Positions 1-64,000 of a DNA stretch of 64,000 nucleotides are shown here, piece after piece. Position numbers and translations under genes: made by a program. Within the stretch, counting starts at the first letter, position 1. Every line of letters begins with the position of its first letter. This DNA comes from Planctomycetota bacterium (lineage in GTDB: Bacteria; Planctomycetota; UBA1135; GCA-002686595). The stretch covers positions 1 through 64,000 of the forward strand of contig JAEUIA010000054.1 of NCBI GenBank assembly GCA_016795245.1, written 5' to 3'. The notes below the pieces were generated by a model. That model saw only the letters and a program-made list of their open reading frames with translations. It did no database searches and was not told the DNA's origin.

Positions 1-128
1 TCGAGTTTGACCGTACGGAGCCAGGCTCCTGTGGTGCAAACTCGCCGGCGTAGAACCGCGCGTAGCCGAAAGACGCATCGTCGGCGAGTTTGCACCACAG
101 GAGCCTGGCTCCGTACGGTCAAACTCGA
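1..128. repeat. Long nested inverted repeat (modular hairpin copy 1)
   Basis: Bases 1-47 are the exact reverse complement of 82-128, with a 34-nt loop. Each arm is itself self-complementary: CGAGTTTG (2-9) pairs with CAAACTCG (37-44), and GGAGCC-A-GGCTCC (17-29) is a palindrome. A cruciform or branched structure is therefore possible, as in BIME/REP elements. The left arm contains GTACGGAGCCAG (13-24), and its inner end runs into the core CCGGCGTAGAACCGC (45-59). Both blocks recur in the hairpin at 20524-20632. The element lies about 70 nt past the stop of the leftward aldolase gene, so it could terminate transcription. The structure is directly seen. The REP/RAYT interpretation is inference, because no RAYT gene is present here. 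Confidence 0.9.
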
Positions 129-165
129 TCACGCGCCGAAGCCACGGCAGCGAGAACGGCGGAGC

Positions 166-182
166 GGAGCCTGACTCCGTAC
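166..182 (-). repeat. Partial copy of the hairpin end block
   Basis: Read on the minus strand this is GTACGGAGTCAGGCTCC. It differs by one base from bases 13-29 of the hairpin at 1-128. It forms a small palindrome (GGAG/CTCC) and sits between that hairpin and the aldolase stop codon. It may be a truncated or solo member of the same repeat family. Confidence 0.6.
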
Positions 183-197
183 GCACGCACAAGCGCG

Positions 198-1235
198 TCA
201 ATTGCCGCGCGCAGCTTCGCGCAGGGCCGCGATCAGCCCGTCGACGTCTTCCGGCGTCGTGTCGAACGAGCACATCCAGCGCACGACGGAGCGCGGCTCA
301 TCCCAGACGTAGAAGAACGAGCGCTCCTGGAGAGCCGGAATCCATGGACTCGGCAGGTGCGCGAAGACACCGTTGGCCTGCACCGGGTAGGCGAGCTTGA
401 CGCCCGGCACCGACGCCGCACCTTCGCCCAGACGACGCGCCATGGCGTTGGCGTGTGCAGCGGTCTCGCGCCACAGATCTCGCTCGAGGACGCGCGCGAG
501 TTGACACGCGACGAAGCGCATCTTCGAAGCCAATTGCATCGCCTGCTTGCGCAGGAACTGGAAGTCCGCGCCGATCTCCGGGTTCAGGATCACGACCGCT
601 TCGGCTCCCATCAGGCCGTTCTTCGTGCCGCCGAACGACAGCACGTCGACGCCGACATCGGTGGTGATCGCGCGCAGCGGCACGTACAGCGACGCTGCCG
701 CATTCGCGATGCGCGCGCCGTCCATGTGCAGGTACAGCGAGCGCTTGCGCGCGAACTCGGACAGCGCACGAATCTCGTGCGGCTCGTAGACGGTGCCGAT
801 CTCCGTCGCCTGCGTGATCGAGATGACACGCGGCTGGACGTGGTGTTGGTCACCGACGTGATGGATGCGCGCATCCACGAGATCCGGCGTCAACTTGCCG
901 TCCGGTGTGGGTATCGGGATCAGCTTGCAGCCCGTGTAGCGCTCGGGTGCCCCGCACTCGTCCACGTCGATGTGTGCGCCCTCGGCACACAGAACCGTGT
1001 GGTGCGGCTGCGTCAACGCCTGCAGACCCAGCACGTTCGCACCGGTGCCCCCGAACACGCACCAGGCGCGTGCCGCAGCTCCAAAATGCTCCCGGAACTG
1101 CGCGTCCATCGCGGCCGTCCAGGGGTCGTCGCCGTAGGCCCGCGCATGCCCGCTGTTGGCGGCAGTGATCGCCGCGAGGATCGCCGGATGGATCGGAGCG
1201 TTGTTGTCGCTCGCGAAATGCCTCGTCGTCGTCAT
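198..1235 (-). CDS. Threonine aldolase / beta-eliminating lyase family protein
   Basis: This is a 345-aa fold-type I PLP enzyme of the low-specificity L-threonine aldolase/beta-eliminating lyase family, which cleaves beta-hydroxy amino acids such as threonine to glycine and an aldehyde. The N-terminal FASDNNAPIHPAIL stretch and the early GGTGANV PLP-phosphate loop are typical. So are the HMDGARIANAA stretch, whose Asp faces the pyridine nitrogen, and the SFGGTKNG motif with the probable Schiff-base lysine at about residue 205. The open frame runs further upstream, but the ATG at 1235 is chosen because it matches the family N-terminus and avoids overlap with the divergent crotonase gene. The 58-bp divergent gap should hold both promoters. 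Exact substrate preference cannot be read from sequence. Confidence 0.9.
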   Translation of the reverse strand: MTTTRHFASDNNAPIHPAILAAITAANSGHARAYGDDPWTAAMDAQFREHFGAAARAWCVFGGTGANVLGLQALTQPHHTVLCAEGAHIDVDECGAPERYTGCKLIPIPTPDGKLTPDLVDARIHHVGDQHHVQPRVISITQATEIGTVYEPHEIRALSEFARKRSLYLHMDGARIANAAASLYVPLRAITTDVGVDVLSFGGTKNGLMGAEAVVILNPEIGADFQFLRKQAMQLASKMRFVACQLARVLERDLWRETAAHANAMARRLGEGAASVPGVKLAYPVQANGVFAHLPSPWIPALQERSFFYVWDEPRSVVRWMCSFDTTPEDVDGLIAALREAARGN

Positions 1236-1293
1236 CGCCCGAGTATGGCAAACTGCTCGGCCACACTGCACGCAGACGAGCAAGGAGAGGCAC

Positions 1294-1998
1294 ATGTACG
1301 AGATTCGGATGCAGCACCCGGCCAAGAACGCGCTGGGCAACGACTTGATGGGCTGGCTCGAGATGGAATTGAGCCGCGCCGGAGGGGAACCGATCCTCTT
1401 CACCGGCTCCGCCGACGCGTTTTGCGCGGGACTGAACCTCAAGGAGGTCGCGAGTCTGGACGAACGCGGATTGACGTTGTTCTTGAAGCGCATCGACCAA
1501 CTCGCCGCGCAGCTCTTCAACCACCCCGCCCCCACCGTTGCCGCCGTGAACGGACACGCGATCGCCGGAGGTTGCGTGCTGATGCTGTGCTGCGATTGGC
1601 GTGTCGCGCGCCGCGATCCGAAGCTCAAGATCGGGGTCAACGAAGTGGCGATCGGTGCGTGCTTTCCGCCGATCATCATGTCGATCCTCTCGCACCGCCT
1701 CTCGGCGAACGTGCGCGAGCGCGTGATGCTCGGTGCCGAGCTCTTCGACGTCGACCAGGCGCTCGCGCTCGGGCTCATCGACGCGATCGAAGACGATGTC
1801 GAAGCGGCGGCGAAGGCGCGCCTGGAGAAGCTCGCGGCCTACCCGCGCGCTACCTACGCGCTCACGAAAATGACTCTGCACCAGGGCGTGACGGACATCA
1901 CGCCGGTCGCGGAGCGTCGATTCCGCGAGAAAGAGGTCCCGATCTGGGCGTCCGCGGAGATGAAATCGCGCGTCGACGCGGTCCTCGGCAAGCGTTGA
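1294..1998 (+). CDS. Enoyl-CoA hydratase/isomerase family protein
   Basis: This is a 234-aa crotonase-fold protein, somewhat shorter than the usual 255-265 aa. It has the oxyanion-hole stretch DAFCAGLNLKEV and the second conserved segment GHAIAGGCVLMLCCDWRVA, followed by NEVAIG, where a catalytic glutamate often lies. The expected activity is hydration or isomerisation of acyl-CoA thioesters, but crotonases are diverse and the substrate is unknown. The ATG at 1294 is preceded by a strong ribosome site (AAGGAGAGG, 1282-1290), which decides the start over an upstream in-frame ATG. It is transcribed divergently from the aldolase gene. The 294-nt gap after it holds a weak 7-bp stem (2044-2050 with 2060-2066) and no visible gene. 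Confidence 0.88.
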   Translation: MYEIRMQHPAKNALGNDLMGWLEMELSRAGGEPILFTGSADAFCAGLNLKEVASLDERGLTLFLKRIDQLAAQLFNHPAPTVAAVNGHAIAGGCVLMLCCDWRVARRDPKLKIGVNEVAIGACFPPIIMSILSHRLSANVRERVMLGAELFDVDQALALGLIDAIEDDVEAAAKARLEKLAAYPRATYALTKMTLHQGVTDITPVAERRFREKEVPIWASAEMKSRVDAVLGKR

Positions 1999-2292
1999 GC
2001 GCGGCGGCGAACGCCGTAATGCGAACTCCTGACCGAATGCGCTAAGTCCAGATAATCAATGGACTTCCAGCTGCTCCACGGTCCAATCTAGCTTCGATTT
2101 CGGGCACGATACCGCCGCGGGGCGCGCTCTCCAGGCCCAGGACCGGGCGGCGCCGCTCGCGCGGGCCTCGCCCACACCTCCGCGCGGGTGTTGAACGCAC
2201 TCCCGCCGTCGTTCTACTTTCCCGTGCGCGAGATTCGCGGACCTCACGCGCGTTGCGCACGTCCGGAACTCGACCTCGGAGAATCGCCAGTC

Positions 2293-2661
2293 ATGTTCAA
2301 GCAAGTTCGTTTCCTCGCGCTCGCATGCGCGCTCGCCCTTTCGACCGCCGCGGGATGCCACATCGACAACAAGGGTGTGATGCACAGCTTCGGCACGTTC
2401 TCGACCCTCGTGAGCGCGACGCCGGACCAGGCCATCGCTGCGGCACGAGAAGTCGCCAAAGAGATGCAACTCACGGAGGTCGTGTACACGGCCAACTCCG
2501 TCGAGGGCAAGCTCATCGCCACGAGCGCCGACGAGCGCACGTACGAGTTCACCACATTCGCCAAGGGCGACCGTGTGACCGACCTCGCCGTTCGCGTCGG
2601 AACGACGGGCGACAAAGAGAAGAGCTTCCAGATCATCGACGCGATCAAGGTCAAGCTCTGA
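2293..2661 (+). CDS. Small predicted lipoprotein (DUF3568-like)
   Basis: This is a 122-aa protein. Residues 1-22 form a lipoprotein-type signal (basic MFKQVR, a hydrophobic AL-rich core, then STAAGC), with Cys22 as the likely lipidated residue; the lipobox is not a perfect LxGC. The mature part has a helical segment (TPDQAIAAAREVAKEM) and alternating beta-rich stretches ending in FQIIDAIKVKL. This resembles the short DUF3568 lipoproteins, in which a variable is transformed to a parameter-like beta-sheet fold. The function is unknown. It ends 10 nt before the glycerol-3-phosphate dehydrogenase gene and may be co-transcribed. The ATG at 2293 was chosen over an upstream in-frame start because it gives the clean signal peptide. 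Confidence 0.8.
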   Translation: MFKQVRFLALACALALSTAAGCHIDNKGVMHSFGTFSTLVSATPDQAIAAAREVAKEMQLTEVVYTANSVEGKLIATSADERTYEFTTFAKGDRVTDLAVRVGTTGDKEKSFQIIDAIKVKL

Positions 2662-2671
2662 TCGAGCGCGC

Positions 2672-4243
2672 GTGAACCGCGGCGAGATCTTCGCGCGGAT
2701 CGCGGCGCACTCCGGTGCGTGGGACATCGTCGTCGTGGGCGGCGGCGCGACCGGAGTCGGTGTCGCGATCGATGCGGCTTCGCGCGGGTATGAAGTCCTG
2801 CTGCTCGAACAGCACGATTTCGGCAAGGGCACGTCCAGCCGCAGCACGAAGCTCGTGCACGGCGGCGTGCGCTATCTCGAGCAAGGCAACGTCGCGCTGG
2901 TGATGGAAGCGCTGAAAGAGCGCGGGCTCCTGCGCCGCAACGCGCCCCACATCGTGCGCGACCTGGCCTTCGTCGTGCCCAACTACGAGTGGTGGGAGGC
3001 GCCCTTCTACGGGCTCGGCCTCAAGATGTACAACCTGCTCGCTGGCAAGTACGGCTTCGGGAAGAGCGAGATCCTGTCCAAGGACGAGACGCTCGCGCGC
3101 CTGCCCACGATCAAGCGCGAAGGCCTGCGCGGCGGCGTCGTGTACTACGACGGCCAGTTCGACGATGCGCGCCTGCTCGTCAACATGGTCACGACGGCGC
3201 ACGAGCAGGGCGCGGCACTGCTCAACTACGCTCAAGTCACGGGGCTGCACGCGAACGGCGACGGACTGATCGACGCGTTGACCTTTCGCGAAGTCGAGAG
3301 CGATCGCGAATGTCGCGTATCAGCGCGCGTCGTCGTGAATGCGACGGGAGCCTTCTCGGACAACGTGCGACGCCTCGCCGACCCGGGTGCGCGCGCCATG
3401 ATCGCGCCCAGCCAGGGCGTGCACCTGGTTTTCGAACGCTCGTTCCTGCCCGGTGACACGGCGATTCTGGTCCCCCACACCAGCGACGGGCGCGTGCTCT
3501 TCGCGATTCCGTGGCGCGATCACACGCTGGTCGGCACGACCGACACGCCGATCGAATCGCCGGCGCTCGAGCCGCGTGCGCTGGAGCACGAGATCGATTT
3601 CATCCTGGACACGGCCGCGAACTACCTCGCGCGCGCACCCACGCGAGCGGACGTGTTGTCCGTGTTCGCGGGCATCCGGCCGCTCATCAAGCACGGCGAG
3701 GGCAAGCAGACGAGTGCGCTGTCGCGCGATCAGTCAGCACACATCGACAAGAACGGCTTGCTTTCGATCGCGGGCGGGAAGTGGACGACCTACCGCAACA
3801 TGGCACAGGGCTGCGTCGACCAGGCCGCCATGCTGGCGCAGTTACCTGAAGTCGAATGCAAGACGCGCGCACTCAACATCCACGGTTGGCATCCGCACGC
3901 GGAGAAATTCGGGACGCTGGCGGTGTACGGCACGGATGCGACCGCCATACGCGAGATCGCGCGCAGAGACCCGGCGTTGGCCGAGCCGCTGCACCCGCGG
4001 CTCTTGACCATCGGAGCCGAGATCGTCTGGCACGCCCGGGCCGAGATGGCGCGCACGGTCGAGGACGTGCTCGCTCGGCGCGCACGCGCCTTGTTCCTGG
4101 ACGCGCGCGCCGCCATCGAATCGGCCCCGCGCGCGGCCGAGATCCTGGCGCGTGAGTTGGGGCGCGACGCGGCCTGGCGCGACGCACAGGTCGAGTCCTT
4201 TAGGAAGACCGCGCTCGCATACTTGCCCGCCCCGCAGGGCTGA
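2672..4243 (+). CDS. glpD: FAD-dependent glycerol-3-phosphate dehydrogenase
   Basis: This 523-aa flavoprotein oxidises sn-glycerol 3-phosphate to dihydroxyacetone phosphate and passes electrons to the quinone pool at the inner face of the membrane. The dinucleotide-binding motif GGGATG (residues 23-28) opens a DAO-type fold. The family signature TSSRSTKLVHGGVRYLE follows near residue 60, and IAGGKWTTYR lies at about 365-375. The C-terminal roughly 130 residues match the helical GlpD cap domain. The start is GTG at 2672, 10 nt after the upstream lipoprotein stop. Length and motif order are those of a complete aerobic-type enzyme. Together with the patatin downstream it suggests glycerolipid turnover, but that link is only contextual. 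Confidence 0.95.
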   Translation: MNRGEIFARIAAHSGAWDIVVVGGGATGVGVAIDAASRGYEVLLLEQHDFGKGTSSRSTKLVHGGVRYLEQGNVALVMEALKERGLLRRNAPHIVRDLAFVVPNYEWWEAPFYGLGLKMYNLLAGKYGFGKSEILSKDETLARLPTIKREGLRGGVVYYDGQFDDARLLVNMVTTAHEQGAALLNYAQVTGLHANGDGLIDALTFREVESDRECRVSARVVVNATGAFSDNVRRLADPGARAMIAPSQGVHLVFERSFLPGDTAILVPHTSDGRVLFAIPWRDHTLVGTTDTPIESPALEPRALEHEIDFILDTAANYLARAPTRADVLSVFAGIRPLIKHGEGKQTSALSRDQSAHIDKNGLLSIAGGKWTTYRNMAQGCVDQAAMLAQLPEVECKTRALNIHGWHPHAEKFGTLAVYGTDATAIREIARRDPALAEPLHPRLLTIGAEIVWHARAEMARTVEDVLARRARALFLDARAAIESAPRAAEILARELGRDAAWRDAQVESFRKTALAYLPAPQG

Positions 4244-4263
4244 CCGCGTATCATCTCGCGCAC

Positions 4264-5403
4264 ATGTCCGAGGTCGACAAGGGACAAACGGCACTGGTCA
4301 TGAGCGGCGGCGGCGCGCGTGCCGCCTACCAGGTCGGTTGCTTGCGCGCGATCGCGCGACATGTCCCCGATTTCGAGGCGCCGATTCTGACCGGTGTTTC
4401 CGCCGGCGCGATCAACGCGGCCTTTCTGGCCTCGCGCACCGGACCGATGGGCTCGCGCCTGCCCGAACTCGTCGATTTGTGGAGCACGCTCGAGCCGGAT
4501 CAGGTCTTCGATGTCGGATCGTTGAAACTCGCGCGCAACGTCGTGCGCACCGGGTTAAAGCTCGTCACGGGTGGTTGGATCACGGCCCCGCGACCGCGTG
4601 CGTTCGTCGACACCGGTCCCCTGCGCACGCTGCTCAACGATCGAATCGGCGACGGCACGGGCAATCTGCGCGGTCTGCGCGAGAACTTGCAGCGCGGCGA
4701 TCTGCGTGCGTTGGCCATCACCACGTCGAGTTATTCGACCGGACAGTCCATCACCTGGGTCGAAGGCTGTGGAATCGACGAGTGGGAGCGCGCGCACCGC
4801 AAGAGCGAGCGTTGCACGCTGACCATCGAGCACATCATGGCTTCTGCTTCGCTGCCGATTTTTTTTCCGGCGGTACGACTCGGCGAAGGCTGGTACGGCG
4901 ACGGCGGCATCCGACTCACCGCGCCGCTGGCTCCGGCGGTGCACCTGGGCGCGAAGCGGATCCTGGCGATCTCGACGCGCTACGCCCGCACTCGGGCCGA
5001 GGCGGACCGCGCGAGCATCGTCGACTACCCGCCGCCGGCGCAGATCGTCGGGTCGATATTCAGCGCCATCTTCCTGGATCTGTTCGACGCCGACGCTCTG
5101 GCGCTAGACCGCGTGAACAAGCTGATTCGCACGATGACGCCGCAACAGCGCGGGCCGCTGCGCGAGGTCGACCTGCTCGTCTTGCGACCGTCGCAGGACC
5201 TGGGTCGGCTCGCGAACGATTACGAGGCACGACTGCCGCGCGCGTTCCGTTTCCTGACGCGCGGGCTCGGCACGCGGGAGACGAAATCGAACGATTTCCT
5301 GAGCCTGGTCATGTTCCAGAGCGACTACCTTTCCAGGCTGATCGAAATCGGCGAACGCGACGCAGAAGCACGAATGGCCGAGATCGAGCGGTTCCTAAAG
5401 TAG
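4264..5403 (+). CDS. Patatin-like phospholipase family protein
   Basis: This 379-aa protein is predicted to hydrolyse acyl ester bonds of phospholipids or other lipids by a Ser-Asp dyad. Near the N-terminus SGGGARAAYQVG provides the oxyanion loop. GVSAG carries the nucleophile Ser46 and GDGG carries the partner Asp213. Roughly 100 C-terminal residues follow the core and are rich in basic and hydrophobic residues, but show no clear transmembrane helix. No signal peptide is visible, so it is cytoplasmic or membrane-associated. It starts 20 nt after glpD and is probably in the same transcript. Confidence 0.92.
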   Translation: MSEVDKGQTALVMSGGGARAAYQVGCLRAIARHVPDFEAPILTGVSAGAINAAFLASRTGPMGSRLPELVDLWSTLEPDQVFDVGSLKLARNVVRTGLKLVTGGWITAPRPRAFVDTGPLRTLLNDRIGDGTGNLRGLRENLQRGDLRALAITTSSYSTGQSITWVEGCGIDEWERAHRKSERCTLTIEHIMASASLPIFFPAVRLGEGWYGDGGIRLTAPLAPAVHLGAKRILAISTRYARTRAEADRASIVDYPPPAQIVGSIFSAIFLDLFDADALALDRVNKLIRTMTPQQRGPLREVDLLVLRPSQDLGRLANDYEARLPRAFRFLTRGLGTRETKSNDFLSLVMFQSDYLSRLIEIGERDAEARMAEIERFLK

Positions 5404-5449
5404 ATGCGGGCGTTACTCTGTGCGCCCTGAACGGCTCGCGGAGTACCCC

Positions 5450-7150
5450 ATGATCATCGGATCCCTGTTTCTCGCGCTTCTCCACTTCACGCCCGCACTC
5501 GCGCAAGATCCTGCACCTGAATCGCGTATCAAGAACGTGGATCAGCGTGGACTCCAGTTGGCGCTGGCACGTCTGGCCACGGAACGCCCGGCGCTCGTGA
5601 CGGTGCTCCCTGTCGGTCTTTCGCGGCAGGGACGGCGCATCGAAGCCTTGCGCATCGCGGCGGGTGAATTGACGCCGGGTCGGCCGGGTGTGCTGCTGGT
5701 CGCCAATATCGACGGCCCCGCGGTGTGGACCAGTGCCTTGGCGCTCGACCATGCGCGCGAACTCACGGCGCGGTACTCCAGCGACGAACGCGTCAAGGCG
5801 CTCCTGGACTCGACGACCGTGTACATCATCCCGCGTGTCGACGTCGACGCCGCGGAAGCACGCTTCGCAGCGCCGCTCCACGAAGTCGTCGCCAGCGGCC
5901 CCGGAGTCGACGATGATCGCGACGGACTGCAGGGCGAGGATCCGCCGGCCGACATCGACGGCGACGGTCGCATCCTGTGGATGCGCGTTTTCGATCCGAA
6001 GGGCGAATGGCTGCCGGATCCGCTCGATCCGCGCGCGACGATCAAGGCTGATCGTGCCAAGGGCCAGCGCGGCGTGTTCAAGCTCGTGCGCGAAGGTCGC
6101 GACGCCGACAAGGACGGCGAGGCCTCCGAAGACGAATTGCTCGACACGGTCCTGAATCGCAACTTCCCGCAGGGTTGGGTCGAACATGCGAAGGACTCGG
6201 GTCGCTTCGCGACCGAAGAGCCCGGCGCGCGAGCCCTCTGCGAATTTCTCCTGCTTCACAAAGACATCGCGCTCGTCATGACCTACGGCGCACTCGACAA
6301 CGTGGTCGAGAAGCCGAAGGCTGAAGCGAAGCAGGCGCGGATGAGCACGAATCCCGCCGACGGCATCCCCGAATCCGATGTCGCGATCTACGCCGAATTC
6401 GGACGGCGCTTCGGCGCGACGGGTCGCGGCGTCAAGGGCGAGGGCAAGGACGTGGGCACGTTTCAGGCCTGGGTTCAGGCGCAACGTGGCTTGTGGACGG
6501 TGAACGTGCGTCCGTGGTCGCTGCCGCTCGAAGAGAGCAAGCCCAAGAAGGAGAGCAAGGAGGGCGACGACGCGGGCCCTGCCAAGAAGGGCGCGGAGCA
6601 GGAGAAACCCTCGGACGAGGTCAAGCGCCTGCATTGGCTGGACGCGCACGGCGAGGGCGCTCGCTTCGTGCCGTGGAAGCCGTTCGCGCATCCCGAACTC
6701 GGGCAGGTCGAAATCGGCGGCTTCGCGCCGTACGCACTGATCGAGCCACCGGACTCAGAGCGCGACGAGATCGCGAACAAGAACTTCGATTACCTCGTCG
6801 AATTGGCCGGGCTCCTTCCGCGCGTGAAGCTCGTGGATACGCGCGCCAAAGACCTCGGCGACGGGCTCTGGAACGTGGAGTGCGTGCTCGTCAACGACTC
6901 GATGCTGCCGCTGTCGAGCGCGCTCGCGCAGCGCACGCGTGCCGTTCGTCCCGCGCGCGTCACGCTCGCGCTGCCGCAAGGCGCGCAGCTCTTGGCGGGC
7001 AACGTGCAAGAACTCGTGAGCGAACTAGCGGGTAGCGGCGGACGCAAGGAACTGCGCTGGCTCGTGCGCGGCAAGGAGCCCTCGGCCATCCGAGTGCTCG
7101 TCGATACGGATCACGCCGGCGCAGTCAGCGCCGTGCCGGAGGTGAAGTGA
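5450..7150 (+). CDS. M14 carboxypeptidase-like exported protein, zinc ligands lost
   Basis: This 566-aa protein has a signal peptide (MIIGSLFLALLHFTPALAQ) and the same architecture as the active-looking M14 peptidase encoded next. It includes a DxDxDG-rich insert (residues about 160-185), the NRNFP stretch and a C-terminal beta domain. The HxxE zinc motif is replaced by NIDGPAVW: the ligand positions are Asp88 and Ala91. The third histidine region reads IALVMTYGAL with no His. It is therefore predicted not to be a zinc carboxypeptidase, but a pseudoenzyme with a binding, regulatory or chaperone role. A Lys/Glu-rich low-complexity stretch (around residues 360-390) is absent from the paralogue. 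The ATG at 5450 is preferred to the GTG at 5420 because it gives a clean signal peptide. It overlaps the next gene by one base. Confidence 0.85.
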   Translation: MIIGSLFLALLHFTPALAQDPAPESRIKNVDQRGLQLALARLATERPALVTVLPVGLSRQGRRIEALRIAAGELTPGRPGVLLVANIDGPAVWTSALALDHARELTARYSSDERVKALLDSTTVYIIPRVDVDAAEARFAAPLHEVVASGPGVDDDRDGLQGEDPPADIDGDGRILWMRVFDPKGEWLPDPLDPRATIKADRAKGQRGVFKLVREGRDADKDGEASEDELLDTVLNRNFPQGWVEHAKDSGRFATEEPGARALCEFLLLHKDIALVMTYGALDNVVEKPKAEAKQARMSTNPADGIPESDVAIYAEFGRRFGATGRGVKGEGKDVGTFQAWVQAQRGLWTVNVRPWSLPLEESKPKKESKEGDDAGPAKKGAEQEKPSDEVKRLHWLDAHGEGARFVPWKPFAHPELGQVEIGGFAPYALIEPPDSERDEIANKNFDYLVELAGLLPRVKLVDTRAKDLGDGLWNVECVLVNDSMLPLSSALAQRTRAVRPARVTLALPQGAQLLAGNVQELVSELAGSGGRKELRWLVRGKEPSAIRVLVDTDHAGAVSAVPEVK

Positions 7151-8892
7151 TGGAATGGCTGCTCGTGATGACGTTGGCGCTCGCTCAAAGCACGCCTCCG
7201 CAAACCGGTTTCCCCGGCACGCCGGTGGGCCACATACCCAAGGTCGAAATCGCCTGGAATCGCTTCTACGACCTGCCGGAGTTGTACGCCCATTTCGACC
7301 GGCTCGCTGCGGCGTATCCCACGCTGGTCAAGTCTCAAGTGATCGGCCATTCGATCGAGAACCGCGAAATCCGCGTGTACACGCTGAACGATCCGGCGAC
7401 AGGCGCGGACACGGAGAAGCCTGCGATGTGGATCGACGGCAACGTGCACGGCAACGAAGTGCAGGCGGGTGAAGCGGTGCTCTACACGCTGTGGTACCTG
7501 CTCGAAAACCGCGCGACCAACGACGACATCGGGCGCCTGGTGAGCAACTCGGCCTTCTATTTCTGCCCGTCGCAGAACCCCGACGGCCGCGCGCATTGGT
7601 TTGGCAAGGCGCACGACAATTCCAGTTCGCGCACGGGCGTGCAGCCGTGGGACGACGACGGCGACGGGCGCTTCGACGAAGATCCGCCGAACGATCTCGA
7701 CGGGGACGGCATGATCACGCAGATGCGCAAGTACGTCCCCGGACAGGGCACGCATCGCCAGGACCCCGACGATCCGCGCGTGTTGACGCCGGTCGCCCCC
7801 AACGACGAAGGCCGCAAGGGTGATTGGATCATGCTCGGTGAAGAAGGCCTCGACGACGACGGCGACGGCCGCGTGAACGAGGACGAAGTCGGTGGCTACG
7901 ACATGAACCGTGCCTGGCCTTCGATGTGGGAGCCCAATCACGTGCAGTACGGTGCCGGCCCGTTCCCGCTGTACTGGCCCGAACCCTTGTCTGTTGCGCG
8001 CTTCGTGCTGGCGCATCCGAACATCGCCGCGCTGCAGAGCTTTCACAACGCCGGTGGAATGATCCTGCGCGGTCCGGGTGCGGAGTCCTACGGCGAATAC
8101 GAACGCGCCGACATCCGTGTGTTCGACGAACTGGGCAAGACCGGCGAAAAGATGCTGCCGTTCTACCGCTACATGGTGATCTGGAAAGACCTCTACACGG
8201 TCTACGGCGGCTTCGCGACCTGGGGTTACGAAGGCCTGGGCATCATCTCCTTCACGAACGAGTTGTGGAGCCGTGACCAACAGTGGGGTGACGGCAAGAA
8301 CAAGCCGGAGTCCACGGATCGCTATTTCTTCGACGACAAATTGCTCGCCGGTTCGGGCTTCGTCGACTGGCATCCGATCGATCATCCGCTCTACGGCAAG
8401 ATCGAAGTCGGCGGTTGGCGCAAGGACGTCGGCCGTGTGCCGCCCACGTTCATGATCGAAGAGATGTTGCACCGCAACGCGATGTTCAACATCGAACACG
8501 CCAAGGCGATGCCGCTCGTCACGATCACCGATGCGACTACGACCGCGCTGGGCGACGGCTTGCTGGCGGTGGACGTCGTCTTCAAGAATCTGCACGCCAT
8601 TCCCACGCGGACGGCTCAGGCTGCGAAGCGCAAGATCGGCGTGCCGGACACGCTCACGATCTCGGGCAAGGACATCGATGTGCTGGCGGGTGGCTTCCGC
8701 ACCGATCGCTGGCGTCCTGAGCGCATCCAACTGGCCGAGCGCAATCCGGCGCGGCTCGTGCGCGAAGCGGGTATCGGCAGCCGCGAGGAAGTGCGCGTGC
8801 GCTGGTTCGTGCGCGGCAAGGGCGATCGCGCAGTCGTCTCGTGGCAAGGCGAGAAAGGGCGTGATCAGAGCTTGGAGATCAAACTGCGCTGA
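7150..8892 (+). CDS. Secreted M14 family zinc carboxypeptidase
   Basis: This 580-aa exported metallopeptidase is predicted to remove C-terminal residues from peptides or muropeptides outside the cytoplasm. A short signal peptide (MEWLLVMTLALAQS) precedes the M14 domain. Zinc ligands are visible as His100 and Glu103 in GNVHGNEVQAGE and His299 in QSFHNAGG. Glu371 in SFTNELW is a reasonable catalytic Glu. Two acidic loops of the DxDxDG type (about residues 172-192 and 235-247) are inserted between the first and third ligands and probably bind calcium. The C-terminal roughly 130 residues are a beta-rich domain shared with the upstream paralogue. The ATG overlaps the upstream stop (TGATG), which implies translational coupling. 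Confidence 0.92.
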   Translation: MEWLLVMTLALAQSTPPQTGFPGTPVGHIPKVEIAWNRFYDLPELYAHFDRLAAAYPTLVKSQVIGHSIENREIRVYTLNDPATGADTEKPAMWIDGNVHGNEVQAGEAVLYTLWYLLENRATNDDIGRLVSNSAFYFCPSQNPDGRAHWFGKAHDNSSSRTGVQPWDDDGDGRFDEDPPNDLDGDGMITQMRKYVPGQGTHRQDPDDPRVLTPVAPNDEGRKGDWIMLGEEGLDDDGDGRVNEDEVGGYDMNRAWPSMWEPNHVQYGAGPFPLYWPEPLSVARFVLAHPNIAALQSFHNAGGMILRGPGAESYGEYERADIRVFDELGKTGEKMLPFYRYMVIWKDLYTVYGGFATWGYEGLGIISFTNELWSRDQQWGDGKNKPESTDRYFFDDKLLAGSGFVDWHPIDHPLYGKIEVGGWRKDVGRVPPTFMIEEMLHRNAMFNIEHAKAMPLVTITDATTTALGDGLLAVDVVFKNLHAIPTRTAQAAKRKIGVPDTLTISGKDIDVLAGGFRTDRWRPERIQLAERNPARLVREAGIGSREEVRVRWFVRGKGDRAVVSWQGEKGRDQSLEIKLR

Positions 8893-8963
8893 TCAAGCGC
8901 ACGGATTGCTCGGAGTGCGGGGAATCGTCTGACCTGCGGTCGACCAGCTCCAGGAATCGTGGG

Positions 8964-10322
8964 TCAGCTGCCCGAGATCGCGACGCGCCAGCTCTCGATG
9001 TCGAGCGGCAGCGGCAAACCCGTCAGCTTGCGCAACGAGGCCAGCGCCTCGTCCCGCACCGGCTCTTCCAAGCTACCCAGCTTCTCGAGCAGCCACGGCA
9101 GTGCGCGCGCCGAGCCCACGATCCCGAGTGCAGTGCAGGCCATGCGCTGCAACTCCGGATCGGATGAATTGAGCATCGGACGAATCGCGATCGCCGCCTC
9201 ATGCTTATACATGCGGTGGCTGACAAGGCTTTGAATCGCATTCGAGACGACTTTCACGTCGCTGCTGTCGAGGGCCTCGAGGATGCGCTGGTACTCGGTG
9301 TCGAACCAACGAGTTTCGCGCTCGCGCCAGGCGGACCAGGCCTTGGCATCGCGGCCGAGCGCCGTGCCCGATAGCAGGTTCAGGCTGCGCTCGGCGATGT
9401 TGATCGTGAGTGCATTGCGGCTGTCGAGCATCGCGATCAACGCCCCGCACGCATCGGCATCCCCCATGCGCGCCAGTGCGGCGGCAGCGGCGCGCTGAAT
9501 ACCCGGATCCATGTCTTTGCAGTAGCCTCGGAGCCGTGACACATCTCCGACGGATCCGGCCAGGTCTCCGCGATCTCCGATGCGAGCGAGTTCGCTCATC
9601 AAGCACAAATCCAGTTCGCGGTCACGCCCGACGCTGCGCAACAGCGGCGCCACGGCTGCAGGCACATCCGTGGAACCCAACGCACGCGCGAAGACGGCCG
9701 CGTAGCGCGGCTCCGCCCGCATGAGCGCAGCGGCGAGCTTGCGAACGTTGCGTGTGTCTTGTTTGGCGATGCGAGCCAGGCTCTCTTCGAAGACGTTCAC
9801 GACGAATGGCCGATGCCACTGCATGACGTCGAGCGTGCCAGCGATCGTCGCGATCATGTCGAGCGCTTCGTCACCTCCGGCCAGGCCGAGCAGACGCACG
9901 CCGAAGATCGCTCGATCCGAATCGGCGTTCGCATCCAGGCGCGACCTCACTGCCGACACGGTTGCCCGCGGCGGCAACTGCACGAGCGCGTCCATCAAGA
10001 TCTGCTGGCGGCGATCGATGGCGAGCGGGTGGACTTCGTGGGGGCTCGCAGGCTCCTCGATGTCGCCGAACAGGATCGCCACTGCGGGTCCGACGGCATC
10101 GACTCCCAGGCCGACGATACGAGTGGATATCTGCGCCAGACGCGGCTCCCCCAGCGTCTTCGGCGGGAGCAGCAGGTCCCACAGCGCCGTTTCCTTGACG
10201 TTCTGCGCGCTGACGAGCCCATCCGCGCCGCTTGCCGACGCGGTTGCTTCCCGCATGGGAATCAACGCCGCCATGACCAGCGCGGTGGCGGACCACAAGT
10301 GCTTCCTGCTGCGTTCGATCAC
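8964..10322 (-). CDS. Exported HEAT-repeat protein
   Basis: This 452-aa protein begins with a signal-like segment (RSRKHLWSATALVMAALIPMREATA) and continues as alpha-helical pairs typical of HEAT/armadillo repeats. Examples are DPGIQRAAAAALARMGDADACGALIAML, here shown only by its pattern of paired helices, and the C-terminal SDPELQRMACTALGIVGSA. Such scaffolds bind other proteins; no catalytic motif is seen. The start is taken as GTG at 10322, which overlaps the stop of the PilX-like gene (GTGA). It is therefore the last gene of the leftward pilin-like cluster and is translationally coupled to it. The frame is open further upstream, but that part lies inside the neighbouring gene. Confidence 0.8.
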   Translation of the reverse strand: MIERSRKHLWSATALVMAALIPMREATASASGADGLVSAQNVKETALWDLLLPPKTLGEPRLAQISTRIVGLGVDAVGPAVAILFGDIEEPASPHEVHPLAIDRRQQILMDALVQLPPRATVSAVRSRLDANADSDRAIFGVRLLGLAGGDEALDMIATIAGTLDVMQWHRPFVVNVFEESLARIAKQDTRNVRKLAAALMRAEPRYAAVFARALGSTDVPAAVAPLLRSVGRDRELDLCLMSELARIGDRGDLAGSVGDVSRLRGYCKDMDPGIQRAAAAALARMGDADACGALIAMLDSRNALTINIAERSLNLLSGTALGRDAKAWSAWRERETRWFDTEYQRILEALDSSDVKVVSNAIQSLVSHRMYKHEAAIAIRPMLNSSDPELQRMACTALGIVGSARALPWLLEKLGSLEEPVRDEALASLRKLTGLPLPLDIESWRVAISGS

Positions 10323-11743
10323 GGGACCGGCACCTCGCGCCAGCTTGCGACGGCAAACGTAGGACCGGCACCGGTGATCGTCGGCAAACCGGGCAGCGTG
10401 AGATCTCCGTCCCAGACGCGGCTGTCGAAATCGACCGTGAGCTTCGAGTGCTGTGACCCGAAGTCGCGGTTGATCTTCACCTGGTTGCCGGCGGTCATGT
10501 TGCCCTTGACCGTGACGCGCGCGGATCCCGTCGCGGACAAATTCGAGTCGTAGAAATTGTTCTCGGCGTACATGAAGGCGGACATGTACTCGAGCGTCCC
10601 GAAGACCGGATCCCCGAAGTAGATGTTGCCGCTGTCGGTGACGGCCGAGTCCTTCATGGCGATCAGCGCCAGACCGCTGCGCGCGGGGTCCTGATAGAAG
10701 ATGTTGTCCGAGATGTAGATGTTGCCGCGGACGACGAACGTGACCTTGACCGGAGTTCCGCTGGCGTTCCACAGTGTGAACGAATAGGCCGAGCGGTTGT
10801 GGATCCACAGATTGCCGTCGATGTAGTAGACGAGATCGTTGCCGTTCGGGCCCGGCTCGCCACCCACCCCGGAGATCGTGATGTGTGCACCTGCAGCTGC
10901 GTTGACCGCACTGCTCGTGCTGATCGGCTCGTACACGTCTTCCAGGAAGTAGTCGTCCTTGGCGGTCGTGCTGGTGTTTGAAGCCCGGTCGCTGGGGTTC
11001 TTGCGGAAGATGTGTGCCGGATTCGACTCGGGCAGTTGCCAGGCGCTCCCCCCGTAGGAACTGGACGAGCGCAGCGTCGCCGAAGCAAACGCGGCTGCGA
11101 CGTTCACGTTGTGATTGACCGGATAGTTCATCCCGGCCAGATCGGGAATCGGCTGCGTGACTCCGGACTCCCCGGGCGTGCCGGACAACGCTCCGCGTGC
11201 GCGCACGGACCCGTTCAATTGTGCGTCACCGACGCGGGTGATGTTGCCGCCGCTGTAGACGTTGCCGTTGACGCGGTCGCCTTGAACCCCGACGCCGCCG
11301 AATTTCATGTTGTAGTTCGGATCGCCGGACGTGTTGCCCGCGAACAACGCGTTCGAGTAGATGCTCTCGCTGCGGCGCAGCAGCACGGCCTCCAGGCCGC
11401 GTGTGTCGTTGCGGCTCCGACCGAAGACCGTGAGCGTCAGCGTGTCATCGCCGTTGTCAACCGTCGTGCCCCAGTAGTCTCCGTTCGAGAACGGGATTGG
11501 ATTGAGCGCATCGCCGAGCGGAGCCGGCGCGCCGTTGCGCACGGCGTCGATGCCGGCGGACAGTCCGGCTTCAGCGACGTAGAGCGCTTGCAGACGCCCA
11601 GTGGCCGCCGCGTGTTCGTTCTTCGCTGCGGTCCCTACGGACATGAGTGCGGCCGCGAGCCCCGCACACACCATGGTGGCGATCAAAGCGATGAGCAGCG
11701 CTCCTCCGCGCCGCCTCTGATTGCGATTGATGTGGATCTTCAT
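10319..11743 (-). CDS. PilX N-terminal-like pilus assembly protein
   Basis: This is a 474-aa protein. The N-terminus reads RRRGGALLIALIATMVCAGLAAALMS and continues to ALYVAEAGLSAGIDAV, the hallmark of PilX-N proteins, which accompany minor prepilins: a class III-like leader, one helix and the AEAG turn. The remaining roughly 400 residues form a large extracytoplasmic beta-rich region with Ser/Asn/Gly-rich stretches and no recognised enzyme motif. It resembles the large passenger domains of PilX-like proteins in Planctomycetota and Myxococcota. It lies 33 nt downstream of a pseudopilin gene and overlaps the HEAT-repeat gene. It is likely to be a tip or adhesin component of a pilus or type II-like pseudopilus; the assembly ATPase and platform genes are not in the window. 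Confidence 0.82.
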   Translation of the reverse strand: MKIHINRNQRRRGGALLIALIATMVCAGLAAALMSVGTAAKNEHAAATGRLQALYVAEAGLSAGIDAVRNGAPAPLGDALNPIPFSNGDYWGTTVDNGDDTLTLTVFGRSRNDTRGLEAVLLRRSESIYSNALFAGNTSGDPNYNMKFGGVGVQGDRVNGNVYSGGNITRVGDAQLNGSVRARGALSGTPGESGVTQPIPDLAGMNYPVNHNVNVAAAFASATLRSSSSYGGSAWQLPESNPAHIFRKNPSDRASNTSTTAKDDYFLEDVYEPISTSSAVNAAAGAHITISGVGGEPGPNGNDLVYYIDGNLWIHNRSAYSFTLWNASGTPVKVTFVVRGNIYISDNIFYQDPARSGLALIAMKDSAVTDSGNIYFGDPVFGTLEYMSAFMYAENNFYDSNLSATGSARVTVKGNMTAGNQVKINRDFGSQHSKLTVDFDSRVWDGDLTLPGLPTITGAGPTFAVASWREVPVP

Positions 11744-11776
11744 GATTCGTTCCCCTCCCCTTCGTGCGCGACGAAC

Positions 11777-12430
11777 TCAGTTGCGCATGTGCACCGATGT
11801 CTCGAGCGTCCTTCGAACCTGGTTGTTCTTTGCGTCACGACCCAGCACGGTCAGGCGAATGCGCAGCGTTCCCTGGCCGTCTGCAGCGATCGACAAGCCG
11901 CCTTCGTCGATCAGTCCGTTGCCGTTGTCGTCGAGCATGTTCGCGGTCTCGCCCTCCAGCATCTCCGCCACGTTCGTGCAGATGACGGTCTGGATCTGGT
12001 CCGCGCTTCCGAAGTTGCGGATCAGCACGATCTGTCGTTCGTCGACCATCCCGTCGGAGTCGTTGTCGATGCCGTCATCGGGATCCGCAGGATCACTCTC
12101 GAGCCGGATGCACGTGATCGAACTCTGCAACTGGGCGCCTGCGGCGTAGCCCAGGCAGGTCTGGAATTGCACAGTTCCGAGCCCCAGCGGCGTGCCTGGG
12201 TTGGGAGTCAGCGTCGATTCGATACACGGAGTCAGCTCGGACGCGATGCGCTCGAGCGCGCGCCGGGCACGCCCTTCCAGGGTCGAAGATCGCAGTCCCT
12301 CCTGGTACGCATCGCGCCCCGCGATGCCGACCATGCCGATCGATCCGAGGATCAAGCCGAGCACGCTGAACGCGATGAGCAACTCGACGAGCGAGAAGCC
12401 TCCACGCTGCTTGTGATTCGCGAGCTTCAT
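11777..12430 (-). CDS. Type IV pilin-like protein (PilW/GspJ-type)
   Basis: This 217-aa protein has a prepilin leader MKLANHKQRGG followed by FSLVELLIAFSVLGLILGSIG. Cleavage is expected after the second Gly, with Phe at +1 and Glu at +5. A helix rich in Arg/Glu (AYQEGLRSSTLEGRARRALERIASEL) follows, then a beta domain. Two Asp-rich calcium-loop-like stretches are present (DPDDGIDNDSDGMVDE and DDNGNGLIDE). These loops resemble the calcium site of GspG-type pseudopilins in character but not in position. The ATG at 12430 is chosen because it places the leader correctly. It starts 2 nt after the upstream pilin stop. Confidence 0.87.
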   Translation of the reverse strand: MKLANHKQRGGFSLVELLIAFSVLGLILGSIGMVGIAGRDAYQEGLRSSTLEGRARRALERIASELTPCIESTLTPNPGTPLGLGTVQFQTCLGYAAGAQLQSSITCIRLESDPADPDDGIDNDSDGMVDERQIVLIRNFGSADQIQTVICTNVAEMLEGETANMLDDNGNGLIDEGGLSIAADGQGTLRIRLTVLGRDAKNNQVRRTLETSVHMRN

Positions 12431-12432
12431 GT

Positions 12433-13029
12433 TCAGCGGGCCGTCAACATGGTTTCGATGGTGATCGTGCGCACACCGCTCACGCCGCGCCAACGCACAC
12501 GGACGCGGACGGGCAGGACGCGGTAGTCCCCCGAGTGATCGAGCGCGTCGGGCGGTAGCCCGTCGCCGTTCAGGTCGCGCGGCATTCCCAGCGGGATGTC
12601 GACGACGTCTTCGCGCAGTTGGGGCACGCCCCCCACTTGCACGATGGGAAAGATGATCTCGCCCGCCATCGCGCCCACGGCGGGCGGCACCGCAGTGAGT
12701 CCGAAGGCCTCGAACGTCGCGCCTGGAGCAGTGCCCGGACCGGCGGGGTCATCGTTCGGGTTGGAGTTGAAGGTCGCGAACGCATCGGCGAAGGGAACGC
12801 TCTGCACGCGTTCGATCGCACGGCGCGCGTAGGCCTGTGCCAAACCGCTCTCGTTGTTCACGCGATTCAGCGCCATCGACGCCACGATCGAACTCAGCAG
12901 TCCGCCGGCAGCGATGGTGAGCACCGCCGCCGCCATGGCAACCTCCGCGATCGTGAAACCGCCGCGCACCGACTTGCGCGGGATTCCCGGCGGGCCTGCA
13001 TGCCCCTCTACTGCTGCCTTGTGTTCCAT
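12433..13029 (-). CDS. Type IV pilin-like protein (PilV/GspI-type)
   Basis: This 198-aa prepilin-like protein has a leader of about 28 residues ending in RGG, followed by FTIAEVAMAAAVLTIAAGGL with Glu at +5. The helix continues to ALNRVNNESGLAQAYARRAIERVQS, as in PilV/GspI minor pseudopilins. The C-terminal part is beta-rich and includes DLNGDGLPPDALD, a possible calcium loop. The ATG at 13029 gives a normal-length leader; a longer open frame upstream adds an implausible 64 residues. It is the first gene of the leftward unit containing two pseudopilins, a PilX-like protein and a HEAT protein. Confidence 0.85.
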   Translation of the reverse strand: MEHKAAVEGHAGPPGIPRKSVRGGFTIAEVAMAAAVLTIAAGGLLSSIVASMALNRVNNESGLAQAYARRAIERVQSVPFADAFATFNSNPNDDPAGPGTAPGATFEAFGLTAVPPAVGAMAGEIIFPIVQVGGVPQLREDVVDIPLGMPRDLNGDGLPPDALDHSGDYRVLPVRVRVRWRGVSGVRTITIETMLTAR

Positions 13030-13221
13030 GACTGGGTCGCCTCGACGGCGCGTGTGACCTCTCTGTTTGAACGCGTGTGCCTGCCGCACAGCGCGCCGAT
13101 TCGCGTGGCACCGACGGTCCTCGATCCCGGCGGTCACGCCCCATACATCGGAGCCGGAACGCGCGAAACTCCAATGCAACATCCTCGAACATTCGCGAGG
13201 ACAGGCCCTGAACGTAGGCAA

Positions 13222-14052
13222 TTACCGGGAAGGAAGTTCCCGGTCGTCGCCGTGGGCGCCGGCGTCGATGCTGAACATCGGGCGCAGCGGAGGCAGCGGC
13301 TCGTCCCCGTCGTAGCGCACGGACTCCAGGAACAACCCCGACGCCGGCGCGGTCCACGCGGAAGCAAGTTCGCGTCGGTCCGTTGTCTGCTCCTGCGCGA
13401 GCAGCGCCTGGAACTCTTCGACGCTCAATCCGCCGCGGCCCACCTGCACCAAGGCGCCGGTCAGGCGGCGGACCATCCTCCACAAGAAGTGCGACGCTTC
13501 GAAGCGCAGCAGCACGAGCGACCCCGAGCAGGCGATCTCGGCACGATCGACGCGAACCTGCGTGCTCTTGTGTTCTTTCGGGCGTTCACAGAAGCGGGCG
13601 AAGTCGTGTTCACCCACGCACAGCACGCACGCGGCCCGCATCGCTTGCAGATCGAGTTCATCCGCGACCCACCACACGTAGCGCTTCGCGAACGCAGTCC
13701 TCCGGCGCGCGATCTGATAGACGTACGAGCGCGCAACGGCGTGATGCCGCGCGTGGAAGCGATCGTCGACGACGTGCAGTGCGAGCACGTTGATGTCGGC
13801 CGGCAGTCGCTCGTTGACCGCGGTCAACAAGGCGGCCGGGTCGTGCGTGCCTGCGAGACGCACGTGCGCCGTCTGCGCGACGGCGTGGACGCCGGCGTCG
13901 GTGCGTCCGGCACCGCCGATCTCGTTCACGCTGCAGCCGGACTCGGCGAGCGCGCGCCGCAATTCGCCGGCGACGGTCAGTGCAGCCTTCTGCTCCTGCC
14001 AACCGCTGAAACGCGTTCCGGCGTACTCGATCACCAGCTTGAGCGTAGGCAT
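13222..14052 (-). CDS. truA: tRNA pseudouridine(38-40) synthase TruA
   Basis: This 276-aa enzyme isomerises uridines 38-40 of the tRNA anticodon arm to pseudouridine. The N-terminal IEYAGTRFSGWQ is typical. The catalytic aspartate is Asp52 in GRTDAGVHA. The later HARHHAVARSYVYQI and SHFLWRMVRRLTGALVQVG segments match the family, including the conserved Arg and the FLWxMVR signature. Length is normal and the gene looks complete. It lies 15 nt after the DUF3187-like lipoprotein gene on the same strand, with no functional link expected. Confidence 0.96.
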   Translation of the reverse strand: MPTLKLVIEYAGTRFSGWQEQKAALTVAGELRRALAESGCSVNEIGGAGRTDAGVHAVAQTAHVRLAGTHDPAALLTAVNERLPADINVLALHVVDDRFHARHHAVARSYVYQIARRRTAFAKRYVWWVADELDLQAMRAACVLCVGEHDFARFCERPKEHKSTQVRVDRAEIACSGSLVLLRFEASHFLWRMVRRLTGALVQVGRGGLSVEEFQALLAQEQTTDRRELASAWTAPASGLFLESVRYDGDEPLPPLRPMFSIDAGAHGDDRELPSR

Positions 14053-14067
14053 CGAATCCGTCCGTTT

Positions 14068-15087
14068 TCAGAAGGTCCTGGAAAGCCCGAAAAACACAGT
14101 GAAATCCGTGCCGGACTCCGAGACGAGGTCCTCGGTCAGGCCGAAGATGTAGCGCCATTCGGTCTGTGGGTCGTCGAACACGAAACCCACGTCCAGATCG
14201 AGAACGCCGCGGTCGATCTCCTTCAGCGGAATGTCCTTCGTCACCGGCGTGCTCGAGCGCAGTCCCGCGACGAGCGACAGCCAGTTGTTCCAGCGGCATT
14301 CCACTCCGCCTTGGTAGTAGACCTGGTCCCCGATAACCAGGCCTGCGCGCGCGAACGAGTCCGGCGTCGCAGCATCGACGTAATAGGCGCTCGCCGTGAA
14401 GGTGAAGCGACCCAAGGATTTCTCCGCCAGCGCGCCGCCGCCCCAGTCGACGCCGCCGTTGCCGAATCCGCGACCTTCTGAGCCGGTCGGGATTTCGACC
14501 CCGCCGCGCAGCGCGATCCCGATTCCTGCGTCGGCTTCCCGGGTGACCTGCTGTGTCAGATACAGCGGTATGTCGGCGAGCGCAGGTCTGTCCGCGTCGA
14601 GTTCGTACACACGCCGACCGTTCGTGTCGACGTGCATTGCGTATTCACCCCTTGCACGTTGCGCCCGGCCGCCGTTGGGCAACCCGAAGAACGCGTGCCA
14701 GCTCTCGATGAACGTGTCCAGGAATCCGCTCGTCGCGTACGCGAACGGCAACTCGACCTCGACGTCGGTGGTGTCCGAGACGCCAGTGCGGAACAAGACA
14801 GCGGTGCGCGCCAGTTCACCGTCGAACACCACGGTCCAGTTCCCGTCGGTGCCGTCCTCGAACATGCTCGAGTAGCTGTTCGCGACCTCGAACCCCACCC
14901 GCCCGACGGGCCTGGTCTGGGTCGAACGCGGGCGGAACTGCATCAGTGTCGCCGCGATCGGACCGTTCGAGCGCAGACCCAAGGGGCCGCGGACGACGTG
15001 CTCGGGCGCGGCGTTCGGCTCGAGCACGGCGCAGCCGGCGGTCGTCACGAAAAGGAGCGTCAGAACGAGGGCACGGCGCGGCAACAT
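14068..15087 (-). CDS. DUF3187-like outer-membrane beta-barrel lipoprotein
   Basis: This 339-aa protein has a lipoprotein signal (MLPRRALVLTLLFVTTAGC; Cys19 is the probable lipid site). A GPLGLRSNGPI stretch resembles the opening of DUF3187 proteins, and many amphipathic beta strands follow, ending in FTVFFGLSRTF with a terminal aromatic residue as in barrel proteins. The expected location is the outer membrane. The function is unknown; a porin-like or envelope structural role is plausible. The ATG at 15087 fits the signal peptide. Confidence 0.75.
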   Translation of the reverse strand: MLPRRALVLTLLFVTTAGCAVLEPNAAPEHVVRGPLGLRSNGPIAATLMQFRPRSTQTRPVGRVGFEVANSYSSMFEDGTDGNWTVVFDGELARTAVLFRTGVSDTTDVEVELPFAYATSGFLDTFIESWHAFFGLPNGGRAQRARGEYAMHVDTNGRRVYELDADRPALADIPLYLTQQVTREADAGIGIALRGGVEIPTGSEGRGFGNGGVDWGGGALAEKSLGRFTFTASAYYVDAATPDSFARAGLVIGDQVYYQGGVECRWNNWLSLVAGLRSSTPVTKDIPLKEIDRGVLDLDVGFVFDDPQTEWRYIFGLTEDLVSESGTDFTVFFGLSRTF

Positions 15088-15208
15088 GGGCGCAGAGTAG
15101 ACCGTGCGTCACCGCGCAGGGGAATCACGGGGGGGCACATTCGCAGGCGGTCCATTCGCAAAGCAGCGGTAACGCTCGCGCAAAACCCGACTCCCCTCTA
15201 GCGCTCAA

Positions 15209-15228
15209 ACTACCCCAGTAGTAGTAGT
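15209..15228. promoter_or_regulatory. Candidate BlaI/MecI-type operator
   Basis: ACTAC-CCCA-GTAGT (15209-15222) is an inverted repeat followed by two further AGT steps. It lies 55-74 nt upstream of the BlaI-family repressor start. BlaI/MecI regulators bind short dyads built on TAC/GTA half-sites and autoregulate, so this is the natural operator candidate. It lies in the 195-bp gap divergent to the lipoprotein gene and might control both directions. The dyad is seen; its function is inferred. Confidence 0.45.
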
Positions 15229-15282
15229 GGCTTCGCGGGCGTCGCGGCGGCGTCCTGGACCTTGAACCTAGGGAGGCTTCCG

Positions 15283-15684
15283 ATGACCGGCATGCACAGC
15301 CTGGGCGAATTGCAGTACGCGATCATGCGCGTCTTGTGGGACGAGGGCGAGGCCACCGTCGCGCGTGTGCAGGAATTGCTCGCCGCCGGTACGGAGCGCG
15401 ATCGCGCGCTCACCACGATCGCGACGATGCTCACCAAGCTGGAGAAGAAGGGTGTCGTCGCGCACACGAGCAGCGGAAGGCAATTCGTCTACCGCGCGCT
15501 GATCGACGAGAAGGACGTGCACCGTTCGATGGTCGGCGAGCTGACGCAGCGGCTGTTTCAAGGTGACTACAGCGCGCTCGTCAGCCACCTCCTGACCGAA
15601 CAAGAAATCGACAAGCGCGATATCGAGCGACTCAAGGCGCTCATCGCCGACAAGGCCGGAAAGGAGAAGCGTCGTGGGCGTTGA
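15283..15684 (+). CDS. BlaI/MecI/CopY family transcriptional regulator
   Basis: This 133-aa winged-helix repressor has the typical opening SLGELQYAIMRVLWDEGEATVARVQELL. TTIATMLTKLEKKGVVAHT forms the recognition helix and wing, and a C-terminal dimerisation helix bundle follows (LVSHLLTEQEIDKRDIERLKALI). Such repressors dimerise on promoter dyads and are inactivated when a partner M56 membrane peptidase cleaves them. The ATG at 15283 is preceded by GGGAGG (15271-15276), which favours it over an in-frame TTG at 15262. It overlaps the M56 peptidase gene by 11 nt, so the pair is coupled. No beta-lactamase is nearby. Confidence 0.93.
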   Translation: MTGMHSLGELQYAIMRVLWDEGEATVARVQELLAAGTERDRALTTIATMLTKLEKKGVVAHTSSGRQFVYRALIDEKDVHRSMVGELTQRLFQGDYSALVSHLLTEQEIDKRDIERLKALIADKAGKEKRRGR

Positions 15685-17206
15685 TCCCTGGATCGATTGG
15701 CAAGGCGCGTCCTTCGACGCGTTCGCATGGCTCTTGACGTACGCGCTGCACAGCACGGTTTTGATCGGCGGCGCCTGGCTGGCGGCCGTGCTGCTCGCGC
15801 GCGCGGCCTGTCGCTCGGCGCGACTGCGCGAACTGCTGCCGACGCTGCGCGCGTCGATGTGGAAGGTGGCCCTGGTCGGCGGAATCGTGACGGCCAGTGC
15901 GCAGACCTGGTTGCAGGACGGGTCCTGGCGCCTGAACTACGCGCCGCCGGGGCACGAGGCGAGCGCATCGATCGCAGCGGGCGAACCGAGGGAGCTCGGT
16001 ATCCATCCGCTCGCCGTCGGCGAGCGCGTGCCCCTGCCGACCGTCGAGCGCAAGCAGGCTGCCTTGGGCACGGCCGGCCTCGTGAGTGGAGTACAGCCGG
16101 CGAGCGAAGACACCGCCGCCACCTGGATCCGTGTCGCTCTGGGTCTGTGGGCGGCAGGTGTCGCCTTCGGCCTCGCGCGTTGGGCGTGTCAGTGGAATCG
16201 CCTCCTGCGCAGCCTCGACGATCGCGTGCCGATTCGCTCGGGCGTACTGCACGACCTGTTCACCGCGCTGCGCACGAGTACGGGATCGCGCGCGCCGGTA
16301 CGACTGTGCAGAGCTCCAGGAATCGGCGCGCCGATCACCCTCGGCGTGCGGCGCGCGGAGATCTGCGTGCCGCCGCGTGCGGAAGCTGAACTGCAACCGG
16401 ACGAGATCACCGCACTGCTCGCGCACGAACTCGCGCACGTCGAACGCCGCGATCCGGCGTGGCTCGTGGTCAGCCGCGCGATCGAAGTCGTGTTCTTCTT
16501 CCAACCGCTCAACCGGTTGTGCGCGCGCTGGCTATCCGACGAAGCCGAATACCTGGCGGACGACTGGGCCGTCGCGCACACCGGCGAGCGCGTCGGTCTG
16601 GCATCGTGCCTGACCGAGGTCGCGGGCTGGATGGTGCACACCGACGAATCCGCTCTAGTCGTCGCCATGGCGGCGCGCGGGACGCGTCTGTCGTTGCGCG
16701 TAGGACGCCTGCTCGACGAAAACCATGAACCCGGCGTCGCTGCGCGCGGCACCTGGTGGACCACGGCTCTGGCCCCGTGCGCGTTGTCGGCGGCCATGTT
16801 CGTGCCCGGCTTCAGCGCTGAACCGGCGAATGCGGGACTCGCGCGCCGCACGAGCGAGCTGGAAGCCGCGCTCGCCACCTGGACCCCGGACTCGAACGTG
16901 GGGCACTTGCAGTGGACCGCGAACCTGAGCCTCGATTCGTGCTCGGCAGTCGCGGAAATCGAGGGTGTGATCGACGATCTCGAGAACGAGATCGAGATCA
17001 TGCGCGAAACGCTGACACACAAAGTCGGCGGAGACAAATACGAGGACGCGCTCGCCGCACTCGAGCGGCGCGTCTCAGAGTTGCGTGAACGCACCTGTGA
17101 AGTCGAGACGCAACTCGAGGACCTGGACGAGCCCGAACCAGAGGCCGACGATTCACGCGGCCGGCTGTCCATCCGCCTGAAACTCGCACCGAAGGATTTA
17201 CGATGA
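15674..17206 (+). CDS. M56 family (BlaR1/MecR1-type) membrane peptidase
   Basis: This 510-aa integral membrane metallopeptidase probably cleaves the co-encoded BlaI-type repressor. Membrane segments are visible near residues 12-36, 58-75 and 155-178, with one after the peptidase domain near 355-380. The zinc site is HELAH (His251, Glu252, His255), followed by the SDEAEYLADDWAV stretch typical of M56. It does not end in a penicillin-binding sensor domain. The last roughly 120 residues are instead extracytoplasmic, acidic and coiled-coil forming (EGVIDDLENEIEIMRETL, then ALERRVSELRERT). They carry two cysteines that could form a helical-hairpin disulfide. The start is GTG at 15674. The stimulus is therefore probably not a beta-lactam. 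Confidence 0.9.
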   Translation: MGVDPWIDWQGASFDAFAWLLTYALHSTVLIGGAWLAAVLLARAACRSARLRELLPTLRASMWKVALVGGIVTASAQTWLQDGSWRLNYAPPGHEASASIAAGEPRELGIHPLAVGERVPLPTVERKQAALGTAGLVSGVQPASEDTAATWIRVALGLWAAGVAFGLARWACQWNRLLRSLDDRVPIRSGVLHDLFTALRTSTGSRAPVRLCRAPGIGAPITLGVRRAEICVPPRAEAELQPDEITALLAHELAHVERRDPAWLVVSRAIEVVFFFQPLNRLCARWLSDEAEYLADDWAVAHTGERVGLASCLTEVAGWMVHTDESALVVAMAARGTRLSLRVGRLLDENHEPGVAARGTWWTTALAPCALSAAMFVPGFSAEPANAGLARRTSELEAALATWTPDSNVGHLQWTANLSLDSCSAVAEIEGVIDDLENEIEIMRETLTHKVGGDKYEDALAALERRVSELRERTCEVETQLEDLDEPEPEADDSRGRLSIRLKLAPKDLR

Positions 17207-18279
17207 AACGCACCATTCTGTTTTCCGCGCTCGGCCTCGGCGTCCTGTCTGCGGTCGCGATCGCTGGCTCGCGCCTGCAGGCCGTCACCCTGGCCGCGCA
17301 ATCGAGTTCGGACGCGGCCGCGCCTGTCGTGGTCGTCACGCAGTCCGACGGCTCCGTGCTCGTCGCCCCGCGCATCCGGTTGGTCGAAGGCGATCCAGCC
17401 CGGGTGGAGGTGCGCTACGAGAGCACGCGGAGTACTGACGATGCAGCAGCGGATCTCGAACGCAGTTTCCAAGTCGTGCGCAAACGCCAGGACGCAACCG
17501 AAGAAGACTCGCAAGCTGCGCGGCGCGCGGCCGATGAGGCACGCACTGCACAGGAGCAGGCGCGCGCAGCCTTCGAGGAGGCTCAAAGAGCCTATCGGGA
17601 TGCCATGAGCCGAGCAGCGCAACTGAATCGCGCGGCGGAACAGCGACTCGCTCCGGACAACTTGATGACCCTGGACAGGCTGTTCCGCAGCAAGCAGCCG
17701 AGCACCGACTCCGATTCGGCGTTGCAGTCTCGCGTGGAGGCGCTCGAACGCTCGGCGCGTCAGCGCGGGTTCACGCTCGACACGACTCGGCGCTCGCTCG
17801 AAGACCGAGTTGCACAGCTCGAAGAGTTCATGAGGTCTGCGCCGCGTGAGCCGGCGCACATCTACGTCGAACGCCGGGTCGAGGCCCCTGAGCCCACTGC
17901 GCCGGCTCCGCGCACAGGGAACAACTGGTGGTCGCCCGGTGCGACGGGCCCCGTGCGAGCGCCCACCCCCACACCCCCGGTCGCACCGACGCCGCCTACA
18001 CCCCCCGTCGCGCCCGTGCCTCCGCGCACTGCCCGCCCGGTGACGCCCGGCGCCGAGTCGCCGCGCAACGCAGCGCCGCGTCTGCGCAGGGCGCTCGCCG
18101 TTCAACCGGAAGTGCGCGTCAAGGAAGTCGATATCGCTCCGGAGCCGACTCCCTCGGCGCAGCGCGCCGATCTCGAGCGCGCGTTGACCGAACTGCGCCA
18201 GGAGGCAGCCCGCATGCGCGCGGAATTGACGCGCATGCGCCACGAGATCGATGCGCTGCCTGAGGATCGGCGGCGCTGA
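17203..18279 (+). CDS. Exported coiled-coil protein with proline-rich segment
   Basis: This 358-aa protein begins with a signal/anchor (KRTILFSALGLGVLSAVAIAG). A long Ala/Glu/Arg-rich coiled coil covers about residues 85-150. A second heptad stretch follows around 165-215, then a Pro/Thr/Ala-rich linker (about 245-285), and a last coiled coil (RADLERALTELRQEAARMRAEL) ends the protein. No catalytic motif is visible. Its ATG overlaps the M56 peptidase stop (ATGA), so it is translationally coupled to it. Both partners carry extracytoplasmic coiled coils, so this is a candidate ligand or stress sensor for the peptidase. That role is inference. Confidence 0.82.
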   Translation: MKRTILFSALGLGVLSAVAIAGSRLQAVTLAAQSSSDAAAPVVVVTQSDGSVLVAPRIRLVEGDPARVEVRYESTRSTDDAAADLERSFQVVRKRQDATEEDSQAARRAADEARTAQEQARAAFEEAQRAYRDAMSRAAQLNRAAEQRLAPDNLMTLDRLFRSKQPSTDSDSALQSRVEALERSARQRGFTLDTTRRSLEDRVAQLEEFMRSAPREPAHIYVERRVEAPEPTAPAPRTGNNWWSPGATGPVRAPTPTPPVAPTPPTPPVAPVPPRTARPVTPGAESPRNAAPRLRRALAVQPEVRVKEVDIAPEPTPSAQRADLERALTELRQEAARMRAELTRMRHEIDALPEDRRR

Positions 18280-18288
18280 TCGCCGCAT

Positions 18289-18567
18289 TCAATCGAAGCG
18301 AACCTTGAATTGCGTGTGACCCGCCGGTGTCACGGTCTCGAGCTCGACGCGCTCGACCGTTGCCGCCGGCGGTCCGCGTTTCAGCCACGTTTCCAGGCGC
18401 GCAACGGCCTCGTCGTCGCCCTCGAACCAGACTTCGACCGTTCCGTCCGCGCAGTTGCGCACCCACCCGCACAACCCGGCCGCGCGCGCGGCGAGCTTGG
18501 TGTGGTGCCGAAACGCGACACCCTGTACGCGGCCGTGGATCACGGCGGTGCGAGCACTGATCGTCAT
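18289..18567 (-). CDS. acyP: Acylphosphatase
   Basis: This 92-aa enzyme hydrolyses carboxyl-phosphate bonds such as in acetyl phosphate or carbamoyl phosphate. The signature GRVQGVAFRHH includes the phosphate-binding Arg20. GWVRNCADGTVEV includes the catalytic Asn38. Length is standard for the family. It is convergent with the coiled-coil protein gene (9 nt between stops) and divergent from the thioredoxin-HEAT gene. Confidence 0.95.
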   Translation of the reverse strand: MTISARTAVIHGRVQGVAFRHHTKLAARAAGLCGWVRNCADGTVEVWFEGDDEAVARLETWLKRGPPAATVERVELETVTPAGHTQFKVRFD

Positions 18568-18599
18568 GTTGTGTCCAAGATAGCTACGATGTGCGCTAC

Positions 18600-20525
18600 A
18601 TGCTGCACGCCGCTCTCGCTCTCCTCATGCTGACCGACATCGCTCCCGGAAACTGGAACGCGCATCTGGCCGCGCCGCACGGACCACTGCGTTTCGGATT
18701 GGAAGTCATCTCGACCAAGGCCGGGCTGTCCGCGGAAGTCCGCAACGGCAGCGAGCGCATCCCCGTGACACTGGCGCGATCCGACGACGGTGCGTTCGTG
18801 TTCGGCTTTCCACACTACAACGCGACGCTGACCGCGCGGCTCGACGAATCCCTTAAGCGGCTGGCCGGTGAATGGCGATTGCTGTCCGGAGCGAACAACT
18901 TCAAGACGCTCCCCTTCCACGCTGAACTGTCTGATCGCGCGCCGACGACGGGCTTCGGCTCGCCGTCCGAGCGCGCACAGCGCACCTTCGGCCGCTGGCG
19001 TGTCCAATTCGCCGGCGATCCGGATCCCGCGGTCGCGATCTTTCGCGCTGCCACCGACCCGCGCGACCAGGTCGAAGGCACGTTCCTCACCGCGACCGGT
19101 GATTATCGCTATCTCGCCGGCACGTTCGACGACCGACTCGTCCTCTCGTGCTTCGACGGTGCGCACGCGTTCTTGTTCACGGCCGACGTGCAACCGGACG
19201 GCAGCTTGAAAGGCACGTTTTGCGCCGGCGACAAGTTCACCGACACCTGGACCGCCGTGCGCGACGACGAGGCACGCGTGGGTGACGAGTTCGCGCGCGT
19301 GCGCTGGGACTCCTCCTACGGGCTGGCGGAGCTGCAATTCCCCGGGTTCGACGGCCAACTCGTGTCGCTCGGCGATGCGCGCTACGACGGGCACCCGCGC
19401 ATCCTGCAGATCGCGGGATCGTGGTGCCCGAATTGTCACGACGAGACGGCGCTGCTGGCCGAATTCGACCGCCAATACCGGGACAAGGGACTGGTGATCA
19501 CGGCCTTGTGCTTCGAAGTGACCGGTCGACGCGCGGCCGACACCGAGTCGATGCGGAGCATGTTTGCGCGCCACGGCGCCACGTACGAGACTCTGTTGGC
19601 CGGTCGCTTCGGCAAGACCTCCGCGCGCGAATCGCTGCCTGCGCTCGATCGCGTGTTCGCGTATCCGACCACCGTGTTCATCGCCCGGGACGGCAGCGTG
19701 CGCGCGGTTCACAGCGGCTTTTCAGGGCCCGCGACGGGTGAGGCGCACGCCGCGCTGCGCAACGACTTCACGCGCAGGATCGAGGAACTCATCGCCGGGG
19801 AACCAACGCGAGACACTGCGTCCGAGAAACGCGTCGTCGATGAGATGTGGCGCGACGAACGCGAGCGGACCTTCACGACTTTCACGCGCGAGCCCAGTGG
19901 AACACTGACGTACACGGTGATGGAGATGACCCGTTTCGATCGTCCGACGCGCACCGATCCGATCGAAACCGGTACGGCGGTCATCCGCGGCACGACCGTG
20001 CGCTTGGGTGCGACGATCCTGCAGTACGACCCGCGCGCCCACGTCATCCTCGATCCGCGCGATTGCTCGCATCGCTTCACGCCGGCTGCGCGCTCGCCCT
20101 TCGCCATCGTCGACGGTGGCTCGTGGCCTGAGGTCGAGCGAATGGTGGACGGCCTCGCCGGCGAGAATCCGCTCTTGCGCCGCGAGTGCGCTTACTACCT
20201 CGCGTTGCAACTCGTCACCGATCGGATGAAACCGCGTGAATTCGGCGGCGGGCAGCTCGATCCTGCGCTGGCGCAGAAACTGGCACCGCTTGTTTCCGAT
20301 CCCGATCCGCGCGTGCGCGCGACAGCCGCGTGGGCGGCAGGTGTGCTCCAACTTCAGGACACGCGCGCCCAACTCGAGCAGAACCTCGACCACGGCTACG
20401 CACCCGTCCGGCGCGAGTCGGCTCGTGCCCTGGGGATCATCGATCCCAAGTCAGCTGCCGAACAACTCGCGCAACTCGCACGCGATGACATCGATCCGCT
20501 GGTGCGCGCAGCTGCGTCACGCTGA
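18600..20525 (+). CDS. Exported thioredoxin-fold (TlpA/AhpC-like) protein with C-terminal HEAT repeats
   Basis: This is a protein of about 641 aa. A short signal (MLHAALALLMLTDIAPG) precedes a beta-rich domain of about 235 residues. A thioredoxin/redoxin domain follows with the redox pair WCPNC (Cys276 and Cys279) and the cis-Pro region FAYPTTVFIARDGSV. The C-terminal roughly 150 residues are HEAT-like helices (DPDPRVRATAAWAAGVLQL). It probably reduces or isomerises thiols in the periplasm, with the HEAT part as a docking scaffold. An in-frame GTG at 18591 is an alternative start; the ATG at 18600 gives the cleaner signal. The stop codon overlaps the first bases of the long hairpin at 20524. 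Confidence 0.87.
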   Translation: MLHAALALLMLTDIAPGNWNAHLAAPHGPLRFGLEVISTKAGLSAEVRNGSERIPVTLARSDDGAFVFGFPHYNATLTARLDESLKRLAGEWRLLSGANNFKTLPFHAELSDRAPTTGFGSPSERAQRTFGRWRVQFAGDPDPAVAIFRAATDPRDQVEGTFLTATGDYRYLAGTFDDRLVLSCFDGAHAFLFTADVQPDGSLKGTFCAGDKFTDTWTAVRDDEARVGDEFARVRWDSSYGLAELQFPGFDGQLVSLGDARYDGHPRILQIAGSWCPNCHDETALLAEFDRQYRDKGLVITALCFEVTGRRAADTESMRSMFARHGATYETLLAGRFGKTSARESLPALDRVFAYPTTVFIARDGSVRAVHSGFSGPATGEAHAALRNDFTRRIEELIAGEPTRDTASEKRVVDEMWRDERERTFTTFTREPSGTLTYTVMEMTRFDRPTRTDPIETGTAVIRGTTVRLGATILQYDPRAHVILDPRDCSHRFTPAARSPFAIVDGGSWPEVERMVDGLAGENPLLRRECAYYLALQLVTDRMKPREFGGGQLDPALAQKLAPLVSDPDPRVRATAAWAAGVLQLQDTRAQLEQNLDHGYAPVRRESARALGIIDPKSAAEQLAQLARDDIDPLVRAAASR

Positions 20526-20632
20526 GTACGGAGCCAGTGCAATTCTTCCCCGATTCACCGGCGTAGAACCGCACGGCTGCTCTGCGGTTTTACGCCGGTG
20601 AATCGGGGAAGAATTGCACTGGCTCCGTACTC
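20524..20632. repeat. Long inverted repeat (modular hairpin copy 2), likely bidirectional terminator
   Basis: Bases 20524-20573 pair with 20583-20632 over 50 positions with one mismatch, which would be a G-U wobble in one RNA strand, leaving a 9-nt loop. The blocks GTACGGAGCCAG (20526-20537) and CCGGCGTAGAACCGC (20558-20572) are identical to those of the hairpin at 1-128. The 20 nt between them are unrelated in the two copies but perfectly self-paired here. It sits exactly between two convergent stop codons and overlaps the first. A terminator role and a mobile REP-like origin are both plausible. Confidence 0.9.
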
Positions 20633-20650
20633 GTTGTCGGGGTGGCGCGT

Positions 20651-21223
20651 TCAGCTTTGCCGCAGACCGGGTTTCCAGAGCACGTCGTTCTTGCCGTTGC
20701 CGTTCAACACGCGACCGAGCACGAACAGGAGATCGGAGAGGCGATTCAAGTAGCGCAAGACCTCGGGGTTGACGCGATCCTTTTCGGCCGGAATCGCCAA
20801 CAGTTCCGACACGGAACGCTCGGCGCGGCGACACACGTTGCGCGCCAGATGCAACCACGCCGAGTGCGGCGTTCCGCCCGAGAGGATGAAAGACTTCAGC
20901 GGCTCCAGCGTCGCGTTCTCGCGGTCGATGATCGCTTCCAGCGCATTCGTGTACTTGGGCGTGATGCGCAGCCGCTCACCCGCTTCGCCGGGCACGCACA
21001 AGTCTGCGCCCACGTCGAACAGATCGTTCTGGATGCCGACGATGTAACCGCGGTAAGGCTCCGGCAGCTCCGCCGTGACGAGCAAGCCCAGCACCGCGTC
21101 GAGTTCGTCGACCGTGCCGTACGCGATGACGCGCGTATCGTGCTTGGCGACGCGTGTGCCGTCACCCAAGCTCGTCAATCCGTCGTCCCCGCCCTTCGTG
21201 TAGATTCGATCCAGTCGCACCAT
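20651..21223 (-). CDS. PduO-type ATP:cob(I)alamin adenosyltransferase
   Basis: This 190-aa enzyme transfers the adenosyl group of ATP to cob(I)alamin to make coenzyme B12. The N-terminal RIYTKGGDDGLTSLGDG forms the ATP-binding loop of the PduO/MMAB family. Other family hallmarks are VDELDAVLGLL, the IQNDLFDVGADL helix, FILSGGTPHSAWLHLARNVCRRAERSV and a C-terminal YLNRLSDLLFVLGR. The start at 21223 is chosen because KGGDDG then lies at the normal distance and a GGAAGGG ribosome site precedes it. No B12-dependent enzyme is seen in the window. Confidence 0.94.
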   Translation of the reverse strand: MVRLDRIYTKGGDDGLTSLGDGTRVAKHDTRVIAYGTVDELDAVLGLLVTAELPEPYRGYIVGIQNDLFDVGADLCVPGEAGERLRITPKYTNALEAIIDRENATLEPLKSFILSGGTPHSAWLHLARNVCRRAERSVSELLAIPAEKDRVNPEVLRYLNRLSDLLFVLGRVLNGNGKNDVLWKPGLRQS

Positions 21224-21294
21224 GGTCTTGCCCTTCCGCTCGTTTGGATGTGGATCATGATCCCGCCCGCGCGCAGGGGCAAGCACGAACGACA

Positions 21295-21322
21295 GGACGC
21301 TCCCCCGTTCGGAGGAGCGTCC
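21295..21322 (-). terminator. Hairpin terminator candidate after the DUF4394 gene
   Basis: GGACGCTCC (21295-21303) and GGAGCGTCC (21314-21322) form a 9-bp GC-rich stem with a 10-nt loop. It lies 24 nt beyond the stop of the leftward DUF4394 gene and upstream of the adenosyltransferase gene. There is no clear U-tract, so its efficiency is uncertain. Confidence 0.45.
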
Positions 21323-21346
21323 CGCTGAGTCTGAACGCGCGGGCCC

Positions 21347-23698
21347 TCAGAGCCCGCGGATCAGGATCGCGATGTCGACGATCGTCTCGCCGCCGCCGAT
21401 CACACCCAGCGCCGTCGACTGGCCGGTCGCGAGGTTGATCGTGTAGAGGGTCGAAGTGGCGCCCACAGTGAGCGACGCAAACGCCGCGCCCGTGACAGCC
21501 ACATCGAATCCCACGTTGTCATTCGTGTCTACGCCGATCGGCCCGACGCTGAACAGCATGCCGCCGTTGGGCGAAGGCACGCTGTTCAACCCGCCCTGCG
21601 TCACCAGCACATCGCGCGTGCTGTCGATCCCGTACAAGGTCGTCGAGGTCGAACCGCTGAAGCTCCGGGTGTAGGCCGACCCCACGATGCGCGGATCGAA
21701 TCCGAACCCGGCGTCCCCTGCCGCGTAAGCCAGGATCGAATCGACCACAGCCACACTGTTGTTCGCGTTGACCCGCAGATTCTGTTCATTCGCGTTCACC
21801 ACGCGCAGTCGATCAGGAATCGGATTGAAATCGACGCCGAGTTGCGTCGCCGTCAGTGCCGGGGAAAAGCCTGTGATCGTCACCGGAACCGCGACCGCCG
21901 TGCTCGGGTCGATGCGCTGCAAGCGGTTCAAGCTCGTGACGGCGATCAACTCACCTGTCGCGGGCCTGAAATCGAATCCGAGCACGTTCTCGCCGGCGTC
22001 CAGGCCCACGATCTGGAGGTTCGACATCACCAAGGACGGTCGGCCCGGCGCAACGGTGACGATGCGGTTCGAGGACGTCAACGCCAAGACGCGCGGTTGT
22101 ACCGGCGGTTCGAAGGCCAGTCCTTTGATGATCTGACCGCCGGCGATCGTGCCGAACGATGTGATCGCGCCTGTCGCGAGGTTCACCGTGGCGAAAATCG
22201 AGGTGCTCGCGCCCGGAGCCGTCAGCGCCGCGAACGCGCCGCCGTAGGGCGAAATGTCGAAGCTCGCGTCACCGGTGGTGTCGAAGTTGAGCGGGCCGAT
22301 GGTCGAGAGCAACCCGCCGTTCGGACTCGGAACTCCGTCGACTCCGCCCTGACGCACGAGCACATCCAAACCTGAGTCGATGCCGTAGAGTGTCGTCTTC
22401 GTCGTCCCGGCGAAGTCGTCGCTGTAGGCCGACGCCACGACGTTGCGCGGCGCTCCGAAGTTCACGTCGCCGGCCGCGAAATCCACGGATGTGTCGGTCG
22501 CGGCCGTCGCGCCGGTGTCGGGATTCAAGCGTGCGTTCATGTCCGTGTCGCTGACGACGCGGATGCGATCGGGAATCGGGTTGAAATCGAATCCGAACGA
22601 CGCACCGTTGAGAGCAGGCGCGAACGAGTTTGCGCCGACGACAGTCGCCACCGCGGTCGCTGTGTCGATGACGTACACGCGGCTCGCGCTGCCCAAGGCG
22701 TAGAGTTCGCCGGTCGCGGGCCTGAAGTCCAACCCGACCACGGCGTCGCCGGCGACGAGTCCGCTGATCGGCGCATCCGACAACAAGACACCCGGCGTTC
22801 CCGGCCTGAACGACACGAGCCGATTGTCGGCGGTCGCAGCGAACAAACGCGGTTTTGCGGGTGGAATCACGGCTACATCCCGCATGACGACGTCTCCCGC
22901 GATCCGATCGATGCGCGTCGCGGCACCGGTCGCGAGATTGATCGTGTAAAGCTCTGAAATGCCGGCCGCGTTCGTGAAGGACGCGAATGCACCGCCGTTG
23001 GGCGATACGTCGAGGCCGCACAGGTCCGACACGTTCACGCCCAAAGCACCGACTGTCGTGAGTTCACCGCCGTTCGGCGACGGTATGCCGTCGATGCCGC
23101 CGATGCGCACGAGCACGTCGAGCGCGGAATCGATGCCGTACAAGGTCGTCTTGCCCGTCCCGGCAAAATTGTCGGTGTATGCGACGGCTACGATGCGCGG
23201 CGCTGCGCCGGCGTTCGGATCACCGGCCTTGTAGAACAACGTCGTATCCGTTGCCGCCAAAGCGCCGTTGTTGGGGTTCAGCCGCAGGTTCTGTCCAGTC
23301 AGTTCACCGACCAATCGAATGCGGTCCGGGATCGGATTGAAATCGAATCCGAATTCAATGCCGACGAGCGGCCCCGCGAATGGACCGCCGACCAACGTCG
23401 AGGCACCGGTCACAGGATCGAGCGTGTACAGCTTCTTCGCCGTCGTCAGCCCGTACAGTTCGCCCGTCGCGGGCCTGTAGTCGATGCCGATCAGATCTTC
23501 GCCGACAGCGAGCCCGGTGACGCGCACCTGACCCTGCGGCCGACCGGGCGCACCGGCGTTGAACAAGATGAGGGCGTTCGCGCGCGCGGTGAGACCGACC
23601 AGATTGGGCGGGGGCGTAGCGGCGAAAACAGGACTCGAAGGTAGGGTGAGCGCGAGCGCCAGACAGACGCTCGCACTGCACCGTGCGGGGACTTTCAT
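21347..23698 (-). CDS. Secreted protein with three tandem DUF4394 domains
   Basis: This 783-aa protein has a signal peptide (VPARCSASVCLALALTLPSSPVFA) and three repeats of about 250 residues. Each has a GIDYRPATGELYGL-like segment, FGFDFNPIPDRIRLV, a NLRLNPNNG-like segment, KTTLYGIDS and a VSPNGGAFASF-like stretch. These are the features of DUF4394, a beta-propeller-like extracellular domain of unknown function. The third repeat is closer to the second than to the first in its calls. Single-domain versions are usual elsewhere, so the triplication is notable. No anchor or sorting motif is seen at the C-terminus (IVDIAILIRGL). Confidence 0.9.
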   Translation of the reverse strand: MKVPARCSASVCLALALTLPSSPVFAATPPPNLVGLTARANALILFNAGAPGRPQGQVRVTGLAVGEDLIGIDYRPATGELYGLTTAKKLYTLDPVTGASTLVGGPFAGPLVGIEFGFDFNPIPDRIRLVGELTGQNLRLNPNNGALAATDTTLFYKAGDPNAGAAPRIVAVAYTDNFAGTGKTTLYGIDSALDVLVRIGGIDGIPSPNGGELTTVGALGVNVSDLCGLDVSPNGGAFASFTNAAGISELYTINLATGAATRIDRIAGDVVMRDVAVIPPAKPRLFAATADNRLVSFRPGTPGVLLSDAPISGLVAGDAVVGLDFRPATGELYALGSASRVYVIDTATAVATVVGANSFAPALNGASFGFDFNPIPDRIRVVSDTDMNARLNPDTGATAATDTSVDFAAGDVNFGAPRNVVASAYSDDFAGTTKTTLYGIDSGLDVLVRQGGVDGVPSPNGGLLSTIGPLNFDTTGDASFDISPYGGAFAALTAPGASTSIFATVNLATGAITSFGTIAGGQIIKGLAFEPPVQPRVLALTSSNRIVTVAPGRPSLVMSNLQIVGLDAGENVLGFDFRPATGELIAVTSLNRLQRIDPSTAVAVPVTITGFSPALTATQLGVDFNPIPDRLRVVNANEQNLRVNANNSVAVVDSILAYAAGDAGFGFDPRIVGSAYTRSFSGSTSTTLYGIDSTRDVLVTQGGLNSVPSPNGGMLFSVGPIGVDTNDNVGFDVAVTGAAFASLTVGATSTLYTINLATGQSTALGVIGGGETIVDIAILIRGL

Positions 23699-23773
23699 CG
23701 TAGGGATCTCCGTGGGGTTGTCAGTCCTACGGAAGCCTGCAAGCGCGCGGATGCTGCGAAATCGGGCGAACTT

Positions 23774-24592
23774 TCAGTCCGTCGCGCCGGAATCGCGCGC
23801 GTCGCCGTCCCGCTTGCGCGCCTTCTCCTGCGCAGCTTTGCGGCGCCCGCGTTTCTCGTGCAGCTTCAGTCCCAGGTCGTTGGGCTTGAGCGTGCCGCCC
23901 AGTGCGCGGGCCATGAGGTGCCAGGCGCGCGCGTCGCGGTCTTCCAGCGGAGCGCGAGAAAAGACGCGTTCGATCGATTCGAGGATGTCCTCGCGGGCGG
24001 CCGCCGATTGCGCGACGTGATCGCCGAAGGCTTCCTTCAAACCCGCTTTCAAGTACTCGCGTGCTTCGCCCGAGAGCAGTTTCGGCGGGCGTTCGCGCTT
24101 CTTGACGCGCGGCGCGGTGAACAGATCCGCCAGCACGATGCCGACCGACATCGCCAGGTTGAGTGAGGAATGTTCGGGCGAAGTCGCGATGTGAACCAGC
24201 GTCTGGAGCTGATCGGTGTCGACGATCTCCAATCCGGTGACTTCGTTGCCGAACACGAGCGCGATGCGCTGGTCGGGGTCGTTGGCGCGCTCCGATGTGT
24301 CTTCGCGCACGGCGCGCCAATCGTCGCGCCGACGTTGACCGCGCGAACGTGCCGTGAAACCGATGCTGCCGGTGCAATCCGCCAGCGCTTCCTGCAACGT
24401 GCCCACGATCACGCAGCGCTCGCGCGCGTCCGGAACGCCGTGCGACATCTGCTCGAACTCCGGGTGCACGAGCAGCGACGGGCGTTCGGGAGCCACGATG
24501 CGCAGTTCGACCGGACCGAAATTGGCGCACACGCGCACGATCGTGCCGACGTTGCGCGGACCCGAGGGCCGGACGAGGACGATGCGCTTCAC
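23774..24592 (-). CDS. SpoU/TrmJ-like RNA 2'-O-methyltransferase
   Basis: This 272-aa SPOUT methyltransferase is predicted to methylate the 2'-hydroxyl of a tRNA or rRNA residue using S-adenosylmethionine. The N-terminal VLVRPSGPRNVGTIVRVCANFG is the family start. The trefoil-knot motifs IALVFGNEVTGL and SSLNLAMSVGIVLADL follow at about residues 110 and 145. A basic C-terminal tail (GRRKAAQEKARKR) probably contacts RNA. The start is GTG at 24592, overlapping the stop of the upstream dehydratase gene (GTGA). It resembles TrmJ, but the target cannot be assigned. Confidence 0.88.
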   Translation of the reverse strand: MKRIVLVRPSGPRNVGTIVRVCANFGPVELRIVAPERPSLLVHPEFEQMSHGVPDARERCVIVGTLQEALADCTGSIGFTARSRGQRRRDDWRAVREDTSERANDPDQRIALVFGNEVTGLEIVDTDQLQTLVHIATSPEHSSLNLAMSVGIVLADLFTAPRVKKRERPPKLLSGEAREYLKAGLKEAFGDHVAQSAAAREDILESIERVFSRAPLEDRDARAWHLMARALGGTLKPNDLGLKLHEKRGRRKAAQEKARKRDGDARDSGATD

Positions 24593-25584
24593 GAGTGGTT
24601 TCGTCCGCCGGCGATGCTCGCGCGCAGAGATTCGATCTGAACCGGGTCTGGATTGCCGCCGGAGACGACGACCGCGACCTTGCGCGCACCTTGGAGCGCG
24701 AGCTTCTTGCTGATCACGGCGGCAAACGCGGCGGCACCGGCGGGCTCGACCGTCTCGCCGCGCGCCACGAGTTCGCGCTGCGCCGCGAAGATGTCATCGT
24801 CTTCGAGCAGCACGATGCCGTCGAGCGTCGCGCGACAGATGTCGACGTTGATCTGGCCCGACCAGGTCGGCGTCAGTCCCTGCACGGCGCTCGTGATCAT
24901 GCTCAAATGCACGGGTTTTCCAGCCTCGATTCCACGCGAGAGCGACGGCGCACCCCTCGGTTCAGCACCGAAGATCTTCACACGCGCGCCCAGCGTCTGG
25001 CGCAGCGCGAGTGAACTGCCCGAGATCAATCCCCCGCCGCCGACGCACACGACGACCGCCTCGACTTCAGGCCAATCCTCGGCGATCTCCAACCCGACCG
25101 TGCCCGCGCCCTGCAACGTGCGCTCGGCGTCGTAGGGATGCACGAGCGTGACGCCGCTCGCGACTCGTGCCGCGCATTCGCTGTCGGCGAGTTCGCGCGT
25201 GTCGGCCAGCAAGACTTCCGCGCCGTGCGCGCGACACGCAGCGACCTTGTTCGGGTAGGCGTTCTTCGGCATCACGATCGTCGCCGGCACGCCCGCGCGC
25301 TCGGCGGCCCACGCTACCGCCTTGCCGTGATTGCCGGAACTCGCGCACACGACCCCGGCTCGGCGTTGTGCGGCGTCCAATTGCGAGATCTGATTCCACG
25401 CTCCGCGCGCCTTGAACGAGCCCGTGACTTGACGATTCTCGAGTTTGGCGCGCAACTCGATCGGCGGATCAGCGATCTCGAGCGGCACGAGCGGCGTGCG
25501 CGTGACGACACCGGCTACACGCCGCGCCGCGTCCGCGATGCGGATCGAGTCGAAGCGGCTCCAAGCGTGGATCTGCGTGCTCAT
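24589..25584 (-). CDS. Threonine/serine dehydratase-like PLP enzyme
   Basis: This 331-aa fold-type II PLP enzyme is predicted to deaminate threonine to 2-oxobutanoate or serine to pyruvate; serine racemase-like activity is also possible. The Schiff-base lysine is Lys58 in VTGSFKARGA. SSGNHGKAVAWAA is the substrate loop and CVGGGGLISG binds the PLP phosphate. There is no C-terminal ACT regulatory domain, so it is of the short catabolic type rather than the biosynthetic IlvA type. The ATG at 25584 is taken as the start since the upstream extension has no family similarity. It is coupled to the RNA methyltransferase downstream. Confidence 0.9.
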   Translation of the reverse strand: MSTQIHAWSRFDSIRIADAARRVAGVVTRTPLVPLEIADPPIELRAKLENRQVTGSFKARGAWNQISQLDAAQRRAGVVCASSGNHGKAVAWAAERAGVPATIVMPKNAYPNKVAACRAHGAEVLLADTRELADSECAARVASGVTLVHPYDAERTLQGAGTVGLEIAEDWPEVEAVVVCVGGGGLISGSSLALRQTLGARVKIFGAEPRGAPSLSRGIEAGKPVHLSMITSAVQGLTPTWSGQINVDICRATLDGIVLLEDDDIFAAQRELVARGETVEPAGAAAFAAVISKKLALQGARKVAVVVSGGNPDPVQIESLRASIAGGRNHS

Positions 25585-25618
25585 GCGTGACGCATTGTGC
25601 GAGGTCGAGCGCCGCCCG

Positions 25619-27559
25619 TCACTTCTTCTTGGGGGCCGGAACCAGCTGAATGCCGATGAAGCGCCTGTAATTGCGCTGAGACGGCGGCCGCAGATCGATG
25701 TTGCCTGCGACGCGCCACCCGTCCAGCGCAACGGTGATCGCAGTCGGCTTCGCGCGCGCCGTGATCTTGGCGATGCCGTCGGCGTTCGTCTTCCCGACCT
25801 CGCGCTCGGCGATCGACACCACTGCGCCTTCGACCGGCTTGTTGTCGCGGCGGCGCGTGATGCGCACTGTGTCGCCCCAGCCTGGTTGCACGCTCAGTTC
25901 GCAAGTACGCCGCCTGCGACCGTCGACGAAGGACTGCGCGGCGAAACTCTGCATGTCGCCGATCTGCGCCGGGTAGCCCGACTTGTCGAGGCGCCACTGG
26001 AGGCGCTTGTCTTCGGGGTAGTCCGTCAGCACGACCGTGCCCGAGTCGCTCCAGATCGAACGCTCGCCTTCGAAGGTCTCCAAGATCAGGTGGAACCTCC
26101 GCAGCACGAGCCCGTTGTCCGCATCGCGCACTTCGAACGCGAAATCGGACACGAGCACGCGGTCCTTGACCTTGAATACGACCTCCTCGTTCGGCGCTTC
26201 GACGGTGATGCGCCGCGGCGACCATTCGAACCAGTCGTTTTCCTCGACGTCGAGCCGATACTTGCCCTTGGGCAGCGCGCCGAAATCGAACCGGCCCACC
26301 ATTCCTGTCCTGGTCGATTCCCAATTCACGCGTACACGCAGACGCGGCGGATCGCCGGAACGCTCGTCAGCCCGCATGAGCGCGATGCTGCAGCGCGGCT
26401 CGATCGCGCCGGTCTCGGTCACCACGGATCCTGCGATGCGCCCGACCGTGGGTAGCGGCGTGAGCACGAAATCCTGCGTCAAGACGGCGCCCGACTCGAC
26501 GCTGACCTCGGCGTCGGCGGATTCGTGCAAGATCGAGTTCGTCCACACTCGTGCTTCGCACGGCCGCACGAATTCGATGCGGTACCGCCCCTTGCCGTCG
26601 GTGCGCGCCGAACGCTCGAAGGGCCGTTTCTCGCCTTCTTTCGGCCTGGCGCGGACGGTCACGACTACGCCGGCGGCCGGTGCGCCTGCGCTCGTCACTG
26701 TGCCCGTGACGACGGCGCGCGCGCCGAGTTGGATGTGTACGTTGGCTCCTGCGACGCCGACTACCGTCGTCGCCGGCGCTTCACCCAGCCACAGTCCATC
26801 GCGCGTGCGCGCTTCGATCGTGTTGGCGCGCGTGAAATCGGCGTCGAACGAAGGAAAACGCACCCAGGCGCTCTCGCCATCCAGTCGGTAGGGCGGCATC
26901 ACGCGCAAAGGTTCGAAGGCCGTGCTCTCGCGCGCTTCGTCGTTCGAAACCGTGAGACGCAGGTCGATCTGGTCGAGGTCAGGTCCCGTCTCGGGCCCGA
27001 AAGTCAGCGTGTAGGTCGGACCGCTCTCGACGGAGATGATCTTCGCGCGCGCTGCGTTGGCGATGTGATCGATCTCCATCACGCGGCCCGCCTGCCGTCG
27101 GCGTTTGTGGTCGAGCGGCGTCACGCGCACGATGCCGATCGCGAGCGGTTCGGTCGTCGTCAGAGCACCGTCGTCGCCGGTCAGCGCCTCGAAGCGTCGA
27201 CCGGCGCTGTCCTCGAAGCGCAAGAGATAGCGCGGCAGCGACAAGCCCGAACGTTCGTCGATCACCTTGCACTCGAGCGGCGTGCTCGGTTTCGTGCGGT
27301 CGACCTTGTCGACGACGGTCGGTTTCTCGACGCGCTCTTCCAGCGCGACGCGCGGCGCACTGCTCGGCCGCGAACCCGCGGACAGCGAGGCGTCCGGCGC
27401 GTGCGGATCGGTGAGTTCAGTGCCCACCGCCTCGTCCGTTGCACTCGCGCCGCCCTCCAATTCAATCTGCGCACGCGACGCGCGCCCCGAGGAACTGAAC
27501 CACAGAGCTGCGCCGAGGATGAGTCCGGCCAGGGTCAGAACGAGGAGGAGGAGGCGCAT
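25619..27559 (-). CDS. Large envelope protein with carboxypeptidase-regulatory-like domains
   Basis: This 646-aa protein has an N-terminal membrane segment (RLLLLVLTLAGLILGAALWF). A disordered Ser/Ala/Asp linker follows, then several beta-sandwich stretches of the CarboxypepD_reg/transthyretin-like type, for example VVTGTVTSAGAPAAGVVVTV, AGSVVTETGAIEPR and KPVEGAVVSIAEREVGKT. These domains are structural and mediate protein contacts. No catalytic domain is visible, so it is not itself a peptidase. It is anchored facing the periplasm by the single N-terminal segment. It lies 34 nt upstream of the dehydratase gene on the same strand. The start at 27559 was chosen because it gives the membrane segment. 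Confidence 0.78.
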   Translation of the reverse strand: MRLLLLVLTLAGLILGAALWFSSSGRASRAQIELEGGASATDEAVGTELTDPHAPDASLSAGSRPSSAPRVALEERVEKPTVVDKVDRTKPSTPLECKVIDERSGLSLPRYLLRFEDSAGRRFEALTGDDGALTTTEPLAIGIVRVTPLDHKRRRQAGRVMEIDHIANAARAKIISVESGPTYTLTFGPETGPDLDQIDLRLTVSNDEARESTAFEPLRVMPPYRLDGESAWVRFPSFDADFTRANTIEARTRDGLWLGEAPATTVVGVAGANVHIQLGARAVVTGTVTSAGAPAAGVVVTVRARPKEGEKRPFERSARTDGKGRYRIEFVRPCEARVWTNSILHESADAEVSVESGAVLTQDFVLTPLPTVGRIAGSVVTETGAIEPRCSIALMRADERSGDPPRLRVRVNWESTRTGMVGRFDFGALPKGKYRLDVEENDWFEWSPRRITVEAPNEEVVFKVKDRVLVSDFAFEVRDADNGLVLRRFHLILETFEGERSIWSDSGTVVLTDYPEDKRLQWRLDKSGYPAQIGDMQSFAAQSFVDGRRRRTCELSVQPGWGDTVRITRRRDNKPVEGAVVSIAEREVGKTNADGIAKITARAKPTAITVALDGWRVAGNIDLRPPSQRNYRRFIGIQLVPAPKKK

Positions 27560-27632
27560 CGGGGGTGTACAAAGTAGCGGTCGGAGGCCGGATCCGCTCG
27601 CTCGCGGCGCGCAGCGAGTAGATTGGAATCCC

Positions 27633-28625
27633 GTGACTCCCCTTCCGCTCCCGTTCACTGCGCCCTGGCTCCTCGCGCCGATGGAGGGCGTCACCGAGCC
27701 GTGCTTCCGCGACCTCGTCCTGGAGCGCAATCCGGCCGCCGCGCTGGGCGGCGCGTACACCGAGTTCGTGCGCGTCGTGGACCTGCCGCTCCCGCGCCGC
27801 GTGCTGCGCGAGCACCTCGGTCCGCGCCGATTCGAGACACCGGTCGGGATCCAGTTGATGGGCGCCGACATCGGAGCGCTGGCGGAGACGGCGCGGCGCG
27901 CGGTCGAGGTCGGGTCACCGCTCGTCGACTTGAACTTCGGCTGCCCCGCGAAGGGTGCGCTGCGCGGCTGCGCGGGCTCGGCCCTGCTGAAGGAACCCGC
28001 GAAGCTCGAGGCGATCGTGCGCGCGTGCGTCGCTGTCGTCACGACGGTGCCGGTCACGGCCAAGATCCGCGCCGGTTTCGACGACGCGGTCCTCCTGGAG
28101 GATCTCGCGCACGCCGCCGCGGCAGGCGGTGCCTCGCTCTTGACGGTGCACTGCCGCACGCGCGCCGAGGGTTACCAGGAACTGGTCGACTGGTCGCGCA
28201 TCGCGCGCGCCGTCGCAGCCGTCGCGATCCCCGTGTGCGGCAACGGCGGCGTCGATACGCACGCGGATCTGGAGCGCATGCGGCGCGAGACCGGCTGCGA
28301 CTACGTGATGGTCGGCCGTGCAGCGCTCGGCGATCCATGGATCTTCCAAGGCGCGCGCGTCTCGAGCGCGGAAGCGGCGCTGTTCCTCGTCGACTACGCG
28401 CGAGCGCTGATGGAGAGCGGCAACGCGCGCGAAAAGGGGGCGGCGGCGCGGGTGAAGCAGCTCTTGCGCCATTGGACCGCGGGTGCGCTGTTCGATCACG
28501 ACCGCGCGCGCTGGCTCGGCGAGCCGGAGCCGCGGGCGCTGCTCGCGCACCTCGCACGCGCCGCCGGCGTGGAATCCGCTTGGGACTCGGTCGTGGAGAC
28601 CACCGAGCGCGCCGCAGGCGGTTAG
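27633..28625 (+). CDS. tRNA-dihydrouridine synthase family protein
   Basis: This 330-aa FMN enzyme reduces uridines to dihydrouridine in tRNA D-loops. The N-terminal LLAPMEGVTEPCFRDLVL is the Dus signature start. LNFGCPAKGAL contains the catalytic Cys104, and KIRAGFDD and VHCRTRAEGY follow. VCGNGGVDTHADLERM and VMVGRAALGDPWIF bind FMN phosphate near residues 200-230. The start is GTG at 27633; the nearest ATG (inside PMEGV) would delete the first barrel strand. It is divergent from the envelope-protein gene with a gap of about 70 bp. Subfamily (A, B or C) is not assigned. Confidence 0.93.
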   Translation: MTPLPLPFTAPWLLAPMEGVTEPCFRDLVLERNPAAALGGAYTEFVRVVDLPLPRRVLREHLGPRRFETPVGIQLMGADIGALAETARRAVEVGSPLVDLNFGCPAKGALRGCAGSALLKEPAKLEAIVRACVAVVTTVPVTAKIRAGFDDAVLLEDLAHAAAAGGASLLTVHCRTRAEGYQELVDWSRIARAVAAVAIPVCGNGGVDTHADLERMRRETGCDYVMVGRAALGDPWIFQGARVSSAEAALFLVDYARALMESGNAREKGAAARVKQLLRHWTAGALFDHDRARWLGEPEPRALLAHLARAAGVESAWDSVVETTERAAGG

Positions 28626-28687
28626 AATTACGGAATGCGGGCTGACACCGGCCCGCCGCCGTGAATCCAGCGCCGGTCCCCCTTCCC

Positions 28688-30517
28688 ATGACTCACTTGT
28701 CGCGCATTGGCCTGTCCCTCGCCGCCGTGGTCGCTTGCGGCGTCGGTGCCGAGGCTCAGGTCCGCGAAGCCTGGCGCCTCGTCTTCGACAATGGCACACC
28801 CTACAGCAGCGACTTCTCACGGCTCGTTGCGGCGCACCCTGCGGGCGGCTACGTGGTCGCCGGATCGACGACCGCCATGCCGGCGCCTTCCACCACGTCG
28901 GACCCGTTGATCGTGCGTGTGGATTCGAGCGGCAACGTATCCTGGTCGCGCACCTACACCGGTGATCCTACGCGCGACGGTGCCGGTGCCTTGGGGATCG
29001 CTGCGAGCGGAGCGATCTATGTCGCTTCCTCCTCGGGTTTCTTCAACAACGCCGATGTGCGGCTCTTGAAGTACGACGCCGCCGGCAACTTTCAGTGGTT
29101 CGGCGGTCCCTACGGCGTAAGCGGAGTCGATGAGTACGTCAGCGCGCGCGAGCTCTTGATCGACACCGCTGAAAACACCTACATCGGTTGTTCGGCTGCG
29201 GGTGCCGCGATCGGGACGTACAACTTCGTCGTCCTGAGCTACGACAGCACGGGGACGCAGCGCTTCGCGACCGTAATCGACGGACCGCTGGGCGCGGGCG
29301 ACGCGTTGAAGGCGATCTGTCGCGACTCAGCGGACAACGTATTCGCCGTCGGCAGCATGGACGGCGCGGCGAACGGCACTTCGAGCCTGGGTCTCACCAA
29401 GCTCAACTCGTCGGGTGCCGTGCAGTGGACGCGCGTCTACGATCACACCGGACCCAATACGGTGCAGACCTTGTATTCGGCCGTGTGCGACGCGGCCGGC
29501 AACGTTTACGCCTGTGGTGCAACCGGCACGGCGCCCGCGTCGTTTGCGAGCGTGTTGATTTCGTACGATTCGGCCGGGCAATTCCGCTGGATTCGGCAAG
29601 TTCCGGGCGCGGCGAACTCGATTCCGAATCGTGTCGCGATCGACCGCTGGGGCAATCTGATCCTGGTCGCGAACTCCGGTCCGAACGGTCAGGTCGTGAA
29701 GTACGACTCCGCCGGGAACATGGCGTGGCAACACCCGTGGCTGCCGGTCGGATACACCAGCGCTGTGCCGCACACCGTCGTCGTCGAAAACGGCGGCGAC
29801 ATCACGATCGGCGGCAGCGTTTCGAACTCCGGTCCCTCGGCTCAAGACCTGGCCGTCACCCAGCTCGATCCGAACGGCAACGAACTCTGGACGCGCGCGG
29901 CCGACCACAACGCGCAACAAGAACAGTTCGGGAACCTGATCGACTCCTCGCTCGGACGCATCACGGCGACGGGCTGGACGCTCCCGTATTCGGTCGGCCT
30001 GGGCTACGGAGCCGCCGATGTGTTCGCGTTCGAACTCGGCGATCAATCGCAACCGTTCTGCTTCGGCGACGGCTCGGGCAGCGCGTGTCCGTGCGGCAAC
30101 ACGAGCGCGCCGGGCGCCCAGGTCGCCTGTCTGAACTCGGGCGCCGTCGCGGCGCGACTCGCCGACACGGGCGACGCCGGCATCGCGAACGACACCCTGG
30201 TCCTCCACGCGACCGAAATCCCGGGTCCGGCGCTGTTCTTCCAGGGCACCGGACAGGCTGCAGGCGGGGCGGGCATCCCCTTCGGCGACGGGCTCTTGTG
30301 CATCGGCGGGACGATCACCCGGATGGGGATCGTGTTTCCGACCGGCACGAGCGCCGCCTACCCCGGAGGCACCACGGGCAACCCGATCCACGTCGCCGGC
30401 GCCACCTCGGCCGGCGATCTGCGCCATTATCAGGCCTGGTACCGCGATGCAGCCGCTTTTTGCACGGCCTCGACGTTCAACCTGACCCAGGGATTGTCGG
30501 TGACCTGGGCGCCTTGA
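28688..30517 (+). CDS. Secreted propeller-like protein with Planctomycetota-type C-terminal module
   Basis: This 609-aa exported protein has a signal peptide (RIGLSLAAVVACGVGAEA). It carries about nine repeats of roughly 40-50 residues such as VRVDSSGNVSWSRTYTG, LKYDAAGNFQWFGG and TQLDPNGNELWTRA. These form a PQQ/SBBP-like beta-propeller. The C-terminal roughly 150 residues carry CFGDGSGSACPCGN, a disulfide-rich start, then ALFFQGTGQ, FGDGLLC and HYQAWYRD. A related module ends the 883-aa protein at 60400-63051. The function is unknown; an extracellular binding role is likely. The ATG at 28688 is chosen over an in-frame start 27 nt upstream because of the signal peptide. Confidence 0.85.
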   Translation: MTHLSRIGLSLAAVVACGVGAEAQVREAWRLVFDNGTPYSSDFSRLVAAHPAGGYVVAGSTTAMPAPSTTSDPLIVRVDSSGNVSWSRTYTGDPTRDGAGALGIAASGAIYVASSSGFFNNADVRLLKYDAAGNFQWFGGPYGVSGVDEYVSARELLIDTAENTYIGCSAAGAAIGTYNFVVLSYDSTGTQRFATVIDGPLGAGDALKAICRDSADNVFAVGSMDGAANGTSSLGLTKLNSSGAVQWTRVYDHTGPNTVQTLYSAVCDAAGNVYACGATGTAPASFASVLISYDSAGQFRWIRQVPGAANSIPNRVAIDRWGNLILVANSGPNGQVVKYDSAGNMAWQHPWLPVGYTSAVPHTVVVENGGDITIGGSVSNSGPSAQDLAVTQLDPNGNELWTRAADHNAQQEQFGNLIDSSLGRITATGWTLPYSVGLGYGAADVFAFELGDQSQPFCFGDGSGSACPCGNTSAPGAQVACLNSGAVAARLADTGDAGIANDTLVLHATEIPGPALFFQGTGQAAGGAGIPFGDGLLCIGGTITRMGIVFPTGTSAAYPGGTTGNPIHVAGATSAGDLRHYQAWYRDAAAFCTASTFNLTQGLSVTWAP

Positions 30518-30616
30518 CGAGCGACAACGGACGGGGTCCGAAGAAAAAGAGCGGCGCAGATCAGCGTCCGCCGAACCGGCTTCCTAGAATGCTGCGCCAA
30601 CCAACCGGGAGCAGAC

Positions 30617-32593
30617 ATGGCAAAGTGGACGCACCACGACAGTGAGACCCTTTACAACGTTCCCAAGTGGGGACTGGGATTCTTCAAGATCAACGAAGCC
30701 GGGAACGTAGAAGTCCGGCCCGAAGGTCCCGACGGCCCCAACCGTCCCGGGATCGACATGTACGAGTTGATCGGACAGATCCTGCGGCGCGGCGTGACCA
30801 CGCCGATCCTGCTGCGTTTCGACGGCATCCTCAGGTCGCGCGTGCGCGCGATGAACGAGGCCTTCAACAACGCGCGGCGCGAGCACGATTACACGGCGCC
30901 CTACCGCGGTGTCTTTCCGATCAAGGTCAACCAGGAACGCCACGTCGTCGAAGCGCTCCTGTCGGAAGGCAAGAACTACAACATGGGATTGGAGGTCGGC
31001 AGCAAGCCCGAACTCATCGCCGTGATCGCGCTCTTGTCCGGTCGCAGTTCGTTGATGATCTGCAACGGGTACAAGGACGAGGAGTACATCGAGATGGCGC
31101 TGCTCGCGACCAAGCTCGGCATCACGCCGATCCTGGTGGTCGAGAAATACAGCGAGATCGAGACGATCCTGAGCGTGTCGCGCCGTCTCGACATCCGACC
31201 CTCGCTCGGCATTCGATCGAAGCTCTCGGGCAAGGGCGCGGGCCGCTGGCAGGAATCGGGCGGTGATCGCTCGAAGTTCGGCCTCACCACCAAGGAGATG
31301 GTGGCGGTCGTCGAGACCATGCAGAAAGAAGGCATGGCGGACTGCATCAAGCTCCTGCACTTCCACCTCGGCAGCCAGATCCCCGAGATCAGGTCGCTGA
31401 AGAACGCGCTGCGCGAAGCCACGCACACGCTCGTCGGATTGCACCGCATGGGCGCCAAGATCGAGTGGTTCGACGTCGGCGGCGGCTTGGGTGTCGATTA
31501 CGACGGATCGCAGACGAATTTCGAATCGTCGATGAACTACTCGCTGCAGGAGTACGCGAACGACGTCGTCTTGCACCTGGTCCAAGCCTGCAACGAGGCC
31601 GACATTCCGCTGCCCGGCATCGTGACCGAGTCGGGGCGTGCCTTGTCGGCGCACCACGCCGTGCTCGTGACCGAAGTGCTCGGAACGACGGATTTCACCG
31701 AGGAAGGTCTGCCCACCCCGCCCGCGGAGGGGGATCACGCGCTGCTCGGCAACTTCCACTCGGTGTGGGAGAACGTGACGGCCAAGAACTACCAGGAGAG
31801 CTACCACCACGCGATGCAGATTCGCGACGAGACGATGGTACTCTTCAACGTCGGACAGATTTCGCTGCGCGAGCGCGCCTCGGTCGAGGACTACTTCTGG
31901 CGCACGTGCGAGAAGATCCTGCGCATCACGCGCACCCTGGATTACGTACCGGACGACCTCGCGAACCTCGAACGCGACATGGCCGACACGTACTTCCTGA
32001 ACTTCTCGCTGTTCCAGTCGGTCCCGGACAGTTGGGCGATCCACCAATTGTTCCCGGTGCTGCCGCTGCACCGTCACAACGAGACGCCGACGCGCCGCGC
32101 GATTCTGGCGGACATCACTTGCGATTCGGACGGCAAGGTCGATCGTTTCATCGACTTGCGCGACGTCAAGCGCACGCTCGAACTGCATCCGCTCAAGAAC
32201 CAGGACCCCTACTACATCGGGTTCTTCCTGGTCGGCGCGTACCAGGAGATCCTGGGTGACATGCACAACCTGTTCGGCGACACGAACGTCGTGCACGTCG
32301 ACCTCGACGACGCCGGCCGCCCGCGTTTGACGCACGTCCTGCGCGGCGAGCGCGTTCAAGACGTACTCGAGTACGTCGAGTACTTCGAGACCGATCTGCT
32401 TTCGAATCTGCGCCGCAGCGTCGAGCGCTCGCTCGAAGAGGGACGGATCACATTCGAAGAATCGGCCCTGTTGTACCGCCGGTACGAGGCCGGCCTGCAC
32501 GGCTATACGTACCTCACGCGTGAGAAGTCGAAGAACGGCGACGGACCCGTCGTGCTGCAACCGACCTTGGCGTTTCAAAAGAGCGACTCTTGA
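30617..32593 (+). CDS. speA: Biosynthetic arginine decarboxylase
   Basis: This 658-aa PLP enzyme of fold type III decarboxylates arginine to agmatine, the first step to putrescine. The PLP lysine is Lys103 in GVFPIKVNQERHV. The family-specific ICNGYKDEEYIEMAL, LLHFHLGSQI, DVGGGLGVDYDGS and ESGRALSAHHAVLV stretches are all present in order. Length equals the SpeA norm and the gene is complete. A GGGAGCAG ribosome site precedes the ATG at 30617. Its stop overlaps the TTG start of the FKBP gene (TTGA), implying co-translation. Confidence 0.97.
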   Translation: MAKWTHHDSETLYNVPKWGLGFFKINEAGNVEVRPEGPDGPNRPGIDMYELIGQILRRGVTTPILLRFDGILRSRVRAMNEAFNNARREHDYTAPYRGVFPIKVNQERHVVEALLSEGKNYNMGLEVGSKPELIAVIALLSGRSSLMICNGYKDEEYIEMALLATKLGITPILVVEKYSEIETILSVSRRLDIRPSLGIRSKLSGKGAGRWQESGGDRSKFGLTTKEMVAVVETMQKEGMADCIKLLHFHLGSQIPEIRSLKNALREATHTLVGLHRMGAKIEWFDVGGGLGVDYDGSQTNFESSMNYSLQEYANDVVLHLVQACNEADIPLPGIVTESGRALSAHHAVLVTEVLGTTDFTEEGLPTPPAEGDHALLGNFHSVWENVTAKNYQESYHHAMQIRDETMVLFNVGQISLRERASVEDYFWRTCEKILRITRTLDYVPDDLANLERDMADTYFLNFSLFQSVPDSWAIHQLFPVLPLHRHNETPTRRAILADITCDSDGKVDRFIDLRDVKRTLELHPLKNQDPYYIGFFLVGAYQEILGDMHNLFGDTNVVHVDLDDAGRPRLTHVLRGERVQDVLEYVEYFETDLLSNLRRSVERSLEEGRITFEESALLYRRYEAGLHGYTYLTREKSKNGDGPVVLQPTLAFQKSDS

Positions 32594-33141
32594 AGATCAA
32601 GCACGGCTGCATCGTCGAACTCACGTATCTGCTCAAGGACGAGGACGGCGAAGTCGTCGAACAGTCGGGCGCAGACGGCCCGATGAGCTATCTGCACGGC
32701 TACGGCGAGATCCCGTCGGGCCTCGAGGCGCGGCTGGACGGCGTCGAGGTCGGCGCGGCATTCGAAGTCACGCTCGCACCGGGCGAGGCCTTCGGCGACT
32801 ACGACCCCGAGAAGATCCTGGCGGTGCCGCGCGACCAGTTTCCGGCCGATGCCGAGATCGTCCCCGGCGACACGATCACGGTTTCCGTCGCCGACGACGA
32901 GGACCCGGACTCCGAGACGGGCGAGATGGATACCCGCGTCGTCGAAATCTCTCCCGAAGCCATCGTGCTCGACGCCAACCATCCCTACGCGGGCAAGCGC
33001 ATGACCTTCGACCTGCGCGTCTTGAGCATCCGCGCCGCGTCGGAGGAAGAACTCGCCGAACATGAGAACGACGACGAAGATGACGACGAGTTCGAATCCG
33101 AAGAATTCGAGACCGAAGAGGCCGAAGAAGACGAGGAGTGA
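32590..33141 (+). CDS. FKBP-type peptidyl-prolyl isomerase (SlyD-like)
   Basis: This 183-aa cytoplasmic isomerase catalyses cis-trans isomerisation of prolyl bonds and acts as a folding chaperone. LHGYGEIPSGLEARLDG forms the FKBP flap edge. A SlyD-type insert (GEAFGDYDPEKILAVPRDQF) and NHPYAGKRMTFDLRVLSIR follow. The C-terminal roughly 35 residues are almost entirely Glu/Asp, not the His/Cys-rich metal-binding tail of E. coli SlyD. The start is a TTG overlapping the speA stop. The acidic tail could bind divalent cations or basic clients, which is speculative. Confidence 0.88.
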   Translation: MKIKHGCIVELTYLLKDEDGEVVEQSGADGPMSYLHGYGEIPSGLEARLDGVEVGAAFEVTLAPGEAFGDYDPEKILAVPRDQFPADAEIVPGDTITVSVADDEDPDSETGEMDTRVVEISPEAIVLDANHPYAGKRMTFDLRVLSIRAASEEELAEHENDDEDDDEFESEEFETEEAEEDEE

Positions 33142-33144
33142 GCC

Positions 33145-34866
33145 GTGATCGCCATTTGCGCAGCGCTCCTCGGTCTGGTCGGCAACCTCGTCACCAACGG
33201 TGATTTCGAAACCGGCGGCGCTCCGGATGCGATCCCCGGCTGGGTGCTGGAAATCGGCGCCCGCACGGGCGGATTCGAGCCGGTCTCGCGCGTGACGGTC
33301 GATGCCAGCGACAAGCACGGCGGCGCGCATAGCCTGCACTTCTCCGGCGACGACAAAGTGCGCGCGTGGCAGGGCGCCAGGCAGGAACTCGAGGCCCGCC
33401 CCGGCGCGACCTACACGCTGAACGCATTCGCCAAGACGAAGGACGTGCGCGTCGAGACCGTCGTCGGTGCGAACATGCAGCAGTACTCAAACTGCTACGT
33501 CGCGCTGTTCCTGCGCGACGACAGCGGGATCATCGTGGCCAAGAGCTACGCGCGGCCCAGGACACCGACCACGGATTGGGAAGCGATCACGGCGAAGGTC
33601 GTCGCTCCGCGCACGACGCGCACGGCCGAAGTCTTCGTGTTCCTCTCCATGAGCGGCGACTTGTGGCTCGACGACGTCGAAGTCGGCATCGAGAACGGTG
33701 ATCCGCTGCCGCCCGAAGAACTGATCTTGCACGAGGGCTTCGAGACGGCGACGGCGCTGCCGAAGGGCTGGGTCGAGGAATTCGGTGCGAGCAACGGAGC
33801 CGGAGCGACGCGCTCGACCATCGCCATCGATCGCTCGGTCGGCGAAGGCGATTCCCCCGGCAGCCTGCACTTCTCGGGCAGCGCCTCCACGCAACGTTGG
33901 TTCAGTTGCACGCGCAAGGTCGAAGTCGTCCCTGGAGACGCGCTGCGTTTCTCGGCGTCCGTGAAGACCGAAAACGTGCGCAAGGAGGGCATTCAGTTCG
34001 AGAACTTGCACTTGAGCATGGCCTTCGAGAGCGCGACCGGGCGCGCCCTGGGGACGCGCATCTTCGCGGCCTGTCCCACAGGCACCCAGGACTGGACGCG
34101 CGTGGAGGCCAAGGCCATCGCGCCGGCCGAGACGGCATTCGTGACGATCGGAATGTTCCTGTCGATGTCGGGCGATGCCTGGTTCGACCGCATCGAACTC
34201 ATGCGGCGCGGCGGGTTCTCTCCGGCTTACGCCGATTGGAAATCCATTGCGGTCGACCGCATCACGCTCAAGTTCGCGCCGGATCACCCGCAAGCGGCGG
34301 AGATGAAGGAATGGGCCGCGAAGTTCGCTGCCGCCTACGGCATGGCCAGGACACGTATGGCCGTCGCGTTCGATGAACCCATCACCGTCTACGTCTACAC
34401 GGACGAAGAGCAAGGCAAGCGCTTCACCGGCCGAGCGCTGGCGTTTGCATCGCCGCACGATCGCACGGTGCACCAGACGCTCGCGAATACGCTGGGGCAT
34501 GAGCTCTCGCACGTCATCGCGCAAGGGATTGGCTACGCGCAGGTGGAGTTGTTCGGCGAAGGGTTGGCGGTGTGGTGTGACGGATCGACGGACGAAGCGC
34601 ACCACGACCGGGCGGCGCAACTGTTGCGCAACGGAAAATTGCCGACGCTCGCCACGCTGCTCGATGATTTCCGGTCGGACGAAGCGCGCACGTATCCGGC
34701 CGCGGGCTCGTTCTGCGGGTATGTGATCGCTACGGCGGGGTTGGATGCGCTCAAACGTATCTACGTCACTCCGGATCCGGTGGGACATGCGCAGAAGGTG
34801 TTCGGAAAGAGCCTCGCCACGCTCGACGAAGAGTGGCGGGAGTTCTTGAGAATGAGAGTAAAGTGA
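33145..34866 (+). CDS. Exported gluzincin-type metallopeptidase with two binding domains
   Basis: This 573-aa protein has a short hydrophobic N-terminus (MIAICAALLGLVGNLV). Two beta-sandwich domains of about 165 residues follow, each resembling CBM4_9/galactose-binding modules: NLVTNGDFETGGAP...LWLDDVEVG and LILHEGFETATALPKGW...AWFDRIELM. The C-terminal domain has HELSH (His452, Glu453, His456) and a downstream GEGLAVW with Glu472, the layout of a gluzincin zinc peptidase. It probably cleaves surface or extracellular substrates brought in by the binding domains. The start is GTG at 33145, 3 nt after the FKBP stop. Its stop region abuts the start of the next short reading frame (TGATG-like overlap). 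Confidence 0.82.
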   Translation: MIAICAALLGLVGNLVTNGDFETGGAPDAIPGWVLEIGARTGGFEPVSRVTVDASDKHGGAHSLHFSGDDKVRAWQGARQELEARPGATYTLNAFAKTKDVRVETVVGANMQQYSNCYVALFLRDDSGIIVAKSYARPRTPTTDWEAITAKVVAPRTTRTAEVFVFLSMSGDLWLDDVEVGIENGDPLPPEELILHEGFETATALPKGWVEEFGASNGAGATRSTIAIDRSVGEGDSPGSLHFSGSASTQRWFSCTRKVEVVPGDALRFSASVKTENVRKEGIQFENLHLSMAFESATGRALGTRIFAACPTGTQDWTRVEAKAIAPAETAFVTIGMFLSMSGDAWFDRIELMRRGGFSPAYADWKSIAVDRITLKFAPDHPQAAEMKEWAAKFAAAYGMARTRMAVAFDEPITVYVYTDEEQGKRFTGRALAFASPHDRTVHQTLANTLGHELSHVIAQGIGYAQVELFGEGLAVWCDGSTDEAHHDRAAQLLRNGKLPTLATLLDDFRSDEARTYPAAGSFCGYVIATAGLDALKRIYVTPDPVGHAQKVFGKSLATLDEEWREFLRMRVK

Positions 34867-35597
34867 TGATCGTCAGCTTGATTTTGGCCTTGGGGCTGGG
34901 ACACGCGCCTTGGGAGCAGTCCCTCTCGACCCAGCAGCAGGCCACGGAGACGCAGTCCCCCGCATCGCTGGAGCCGACGGGTACGCAGTCCCGGCCTGCT
35001 TCGCGGGTTCCCTCGTGACCCTTGTGACCCGGTGAGGGCAGTTCGGTCCGTGGGGCCGACGACACATTACCGCTCGAGCGCTGGACGCTGGGTGCGCGTT
35101 TCGTCCCGGGCATTCCGGTCGATCGCGCGCGCGTGCGCACGACCTTGACGTACGCGCTCAACCCCGAGTTGCGCCTGGGCGTCGAGTACAACCCGCTCGC
35201 CGACGACGTGGGCGTGCTCGCGAACTGGCGCGCGGTCAAGGAGACCGAGAACACTCCGGCGCTGATGTTCGGCACGAGTTCGGATCGCATCGGCACGGAC
35301 TCCGGTCGGTCGTACTACGGCACGTTGAGCAAGGACCTCGAACACGCGATCGGGCTGCCGATCGCCCCGTACGCGGGCCTCTCGTACGGCGAGGCCGATG
35401 ACGAGCTCGTCGGCATCGGTGGCTTGTCGATCCGCTGGTCGGACAAGGTCTCGAGCGTACACCTGTGGGACGGGCACAACTTGCACCACGTGCTGGAGCG
35501 CTCCTTCGAACGCTCGTCGCTCGGTCTGGTCGTCGTCGATCTAGACGGGTCGTTCTACGTCGGCCTGAGTTGGAACATCTCGTTCGCAGGCCCTTGA
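34866..35597 (+). pseudogene. Interrupted exported beta-rich (barrel-like) protein gene
   Basis: Two open stretches lie in one frame. The first, from the ATG at 34866, starts with an apparent signal peptide (MIVSLILALGLGHAPWEQ) and then a Gln/Thr/Ser-rich low-complexity tail. It stops at 35016-35018, with a second in-frame stop at 35025-35027. From 35028 the same frame is open to 35597 and encodes a beta-rich sequence ending LGLVVVDLDGSFYVGLSWNI, typical of outer-membrane-like barrels. The 34920-35030 stretch holds a 10-bp direct repeat (ACGCAGTCCC at 34950-34959 and 34983-34992) and a GTGACCC pair. This suggests a short repeat insertion into a once continuous gene. Alternatively, the downstream part could start at GTG 35133, and the upstream part could be a separate peptide. 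Confidence 0.55.
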
Positions 35598-35627
35598 GTT
35601 TCGTCGGCGTCGCGGCCTGATCGGGGT

Positions 35628-37007
35628 TCAGCGGTCCGCGCGATCGAACGGCCCGATGCGCGCAGCCTCGGCGTCGCGCAACACGAGCACGAAACCGTCG
35701 GGCGAGTAATAGAAGTCGCGCCAATACTTCTCTGCCAATTCGTCGATCGAGAGGCCGCGCACGAGGTCCGCTTCGAAGGCTTCGGCCTTGGCACGCCGCG
35801 CCGTGCCTTCGCGCTCGCCGGAGCGAAAGTTCGGGAGAAAACTCGCCGCCGAGATCGCGAACAACACGAACGCGAGGAGCTTGCCGCTCCTGCGCGACCA
35901 CGCGAGGCAGGCGGCCGCGAAGAGGGCGCACCACATCGGCGCCGCAACCATTCCGTAGCGCTCGAGCAATCCCGCGCCGTCACCGTCCATCGCGCGACCG
36001 TAGCCGACCGCCAGCGCCGTTCCGCCCATGGCCACGATCACGACGCTGATGCCTACCGCGCGCGCGTAGCTCGTGTCTGATTCGGTTCGCGCGCGAGCGA
36101 GCAACCAGAGCGCCCATACGGCGAGCACCGCGAACACCCACGGCGCAGTCGCACGCAGCGAGACCGCCGTCTCCCCCACGCCGCGCGTCAAGAACTGGAG
36201 CGCAGTCTCGACCAGCAATCCCGGCGGAGGCCTGCGAAAGCCGGGCAGAAACGTGTAGTCGACGAAGTACCCGATCGTGATCACGAGCGTTCCAAGCAAG
36301 GCCGCGACGGCGATCCGTCCGGTCCAACGGTCGACGGCGGCAACGGATCGGCGCGCGGAAAAGTACACGAGCGCGAACCAGCCCATCCAAGCGACGGAGT
36401 GCGGCAGTCCGATACCGCCCGTGAGCGGCATCGCCCACGCGACGAGGGCCAGCATGGCGACACGCCCGGGGCCTGGACGTTCATCACCGGTCGCGAGCAG
36501 CACGAGTCCGATGACGGCGATCGCGGCCGGGATCGAGAACGCGAGCTGGAACGAGTTGAGCACGTTCTCCGACTGCGCGCCGTTCATCCATAGGAGAGGA
36601 AAGAAGGCGTCCGTGAAGTGCGCTCGGCCGCGCAGGCGGCGCGCCATGCGGACGGTCAGCCAGGCCGACGCCGCGAGCAAGGCCACAGTGACGAAGGTCC
36701 CGGCGCGTATGTCATGCGTCCCGCCGACGGAGGCGACGTACGCGACCTTCGCCAGCGGAATGCGGTGTTCGTTGTGAACCCACCAATACCACGCTGCCGG
36801 AAACTGCTCGTCCGGTCGCAGTTTCGCCAGCATGATCCAGTCGTCGTTGAACGGGACCTGCGTGCCGTACACGAGGACCTGACGCACGAGGAGCGCGAGC
36901 ATCACGAGCCAGGCGAGAGCCGTGAATCGCGCCGCCGGGTCGTCGCCGGCTAGGGACGCGATGCGCCTCCAGAACGCGCGGATCGGAGGGTTCGGCGCCT
37001 CGGGCAT
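35628..37007 (-). CDS. Polytopic membrane protein, GT-C glycosyltransferase-like
   Basis: This 459-aa integral membrane protein has around nine or ten hydrophobic segments (for example AWLVMLALLVRQVLV, FVTVALLAASAWLTV and AAIAVIGLVLLAT). A soluble C-terminal tail of about 60 residues follows. The first large extracytoplasmic loop has NDDWIMLAKL then WYWWVHNEHRIPLAK. Acidic residues in that loop are where GT-C enzymes that use polyprenyl-phosphate sugars place their catalytic Asp. The family is not certain. It is divergent from the WalW-type gene with only 40 bp between starts, so it probably belongs to the same surface-carbohydrate locus. Confidence 0.75.
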   Translation of the reverse strand: MPEAPNPPIRAFWRRIASLAGDDPAARFTALAWLVMLALLVRQVLVYGTQVPFNDDWIMLAKLRPDEQFPAAWYWWVHNEHRIPLAKVAYVASVGGTHDIRAGTFVTVALLAASAWLTVRMARRLRGRAHFTDAFFPLLWMNGAQSENVLNSFQLAFSIPAAIAVIGLVLLATGDERPGPGRVAMLALVAWAMPLTGGIGLPHSVAWMGWFALVYFSARRSVAAVDRWTGRIAVAALLGTLVITIGYFVDYTFLPGFRRPPPGLLVETALQFLTRGVGETAVSLRATAPWVFAVLAVWALWLLARARTESDTSYARAVGISVVIVAMGGTALAVGYGRAMDGDGAGLLERYGMVAAPMWCALFAAACLAWSRRSGKLLAFVLFAISAASFLPNFRSGEREGTARRAKAEAFEADLVRGLSIDELAEKYWRDFYYSPDGFVLVLRDAEAARIGPFDRADR

Positions 37008-37047
37008 CTACGTGAATCCTGTCCTCTGATACGCTGCACTGTCCAGC

Positions 37048-38097
37048 ATGCCGAGCACCAGGCCCATCGGGACCCCCTTCGCACCGCCGTCCGCCGCGGA
37101 TCGCGCTCAAGTCGCAGTCGCAGATCGACCCGGCCTGCTCGTGGTCGTCGACACGGAAGAGGAGTTCGACTGGAGCGCCGGATTCGATCGCAAGAACACG
37201 TCTGTCGAGCACATGCGCGAGATCGGGCTCCTGCAAGCCGTGTTCGACGAGGCGCGCGTCGTGCCCTTGTACGTCGTCGACTATCCGATCGCGACGCAGG
37301 CGACGAGCCTCGCTCCGCTGCGCGAATTCCTCGCGTCCGGCCGCTGTGAAATCGGCGCGCACCTGCATCCGTGGGTATCGCCGCCATTCGAGGAAGAGGT
37401 CAACGCGCACAACAGCTATCCGGGCAATCTGCCGCCAGCTTTGGAACGCGCCAAGCTCGCGCAACTCGTCGACGCGATCGAGAAAGGCTTCGGCGTGCGA
37501 CCGCGCGCGTACAAGGCCGGACGCTACGGCGCCGGACCGGAAACGCCGCGCATCCTGGGCGAGCTCGGCCTCGACATCGACATCTCGCCCTGTCCCCCGT
37601 TCGACCTGAGCGGCGACGGCGGTCCCGACTGGTCGAGTTTTCCGTGCGAGCCGTTCTGGATCGGCGAGCGGAAAAACGTGCTGTCGATTCCGAACACCGG
37701 CGCCTATGTCGGTTTCGTGAAGGACGGCGCGCACGGCCTGTACCGCCTCGCGAACTCCGCCGCGCTCAGGTGGGCGCGCGCCGGTGGGATTCTGTCACGC
37801 ATCGGCGCGGTCGAGCGGCTGTTTCTCTCGCCGGAGGGCTATTCGTTCCAGGACCTGCGTCGCTTGACGCTGTCGCTGCGCGAGCGCGGTGTCGCGCATT
37901 TCACGTTCAGCCTGCACAGCCCGTCGATTCGACCGGGTTGCACGAGCTATGTGACGAGTCTGGCCGATCGGGAAAAGTTCCTCGACACCTGCCGCCGATA
38001 TTTTGAGTTCTTCGCGGGCGAAATCGGGGGCGTCGCGACCACGGCGACGGAGCTCCACGCCCGAGCGACAGCGAACAAGGGAACGAAACACGCGTGA
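37048..38097 (+). CDS. WalW-type polysaccharide deacetylase-like protein
   Basis: This 349-aa protein resembles WalW of lipopolysaccharide loci and the NodB polysaccharide-deacetylase fold. The first metal-binding motif is LLVVVDTEEEFDW near residue 35, and the HxxxH-like motif is EIGAHLHPW near residue 102. A later stretch YKAGRYGAGPETPRIL and a terminal HFTFSLHSPS match the barrel strands. It probably removes acyl groups from a surface sugar precursor, in the cytoplasm since no signal peptide is seen. The stop overlaps the GTG of the carbamoyltransferase gene (GTGA), which strongly suggests a shared pathway. Confidence 0.85.
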   Translation: MPSTRPIGTPFAPPSAADRAQVAVADRPGLLVVVDTEEEFDWSAGFDRKNTSVEHMREIGLLQAVFDEARVVPLYVVDYPIATQATSLAPLREFLASGRCEIGAHLHPWVSPPFEEEVNAHNSYPGNLPPALERAKLAQLVDAIEKGFGVRPRAYKAGRYGAGPETPRILGELGLDIDISPCPPFDLSGDGGPDWSSFPCEPFWIGERKNVLSIPNTGAYVGFVKDGAHGLYRLANSAALRWARAGGILSRIGAVERLFLSPEGYSFQDLRRLTLSLRERGVAHFTFSLHSPSIRPGCTSYVTSLADREKFLDTCRRYFEFFAGEIGGVATTATELHARATANKGTKHA

Positions 38098-39971
38098 AAA
38101 TCCTCGGCATCTCCCCTCTGGACAAGGACTCGACCGCTTCGCTGGTGGAGGACGGACGCATCTTGTTCGCCGCCGGGGAAGAGCGCTTCAGCCGCGTGAA
38201 GCAGCACTCCGGGTTTCCGCGCGAGGCGATCAAGGCCGCACTCGAGTGGACCGGCACGAGTCCAGATCAGATCGACGCCGTCGCGTACGCATTTCTACCG
38301 TGGGACAAGGAGACCGAGCTCATCCAGACGGCGCTGGAGGAAGAGGCTCAGTTCCTGCGCGATTTCCGCGAGCCGAATCTGCAAGCGATGCTCGAGGAAG
38401 CCGAAGCGCGCGTGCCGCAGCGCAACTCGCCCGTGCACGGACTGAAGGATCCGAATCAGCGCATGTCCAAGGGCTCGGTGAAGGAGCTCTTCTACCGCTT
38501 CGCGGGCGGCGAGCGCGGCTTGTCGCGCTCGGTAGCGCTGCGCGCCTCGGCGGATTGGGGCCGGCGCGCGAGCGAAGATCACCAGAAGTGGCAGGCCGAA
38601 CTCGAGGCCGGACTGCGCGAGTTCGGATTGCTGGACAAGCTCAAGCGCGGCGAACACCACCTGTCGCACTCGGCCAACGCGTACCTCGCGAGCGGTTTCG
38701 AGCGCGCGCTGATCGTCACGCTCGACGGCTACGGCTCGGGGCTCGCGGGTTCGGTCAGCCTGGGTGAAAACGGCCGCATCCGGCGCCTGCACAACCTGCG
38801 CTTCCCCCATTCGCTGGGCACCTTCTACGAGATGGTGACGAGCGCCCTCGGTTTCCATCCGGACCGTCACGCGGGCAAGATCGTCGGTCTCGCGGCCTAC
38901 GGCGACACGCGCGTGCTCGCCGACGTGCTGCTCGCGCGGGTGCAGCAGACTCCGGGCGACTTCAAGCTGGTCGAGAACCTGAACGTGCGCTTCGCCCAGC
39001 ACCTCGCCGCGCGCTTTCCGATGATCGACGTCGCGGCGGCGTACCAGCACGTGCTCGAAGTACTGGCGACGGAATTGGTGCGCCACTGGGTCGCGAAGAC
39101 CGGCGTCGACCACGTCGTCCTGTCCGGCGGCGTGACCGCCAACGTCAAGATGAACCAGCGCATCCACGCGCTCGACGGAGTCAAGGCTTCGTTCGTGTAC
39201 CCGAACATGGGCGACGGCGGCTGCGGTTCAGGCCTCGCGATGCTGTACTCGTGGCCCGGCGGCGTGAAGGAATCGATCCACGACGCCTACTTCGGCCCGA
39301 GCTATTCAGCGGAGGCGATCGAGGCCGAACTGAAGAAGGCTTCGCTGCGCTACGAGCGATCCGAACAACTGACCGCCGAAGTCGCGCAGCGCATCCACGC
39401 CGGCGAAGTCATCGGGAGATTCGACGGCCGCATGGAATACGGACCGCGCGCGCTCGGCAATCGCACGATCATGTATCACGCGCGCGAGCCCGAGGTGAAC
39501 CAGTGGCTGAACAAGCGCCTGGGTCGCACGGAGTTCATGCCTTTCGCGCCCGTGACCTTGTGGGAAGCGCGCGAACGCTGCTACGTCAACCTGGCCGGTG
39601 CCGAGCACACCGCCGAATTCATGACGATGACCTTCGATTGCACACCGTTCATGCGCGCGAATTGTCCGGCCGCCGTGCACGTCGACGGCACCGCGCGCCC
39701 GCAGTTGATCCGGCGCGAGGTCAATCCGGGCTACTACGACATCCTCAAGGAGTACGAGAAGCTGTCGGGCATCCCGAGCTTGATCAACACGAGCTTCAAC
39801 ATGCACGAGGAACCGATCGTGTGCTCGCCAAACGACGCCGTGCGCGCGTTCCTGCTCGGCAACCTCGACGGCCTCGCGATCGGCCCGTTTTTCGTGCCGC
39901 ACCCCGAGCGCGCTTCGTCGCGGGCTGGAGAGACGACGAAGAAAACGGCAGCGCTGGAAACGCGCTCCTGA
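38094..39971 (+). CDS. NodU/CmcH family O-carbamoyltransferase
   Basis: This 625-aa enzyme transfers a carbamoyl group from carbamoyl phosphate to a sugar or other hydroxyl, as NodU does on Nod factors. The N-terminal ILGISPLDKDSTASLVEDG and AAGEERFSRVK are the family start. GEHHLSHSANAYLAS holds His188 and His189 of the metal-binding Kae1-like domain, and LSGGVTANVKMN and GDGGCGSGLAM follow. The C-terminal YrdC-like part has EYGPRALGNRTIM and EFMPFAPVTLWE, where ATP/carbamoyl-AMP chemistry occurs. The start is GTG at 38094. With the WalW gene it suggests a carbamoylated, partly deacylated surface glycan. Confidence 0.92.
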   Translation: MKILGISPLDKDSTASLVEDGRILFAAGEERFSRVKQHSGFPREAIKAALEWTGTSPDQIDAVAYAFLPWDKETELIQTALEEEAQFLRDFREPNLQAMLEEAEARVPQRNSPVHGLKDPNQRMSKGSVKELFYRFAGGERGLSRSVALRASADWGRRASEDHQKWQAELEAGLREFGLLDKLKRGEHHLSHSANAYLASGFERALIVTLDGYGSGLAGSVSLGENGRIRRLHNLRFPHSLGTFYEMVTSALGFHPDRHAGKIVGLAAYGDTRVLADVLLARVQQTPGDFKLVENLNVRFAQHLAARFPMIDVAAAYQHVLEVLATELVRHWVAKTGVDHVVLSGGVTANVKMNQRIHALDGVKASFVYPNMGDGGCGSGLAMLYSWPGGVKESIHDAYFGPSYSAEAIEAELKKASLRYERSEQLTAEVAQRIHAGEVIGRFDGRMEYGPRALGNRTIMYHAREPEVNQWLNKRLGRTEFMPFAPVTLWEARERCYVNLAGAEHTAEFMTMTFDCTPFMRANCPAAVHVDGTARPQLIRREVNPGYYDILKEYEKLSGIPSLINTSFNMHEEPIVCSPNDAVRAFLLGNLDGLAIGPFFVPHPERASSRAGETTKKTAALETRS

Positions 39972-39980
39972 GCCGCGTCC

Positions 39981-41684
39981 TCAGGGCAGAACGGTCACGC
40001 GCATCCAGCTCTCCGAGAACTGGCGTGGCACGAGGGTGAAGCCCTGGAAAAACGTCGGCACACCAATCGAACTCGGTGACGTGGGCAGATCGTATTGATA
40101 CGTCACCTGGCCGTTCGCATCAGCTACACCGATCGGTCGGGTCACCATCGTCGTGCGATCCAGGTAGAGCGCGCCCCCGATCCCGTGCAAGACTGTTGCG
40201 ATGCCCGGGCGCGGAGCGTTGATCAGAAAGCAAGGCGAGAGCGGTGCGGAGCCGCCGAGCGTAAAGCGCACCTTGTCTCCCAACCGCGGGATGCCCTTCA
40301 CGACGAAGTCCTCGTCCTCGAACCGGTACAGTTCAATGCTCCCGCCACCGGCGTAGGTGTTGGCGTGCACGGCCTTGGTTCCGGCGACGACGCGGCTGCC
40401 GTCCGAGCTGATGTCGACGTCGTACACGGAGCCGGGGTAGTCGTACGTGTGGACCGGCGTGTTCTGGAATCGGCGGTAGAGGCGGAGCTCCGGAACCAGG
40501 CCGAGTTCATCGCCCCACAGACCCACGACGAAGCGCTGGCCGTCGTCCGCCACCGCGATGTCCGACACGATGTTCTGGAAGGTCCCGGCGCCGGTGACGG
40601 TCTCGGACATCGTCAGCTGCCTGCTCGGGATGTCGAGCGCCTGGATGGTGACGGAGAGATTGAAATCCCAGTGATTGAAGCCCGCCACCAGGGTCGAACC
40701 GTCAGCCGAGATGTCGATGCGCCCGCACACGGTCTGACCGGGCAGAGTCATCTGGTGGATGTGCGCGTAGCCGCCGCCGGCCTGGCGCTCGAAGATATCG
40801 AGCTTGTTGAACCCACCGTACGCGAACACCCGTCCATTGCCCGAGATCGCGTGGCAGTCGAGCGAGTTGAACAACGCATAGGTCGCGATCGTCGTGCGCG
40901 TGGCGACGTCCCACAGGGTGCAGGTCGATGAAGTCGCCCAGTACAAGGTCGAACCGTCGTCGGACAGGAGGAGCGAGCGCAGCTGCGGTCCGGCCGGGAG
41001 CGTCGCGGTGTAGACGGGAACACCCGAAAACGGATCGAAGATCGCGAGGCGCAAGGCGCCTAGCGTGTCGAGCATCCCCGCCATGATCTTGGAGCCGTCG
41101 CGAGAAACGAGCGCGCGCGCGGGACCGTAGCTCGGAACAGGAAACTGGTAGGTCCAGTTCGGCGTCGAGTTCGCGGTGCCGTACCTGGTGATGATGATGT
41201 TGCGCGGACCGGTGACACCGCTCACGGGGATCTGCCGGCACGAAACGAACACCGCGTTTTGAGCGGACGCCTCGACGCGCGCATCCTGACTCGTCCACAC
41301 CTGCGGATCCGACCACAGCGGCGCCAGCGGCATCGCATCGATGCCCGATACGAGTTGCGCACGATCCGTTGCGGTGTCGAATTCGCTGAAGACCAGCTCG
41401 CCGAATTGCCCCAGCGCGACGGTCCTGCCGATCCATCCCTGGCCCGCGTCGGATTGACTCCACACGGCACCTGCGCCGAGGGCCTGGATCGCGACGGGCG
41501 TCACCACCGGTGCCGGCGGCAGGAGCGGGACTTGCGCGCGCGACTCGTCGATCCACGCATTCGTGCCGTCGACGTTGTAGTGACTGCGCAAGCCCTCCAC
41601 GGTCGCTTGCGCAAACGCGGTCGCGCTGAGCGCGAAACAAAGCATCGCCGTCCCGACGGAAGCGGGGCGCGGAAGTCTGTGCAT
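39981..41684 (-). CDS. Secreted WD40/YVTN-like beta-propeller protein
   Basis: This 567-aa protein has a signal peptide (PRPASVGTAMLCFALSATAFAQ). About seven repeats follow in which SRDGSKIMAG, SDDGSTLYWA, SGNGRVFAYG, SADGSTLVAG, ADDGQRFVVG and SSDGSRVVAG mark the blades, the pattern of a WD40/YVTN propeller. The C-terminal roughly 110 residues form another beta domain ending FFQGFTLVPRQFSESWMRVTVLP, a tail often seen in Planctomycetota exoproteins. No enzyme motif is present. The ATG at 41684 is preferred to an upstream in-frame start because it gives the signal peptide. It is convergent with the carbamoyltransferase gene (9 nt between stops). Confidence 0.83.
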   Translation of the reverse strand: MHRLPRPASVGTAMLCFALSATAFAQATVEGLRSHYNVDGTNAWIDESRAQVPLLPPAPVVTPVAIQALGAGAVWSQSDAGQGWIGRTVALGQFGELVFSEFDTATDRAQLVSGIDAMPLAPLWSDPQVWTSQDARVEASAQNAVFVSCRQIPVSGVTGPRNIIITRYGTANSTPNWTYQFPVPSYGPARALVSRDGSKIMAGMLDTLGALRLAIFDPFSGVPVYTATLPAGPQLRSLLLSDDGSTLYWATSSTCTLWDVATRTTIATYALFNSLDCHAISGNGRVFAYGGFNKLDIFERQAGGGYAHIHQMTLPGQTVCGRIDISADGSTLVAGFNHWDFNLSVTIQALDIPSRQLTMSETVTGAGTFQNIVSDIAVADDGQRFVVGLWGDELGLVPELRLYRRFQNTPVHTYDYPGSVYDVDISSDGSRVVAGTKAVHANTYAGGGSIELYRFEDEDFVVKGIPRLGDKVRFTLGGSAPLSPCFLINAPRPGIATVLHGIGGALYLDRTTMVTRPIGVADANGQVTYQYDLPTSPSSIGVPTFFQGFTLVPRQFSESWMRVTVLP

Positions 41685-41829
41685 GGGGAACCCGGGGGAG
41701 AGAGGGAGAGAACTCGGAGGGAGAGCTCCGAAACCCGTTAGGCGGCCTGCGGGTATCCCCCGATGGTAGCCCCAAGGTGACGGACCCGAAAGCCCCGCCG
41801 TGGCATTAAAAAACCTCCCGCGGCCCCCC

Positions 41830-41869
41830 AAAAAAACAGCGGACGGCCCCGATGTTCTCGGAGCCGTCC
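41830..41869 (-). terminator. Strong intrinsic terminator
   Basis: On the minus strand bases 41869-41841 fold into a GC-rich stem: GGACGGC pairs with GCCGTCC and CCGA pairs with TCGG, joined by a U-G wobble, with a 5-nt loop. A run of seven T follows about 4 nt after the stem (41836-41830). It lies 59 nt downstream of the stop of the leftward Ig-like protein gene (41928), so it ends that transcript. Confidence 0.82.
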
Positions 41870-41927
41870 CTGGATTCAATCCCACAGGCGCCGAGCTCGA
41901 GCCCGACGCCGTGGCGAGGTGCCTAGA

Positions 41928-43220
41928 TCACATACCGTCGATCGTGAAGGGGAACGTCATGTAACGCTCGCCCTGCGCGTCGCTGAAGGTCGCCAGGCTC
42001 TGGTGGATCCCGTTGAAGGATTCGAACAGGGAGCCCGTGACGATCTGACCCGGGTGCACCGTCACTTGCAGACGCTGCGACCACTGGTCCGGGTTGGTCG
42101 GGAACAGGAGCGGGTTGCTCATGACCGTTTCCATGTGGAAGGTGAGCTGACCCCCGGTGAGGTTCGGGATGCGCAGGCTGGGGCGATCCACCATCGTCAC
42201 CGGGAAGATCAGACGCACGTTCGCGAGGTGCGACTGGAACAGCGTCCCACCGACGACCAGGCTGGAGGAGCCAGGGTGACGGCCGAGGAACTGGTAGCAC
42301 TCGGCGACCAGGATGCTGAGCTGGCAGGTGGCGGTGCGGTTGTGGTTGTCCGTGATCGTGAAGTTCACGACGTGCACACCGAGCTGGCCCACCGTCGGGG
42401 TCCAGTTGAAGGTACGGCAGACCGGGTTGCCCACGGCCGGAACCTGAGGCGACAGCGTCGCGCCGGCCGGCAGCGGTCCGGAGGTGATCGTGACAGTGTC
42501 ACCGGGGTTCGAGTCGCCGCCGCAGACCTGGAACGTGAAGGGCGCACCGGCGGTGGCCATCAGCGTCGTGTTGCAGGTCGGGGTCGGCGGGCCGAAGGTC
42601 GGCGGCGTGTTGACGAGGTAGGTGTAGCAGACCTGGACCTGGGCGTCGGCCATGGTCTGGAACTGCGTGATCAGGTTGCCGCTGCCGGTCGCGACCGAGC
42701 TGCCGACGGCCGTCACCGGAAGGGTGATGTTGCCCGGCAGTCCGGGAGGACCCGAGAAGAGGACGAGGTCCGACGCCGGGGGCGGCGAGGTCACGTTGTT
42801 CGTGGCGAAGGCGTTGATGCCGAGGTGCGAGACACCCGAGGTGCCGCCGAAGTCGGTCGTGCCGTCGTAGGCCGAGAGCGAATCGTTGAAATTCGCGAGC
42901 GGAACCGTGACGACGAGCACCGACAGGTCGGGACGCGTGAGCGTCAGCGTCGCCTGGAAGTTCGTCTGCACGACGGTCGCGGCGGTGTCGAGGCTCTCGA
43001 TACGAACGGCACCTTGGATGTTGCCGGAGAGCACGAAGTTGATCGACTGCAGCGTTCCGAGCGCGGTGTCGAACTTCGACACGGACACGCTGTTGTTCCA
43101 GTTCGTGTTGACGAGCGGGAGGGACGAGTTGAAGCAAACGGTTTGGGTTTGCGCGGCCGCCGGAGCGGCGAACAGCGCAACGCCGAGGGCGAGGCCAGTG
43201 AGAACTGAGTAGCGGGACAT
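41928..43220 (-). CDS. Secreted choice-of-anchor-E-like protein with Ig/cadherin-like domain
   Basis: This 430-aa exported protein has a clean signal peptide (VLTGLALGVALFAAPAAA). Residues about 25-190 contain KFDTALGTLQSINFVLSG, a stretch typical of choice-of-anchor E domains in surface proteins. A later part has FGPPTPTCNTTL and FNWTPTVGQLGVHVVNFTITDNH, a putative-Ig/cadherin-like fold seen in repeat adhesins. The C-terminus is a further beta domain of unknown type. No anchor motif is seen. It is probably a surface or extracellular structural protein. It is followed by the strong terminator at 41830-41869. Confidence 0.82.
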   Translation of the reverse strand: MSRYSVLTGLALGVALFAAPAAAQTQTVCFNSSLPLVNTNWNNSVSVSKFDTALGTLQSINFVLSGNIQGAVRIESLDTAATVVQTNFQATLTLTRPDLSVLVVTVPLANFNDSLSAYDGTTDFGGTSGVSHLGINAFATNNVTSPPPASDLVLFSGPPGLPGNITLPVTAVGSSVATGSGNLITQFQTMADAQVQVCYTYLVNTPPTFGPPTPTCNTTLMATAGAPFTFQVCGGDSNPGDTVTITSGPLPAGATLSPQVPAVGNPVCRTFNWTPTVGQLGVHVVNFTITDNHNRTATCQLSILVAECYQFLGRHPGSSSLVVGGTLFQSHLANVRLIFPVTMVDRPSLRIPNLTGGQLTFHMETVMSNPLLFPTNPDQWSQRLQVTVHPGQIVTGSLFESFNGIHQSLATFSDAQGERYMTFPFTIDGM

Positions 43221-43436
43221 GGAGGAGGCTCCCTGACGTGAGGGGGAAAAGAGACCTGAGCGAGCGCTCGGGCCGGGACTGAATCTACCTTGATGCTATC
43301 GCAACCGGGGGGGTGCGCAAGACGTTCCGCACTGAAAAAACCAGCATGAAAGCGCACTAACGGCTCTGTTTGCCGGCCTGAAATCGCCTGCCGACCGCTG
43401 CAGGAGGCCCCAGTGCGCGCGGTGAGGTGCGCGCCG

Positions 43437-44345
43437 TCAGCGCGGAGGGATGCGAAAACCGTGCGCGCGCCGCAGAAGGCGTCGGGAATCGGCCTGGAAG
43501 CGGTCGGCGCGGATGTACGAGAACGCGCGGTCCAGGAAGTCCAAGGGCAACACGACGCCATAGAACGCGATCGCGGCCGTCTTGAGATCGCAAGGTACGC
43601 CGGCGCAGGAGAACCCCGGGACGAACAGGTCGAGGACCGCCGCCGAGAGGAACAGGATCACGGACAAGTCGAAGTTCGTCACGGCACCGCGCACGATCGA
43701 GAGCGGTCCGCCGAACTCGAACGGTTGGAACTCACCCGGCAGATCGCCATCGACTTCGAGTTCGGCGTTCGTCGTGCCTTGAGTCAATTGCCGCACGAGC
43801 CGCTCGCGCTCAGCGGGATCGCGCATGAGCACGTAGCGCGCGTTGAGGATGAGCGCGACGTCGTAGAGATACTTTCCGAAGAACGTCGCCAAGAGTGCTG
43901 AGATCGCCAGCAGGAACGTCCACTCGAGCCCGGTGCTGCGCACGGCGTAGAATCCCAGTGCGAGAAAGAATGCTGCCTTGACGTACAGGTGAAACAGGAA
44001 GTCGTGGAAGCCCCAGATCAGCTTCTCCGATCCGTGGTAGCGCGCAACTTCACCGTCCACGCAATCGAGAACGTAGTAGACGAGCAGGCACGCAAAGCCC
44101 CCCACCGACCACCAGCCGCCGAACACGGCGAGCACCGAACCGGCCAATCCGAACAGCAGAAACCCGATGGTGGCGACGGTCGGCGAGAGCCCCAGTTGGA
44201 TGAACGCGCGCGTGACGTAGATCGAAATGCGGTCACCTAGGAGGTAACCCGCGATGTCGTTGTATCTGCGGACCGGCTCTTGGACCTTCTTCCGCAGTTC
44301 GGGAATCGTTTCGACGATCGGCACGCGCAACTCGCGACGGCGCAT
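43437..44345 (-). CDS. CDP-alcohol phosphatidyltransferase family protein with altered motif
   Basis: This 302-aa membrane enzyme is predicted to transfer a phospho-alcohol from a CDP-activated donor. Five or six hydrophobic segments are seen, for example TVATIGFLLFGLAGSVLAVFG. The family motif begins normally, DCVDGEVARYHG (D-x2-DG-x2-AR). However, the glycine eight residues after AR is a tryptophan, and the last of the four aspartates, usually the catalytic base, is a histidine: the end reads WGFHDFLFH. An insertion of about 80 residues near the C-terminus separates the last helices. It lies 15 nt downstream of the flippase gene. It might use an unusual alcohol or be inactive. Confidence 0.82.
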   Translation of the reverse strand: MRRRELRVPIVETIPELRKKVQEPVRRYNDIAGYLLGDRISIYVTRAFIQLGLSPTVATIGFLLFGLAGSVLAVFGGWWSVGGFACLLVYYVLDCVDGEVARYHGSEKLIWGFHDFLFHLYVKAAFFLALGFYAVRSTGLEWTFLLAISALLATFFGKYLYDVALILNARYVLMRDPAERERLVRQLTQGTTNAELEVDGDLPGEFQPFEFGGPLSIVRGAVTNFDLSVILFLSAAVLDLFVPGFSCAGVPCDLKTAAIAFYGVVLPLDFLDRAFSYIRADRFQADSRRLLRRAHGFRIPPR

Positions 44346-44360
44346 GCCTGATGCGCGCGT

Positions 44361-45839
44361 TCACTCAGAGCGCACGTTACGCGCGGAACGCAGAGTTCTC
44401 CAGATTTCCTTGATCTTGGTCTTCTCTTCGCGCGCGAGGTAACCGGAGAGGAGCAGGACGAGCGGGAGGGCGGCGACCAGCGCTGCCTTGAGCGCGATCA
44501 CGGCCGGAACCGGCCAGTCCGGAACCGTCCAGCTCAGCAGGTAGAGTCCTCCGGCGAGCCCGATCGGCCACAGGATGCGTCGGTATTCGTAACCGATGGG
44601 CGCCACGCGTTCGGCCGTGATCCAAGCGGTGACACACAAGACCGCGAATGTCGCCAGGGTCGACCAGGCCGCTCCCATGAACCCGAAACGCGGGACGAAG
44701 ATCGCGTTCAGGATCAGGTTGAACACCGCGGCCGCGCTCGCGATCGCGCCGATCACCCAGGTGCGTTCGTGGCGGTAGAAGACCGTGCTGACGATCTGGT
44801 AGAGCCCCCAGAACAGATAGCCGAGCGCCACGATCGCGAGCGCGGGCCAGGCCGAGTGGAATTCGGGCGCCGCCATCGCGCTCACGATCTCACGCGCGAA
44901 CACGGCCAGGGCCAGCGTCAGCGCGCACATGATCAGGTTGAAGTAGGTCATGACCTTGCGCGAGAGCAGACGCGCTTCGTCGTCCGAGCGCAGCCCGAAC
45001 ACGAACGGGAACCAGATCAGTCCGAAGCCCTCGAGCAGGATCGCGTTGCCGATCGTGCCGAGCTTGTAGGCCAGCCCGTACAGGCCGACGTCCGCTTCGC
45101 CGGCATAGCGCTGGACGAAGAAGCGATCGGCCTGGTGCAGGACGAACATGCACAGCCCCGAGATGAAGAGCGGCGCGCTGTAGGCGAACAAGCGTTTCGC
45201 CATCGGCCACGAGAAGCGCAAGCCGAGCTTCTTGACGATCACGACGAACAACACGAGTGCGATGAGCGCTTCGCCGCCGAGCACGCTGTAGAAGGCCCCC
45301 ATGTACGTCAGGCCCAGGAGCAAGAGCCAGACCTTGAGGCCGATTTCGAGCACGAGCTTCACGGTCGTGAGCACGCCGTACGTGATCGAGCGCTCGAGGA
45401 TCTGCAACCAGCGCAGCCCGACTTGACCGATGGTCTGGAAGAACAGGATCGCGAACACGACGACCAGCGCCGACGAATACTGGTCCGATTCGAACACCAA
45501 CTCGGACGCAGGCCCGCGGAAGACCCAAGCCAGGAGCAGCGCCGAGCCCGTGGAGCACGCGAGCAGGATCAGCGTCGTCGTGACCAGCGTGCCGCGCTCG
45601 CGCTCGCTGTCGTAGTGGGCGTGAAAGCGCGTCATCCCGTGCAGGAGATTGATGCCCAGGACCTGAGCCGCGATCGCGATGGTGACGCTGCCGATTTCGA
45701 GCACGCCGTAATTCGCGGTCGAACCGATCCACAACGTCACGAACGGCAGCAACGCGAATCCGAGCAGCTTGTTCACCGCCGGCCCGAGCGCGTAGATGAA
45801 CGAGTGCTTCGTGAGCCGTTTCAGTGCCGCGTAGATCAT
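44361..45839 (-). CDS. Flippase, polysaccharide/oligosaccharide transporter family
   Basis: This 492-aa membrane protein has about 14 hydrophobic segments, the Wzx/MviN-like MOP layout. The N-terminus KHSFIYALGPAVNKLLGFALLP is typical of polysaccharide-biosynthesis flippases, and the RRxLWPIGLAGG stretch lies near the C-terminal half. It is predicted to move undecaprenyl-linked oligosaccharide across the inner membrane. The ATG at 45839 is chosen because the extra upstream 12 residues have no family match. It sits directly upstream of the CDP-alcohol enzyme on the same strand, consistent with a shared glycan or glycolipid pathway. Confidence 0.9.
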   Translation of the reverse strand: MIYAALKRLTKHSFIYALGPAVNKLLGFALLPFVTLWIGSTANYGVLEIGSVTIAIAAQVLGINLLHGMTRFHAHYDSERERGTLVTTTLILLACSTGSALLLAWVFRGPASELVFESDQYSSALVVVFAILFFQTIGQVGLRWLQILERSITYGVLTTVKLVLEIGLKVWLLLLGLTYMGAFYSVLGGEALIALVLFVVIVKKLGLRFSWPMAKRLFAYSAPLFISGLCMFVLHQADRFFVQRYAGEADVGLYGLAYKLGTIGNAILLEGFGLIWFPFVFGLRSDDEARLLSRKVMTYFNLIMCALTLALAVFAREIVSAMAAPEFHSAWPALAIVALGYLFWGLYQIVSTVFYRHERTWVIGAIASAAAVFNLILNAIFVPRFGFMGAAWSTLATFAVLCVTAWITAERVAPIGYEYRRILWPIGLAGGLYLLSWTVPDWPVPAVIALKAALVAALPLVLLLSGYLAREEKTKIKEIWRTLRSARNVRSE

Positions 45840-45891
45840 TGGAGCGGGCGAGCGTGGCAGAGCCTCGCTCCACATTCAAACTTCGAGAGCG

Positions 45892-46671
45892 TCACACTGG
45901 GTCGGTCGGATGCGCCGTGCGCGCCAGGGCCTCGGCCGCCTCGCGCCCGAGCCAGGCGTTCACGGCGCCGTGCACGAAGTACAGCAAGGGCGTGATGAGG
46001 ACGGCGATCAGGAACTTGTAGACGTAGTTGGTGAGCGAGATCACGGCCGCGCGGCCGACCGTCATGTGCTCGTTCCCGAGCAGCTCGGGGATCACGACGA
46101 ACGCGACGAAGATCACGATGCCGGTGTCGATCAACTGGCTGACGACGGTACTGCCCTGGGCGCGCAGCCAGAGCATCTTGCCGCCCGTCTTCTTCCGCAG
46201 CCACGTGAAGGTCCAGGCGTCGACGAACTGCGCGACGGCGAACGCGACCAGGCTCGCGGCCACGATCGTCGGGGTTTGGCCGAACGCGATGACGTAGGCC
46301 TGGTGCGCGGTCTCTTCCGAGTACTGGCCGCCAAAGACGACGGTCGGGGCCTTGGTGGCGGCGATGATGATCGGCTGCAGGATGATGTTCACCGCGATCG
46401 CGAGAAAGGTGAACACGCGGACGATGCGCCGACCGAAGTACTCGTTGATGATGTCGGTGAGGATGAAGGTCAGCGGAAACGCCAGGATCCCGGCCGTCGC
46501 CACGAACTCCGCGTCGCCGGAGAGCCCGAGCGCGGACGGCGTGAGCCCGAACAGCGTGAACTTCCACAGCTTGGCCCCGAGGATCTCAGCCGTGACGAAG
46601 AACCCGACGAACAGCGCGCACAAGGTGAGCAGCAGGACCTCGCGGCGTTTCTCGTCTCGTTCGGAGCGCAT
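45892..46671 (-). CDS. yhhQ: Queuosine precursor transporter (VUT/YhhQ family)
   Basis: This 259-aa protein has six or seven membrane helices and imports preQ0/preQ1 for tRNA queuosine synthesis. The family-specific GILAFPLTFILTDIINEYFGRR and STVVSQLIDTGIVIFVAFV motifs are both present. The ATG at 46671 gives an N-terminus of about 16 polar residues before the first helix (LLLTLCALFVGFFVTAEIL). It is divergent from the small protein gene that follows on the plus strand. No que biosynthetic gene is in the window. Confidence 0.92.
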   Translation of the reverse strand: MRSERDEKRREVLLLTLCALFVGFFVTAEILGAKLWKFTLFGLTPSALGLSGDAEFVATAGILAFPLTFILTDIINEYFGRRIVRVFTFLAIAVNIILQPIIIAATKAPTVVFGGQYSEETAHQAYVIAFGQTPTIVAASLVAFAVAQFVDAWTFTWLRKKTGGKMLWLRAQGSTVVSQLIDTGIVIFVAFVVIPELLGNEHMTVGRAAVISLTNYVYKFLIAVLITPLLYFVHGAVNAWLGREAAEALARTAHPTDPV

Positions 46672-46765
46672 CGGCGATCTGTGTGTATCCGGTTCTCGCG
46701 CGCTCGACAACGCTCCGCTAGACTCCGGCCCTTCGCTTCCACCCAGGCACCACCGATCAGAGCCC

Positions 46766-47239
46766 ATGCAAGTTCTCGAGCAACTGAAGTCGATGTCCCC
46801 CGAGCGTTTCCTCGCGATCTACCAGAGTCTGGAGGTCAACGGCTTCGGGCCGCTCGACAACGACGTCGCGAAGTCGCTGAAGTTCAGGCCCGTCGCCGTC
46901 AAGAAGCTGCCGATGTCGCAGCGCGCGAAACGTGCACGCATGCTCCTCGAGGGATCGCGCAATGCCGAGATGACCTACGAGATTTTCGGCGCGTACCTGC
47001 TGAAACATCACAAGGCGCTCGTCACCGGCTTCCTCGACAAGACCGGCGTGGTGCACGAGGACGGGATGATCCAGGACATCGAGACCGGCGTGCCGAAAGC
47101 GGACAAGATCGCCGACGCCATCCAGGAACTCGACCGCGAGTTCCCGCCCGAAGACGTCACGCTCTATCTTTCGATGTGCTCGCAGCAGTGGGCGCAGGTG
47201 CCCGAGTTCGAACGCGTTTGGAAGAAGCGCGCGAACTGA
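46766..47239 (+). CDS. Conserved-looking hypothetical protein
   Basis: This 157-aa soluble, mostly helical protein has no signal or membrane segment and I do not recognise it. It opens with a short helical stretch (LEQLKSMSPERFLAIYQSL) and has a basic middle (RPVAVKKLPMSQRAKRARMLLEG) that could contact nucleic acid. It ends in CSQQWAQVPEFERVWKKRAN. The ATG at 46766 is preferred because everything upstream is out of keeping with it and overlaps the divergent transporter. Its last 83 bases overlap, in opposite orientation, the 3' end of mutM, so the two are convergent and may affect each other's transcription. Confidence 0.75.
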   Translation: MQVLEQLKSMSPERFLAIYQSLEVNGFGPLDNDVAKSLKFRPVAVKKLPMSQRAKRARMLLEGSRNAEMTYEIFGAYLLKHHKALVTGFLDKTGVVHEDGMIQDIETGVPKADKIADAIQELDREFPPEDVTLYLSMCSQQWAQVPEFERVWKKRAN

Positions 47240-48092
47240 CATCTCGCGCACGACGCTTTTGACTCTGCGCGCGGCGCGGCTGGCAGACAGTGCAGACGTG
47301 CGTACCGCGCTGGCCGACGACCAGACGCACGATCGTCGTGCCGCACGCGCGGCAGGGCTTGCCGTCGCGGCCGTACACGCGAAATTGATCCTGGTAGCCG
47401 CCGGGATTGCCTTCCGGCGTGCGATAGAACGTGTCGAAGCTCGAGCCTTCGCGCTCGATCGCCTCGGCGAGCACCGCGCGAATCTCGGCCCGCAAACGTG
47501 CGGACTGCTCGGGATTCACGCGCTCCGAGCGCGCCAGCGGATGCAAGCCGGCGCGGTGCAGCGCTTCGTCGACGTAGATGTTGCCGAGTCCGGCGACGAA
47601 CGACTGGTCGAGCAACAAGGGCTTGAGGAGTCGCCGGCGTGCGCGCAGTCCGTCCTGCAACCACGCGGCCGTGAACTCCTCCTCCAGCGGTTCAGGTCCG
47701 ATCCGCGCGAGGCGCGCCTCGACGTCGGCGGTGAATTCGAAACGTCCGAACTTGCGCACGTCCACGAAGTGCAGCACGCGCCCGTCGTCGAGCGCGAGTT
47801 CGACCTTGGCGTAGGGCACCGATTCGACTGCGCGCTTTTCGACGTGCATGCGTCCGGTCATGCGCAGGTGCGCGAGGATCGCGCCCGCACACCGCCCGCG
47901 CCGTGCAAGATCCACGACGATGTACTTGGCGCGCCGCCGCACGGCGACGATGCGCGCCCCGACCACGCGCTCTTCGAAAGCGCGCGCCACGACGGTGCGG
48001 CGCCAGTGAACCTCGGCGCCGGTGATCGTGCGGCCGACGAGTTTGGGCCGGATCAAGCGCACGACCGTCTCGACTTCGGGCAATTCGGGCAT
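47157..48092 (-). CDS. mutM: Formamidopyrimidine-DNA glycosylase
   Basis: This 311-aa base-excision repair enzyme removes 8-oxoguanine and formamidopyrimidines and nicks the abasic site. The N-terminal MPELPEVETVVR supplies the catalytic Pro2 and Glu3. VDVRKFGRF, the helix-two-turn-helix QSFVAGLGNIYVDEALHRAG and the zinc finger CRACGTTIV...CTVCQ are all present. Beyond the finger there is a basic tail of about 38 residues (RRAQSQKRRARDVSSRASSK and on) that lies in the region shared with the convergent gene. The tail may be a read-through extension caused by loss of an earlier stop. Confidence 0.95.
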   Translation of the reverse strand: MPELPEVETVVRLIRPKLVGRTITGAEVHWRRTVVARAFEERVVGARIVAVRRRAKYIVVDLARRGRCAGAILAHLRMTGRMHVEKRAVESVPYAKVELALDDGRVLHFVDVRKFGRFEFTADVEARLARIGPEPLEEEFTAAWLQDGLRARRRLLKPLLLDQSFVAGLGNIYVDEALHRAGLHPLARSERVNPEQSARLRAEIRAVLAEAIEREGSSFDTFYRTPEGNPGGYQDQFRVYGRDGKPCRACGTTIVRLVVGQRGTHVCTVCQPRRAQSQKRRARDVSSRASSKRVRTRAPAPTAASTSKDRA

Positions 48093-48102
48093 CGCGCGGG
48101 TT

Positions 48103-49989
48103 CTACCGACCGTCCTTCAACACGCCGAAATCGAGTGTCGACGCGTTCCAGACCGCGACTCGCGCAGGTTTGAAATCCGCGGCCTGCGCCGCGTAGATGT
48201 TCGGCACGAAGACCTGCGGATTGCGGTCGACGAGCGGGAACCAGGTGCAGTGCACCTGCACCATGAGCCTGTGACCGGCCTTGAAGGTGTGCAACACGTC
48301 CTGCAGGAGGACGCGCACCTCGGTCAAGCGATCGGGTACGAACGGTTCCGGTCGCGCGGGGTCGTTGCGAAACCTGCCGCGCAGGACTTCGCTGCGCACG
48401 AGCATCTGGTAGCCGCCCATCCGTTGTCCGGGGAGGAGCGCGTCTTCGCCCTGCGGATCGGGGGTGTCGTCGGGGAATACGTCGATCAGCTTCACGATCC
48501 AATCGCCGTCGGTCCCGGTCGTCGTCACCACGAGGTTCGCTGTGAGCGGACCGGCGAGCGTCAGGTCGGCGTCCAGTTGCGGCGTCTGGTACGTGAGAAC
48601 ATCCGGGCGATGGGCGACGAAGCGCTGATCGTCGGTCATGTATTCCTTGGACATCGAGGTCGTGATCGCCTGCGTGTACGGCACCGGGTGCGCCGGGTCG
48701 CTCACGAACTCGCGCCGCGGCTTGCCGGGCGGCAGTGCGCCGTGTGCAGCGACCAGCGAGCCGTCGGCACAGATGCGCAAGCTCCCCGCCGTCGTCGTTC
48801 GCGGCGGCCAGGCGTCGAAGCTGCGCCACTCGTTCGCGCCGGTGTCGAACACGCTGGCTTCGGCCGGCGTAGCCACGTCCACATCGCGCAAAAAGTGCTC
48901 GAAAAAGGCCAATTCCATCGTGGAGCGGTAGTGCAACGAGGTCTTGGATCCGAAGCGCGCCTGACCGAGCCTGTCGCCGTCGTTGCGCCCCCAACCGCCG
49001 TGCACCCAGGGCCCCATGACGAGCACGTTGTAGATGCCGGGGTTCTGCGTTTCGATCGCGCGGTAGGTGTTGAGCGCGCCGTACAGGTCTTCGGCATCGA
49101 ACCAGCCGCCGACGGTCATCACGGCCGGTGCCACGCGCATCAAGTGCGGCAGGATGTTGCGCGCGCTCCAGAACTCGTCGTAGTTCGGGTGCGCGACGAT
49201 GTCGTTCCAGAACGCAACCTCGCCCTTGAACCAACGCTCGTTGACGTTCGACAACGGTCCGAGGTCGAGGAAGAACCGGTAGCCGTCGGGTGTGCCGTGC
49301 TTCACACCCCACGAACGCTTCGTCGTCGGTTCAGGACGCGGGCGCCCGAACCCGTGCAGGAAATTGAACGCGTGCGGCAGGAACAGCGCACCGTGGTGGT
49401 GGAAATCGTCGTACCACCAGTCCGCGATCGGCGCTTGCGGTGACACGGCCTTCAATGCCGGATGCGCATCGATCATGCCCGCCGAAGCGTAGAAGCCCGG
49501 ATAGCTGATCCCCCACATGCCCACGCGTCCGTTGTTGTTCGGCACGTTCAGAACCAGCCACTGAATCGTGTCGTAGGCATCGCCGGCTTCGTCGATGTCC
49601 TGCGCTTTGGACTTGTGCGGATTGTGCGGCCGCATGTCGACGAACTGGCCCTCGCTCATGTACGCACCGCGCACGTCCTGCACGACGAAGATGTAGCCCA
49701 GTTCGTTGAACAACGTGCTCGGCGCCAAGGCCTCGGGAAACGCGTCCGCGCCGTACGGCGAGCACGAGTACGGCGTGCGCCGCAACAGGATCGGTGCCGC
49801 TTTCGCCGGTGACTTGGGCTCGTAGATGCTGGTGAAGAGCCCGATACCGTCGCGCATCGGCACCATCACTTCGCGCTTCGTGTAGTTCTCGGAGAACCAT
49901 CGCTTGCCGGTCGCTTCCTGGGCAAACGTCGGCGCGACCAGGAGCAGCGCGAGTGCGCAACGTACTAGAAGTGAGCGGAGCTGCGACAT
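48103..49989 (-). CDS. CocE/NonD family serine hydrolase (X-Pro dipeptidyl-peptidase-like)
   Basis: This 628-aa exported hydrolase has a signal peptide (RSLLVRCALALLLVAPTFAQ). An alpha/beta-hydrolase domain follows in which GMWGISYPGF carries the nucleophile Ser162, and VVQDVRGAYMSEG is the conserved block before it. The C-terminal jelly-roll domain (residues about 400-625) is the PepX_C/CocE module, with LTVxVRLLQDVLHTFKAGHRL-type strands. It is predicted to hydrolyse acyl esters or X-Pro amide bonds outside the cytoplasm; the substrate is unknown. The ATG at 49989 gives the signal peptide. A 299-bp gap divergent to the aminotransferase gene shows no gene or clear motif. Confidence 0.88.
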   Translation of the reverse strand: MSQLRSLLVRCALALLLVAPTFAQEATGKRWFSENYTKREVMVPMRDGIGLFTSIYEPKSPAKAAPILLRRTPYSCSPYGADAFPEALAPSTLFNELGYIFVVQDVRGAYMSEGQFVDMRPHNPHKSKAQDIDEAGDAYDTIQWLVLNVPNNNGRVGMWGISYPGFYASAGMIDAHPALKAVSPQAPIADWWYDDFHHHGALFLPHAFNFLHGFGRPRPEPTTKRSWGVKHGTPDGYRFFLDLGPLSNVNERWFKGEVAFWNDIVAHPNYDEFWSARNILPHLMRVAPAVMTVGGWFDAEDLYGALNTYRAIETQNPGIYNVLVMGPWVHGGWGRNDGDRLGQARFGSKTSLHYRSTMELAFFEHFLRDVDVATPAEASVFDTGANEWRSFDAWPPRTTTAGSLRICADGSLVAAHGALPPGKPRREFVSDPAHPVPYTQAITTSMSKEYMTDDQRFVAHRPDVLTYQTPQLDADLTLAGPLTANLVVTTTGTDGDWIVKLIDVFPDDTPDPQGEDALLPGQRMGGYQMLVRSEVLRGRFRNDPARPEPFVPDRLTEVRVLLQDVLHTFKAGHRLMVQVHCTWFPLVDRNPQVFVPNIYAAQAADFKPARVAVWNASTLDFGVLKDGR

Positions 49990-50288
49990 GCCGGGGATTC
50001 TAGCCGCACGGCGCAGCGCGCCGACCCCACAGAATCTCTGGCGCCCGATCGAGGCTTGCGTCCGCCGCGCTCCACGCCTCGGATCTCCCCCGCGTGGCCT
50101 GCGGGCCAAGGCCGGCGTCAGGCGACTCAGCGACTTCCGCTGGAAGGGACGGTGTGGTGCTGCGACGAACGTCTCGAATGGCGCTGCCCGCTGCGGACGA
50201 CTTTGTGATGCAGGCCCGCGACCGGGCCCGCGGCACAGCATAGAGTCTAGGCGTCTCACTCCTCCTCGAGCGCGAGCAGCCCCCCTCC

Positions 50289-51554
50289 ATGACGACGACG
50301 AAAGAACCTCAACACGCCCTGCGCGATGTCCCCTTCATGGGCGTGATCTGGGTCGTGCACGAAGCGAGCAAGCTCGGCTTCACGAACGGTCATCCGGATT
50401 GGTGCAACCTGGGACAAGGCCAACCCGAAGTCGGGCCGATGGAAGGTGCGCCGCCGCGCATCGATTCGGTCGAGATCAAGCCGGAAGATCATGCCTATGG
50501 TCCGCTGGGCGGAACCGAAGAGCTGCGCAGTGTGATCGCTGCGCACTACAACCGCCTGTACCGCACGGGTCAGCGCTCGCAGTACAAAGCTGCGAACGTG
50601 TGCGTCGCGCAGGGCGGGAGATTGGCGTTGACGCGCATCTTCGCGGCGCTCGGGCACGTCAACGTCGGTTATCAGGTTCCCGACTACACCGCGTACGAGG
50701 ACATGTTCGATCTGCACCTGTCGCGCCTCACGCCGATTCCGATTCGCGCGCGAGAAGAGGACGGGTTCCTCGTCCCCGCGGCGCGACTCGCGAGCGAGAT
50801 CGACGAGCGCGGACTGTCGGCGTTCGTGCTCAGCAATCCCTGCAATCCGACCGGCAACGTGATCCAAGGGCCTGAGCTCGGCGCGTTGGTGAAGACGGCG
50901 CGCGACAAGCACACGACACTCGTCCTGGACGAGTTCTACAGCCATTTCGTGTACACGCCCGACGGCAAGCCCGCTTCCGGTCCGGTCAGCGCCGCGCCCT
51001 TCATCGAGGACGTCGATCGCGATCCGGTGTTGCTCGTCGACGGCTTGACGAAGAGCTTCCGCTATCCGGGCTGGCGCGTCGGTTGGACCGTCGGGCCGGC
51101 GCACATGATGGAGACGATGGCGCGCACGGCGAGTTCGATCGACGGCGGTCCGTCGCGCATTGCGCAACGCGCAGCGCTCAAGGCACTGGAGCCGGCGCGC
51201 GCGGATCAGGAAACGCAGGCGTTGCGCGTGCAGTTCGCGAGAAAGCGCAATCTGCTGGTCGAACGCTTGGAGGCCTTGGGCATTCGCTTCGCAGCTCGAC
51301 CGACGAGCACGTTCTACGGCTGGGCGTGCCTGGACGGATTGCCCGAGCCGTTGAACGACTCGATGACGTTCTTCAGGCGCGCGCTCGAACTCAAGGTCAT
51401 GACCGTGCCCGGCGATTTCTTCGACGTGAATCCGGGCAAGCGCCGCCGCGCGCCGGCGCCGTACAGTTCGTGGATGCGCTTCTCGTTCGGGCCGCCGCTC
51501 GCGAACCTGGAGATGGGACTGGATCGATTGGAACGCATGGTGCGCGGACGCTGA
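50289..51554 (+). CDS. Class I/II pyridoxal-phosphate aminotransferase
   Basis: This 421-aa fold-type I enzyme has the substrate-binding LGQGQPEVGPM stretch near residue 40, SNPCNPTGN and LDEFYSHF. The Schiff-base lysine is Lys255 in GLTKSFRYPGWRVGW. It is predicted to transfer an amino group between an amino acid and a 2-oxo acid; the substrate is not assigned. The stop is immediately followed (no gap) by the ATG of the first YfhO-like gene, so these genes are translationally coupled. It may provide an amino sugar or amino acid precursor for the glycan made by the membrane proteins, but this is only contextual. Confidence 0.9.
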   Translation: MTTTKEPQHALRDVPFMGVIWVVHEASKLGFTNGHPDWCNLGQGQPEVGPMEGAPPRIDSVEIKPEDHAYGPLGGTEELRSVIAAHYNRLYRTGQRSQYKAANVCVAQGGRLALTRIFAALGHVNVGYQVPDYTAYEDMFDLHLSRLTPIPIRAREEDGFLVPAARLASEIDERGLSAFVLSNPCNPTGNVIQGPELGALVKTARDKHTTLVLDEFYSHFVYTPDGKPASGPVSAAPFIEDVDRDPVLLVDGLTKSFRYPGWRVGWTVGPAHMMETMARTASSIDGGPSRIAQRAALKALEPARADQETQALRVQFARKRNLLVERLEALGIRFAARPTSTFYGWACLDGLPEPLNDSMTFFRRALELKVMTVPGDFFDVNPGKRRRAPAPYSSWMRFSFGPPLANLEMGLDRLERMVRGR

Positions 51555-54479
51555 ATGACGAGCGCGGCACCTCACGGTCGTCGTGACACTTTCGCGGGCG
51601 CGCTGCTCGTCGCGCTGTTCGCGGTCGTGTTCCTGTGGCGGCCGATCTGTGAATACGGAGACGGTGTGTTCACACCGGCCGACTTCAGTCGGGCCTATCC
51701 GCTGACGCGACTCCCCGACGCCGTCGGTGATCCGATCGCCCCGAACAACCCGGCTTTGATCAGCGCCTGGGCCACGAGCCAGTCGTCGCTGATCTTGTCG
51801 CAACGCGGCTTGCTGCACGGTGAGTTGCCGGCCTGGAACGGCTTCGCCGGTGGAGGCGTTCCGCACCTCGCCAACCCGCACACGGCCGTTTTCTCGCCCT
51901 TTTCGTGGAGTTTCTACGTCCTCGACTTCGGGCTCGCGGCGCTCATCACGGCCTTCGCCAAGCTCTTCGTCGTCGGCTTCGCGACGTTCTTGTTCCTGCG
52001 CGAACGACGCTTGACGTTCGCGGCCGCCCTGGTCGGCGCACTCACGTTCATGTTCGCCGGTCACCAGGTCACGACCTTGTTCCTCCCGCAGTCCGGCACC
52101 GTGTTCGTGTTGCCGGCGGCGTTGTACTTCGTCGAACGTATCGCGCGCGAAGTCGAACGTTCGATCCAGGCCGCACGCGAAGGCTTGTCACGACCACGCG
52201 TACTTCTGCGACCGGCGATCGGATTGGCGCTGGTGCTCGCCTTGGGGTTTTTCGGCGGCGCGATCGACACCTTCATCTTCTGTGTCGCGACCGTCTGCGC
52301 CTACACCGTGTTGCGCATCGGCAACATCCTGCTGCGCGAGCGCGGGCAGGCTGCGGCGCAACGCGCAGTTCTAGCGGGGCTCGCGCACTGCGCCTGCGCG
52401 GCGGCGGCAGCCGTACTGATCAGCGCGATTCAGGCGCTCCCCTACCTCGAGTACATGCGCAACGCGCGAGGCGTGGGCGCGCCGCTCGCAGAACTCGCAT
52501 TCCCGCCCTGGCCGCTCCTCGTGTTCCCCGATCTCCTCGGCAACCCTGTCACCGAGACTGCTCTCGGGCTGGGAGTTCACTCGACGAGTCACGCGAACCT
52601 CGCGGGCGCCTACGTCGGCGCGCTGGCGCTGTTCCTGGCCGTGTTCGGCTGCGCGCTCGCGCGGGGTTCGCGCACGACGTGGTTCTTCGCGGGCCTCGCA
52701 GTCCTGGGATTGTGCCTCGGTTTCGGCGTGTTCGGGACGCTGGGTTTGCAGGCGCTGCTCCCCGCGCAGGAGACACCGCTGGTCCAGCGCGCACAATGTC
52801 TGTTCGCCCTGGCGATCGCCGTGCTCGCGGCTGTAGGGGTCGATCGCGCGACTTCTGCGGGCGCGGTGTCGACCCGCGTGCAGGCACTCTCACTCTTCAT
52901 CGGTGCCGCACTCGCGATCTGCTTCGCCCGGGCGATGGGAGCGCGAGTCCTGACCAATGCGCTCCTGGATCCGGCGGCCGGCGGTGACACTGCGCTGCGC
53001 GAGCTCGCCGCCGGCGCCCACATGGATCTCGTGCTCGCGGTGTTCGTGGTCGGCGCGGGTCTCTTCGCGCTCGTCTGCGCGCTGGAACGCTCACGCGTTC
53101 GCGCCTGGCTCGTCCTGGGGCTTTGCGCGGCGGTCTACGCGCAGTCCGGCGGATTGTTCGAGCACTACAACACGGTGACACCGGCGCGTGAGGTCTACCC
53201 GCGTACCCCAGACATCAATCGTCGCGACGGCACGGTCGGCATCCGTGCGCCGATCGTGCTGGGCGACGTCGATGTGCCGCCCATGACCAGCGCTGTCTAC
53301 GGATTGCGCTCTTTCGGCGTGAACGATCCGCTGCGCGTTCGTCGCTACGATCAACTTCAGCAGAAGCTCTTCGCACCGAGCGGAGAATTCAGTCTCGTCT
53401 CTAACGCGACGCGCCACGGCTTGCGCGTATTCGGAATCGAAAGCGTGTTCGACGGCGACGGCTGGGTCGATATCGACACCGCGTTCGGCCATCTGCCACT
53501 GAAGCGCTCGACCTGGGGCGAGACGGACCCGGTGTTGCCGGGCGCCGGAGTCGCGCAGTATTTCCGGACGACTGTTGACGGACTTCAAGGTGTGCACTTT
53601 TTCTGGGTCACTCGCGGCGTTCCGAACGCGCACGACTTGAGCGTCACGATCGACGACCTCGACACCGGAACGCGCCACGTGGGCATCGTGTTCGCCGCGG
53701 GGTCGATCCGCCCCGACGGTCGAGCGATCGTGCCGTGCATCGTGCCGTTCCCGGCTGCCGCCAAAGTGAACGGGCATGCGCTGCTCTTGCGCATCACGAC
53801 GACGAACGCCGTGCCGCCCCAGGCGGCCTTCGCCGTCGGACGCCGCACCGATCTGGACAACGTCACGACGGGCTGGCGCGCGACACAAGGTGATTCCGTC
53901 CTCGCCGGCCAGCTCGCGCTCGACCTGCACTACGCGCTCGATGCGTTCGAGCTTCAGGACACCGTCGGCCCGTTCCGCTTGTACCGCTTCAAGGGCGCGA
54001 CGAAGCGCTTTCGCACGGTCGGCAGTGCGAGTGTCGTGGCAAACGATGCGGAATCGTGGGCGCGCGTGCTCGACGCGAGCTTCGATCCCGCGACCGAAGT
54101 CATCCTCGAGGCAGCGCCACAGGAATGGGCGCGCACAGGCGCGGCGGCCGACGAGGAGGATGCGCGCGTCGAAGTCCTCGACGACCTGAACGGCCACGTG
54201 CGCCTCGTCGTGAAGCGCAAGTCCCCGGGCTTCGTCGTCACACCGATCGCCTGGTTCCCAGGCTGGAAGGCCAAGGTCAACAACCGCGAGGCGCAACCCC
54301 TGTGCGCCGACTACGCCTTCACCGCAGTCGCCGTCCCCGAAGGCGAGTCGCTGGTCGAATTGGAATTCCAACCGAAGAGCCTGCGCAACGGAATCGTGCT
54401 CACGCTCGTCGGCCTGTTGTTGCTGCTGATCGCGTTCGCGTACACCTTGCCTTCCCCGCCCGACGAGGTGTGCGCGTGA
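51555..54479 (+). CDS. YfhO-like GT-C family membrane protein (copy 1)
   Basis: This 974-aa polytopic protein has about 11-12 membrane helices in its first roughly 510 residues. The opening FTPADFSRAYPLTRLPDA and PAWNGFAGGGVPHLANPHT stretches are features of the YfhO family, whose members glycosylate lipoteichoic acid or other polymers in the related Firmicute system. The large extracytoplasmic C-terminal part (about residues 520-940) ends with AWFPGWKAKVNNREAQPL and a last helix (GIVLTLVGLLLLLIAFAYTL). The catalytic loop lies between the first two helices. The gene overlaps the second YfhO gene by 4 nt (GTGA). It is bacterial in type and complete; its sugar donor is unknown. Confidence 0.87.
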   Translation: MTSAAPHGRRDTFAGALLVALFAVVFLWRPICEYGDGVFTPADFSRAYPLTRLPDAVGDPIAPNNPALISAWATSQSSLILSQRGLLHGELPAWNGFAGGGVPHLANPHTAVFSPFSWSFYVLDFGLAALITAFAKLFVVGFATFLFLRERRLTFAAALVGALTFMFAGHQVTTLFLPQSGTVFVLPAALYFVERIAREVERSIQAAREGLSRPRVLLRPAIGLALVLALGFFGGAIDTFIFCVATVCAYTVLRIGNILLRERGQAAAQRAVLAGLAHCACAAAAAVLISAIQALPYLEYMRNARGVGAPLAELAFPPWPLLVFPDLLGNPVTETALGLGVHSTSHANLAGAYVGALALFLAVFGCALARGSRTTWFFAGLAVLGLCLGFGVFGTLGLQALLPAQETPLVQRAQCLFALAIAVLAAVGVDRATSAGAVSTRVQALSLFIGAALAICFARAMGARVLTNALLDPAAGGDTALRELAAGAHMDLVLAVFVVGAGLFALVCALERSRVRAWLVLGLCAAVYAQSGGLFEHYNTVTPAREVYPRTPDINRRDGTVGIRAPIVLGDVDVPPMTSAVYGLRSFGVNDPLRVRRYDQLQQKLFAPSGEFSLVSNATRHGLRVFGIESVFDGDGWVDIDTAFGHLPLKRSTWGETDPVLPGAGVAQYFRTTVDGLQGVHFFWVTRGVPNAHDLSVTIDDLDTGTRHVGIVFAAGSIRPDGRAIVPCIVPFPAAAKVNGHALLLRITTTNAVPPQAAFAVGRRTDLDNVTTGWRATQGDSVLAGQLALDLHYALDAFELQDTVGPFRLYRFKGATKRFRTVGSASVVANDAESWARVLDASFDPATEVILEAAPQEWARTGAAADEEDARVEVLDDLNGHVRLVVKRKSPGFVVTPIAWFPGWKAKVNNREAQPLCADYAFTAVAVPEGESLVELEFQPKSLRNGIVLTLVGLLLLLIAFAYTLPSPPDEVCA

Positions 54480-57322
54480 CGCGGGTGTGGAGAGGGCACG
54501 CGTGGGCCGCGCTCATCCTGTGTGCATGCGTGTTCGCGTTCTGCGCTCTCTCGAAGACGAGCCCGGAGGACGGCGCGTCCGCCGTTCAACCCGGAGTGTG
54601 GGCCCAGGCGACGACAGCGCTCGAACACGAGCACGCCTTGCGCACAGCGCTGCCGGTGTGGGATCCCTCAGTCGGCTTCGGCGCGCCGCGGCTCGCCGTT
54701 CCCGCGGCGGCCGTGGCCTCGCCGCTGGCGGCGCTGTTCTTCTCGTTGCCGAGTGCAGCCGCTGCAGCTCTGACGATCTTCGCCGAGTTGTTCGCCCTCG
54801 GATGGTTCACGTGGCTGTTCCTGCGCCGTCTGCGACTGACGCCGGTCGCGTGCGTGCTCGGCGCGATCGTGTTCATGTTCAGCGGACACTCGCTCGTGTA
54901 TCTCGGTGATCCGCGCGTTGCAGTCGCGATCGCCCTGCCCGCCGGCTTGTGGGCCCTGGAGCGACTGGCGCAGCGCATGGAGGACAGCCCGGCGCGAAAC
55001 AACGGTTGGAAGCTCGCACACCCCGCGCACATGCTCACGTTCGCCGCCAGCGCGGCGTTTGGACTCGCGGCGGGCGATCCGGAGACCTTTGCCTGCGCGG
55101 CGCTCGTGTGGTTCGTCTACGGCGCGGGACGCCTGCTCGCGTTGCGCGCGCTCCTCGGCGCACGCAGCGTGCTGGGATTCTGCGGGCTGCTCCTTCTCAC
55201 CGCCGGTGCGTGCGCTGCGTTCCTGCTGCCTTTCGTCGAATACCTCGGGGAAAGCCGCGTGTTGAGCGATCGGCTGGTCGACGGCCTGCGTCCGCTGGCG
55301 CGCGCAGCGTGGCCGCGGCATTTCTTCCCGGGCTTGACCGCGCAGGGCACTGAGCCGAACGCAGCAGCCGCCGTCGCCGCGACCGTCGTCGGATCCTTGG
55401 CCCTCTTCCTGGCGCTGCTCGCGCCCTTCGTGGTGCGCGGGCGACGCGCATTGACTCTGTTCGTGATCCTCGGTTGCGCCTGGGTGCTGGTCGCGTACGA
55501 CGTACTGGGCGTGCAGGCGTGGATCGAAAGCGTGCCGGCCCTCGCGCTGATCGACGTCGAGCGCAGTGTCACCATCTTCCACATCGCGGTCGCCGTGGGC
55601 GCGGCCTTCGCCGTGCATCACCTCGTCGAGCGCGCGCCCAGGTCCAGCGGAGTCGCCGCGGTCGGTGTGCTGGCGGCGGCGTTCGTGATGGCGGCCGTGT
55701 TCCGCGCCGGCGCCACCGAGTTCCTGCTCGGAGCCTCGCGCGCGCTGGCCGGCGATTCCCAACGCGAGGCACTGTCGTCGTCCGGACGCTACGTGTCAGT
55801 CGTGATTGCGTGGTTCGCCGCCGGCGCGGCGTGCTCAGCCATGGCCTGGCTGACCGTGAGTCGCCGACACAGGACGGTGGCCGTCGTGGGATGCATCGTC
55901 GTCGTGCTCGCGCAGCAGATGTACTTGCCGCTGCAGCACCAGGCGCGGTCCGCCGACGCAGCATCCCTCGCATCGGAATCAGAAGCCGAGCGAGTGCTCC
56001 CTCTCGCCGCCGAGAAACGCTGCGTGTTCTTGGGTGGCAATCCGATTCCGCCCACATCCGGCTCGTTGCGTGGCGCCGCTTCCATCGCCAACATCGACGG
56101 CATCGGCATCGCGCGCTTCGATCACCTGCGGGCGAACTTTTTCCCCGGTGATGTGAACGGCACGCACGTGAGTTGGATCGCGCGGCGCGGGATCGAGTTG
56201 TTCGGCATCGAACGCGTGTTGACGCGCGACGACTGGATCGGCGTCGACACCTTCACTGGTTTCGTGGAACCGAACGAAGCGCGGGAATTCCTCACGCGGC
56301 CGCTCGCCCCCGATGCCGACGTCGAGTTCGAGTTCAGGTGCTGCGAGGACCGCACGAGCGCCTTGCGGGTGTGCTTCGCGACGAACGGTGCGCCCCTGGC
56401 ACAGACGATCGAGTTGTCGTTGGACGATCCGCTCACCGGCGAGCACATCGCGGCGCGCACTCTGCCACACGGGCTCGCACCGGATGCGGGTTCGTCGCGC
56501 GCTCTGGTGGCGCTCCACTTCGACGAGAGCGCGGGCCGCAAGGGTCGGCTGTTGCGCCTCACGATGCGTTCGGCGGACGGCATCCCTGCGCGTGCGTGGT
56601 CGCTCGTGGCGCGCCGCGACTGGAGCATGCAGATGAATCGAGCTCTGTGGCGACGCGACGGCGTGTACGCGCCGCGCTACGACCTCGTGCACCCGATCTT
56701 CGACGGCTTCACGACGCGCCAAGGCGGCGTGCAGCTGCGCGGAGATCTGCTCTTCGATACGAGTGCCGTCGCCCACGTTTTCCACGAAGCGGAGGCGATC
56801 GCGCCCCTGCGCGTGCTCGCGCCGAACGACCCGGTCGCCGCCTACCACACGGTCTCACGCGCGTGGGTCGCGGCCGACGAGGACGAGGCCTTCGCAGCAG
56901 TTCACCGTGCGGTGTTCGACCCGCGACAGATCGTGGTCCTCGAAGGCGTCGATCCCGCCCATGATTGCGGACCGAACACGCAATCGGACGTGAATGAGCC
57001 CGTCGAGTTGCTCGCGCGCGACGACCGGACCGTGCGGCTCCGGACGACGCGCGCCAGGCCCGGCTGGCTGGTCGCGGCCATTCCGTGGTACCCCGGCTGG
57101 CGCGTGAGGGTGAACGGCGTGGAAACGCCGCTCGTGCGCGCAAACTACGCCTTCGTCGCGGTCGCGCTGGAGGCCGGAACGAGCGAGATCGTACTGCGCT
57201 ACGAGCCCGTGAGCATGCGCGCGGGATTTTGGATCTCGATCGCCTCGATTTTGCTCATCGTGGCCTGGATCTTCCGCTCGCGCCGCGCTGCCCACTTGCC
57301 GCGCGACCTCGGATCGGCATGA
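54476..57322 (+). CDS. YfhO-like GT-C family membrane protein (copy 2)
   Basis: This 948-aa membrane protein is paralogous to its upstream neighbour: similar length and the same order of an N-terminal multi-helix half and a large extracytoplasmic half. The same end pattern is also present, here PWYPGWRVRVNGVETPLV followed by a terminal helix (FWISIASILLIVAWIF). The early loop PVWDPSVGFGAPRLA matches the PAWNGFAGGGVPHLA loop of the first copy. The two may act as partners in one glycan-decorating step or use different donors. The start is GTG at 54476. The stop overlaps the ATG of the ferredoxin/NrfD gene. Confidence 0.87.
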   Translation: MTRVWRGHAWAALILCACVFAFCALSKTSPEDGASAVQPGVWAQATTALEHEHALRTALPVWDPSVGFGAPRLAVPAAAVASPLAALFFSLPSAAAAALTIFAELFALGWFTWLFLRRLRLTPVACVLGAIVFMFSGHSLVYLGDPRVAVAIALPAGLWALERLAQRMEDSPARNNGWKLAHPAHMLTFAASAAFGLAAGDPETFACAALVWFVYGAGRLLALRALLGARSVLGFCGLLLLTAGACAAFLLPFVEYLGESRVLSDRLVDGLRPLARAAWPRHFFPGLTAQGTEPNAAAAVAATVVGSLALFLALLAPFVVRGRRALTLFVILGCAWVLVAYDVLGVQAWIESVPALALIDVERSVTIFHIAVAVGAAFAVHHLVERAPRSSGVAAVGVLAAAFVMAAVFRAGATEFLLGASRALAGDSQREALSSSGRYVSVVIAWFAAGAACSAMAWLTVSRRHRTVAVVGCIVVVLAQQMYLPLQHQARSADAASLASESEAERVLPLAAEKRCVFLGGNPIPPTSGSLRGAASIANIDGIGIARFDHLRANFFPGDVNGTHVSWIARRGIELFGIERVLTRDDWIGVDTFTGFVEPNEAREFLTRPLAPDADVEFEFRCCEDRTSALRVCFATNGAPLAQTIELSLDDPLTGEHIAARTLPHGLAPDAGSSRALVALHFDESAGRKGRLLRLTMRSADGIPARAWSLVARRDWSMQMNRALWRRDGVYAPRYDLVHPIFDGFTTRQGGVQLRGDLLFDTSAVAHVFHEAEAIAPLRVLAPNDPVAAYHTVSRAWVAADEDEAFAAVHRAVFDPRQIVVLEGVDPAHDCGPNTQSDVNEPVELLARDDRTVRLRTTRARPGWLVAAIPWYPGWRVRVNGVETPLVRANYAFVAVALEAGTSEIVLRYEPVSMRAGFWISIASILLIVAWIFRSRRAAHLPRDLGSA

Positions 57323-58860
57323 TGGGCGGCCGGCGCGCGCCCATGCAGTACGGATTTCTGATCGACCATCGCCGCTGCATCGGCTGTCACGCCTGCACGG
57401 TCGCCTGCAAGTCGGAGAACGACGTCCCGATCGCGAGCTTCCGCACCTGGGTCAAGTACCAGGAAAAGGGCCGCTTTCCCGCGGTGAAGCGGCACTTTGC
57501 GGTCTTGCGCTGCAATCACTGCACGAAGGCGCCGTGCGTCACGATCTGTCCCGTCAATGCGCTGTCCAAACGCAAGGACGGCATCGTGGATCTAGATCGC
57601 GACGCGTGCATCGGCTGTCGCGCGTGCATGCAGGGCTGTCCTTACGACGCGATCTACCTGAACGAGGACACGGGCGCGGCCGAGAAGTGCCACTTCTGCG
57701 CGCACCGCGTCGAAAAGGGCCTCGAACCGGCGTGCGTCGTCGTGTGCCCCGAAGGCGCGATCATCGCCGGCGACCTGCACGAGCCGAGCTCGCGCATCGC
57801 GCAGATGGTCGACGAGTTCCAAGGCGAGACGTTGCAGCGCCGTACCGAACAAGGCACGGGGCCGAACGTGCACTACCTCGGCATCGAGCCCACGCTCTTG
57901 AAGCCGGGTGAAGCGTCGCGCCCCGACACGTACCTGTGGAGCGATCGTCCGCCGCACAAGCTCGAGCGCTGGCCCGCCGATCTGCCGCTCGCGCCCGACA
58001 CGCGCACCGTGCTCGATGCCGGACACAAGGTCGAGTGGGGTTGGCACGTCGCGGCGTATCTGGTCACGAAGGGCATCGCGGCGGGTGCGGCGATCCTGGC
58101 GCCGATCGGCGCGTACCTGGGCCTCGAGGGTTTCGCCGCCGATTGGGCGCCCGAGATCCTGGCGCTCGTGTTCCTGGTCGCGACCCTCGTGCTGCTCGTG
58201 CACGACCTGGCGCGTCCGATGCTGTTCTTCCGACTGCTGACGCGCCCCAACACGAAGAGCTGGCTCGTGAAGGGCGGTTGGATCTTGGGTGCCTTCGGCG
58301 CGACGGTCACGGCCTCGCTCGGCGCGCGTTGGTTCGGGTTCGACGCCGTTGCCGACGGACTGCGTTGGGTCAACGCTGCGCTTGGCCTCGCGGTCGCGGG
58401 CTACACCGCGTTCTTGTTCAAGCAGTGCGAAGGCCGCGACCTGTGGCAAGGCAACCTCGTGCTCCCGCACTTGATCGTGCAGGCGCTCTTGTGCGGTTCC
58501 GCGGCACTCTTGCCCTTCAGCAATGCCTCGCGCGAGGTCGCCGTGCTGCTCGCCGGATCGCTGGTCGTGCACAGCGCGTTGATGCTCTTGGAGTTGCGTC
58601 AAAAGCACTCGACCGACAACGCGCGTCAGGCTGCCGCGTTCCTGCCCGTCGCCGAACTCGGCGCCATCAAGCGTCCATTCGCACTCGCGAACATCCTCGG
58701 CGTCGCCGTGCCGGCCCTGTTGATCGCGCTGGCGAGCATGGAAGCGCTCACCCCAGGCGTGCCGTACTTGTTCGCGCTCGCGGCCCTGCTCGGGCTCGCG
58801 GGACTGTATCTGTACGAGTCGGCTTTCGTGCGCGCGGGCCAGTTGCCGCCGCTCTCCTGA
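57319..58860 (+). CDS. 4Fe-4S ferredoxin-NrfD fusion electron-transfer protein
   Basis: This 513-aa protein fuses a DmsB/NrfC-type subunit to an NrfD/DmsC-type membrane subunit. Residues about 10-190 hold four cysteine clusters: CIGCHACTVAC, CNHCTKAPCVTIC, CIGCRACMQGC, and CHFC followed by CVVVC. These bind four [4Fe-4S] centres. From about residue 240 there are eight to nine membrane helices. It probably passes electrons between the quinone pool and a molybdopterin enzyme. Such an enzyme appears to begin at 63853. The ATG at 57319 overlaps the YfhO stop (ATGA); an ATG at 57343 (MQYGFLIDHRR) is the alternative start and matches the usual family N-terminus. Confidence 0.9.
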   Translation: MMGGRRAPMQYGFLIDHRRCIGCHACTVACKSENDVPIASFRTWVKYQEKGRFPAVKRHFAVLRCNHCTKAPCVTICPVNALSKRKDGIVDLDRDACIGCRACMQGCPYDAIYLNEDTGAAEKCHFCAHRVEKGLEPACVVVCPEGAIIAGDLHEPSSRIAQMVDEFQGETLQRRTEQGTGPNVHYLGIEPTLLKPGEASRPDTYLWSDRPPHKLERWPADLPLAPDTRTVLDAGHKVEWGWHVAAYLVTKGIAAGAAILAPIGAYLGLEGFAADWAPEILALVFLVATLVLLVHDLARPMLFFRLLTRPNTKSWLVKGGWILGAFGATVTASLGARWFGFDAVADGLRWVNAALGLAVAGYTAFLFKQCEGRDLWQGNLVLPHLIVQALLCGSAALLPFSNASREVAVLLAGSLVVHSALMLLELRQKHSTDNARQAAAFLPVAELGAIKRPFALANILGVAVPALLIALASMEALTPGVPYLFALAALLGLAGLYLYESAFVRAGQLPPLS

Positions 58861-58871
58861 GGGTGCAGGTC

Positions 58872-60089
58872 ATGTCGAACTACGAGACGCTCCTCACCGA
58901 AGGGGGCGCGCCGATCAAGGCGTGGATCCGCGGCGTCCCGATGGAGGACGAAGCGCGCAAGCAACTGCACAACGTCGCGCGCCTGCCGTTCATCCACAGT
59001 CACGTCGCGGCGATGCCCGATGTGCACTACGGCATCGGTGCGACGGTCGGCAGCGTGATTCCAACCGTCGGCGCGATCGTGCCGGCCGCCGTCGGCGTCG
59101 ACATCGGTTGCGGCATGATGGCCGTGCAGACGAGCTTGACGGCGGAGAACCTGCCCGACGACCTGTCGCACGTGCGCGCGTCGATCGAGAAGGCCGTACC
59201 GCACGGTCGCACCGCGCGCGGGCGCGACAAGGGTTCGTGGCACGCAGCGCCGCGCGCGGCGGAGAAGGCCTGGGCTGATCTGTCCGACGACTTCGAGCGC
59301 ATCGCGAGCAAGCACGGCGCGATCCGCAAGTCGAATCACCTCCCCCACCTCGGGACTCTAGGCACGGGCAATCACTTCATCGAGGTCTGTTTGGACGAAG
59401 CCGGCAGCGTGTGGCTGATGCTCCACTCAGGGTCACGCGGCGTCGGCAACCGCATCGGCACATACTTCATCGAGCTCGCGCGTGAGGACATGCGCCGACA
59501 GATGATCAACCTGCCCGACCGCGACCTGGCGTATTTCTCCGAGGGCTCGCAGCACTTCGACGACTACGTCGAGGCCGTCGAGTGGGCGCAGCGCTTTGCG
59601 ATGACGAATCGCGCCTTGATGATGAGTGCCGTCGTCGAAGCCCTCGGCAAGTCCAAGGGCATCCGCCAGTTCAAGAGCCACCTGGTCGCCGTCAATTGCC
59701 ACCACAACTACGTCGCGCGCGAGTACCACTACGACGCCGACGTGTTCGTGACCCGCAAGGGCGCCGTGCGCGCACGCGCGGGCGAACTCGGCATCATCCC
59801 CGGCTCGATGGGCGCCGCCTCGTACATCGTGCGCGGCAAGGGCAACAAGGAGAGCTTCGAAAGCTGCTCCCACGGCGCCGGCCGCGCGATGTCACGCACC
59901 AAGGCCAAGGCCGTGTTCACACTGGCCGATCACAAGGCCGCCACCGCGCACGTCGAATGCCGCAAGGACATCGACGTGCTCGATGAGACGCCCGGCGCCT
60001 ACAAATCGATCGACGCCGTGATGGCGGCGCAAGCCGACCTGGTCGAAGTCGTGCACACGCTGCGCCAGGTCGTGTGCGTGAAGGGCTGA
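58872..60089 (+). CDS. rtcB: RtcB family RNA-splicing ligase
   Basis: This 405-aa enzyme joins RNA 2',3'-cyclic phosphate ends to 5'-OH ends through a GMP-histidine intermediate and Mn2+. The metal site includes DVHYGIGATVGSV, GVDIGCGMM (Asp77 and Cys80) and GTGNHFIEV. The guanylylated histidine is His334 in SCSHGAGRAMSR. SGSRGVGN and NCHHNYVA are also present. Length fits the compact RtcB type. The ATG at 58872 is used. The last 28 codons and the bases after the stop are repeated exactly at 63117-63207. Confidence 0.94.
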   Translation: MSNYETLLTEGGAPIKAWIRGVPMEDEARKQLHNVARLPFIHSHVAAMPDVHYGIGATVGSVIPTVGAIVPAAVGVDIGCGMMAVQTSLTAENLPDDLSHVRASIEKAVPHGRTARGRDKGSWHAAPRAAEKAWADLSDDFERIASKHGAIRKSNHLPHLGTLGTGNHFIEVCLDEAGSVWLMLHSGSRGVGNRIGTYFIELAREDMRRQMINLPDRDLAYFSEGSQHFDDYVEAVEWAQRFAMTNRALMMSAVVEALGKSKGIRQFKSHLVAVNCHHNYVAREYHYDADVFVTRKGAVRARAGELGIIPGSMGAASYIVRGKGNKESFESCSHGAGRAMSRTKAKAVFTLADHKAATAHVECRKDIDVLDETPGAYKSIDAVMAAQADLVEVVHTLRQVVCVKG

Positions 60090-60097
60090 TGTCGCAG
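60007..60097. repeat. 91-bp direct repeat, copy 1 (rtcB 3' end)
   Basis: These 91 bases cover the last 28 codons of rtcB with its stop, plus 8 bases after it. They are identical to 63117-63207, at an offset of exactly 3110 bp. The repeats bracket the 2.65-kb secreted-protein gene. The match ends abruptly on both sides. Confidence 0.95.
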
Positions 60098-60399
60098 CGA
60101 CCCCGCGTGCCCGGTCGGCCGCCCGAAGCGACACGATCGCGCTGGCCAACGAGATTCAGCTTCAGCCCGGTTCAGTGCACGGCCCTCCAGTCCTGAGTCT
60201 GGATCACGCGTCCGAGATCTGGAGCGCTCGGAACTCGCAGGGCGCTGTCGGACGCTTGCGTCGTTCGAACTCCTGCGTACTCGGCGCACTCGATGTTCGC
60301 ATTCGGGCCCATGGCACACGACAAACCGCGGGTCGAGCATGGTGATTGCACGGCTGCACCGTCGAGCGGCCGATCTGCGCCGCGAAGAAAGGCTCATCC
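60098..60399. other. Intergenic stretch upstream of the inserted secreted-protein gene
   Basis: These 302 bases between the direct repeat and the ATG at 60400 contain no convincing gene and no clear promoter. A purine-rich stretch (GAAGAAAGG, 60384-60392) close to the ATG may serve as its ribosome site. The region is part of the 3110-bp unit bracketed by the 91-bp repeats and probably carries the promoter of the gene. Confidence 0.5.
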
Positions 60400-63051
60400 A
60401 TGAACTGCATTCTCTTCGTCTCCTCCCTTGCAACCGCAACCCTGCTCCTAGGTTCGTCCGCCACCGCGCTGCCTGCTCCCCAGATGATCGCGGGCGATTC
60501 TGTCGTCGGCGCTGCAGGCGGCGACCAGTACGCGCCGCAAGTTGCTGCCGGCGGTGCCGGGTCGTTGGTCGTGTGGTCCGACTCGCGCTCGACCCTCGGC
60601 GGCGCACAGAGCACGTCCGAAGTCGATGTCTTTGCGCTGCGTCTCGACACGAACGGCACGGCCCTCGATGTGACCGCCATTCCCGTGGCGGTAGACCTCG
60701 GCTACCAGCGCAGTCCGCAAGTCGCGTGGAACGGGTCGAACTGGCTGGTCGTCTGGGAAAATCAGGACGCCACGAGCGGTTTCTTCTCGGCCGGTTTGCG
60801 CGGAGCACGGATCTCTCCGAACGGCACTGTTCTCGATCCGACGGGCTTCGCCATTCGCGCGACGCAGAGTGCAAGCGTGCTGTGGTCTCTGTGCGCCAAC
60901 GGTTCCGATTGGATCGTGGCAGTCGAGGGCACTTCAGCGGGCGACAACGACCTCATGGGGGTGCGCATCGCTGCCGACGGGTCTGTCTCCGCTGCGGTCG
61001 TGCTGCAGCCTGCCGACTTCTTCCTACACTTCGACATCCGCGTGCTCGCCGCGCAAGGCGAGGTGCTCCTCGTTTGGGCCGGACAAAACAACCCCGTGGC
61101 GCGCCGCTTCAACAGCGCACTCGCGCCGATCGCCCCTACCTTCAATTTGGTGAGTGCGAACGTGGCCTCGAACGGATCCGGCTACTACGTCCTTTGGAAC
61201 GGACCAGGAGGCAATCTGGTGGGTTCTCCCATGTCGCTCACGGGATCGCTGGCGCTACCGGCGGGCGCACCGCTGATGTCCGACTCCGGAGTGCACGAAA
61301 CTCCGCGCGCGACGTGGGACGGCTCGCGTTGGTGGGTGGCCGTGGGCCACATCACGCAGGGCGTCCTCGGAGCACGCGTGAATGCCGACGGATCTGTCGT
61401 CGACTTTGGCGGCCAGTTGGTTCAAGCGCTGGGAGGCGACACGATCTACGGTGCTCAAGTCGCCGGACTCGGCTCGGGCGGTGCACAGTTCGTTTGGTCG
61501 GGCGCTCTCGCAGGTAGCGGTGGCTCGCAGGATGTATTCGGCCGCAGCGCTTCAGGCGCATTCGGCTTGAGCGCGCGCGGCGTGGTCTCGCACGCAGCGC
61601 CTCTGCAACTCGCGCCAAAAGTGTGCGCGGGCCCCGACGGTTATGTGGTCGCATTCGAGAGCCACATCGGCACGGAACGCAGGATCATGGTCCAGCGCCT
61701 GGACCCGCATGGGCTGGCGATCGATTCCGAACCCTTGCTCGTGGGCTCCGCGCCGTTGGCCAGCGGACCGAGCGTGGCATGGAACGGATCGGTGTTCTGC
61801 ATCGTGTGGAACGACGGATTGAACGTGGTCGCTCGGCGCATGGCCGTCGACGGCACTTTGCTCGACGCCGCGCCGATCGCCGTCATGCCGGGTTCGTCGG
61901 CCGACGTGGCTGCGGTCGACGGCACATTCCTCGTCGTCACGACGAGCTACCTGACCAACCCGCAGTTCCGGTATTGCTTCGTGCGGCGGCTGGACGGGGC
62001 GACAGGCGCACTGCTCGATCCGAACGCGTTCTCGCTGGGCGGCAACTTCGCGCAGTTCGCGCGCGTGGCTTCACTCGGCGACCGGTGGATCGTCGTGTAC
62101 CAGACCAACGATTCACACAACAGCCCGCAGGCTTCGATCGTGTCCGTCACCGTGCGTCCCGACGGCAGTTTCGATCCGGGCATCAGTCTCGGATATCCGG
62201 GCGGCACTCCGGAGATCGCGGCCGGCAACGGCGGCGCACTCGTCGTGTGGCGATACTTGAGCAATGCCAACGCGAACAACGACGTGGTCTGCCGTCGCAT
62301 ACGCGCGGACGGAACGGTCGGTCCGCAGACGCTCGTCAGTGCGGCAGCCGGCCGGCAGATGCACCCTACGGTCGCGTGGACCGGAACGCAGTGGTTGTTG
62401 GCCTGGGAAGATCAGCGCAACCAACTCGCGTTCTTCGACACGCGCACCGATATCTACGGAGCACGCGTCAGCGCGGACGGTGCTCTGCTGGATCCGAACG
62501 GATTCCTCTGGCAAGGCGGCGTGCAGCCCGTCGTTCTCCCTGAACTCGCGGAGCGCGGGGGTCGCAATCTGTTCGTCGCTTGCGTGCAGCACCCGGAGTC
62601 GCCGCTCGGCGGCTATCGCCTTGAGGTGCAGGTCACAGCAGGCGACTGCTTCGCCCCGGCGCGCTACTGCACCGCCACGGCGAACTCGAGCGGCCAGCCT
62701 GCCCGCATCGATGCTTCAGGCAGCACGAGCATCAGCGCCGACGACCTCGTGTTGTCGGCCTCGAACTTGCCGGCCAACACGATCGGCCTCTTCTTCCAGG
62801 GCACGCACCCCGCGCTCCCCGCCGTCGCATTCGGGAATGGGACGCGTTGCGTCGCGGGGGCCTTGCGTCGACTCGCCGTCGTGCAGGCCGGCCAAAACAG
62901 CGTCGTGCAGCCGCAGTCCTGGACATCGCCCGGGTGGATCGGAGTGCAGCCGACGTCCACTCGTTACGTGCAGTTCTGGTTCCGCGATGTGCCCGCGGGC
63001 GGCGCTGCGTTCAATACGACGGATGCACTGGAACTGACTTTCTGTCCGTAG
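60400..63051 (+). CDS. Large secreted repeat protein with Planctomycetota-type C-terminal module
   Basis: This 883-aa exported protein has a signal peptide (NCILFVSSLATATLLLG...). About ten repeats of 55-70 residues follow, each with a VAWNGSNWLVVWEN-like strand pair and a downstream ARxSPNGTVLDPTGF-like turn, the pattern of large bacterial exoproteins with a beta-propeller fold. The C-terminal roughly 140 residues (CFAPARYC, LVLSASNLPANTIGLFFQGT, FGNGTRCVAGALRRL, VQFWFRD) are related to the end of the 609-aa protein at 28688. No enzyme motif is seen. The gene is the sole content of a 3.1-kb unit flanked by 91-bp direct repeats, which suggests it was acquired by insertion. Confidence 0.85.
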   Translation: MNCILFVSSLATATLLLGSSATALPAPQMIAGDSVVGAAGGDQYAPQVAAGGAGSLVVWSDSRSTLGGAQSTSEVDVFALRLDTNGTALDVTAIPVAVDLGYQRSPQVAWNGSNWLVVWENQDATSGFFSAGLRGARISPNGTVLDPTGFAIRATQSASVLWSLCANGSDWIVAVEGTSAGDNDLMGVRIAADGSVSAAVVLQPADFFLHFDIRVLAAQGEVLLVWAGQNNPVARRFNSALAPIAPTFNLVSANVASNGSGYYVLWNGPGGNLVGSPMSLTGSLALPAGAPLMSDSGVHETPRATWDGSRWWVAVGHITQGVLGARVNADGSVVDFGGQLVQALGGDTIYGAQVAGLGSGGAQFVWSGALAGSGGSQDVFGRSASGAFGLSARGVVSHAAPLQLAPKVCAGPDGYVVAFESHIGTERRIMVQRLDPHGLAIDSEPLLVGSAPLASGPSVAWNGSVFCIVWNDGLNVVARRMAVDGTLLDAAPIAVMPGSSADVAAVDGTFLVVTTSYLTNPQFRYCFVRRLDGATGALLDPNAFSLGGNFAQFARVASLGDRWIVVYQTNDSHNSPQASIVSVTVRPDGSFDPGISLGYPGGTPEIAAGNGGALVVWRYLSNANANNDVVCRRIRADGTVGPQTLVSAAAGRQMHPTVAWTGTQWLLAWEDQRNQLAFFDTRTDIYGARVSADGALLDPNGFLWQGGVQPVVLPELAERGGRNLFVACVQHPESPLGGYRLEVQVTAGDCFAPARYCTATANSSGQPARIDASGSTSISADDLVLSASNLPANTIGLFFQGTHPALPAVAFGNGTRCVAGALRRLAVVQAGQNSVVQPQSWTSPGWIGVQPTSTRYVQFWFRDVPAGGAAFNTTDALELTFCP

Positions 63052-63056
63052 GCAAC

Positions 63057-63085
63057 CGGGGCCGAGCGCATGTCGTTCGGCCCCG
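63057..63085 (+). terminator. Hairpin terminator candidate after the secreted-protein gene
   Basis: CGGGGCCGA (63057-63065) and TCGGCCCCG (63077-63085) form a 9-bp stem with an 11-nt loop, 6 nt after the stop codon. No U-tract follows, so termination might be factor-dependent. Confidence 0.5.
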
Positions 63086-63116
63086 AGCTGCTGCTCGTTG
63101 TCGGGCTCCGAAGAGC

Positions 63117-63207
63117 CGATCGACGCCGTGATGGCGGCGCAAGCCGACCTGGTCGAAGTCGTGCACACGCTGCGCCAGGTCGTGTGCGTGAAGGGCTGAT
63201 GTCGCAG
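63117..63207. repeat. 91-bp direct repeat, copy 2 (rtcB 3' end duplicate)
   Basis: This copy is identical to 60007-60097. It contains the last rtcB codons and stop but is not attached to an rtcB reading frame here. It ends 5 bp before the stop of the leftward DUF1579 gene. Before the insertion, rtcB and the DUF1579 gene were therefore probably convergent with about 12 bp between stops. Confidence 0.95.
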
Positions 63208-63211
63208 GCGC

Positions 63212-63700
63212 TCAGGCGCGCTTGTAGTGGCTCGTCATCATCTTGATTTCCTTGCCGTCCGGCATGGTGGCGAACATCTCGAAGATGTGCTCGTCCTTGC
63301 TGATCAGCTTGTCGGTCACGCGGTGCTTGAGGACCGAGTTCGTCATGCAGCTGAAGAACTCGCCGTCGAGCATGAGCGTGTCGCCCTTCTTCGTGCCGCG
63401 CAGCGTGCAGAGGACGCCCGCCATCGAATCGACCCAGGTCGACACGAACTGCTTGTTGTGAGCTTCGTATCCGAACGTGCAGCAGCCGGTGAAGGGCGCG
63501 CCCATCAACGTCGTCTCGAATTTGCTGGTGGTCCAGAACTCGCCGATCTTCTCGACGATCTCGGTGGCGGCCGTCTCCATCGGCGGCTGGCTCGGGTCCA
63601 TGTAGAACTTGCACGCGACTTTCCACTTGCCGGCGAGGCTCTGGATCAGCTTGTGCTCGGCGGTCGGTTGCGGCATCTGGTGTTCGGTCTGCTCGGTCAT
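63212..63700 (-). CDS. DUF1579 family protein
   Basis: This 162-aa soluble protein has the DUF1579 pattern: AEHKLIQSLAGKWKVACKFY near the start, then GEFWTTSKFETTLMGAPFTG, FGYEAHNKQFVSTWVDSMAG and KGDTLMLDGEF. The family has a lipocalin-like beta-barrel of unknown function. The ATG at 63700 is supported by a strong AAGGAGA ribosome site. A signal peptide is not seen. It lies convergent to rtcB, now separated from it by the inserted unit. Confidence 0.9.
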   Translation of the reverse strand: MTEQTEHQMPQPTAEHKLIQSLAGKWKVACKFYMDPSQPPMETAATEIVEKIGEFWTTSKFETTLMGAPFTGCCTFGYEAHNKQFVSTWVDSMAGVLCTLRGTKKGDTLMLDGEFFSCMTNSVLKHRVTDKLISKDEHIFEMFATMPDGKEIKMMTSHYKRA

Positions 63701-63852
63701 GGGAATCTCCTTTGGGCGTCGGAATGCGGGAAGGGTCGGCCTCGAAACACGCCGAGGCCGCGGCCGAGCAGGATAACCGCAGGCGCACACGCGCAGATGT
63801 TGCTCGACGAACTCGAACTCGACTCGTACACGGACGGTATGCTCAGCGCCCG

Positions 63853-64000
63853 ATGAGCCGATCCCACGATCCCGATTTCTGGCAGGTGACCCCGCTGGCT
63901 TCTTTCCCTCCGATGGAGCAGTGGGACGACTGGACCGAGTACGACGGCAAGGCGTGGCCCAAGAAGGTCGAGAAGCGCTACACGCTCGTGCCGACGACGT
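63853..64000 (+). CDS. Molybdopterin-dependent oxidoreductase, N-terminus (cut by window end)
   Basis: Only the first 49 residues are in the window. WDDWTEYDGKAWPKKVEKRY followed by TLVPTT is the pattern that opens large molybdopterin oxidoreductases of the DMSO-reductase superfamily in this type of bacterium, in which a CxxCxxxC iron-sulfur motif comes next. The ferredoxin-NrfD fusion at 57319-58860 is the expected electron-transfer partner. The assignment depends on a short remembered motif, so it is tentative. The ATG at 63853 is the first in frame, with a gap of about 150 bp from the divergent DUF1579 gene. Confidence 0.65.
   Translation, partial: MSRSHDPDFWQVTPLASFPPMEQWDDWTEYDGKAWPKKVEKRYTLVPTT

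Follow-up and report, generated by a model that had tools for sequence, protein, structure and literature searches.

The window, the entire stretch of 64,000 nucleotides that was analyzed, represents contig C124 of G000, a draft genome of a Planctomycetota bacterium (4.47 Mb, 136 contigs). The two hairpins reported in the first-pass annotation are both present, one at the start of the contig and the other in the gap between two convergent genes. The relevant features, on the plus (+) or minus (-) strand, are as follows:

1-128, no strand: REPIN hairpin of the REP1 subfamily, arms 1-47 and 82-128, loop 48-81
157-182, -: single REP3-type repeat GTACGGAGTCAGGCTCCGCTCCGCCG, adjoining the first hairpin
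18591-20525, +: upstream gene for a protein with redoxin and HEAT-repeat domains
20524-20632, no strand: REPIN hairpin, REP1b mosaic, arms 20524-20573 and 20583-20632, loop 20574-20582
20526-20537, +: REP head GTACGGAGCCAG, left arm
20538-20557, +: 20-nt middle TGCAATTCTTCCCCGATTCA, REP5-like, exact complement at 20599-20618
20558-20572, +: inner core CCGGCGTAGAACCGC, complement at 20584-20598 with one change
20619-20630, -: REP head GTACGGAGCCAG, right arm
20651-21286, -: convergent gene for a PduO-type cob(I)yrinic acid adenosyltransferase

The hairpin at 20524-20632 is composed of two 50-nt arms and a 9-nt loop; its single mismatch, G20566 against T20590, is a G.U pair, and the predicted RNA fold has an energy of -106.2 kcal/mol (z = -19.4). 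The edge of this hairpin overlaps the TGA stop of the redoxin/HEAT gene (20523-20525) by 2 nt, and the stop of the PduO-type gene lies 18 nt past its other end. The hairpin at 1-128 has 47-nt arms without a mismatch and a 34-nt loop, and the contig start cuts the element. Both sequences contain the core CCGGCGTAGAACCGC, as had been claimed; however, in the first copy the core occupies positions 45-59, so that its first 3 nt belong to the stem and the remainder to the unpaired loop. A search of the entire window against Rfam returned no family.

Genome-wide analysis places the two hairpins in a large repeat family. The hairpin census covered an unselected 1.25 Mb sample of the genome, plus listed head loci; the sample contains 37 strong inverted repeats, compared with none in 20 shuffled blocks, and most of the 37 include one of several related repeat modules. 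The 12-nt head GTACGGAGCCAG occurs in 113 copies (none in the reversed control), and the head-N20-core pattern with up to three mismatches gives 132 matches (none in the control), with a spacer of nearly always 20 nt. The proposed modular family with conserved heads and fixed 20-nt spacing is thereby confirmed, and these counts are lower bounds, because many contigs end within such repeats. A scan of the GTDB contig collection for the head-N-core pattern found no match to the exact layout in its other genomes; the head by itself is shared in the family.

The 20-nt middle had been described as unrelated between the two copies yet perfectly matched by each copy's own other arm. Over 74 distinct head contexts, the middle falls mostly into two sets, GCTCMTGTGGTGCAAACTCG-like (REP1) and WGCMATTCTTCCCCGATTCR-like (REP1b), and the disparity between the two window hairpins is mainly this subfamily difference. 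Since the REP1b middle and core match those of a third family, TACACGGCTATTTTCTCCCCGATTCGCCGGCG (REP5), the hairpin at 20524-20632 is a mosaic that combines the head of one family with the middle of another. Nothing observed calls for random rewriting of the 20 nt. The complementarity is exact for 20538-20557 but it is not universal, as 5 of the 43 heads for which the core was found are single REPs without a partner arm (a further five heads lie too close to a contig end to be judged). A loopless palindromic relative, REP1c (GTACCGAGCCAGGCTCGTGTGGTGCATCTTCGCCGGCGTAGAGCCGCGCGCC), is embedded in a longer repeat at many contig ends of G000 (e.g., C1:31-77, C7:21-67, C9:54237-54283, and C27:91267-91313), and seems to be one of the main causes of the fragmented assembly.

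The REP1 monomer reads as a bulged palindrome, GAGTTTGACC...GGAGCCaGGCTCC...GGTgCAAACTC, with the inner stem GGAGCC/GGCTCC and the outer stem GAGTTTGACC/GGTgCAAACTC; the palindrome is not evident in REP1b, the subfamily of the second window copy. Pairs of REPs in inverted orientation form single hairpins in this genome, and the repeats show both the high copy number and the extragenic siting, in intergenic gaps, that characterize REPINs. Contig C29 encodes a RAYT transposase of 356 aa that matches the Pfam family Y1_Tnp above its cut-off, contains the HUH motif (THFHML, recognized by eye), and matches the NCBIfam model REP_Tyr_transpos with an E-value of 5.8e-15, which is under the curated cut-off (80 bits) that none of the five intact proteins tested reached. 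The C29 gene is flanked on both sides by inverted REP1-like repeats of 36 nt that are 86% complementary. The genome also has a second RAYT-like gene set of five paralogues, four of them intact and the fifth interrupted by a stop codon; at L162 (C129:4983-5531), a TAG-broken RAYT paralogue lies beside a hairpin with perfect arms of 100 nt. In a comparison for an empty site at the C29 RAYT with L188, a Planctomycetota MAG and the nearest named relative (83% identity in the neighboring gene), the downstream sequence was unrelated in the part read.

In the sister genera, orthologues of the C29 RAYT are surrounded by inverted pairs of related heads in three genomes (G026, G032, and G014) and have such heads at one side in two others (G018 and G004); most of the other orthologues have none of these heads. 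The sister genera possess their own hairpin families, in which the head is kept and the interior is different. In G026 (C157, C242, and C405), the head is found also in short direct tandem arrays with a spacing of about 26 nt near contig starts. The subfamilies and the repeats next to RAYT genes have the head TAC[C/G]G[A/T]GCC[A/T]G in common, and for this reason it probably constitutes the recognition end of the transposase. Because the RAYT gene is flanked by these heads, REP1 reads as a palindrome, and sister genera show the same association, the hairpins belong with REPINs and RAYT systems (PMC3116915, PMC3733652, PMC8266576), of which they form a large family in this genome. The opinion that no described element has this layout is therefore superseded.

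REPINs have been described (Bertels & Rainey 2011, PMC3116915) as elements whose ends are conserved, whose spacer is conserved to a lesser degree and in which compensatory changes are frequent, and the hairpins studied here share with them the inverted REP pair, the conserved ends, the self-pairing spacer of lower conservation, the many extragenic copies and the RAYT. They differ in that their near-perfect stems reach 173 nt, a single stem may combine several REP families, and pairing continues into locus-unique flanks. Similarly to REPtrons and TIRtrons (Di Nocera 2013, PMC3733652), tyrosine transposase genes are located between REPs or longer terminal inverted repeats, dimers are formed, and convergent and tandem gaps are preferred; REP families in Planctomycetes were reported in the same study. 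In E. coli BIMEs, a REP and an inverted REP are likewise joined by a linker, and the E. coli transposase cuts REPs in vitro (PMC8266576); however, the BIME linker is variable, whereas the spacer is here part of one nearly perfect stem. The tetranucleotides GTAG or CGTC that precede the palindrome in known repeats (PMC3733652) are absent, and GTAC or ATAC stands before the inner stem instead. According to the literature, this tetranucleotide is 'most often GTAG'; it is a typical rather than a defining mark, and its absence leaves the hairpins a variant of REPINs. In a published assay, the GTAC variant shifted cleavage to GA or GT, and many hairpin copies come straight after a stop codon's GA or AG; one may speculate that the two are connected.

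What goes beyond a textbook REPIN is the identity of the arms, including sequence that is unique to one site. Over the 25 REP1 hairpins compared, the left and right arms diverge by 0.8%, as opposed to 9.9% from one copy to another, in agreement with the initial suggestion that the arms change together; among private REP1 variants in the same hairpins, eight are found in both arms and four in one arm, which are small numbers. Taken together, the REP5 hairpins are matched less perfectly (7.0% arm difference within a copy). Over the 30-45 nt outside REP1, 15 loci show 26 differences in 656 columns (4.0%) between the two sides of the same locus, 20 of which belong to large REP1c elements and L047, compared with a 57% difference between loci. 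Near-perfect pairing can reach 36-80 nt into locus-unique flanks. At three loci, on C129, C109, and C92, the only genome matches of the outer 62-71 nt are their own two mirror copies, the sole exception being a weak 45-nt partial match for C109. Since these flanks have no other genomic match, pairing extends into DNA outside the repeat family. In the single-contig sister genome G029, perfect arms of 44-53 nt are likewise accompanied by outer parts that differ between loci.

The hairpins have a preference for convergent gaps, which hold 13 of the 27 census hairpins compared with 128 of 923 gene pairs overall (as assigned by a simple in-house gene caller), in line with the known preference of REP repeats for gaps of this type; they are present in tandem and divergent gaps as well. 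The hairpins often touch stop codons, and several palindromes run nearly from stop to stop with both stops equidistant from the center (148.5/148.5, 60.5/60.5, 154.5/155.5, and 158.5/159.5 nt, and 47/47 in G017). This symmetry is exact or near-exact at some loci only, and the window copy at 20524-20632 is asymmetric (53/73 nt).

Altogether, we consider it likely that these elements are REPINs that are mobilized by RAYTs and whose arms co-evolve by template switching during replication. According to this model, the non-autonomous REPINs would be moved, most likely, by the RAYT (Y1, HUH) transposases of the same genome and would often insert into the gap between convergent genes. Replication would at times switch template inside the hairpin and rebuild one arm on the pattern of the other. 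Such copying could mend mismatches, and it could also mirror the neighboring unique DNA, by which the stem would lengthen toward the flanking stop codons. Composite stems may form when a neighboring single REP is mirrored to the other side, as the states at L046 and L048 suggest and as might apply to the REP3-type repeat at 157-182 of the window. Fold-back copying would thus explain the matched changes, the site-unique mirrored flanks and the composite stems. Template switching is known to create and maintain perfect hairpins (PMC8794818) and has been published for RNA genes and yeast (PMC8794818, PMC8604942). Its recognized marks are found here, namely arms that are identical within a copy and differ between copies over multi-base blocks, and, at the C129, C109, and C92 loci, a mirror copy of site-unique sequence. 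Whole-arm homogenization, multi-base compensatory changes and new perfect stems in one event are common to both cases, except that the published examples concern RNA genes and a yeast coding sequence, and the substrate in the present case would be mobile repeats of one family, present at dozens of sites. The process rewriting both arms together, as proposed in the first-pass annotation, is accordingly retained as the best reading for the locus-specific paired flanks, although it is not needed for the 20 nt.

The usual account of arm matching in bacterial mobile hairpins is compensatory change under selection, and ordinary REPINs could have their base pairs kept by selection, on transposition or on an RNA hairpin, with no copying between arms. 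Compensatory changes are indeed frequent in REPINs (PMC3116915), and a very stable hairpin could be transcribed from each locus. However, selection on the element would not easily build pairing in locus-unique flanks outside of it, and mirrored site-unique DNA at several independent sites is beyond its reach. Stepwise compensation also predicts an excess of one-arm changes, in contrast to the eight both-arm and four one-arm private changes of REP1 (small numbers), and transitions account for roughly half of the arm mismatches (107 of 200), with no clear excess of wobble intermediates; we regard this explanation as unlikely. We find it somewhat less credible still, and improbable, that REPINs were nested by insertion into one another's center, in which case the 'unique' outer arms would represent old, decayed REPIN families. 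Ordered modules are recognizable within the arms at several loci (REP4>REP1, REP3>REP1, REP1>REP5, and REP5>REP3>REP1), as nesting would produce, but insertion into a loop would leave unpaired remnants, whereas the linkers between modules are wholly paired, with 0-2 mismatches at most loci. Decayed families would moreover carry most of their mismatches outermost, which is not so at most loci, and the one-sided states at L046 and L048 also argue against nesting.

An assembly artefact, in which arms were merged or mirrored by the assembler, has to be considered for a draft of 136 contigs, many of which end inside these hairpins, and short-read assembly may have inflated arm identity. Merging is not general, as some hairpin arms of G000 keep up to 11 mismatches, and a mirrored misjoin would not give way to a different flank 36-80 nt further on. 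The perfect arms of single-contig G029, with their locus-specific outer parts, suggest that a pure assembly effect does not apply, and there is little reason to favor this explanation. The convergent gaps and the extreme hairpin stability could instead point to bidirectional terminators spread by selection for termination. Yet neither a T-tract after the hairpin nor another intrinsic terminator signature was identified, a terminator and promoter scan around the window hairpin found none, hairpins occur in tandem and divergent gaps too, and the high copy number and RAYT linkage would be superfluous; a terminator role may exist as a secondary effect, and as the primary explanation it is very improbable. 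The retron-like origin templated by reverse transcription, also raised by the earlier reader, could draw on the two reverse-transcriptase loci of the genome. However, the PF00078 matches are confined to C64:80129-80809 and C129:50139-50834, none is on window contig C124 or near its hairpins, a retron would have its reverse transcriptase adjacent to the ncRNA locus, and the linkage is accounted for by RAYTs; we attach almost no weight to this origin.

If RAYT-mobilized REPINs with template switching are the correct reading, these planctomycete genomes would offer a natural record of hairpin template switching, replicated many times in each genome, and reveal a route by which new REP subfamilies can arise as mosaics; in genomes of this kind, covariation signals and 'terminator' hairpins between convergent genes might then stem from copying rather than from RNA function. 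A more tentative extension, which we consider possible but rather less probable than its alternative, is that repeated fold-back copying extends the palindrome by mirrored neighboring unique DNA until it occupies the whole gap from stop to stop in a palindrome-tolerant lineage, with RAYT elements seeding new long hairpins and mosaic REP families from these growing stems. A search of G000 (92.6% complete) for the palindrome nuclease SbcD (TIGR00619) gave no match, and the control search was positive in 13 of 14 known genomes; loss of SbcD would fit tolerance of long stems, and the gene could also be divergent or unassembled.

Further repeats were observed in these genomes. Three genera contain a separate MITE-like family, which has inverted ends near CTAGTG and a middle of 50-140 nt (L154:8504-8670; L300:7298-7468 and L306:17705-17906 in G029; L324:9600-9764 in G004). 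Members of another repeat class measure about 350-480 bp and have long imperfect inverted arms around CGGTACTCCGCGCG (L110:12048-12527, L101:11645-12006, and L147:353-744).
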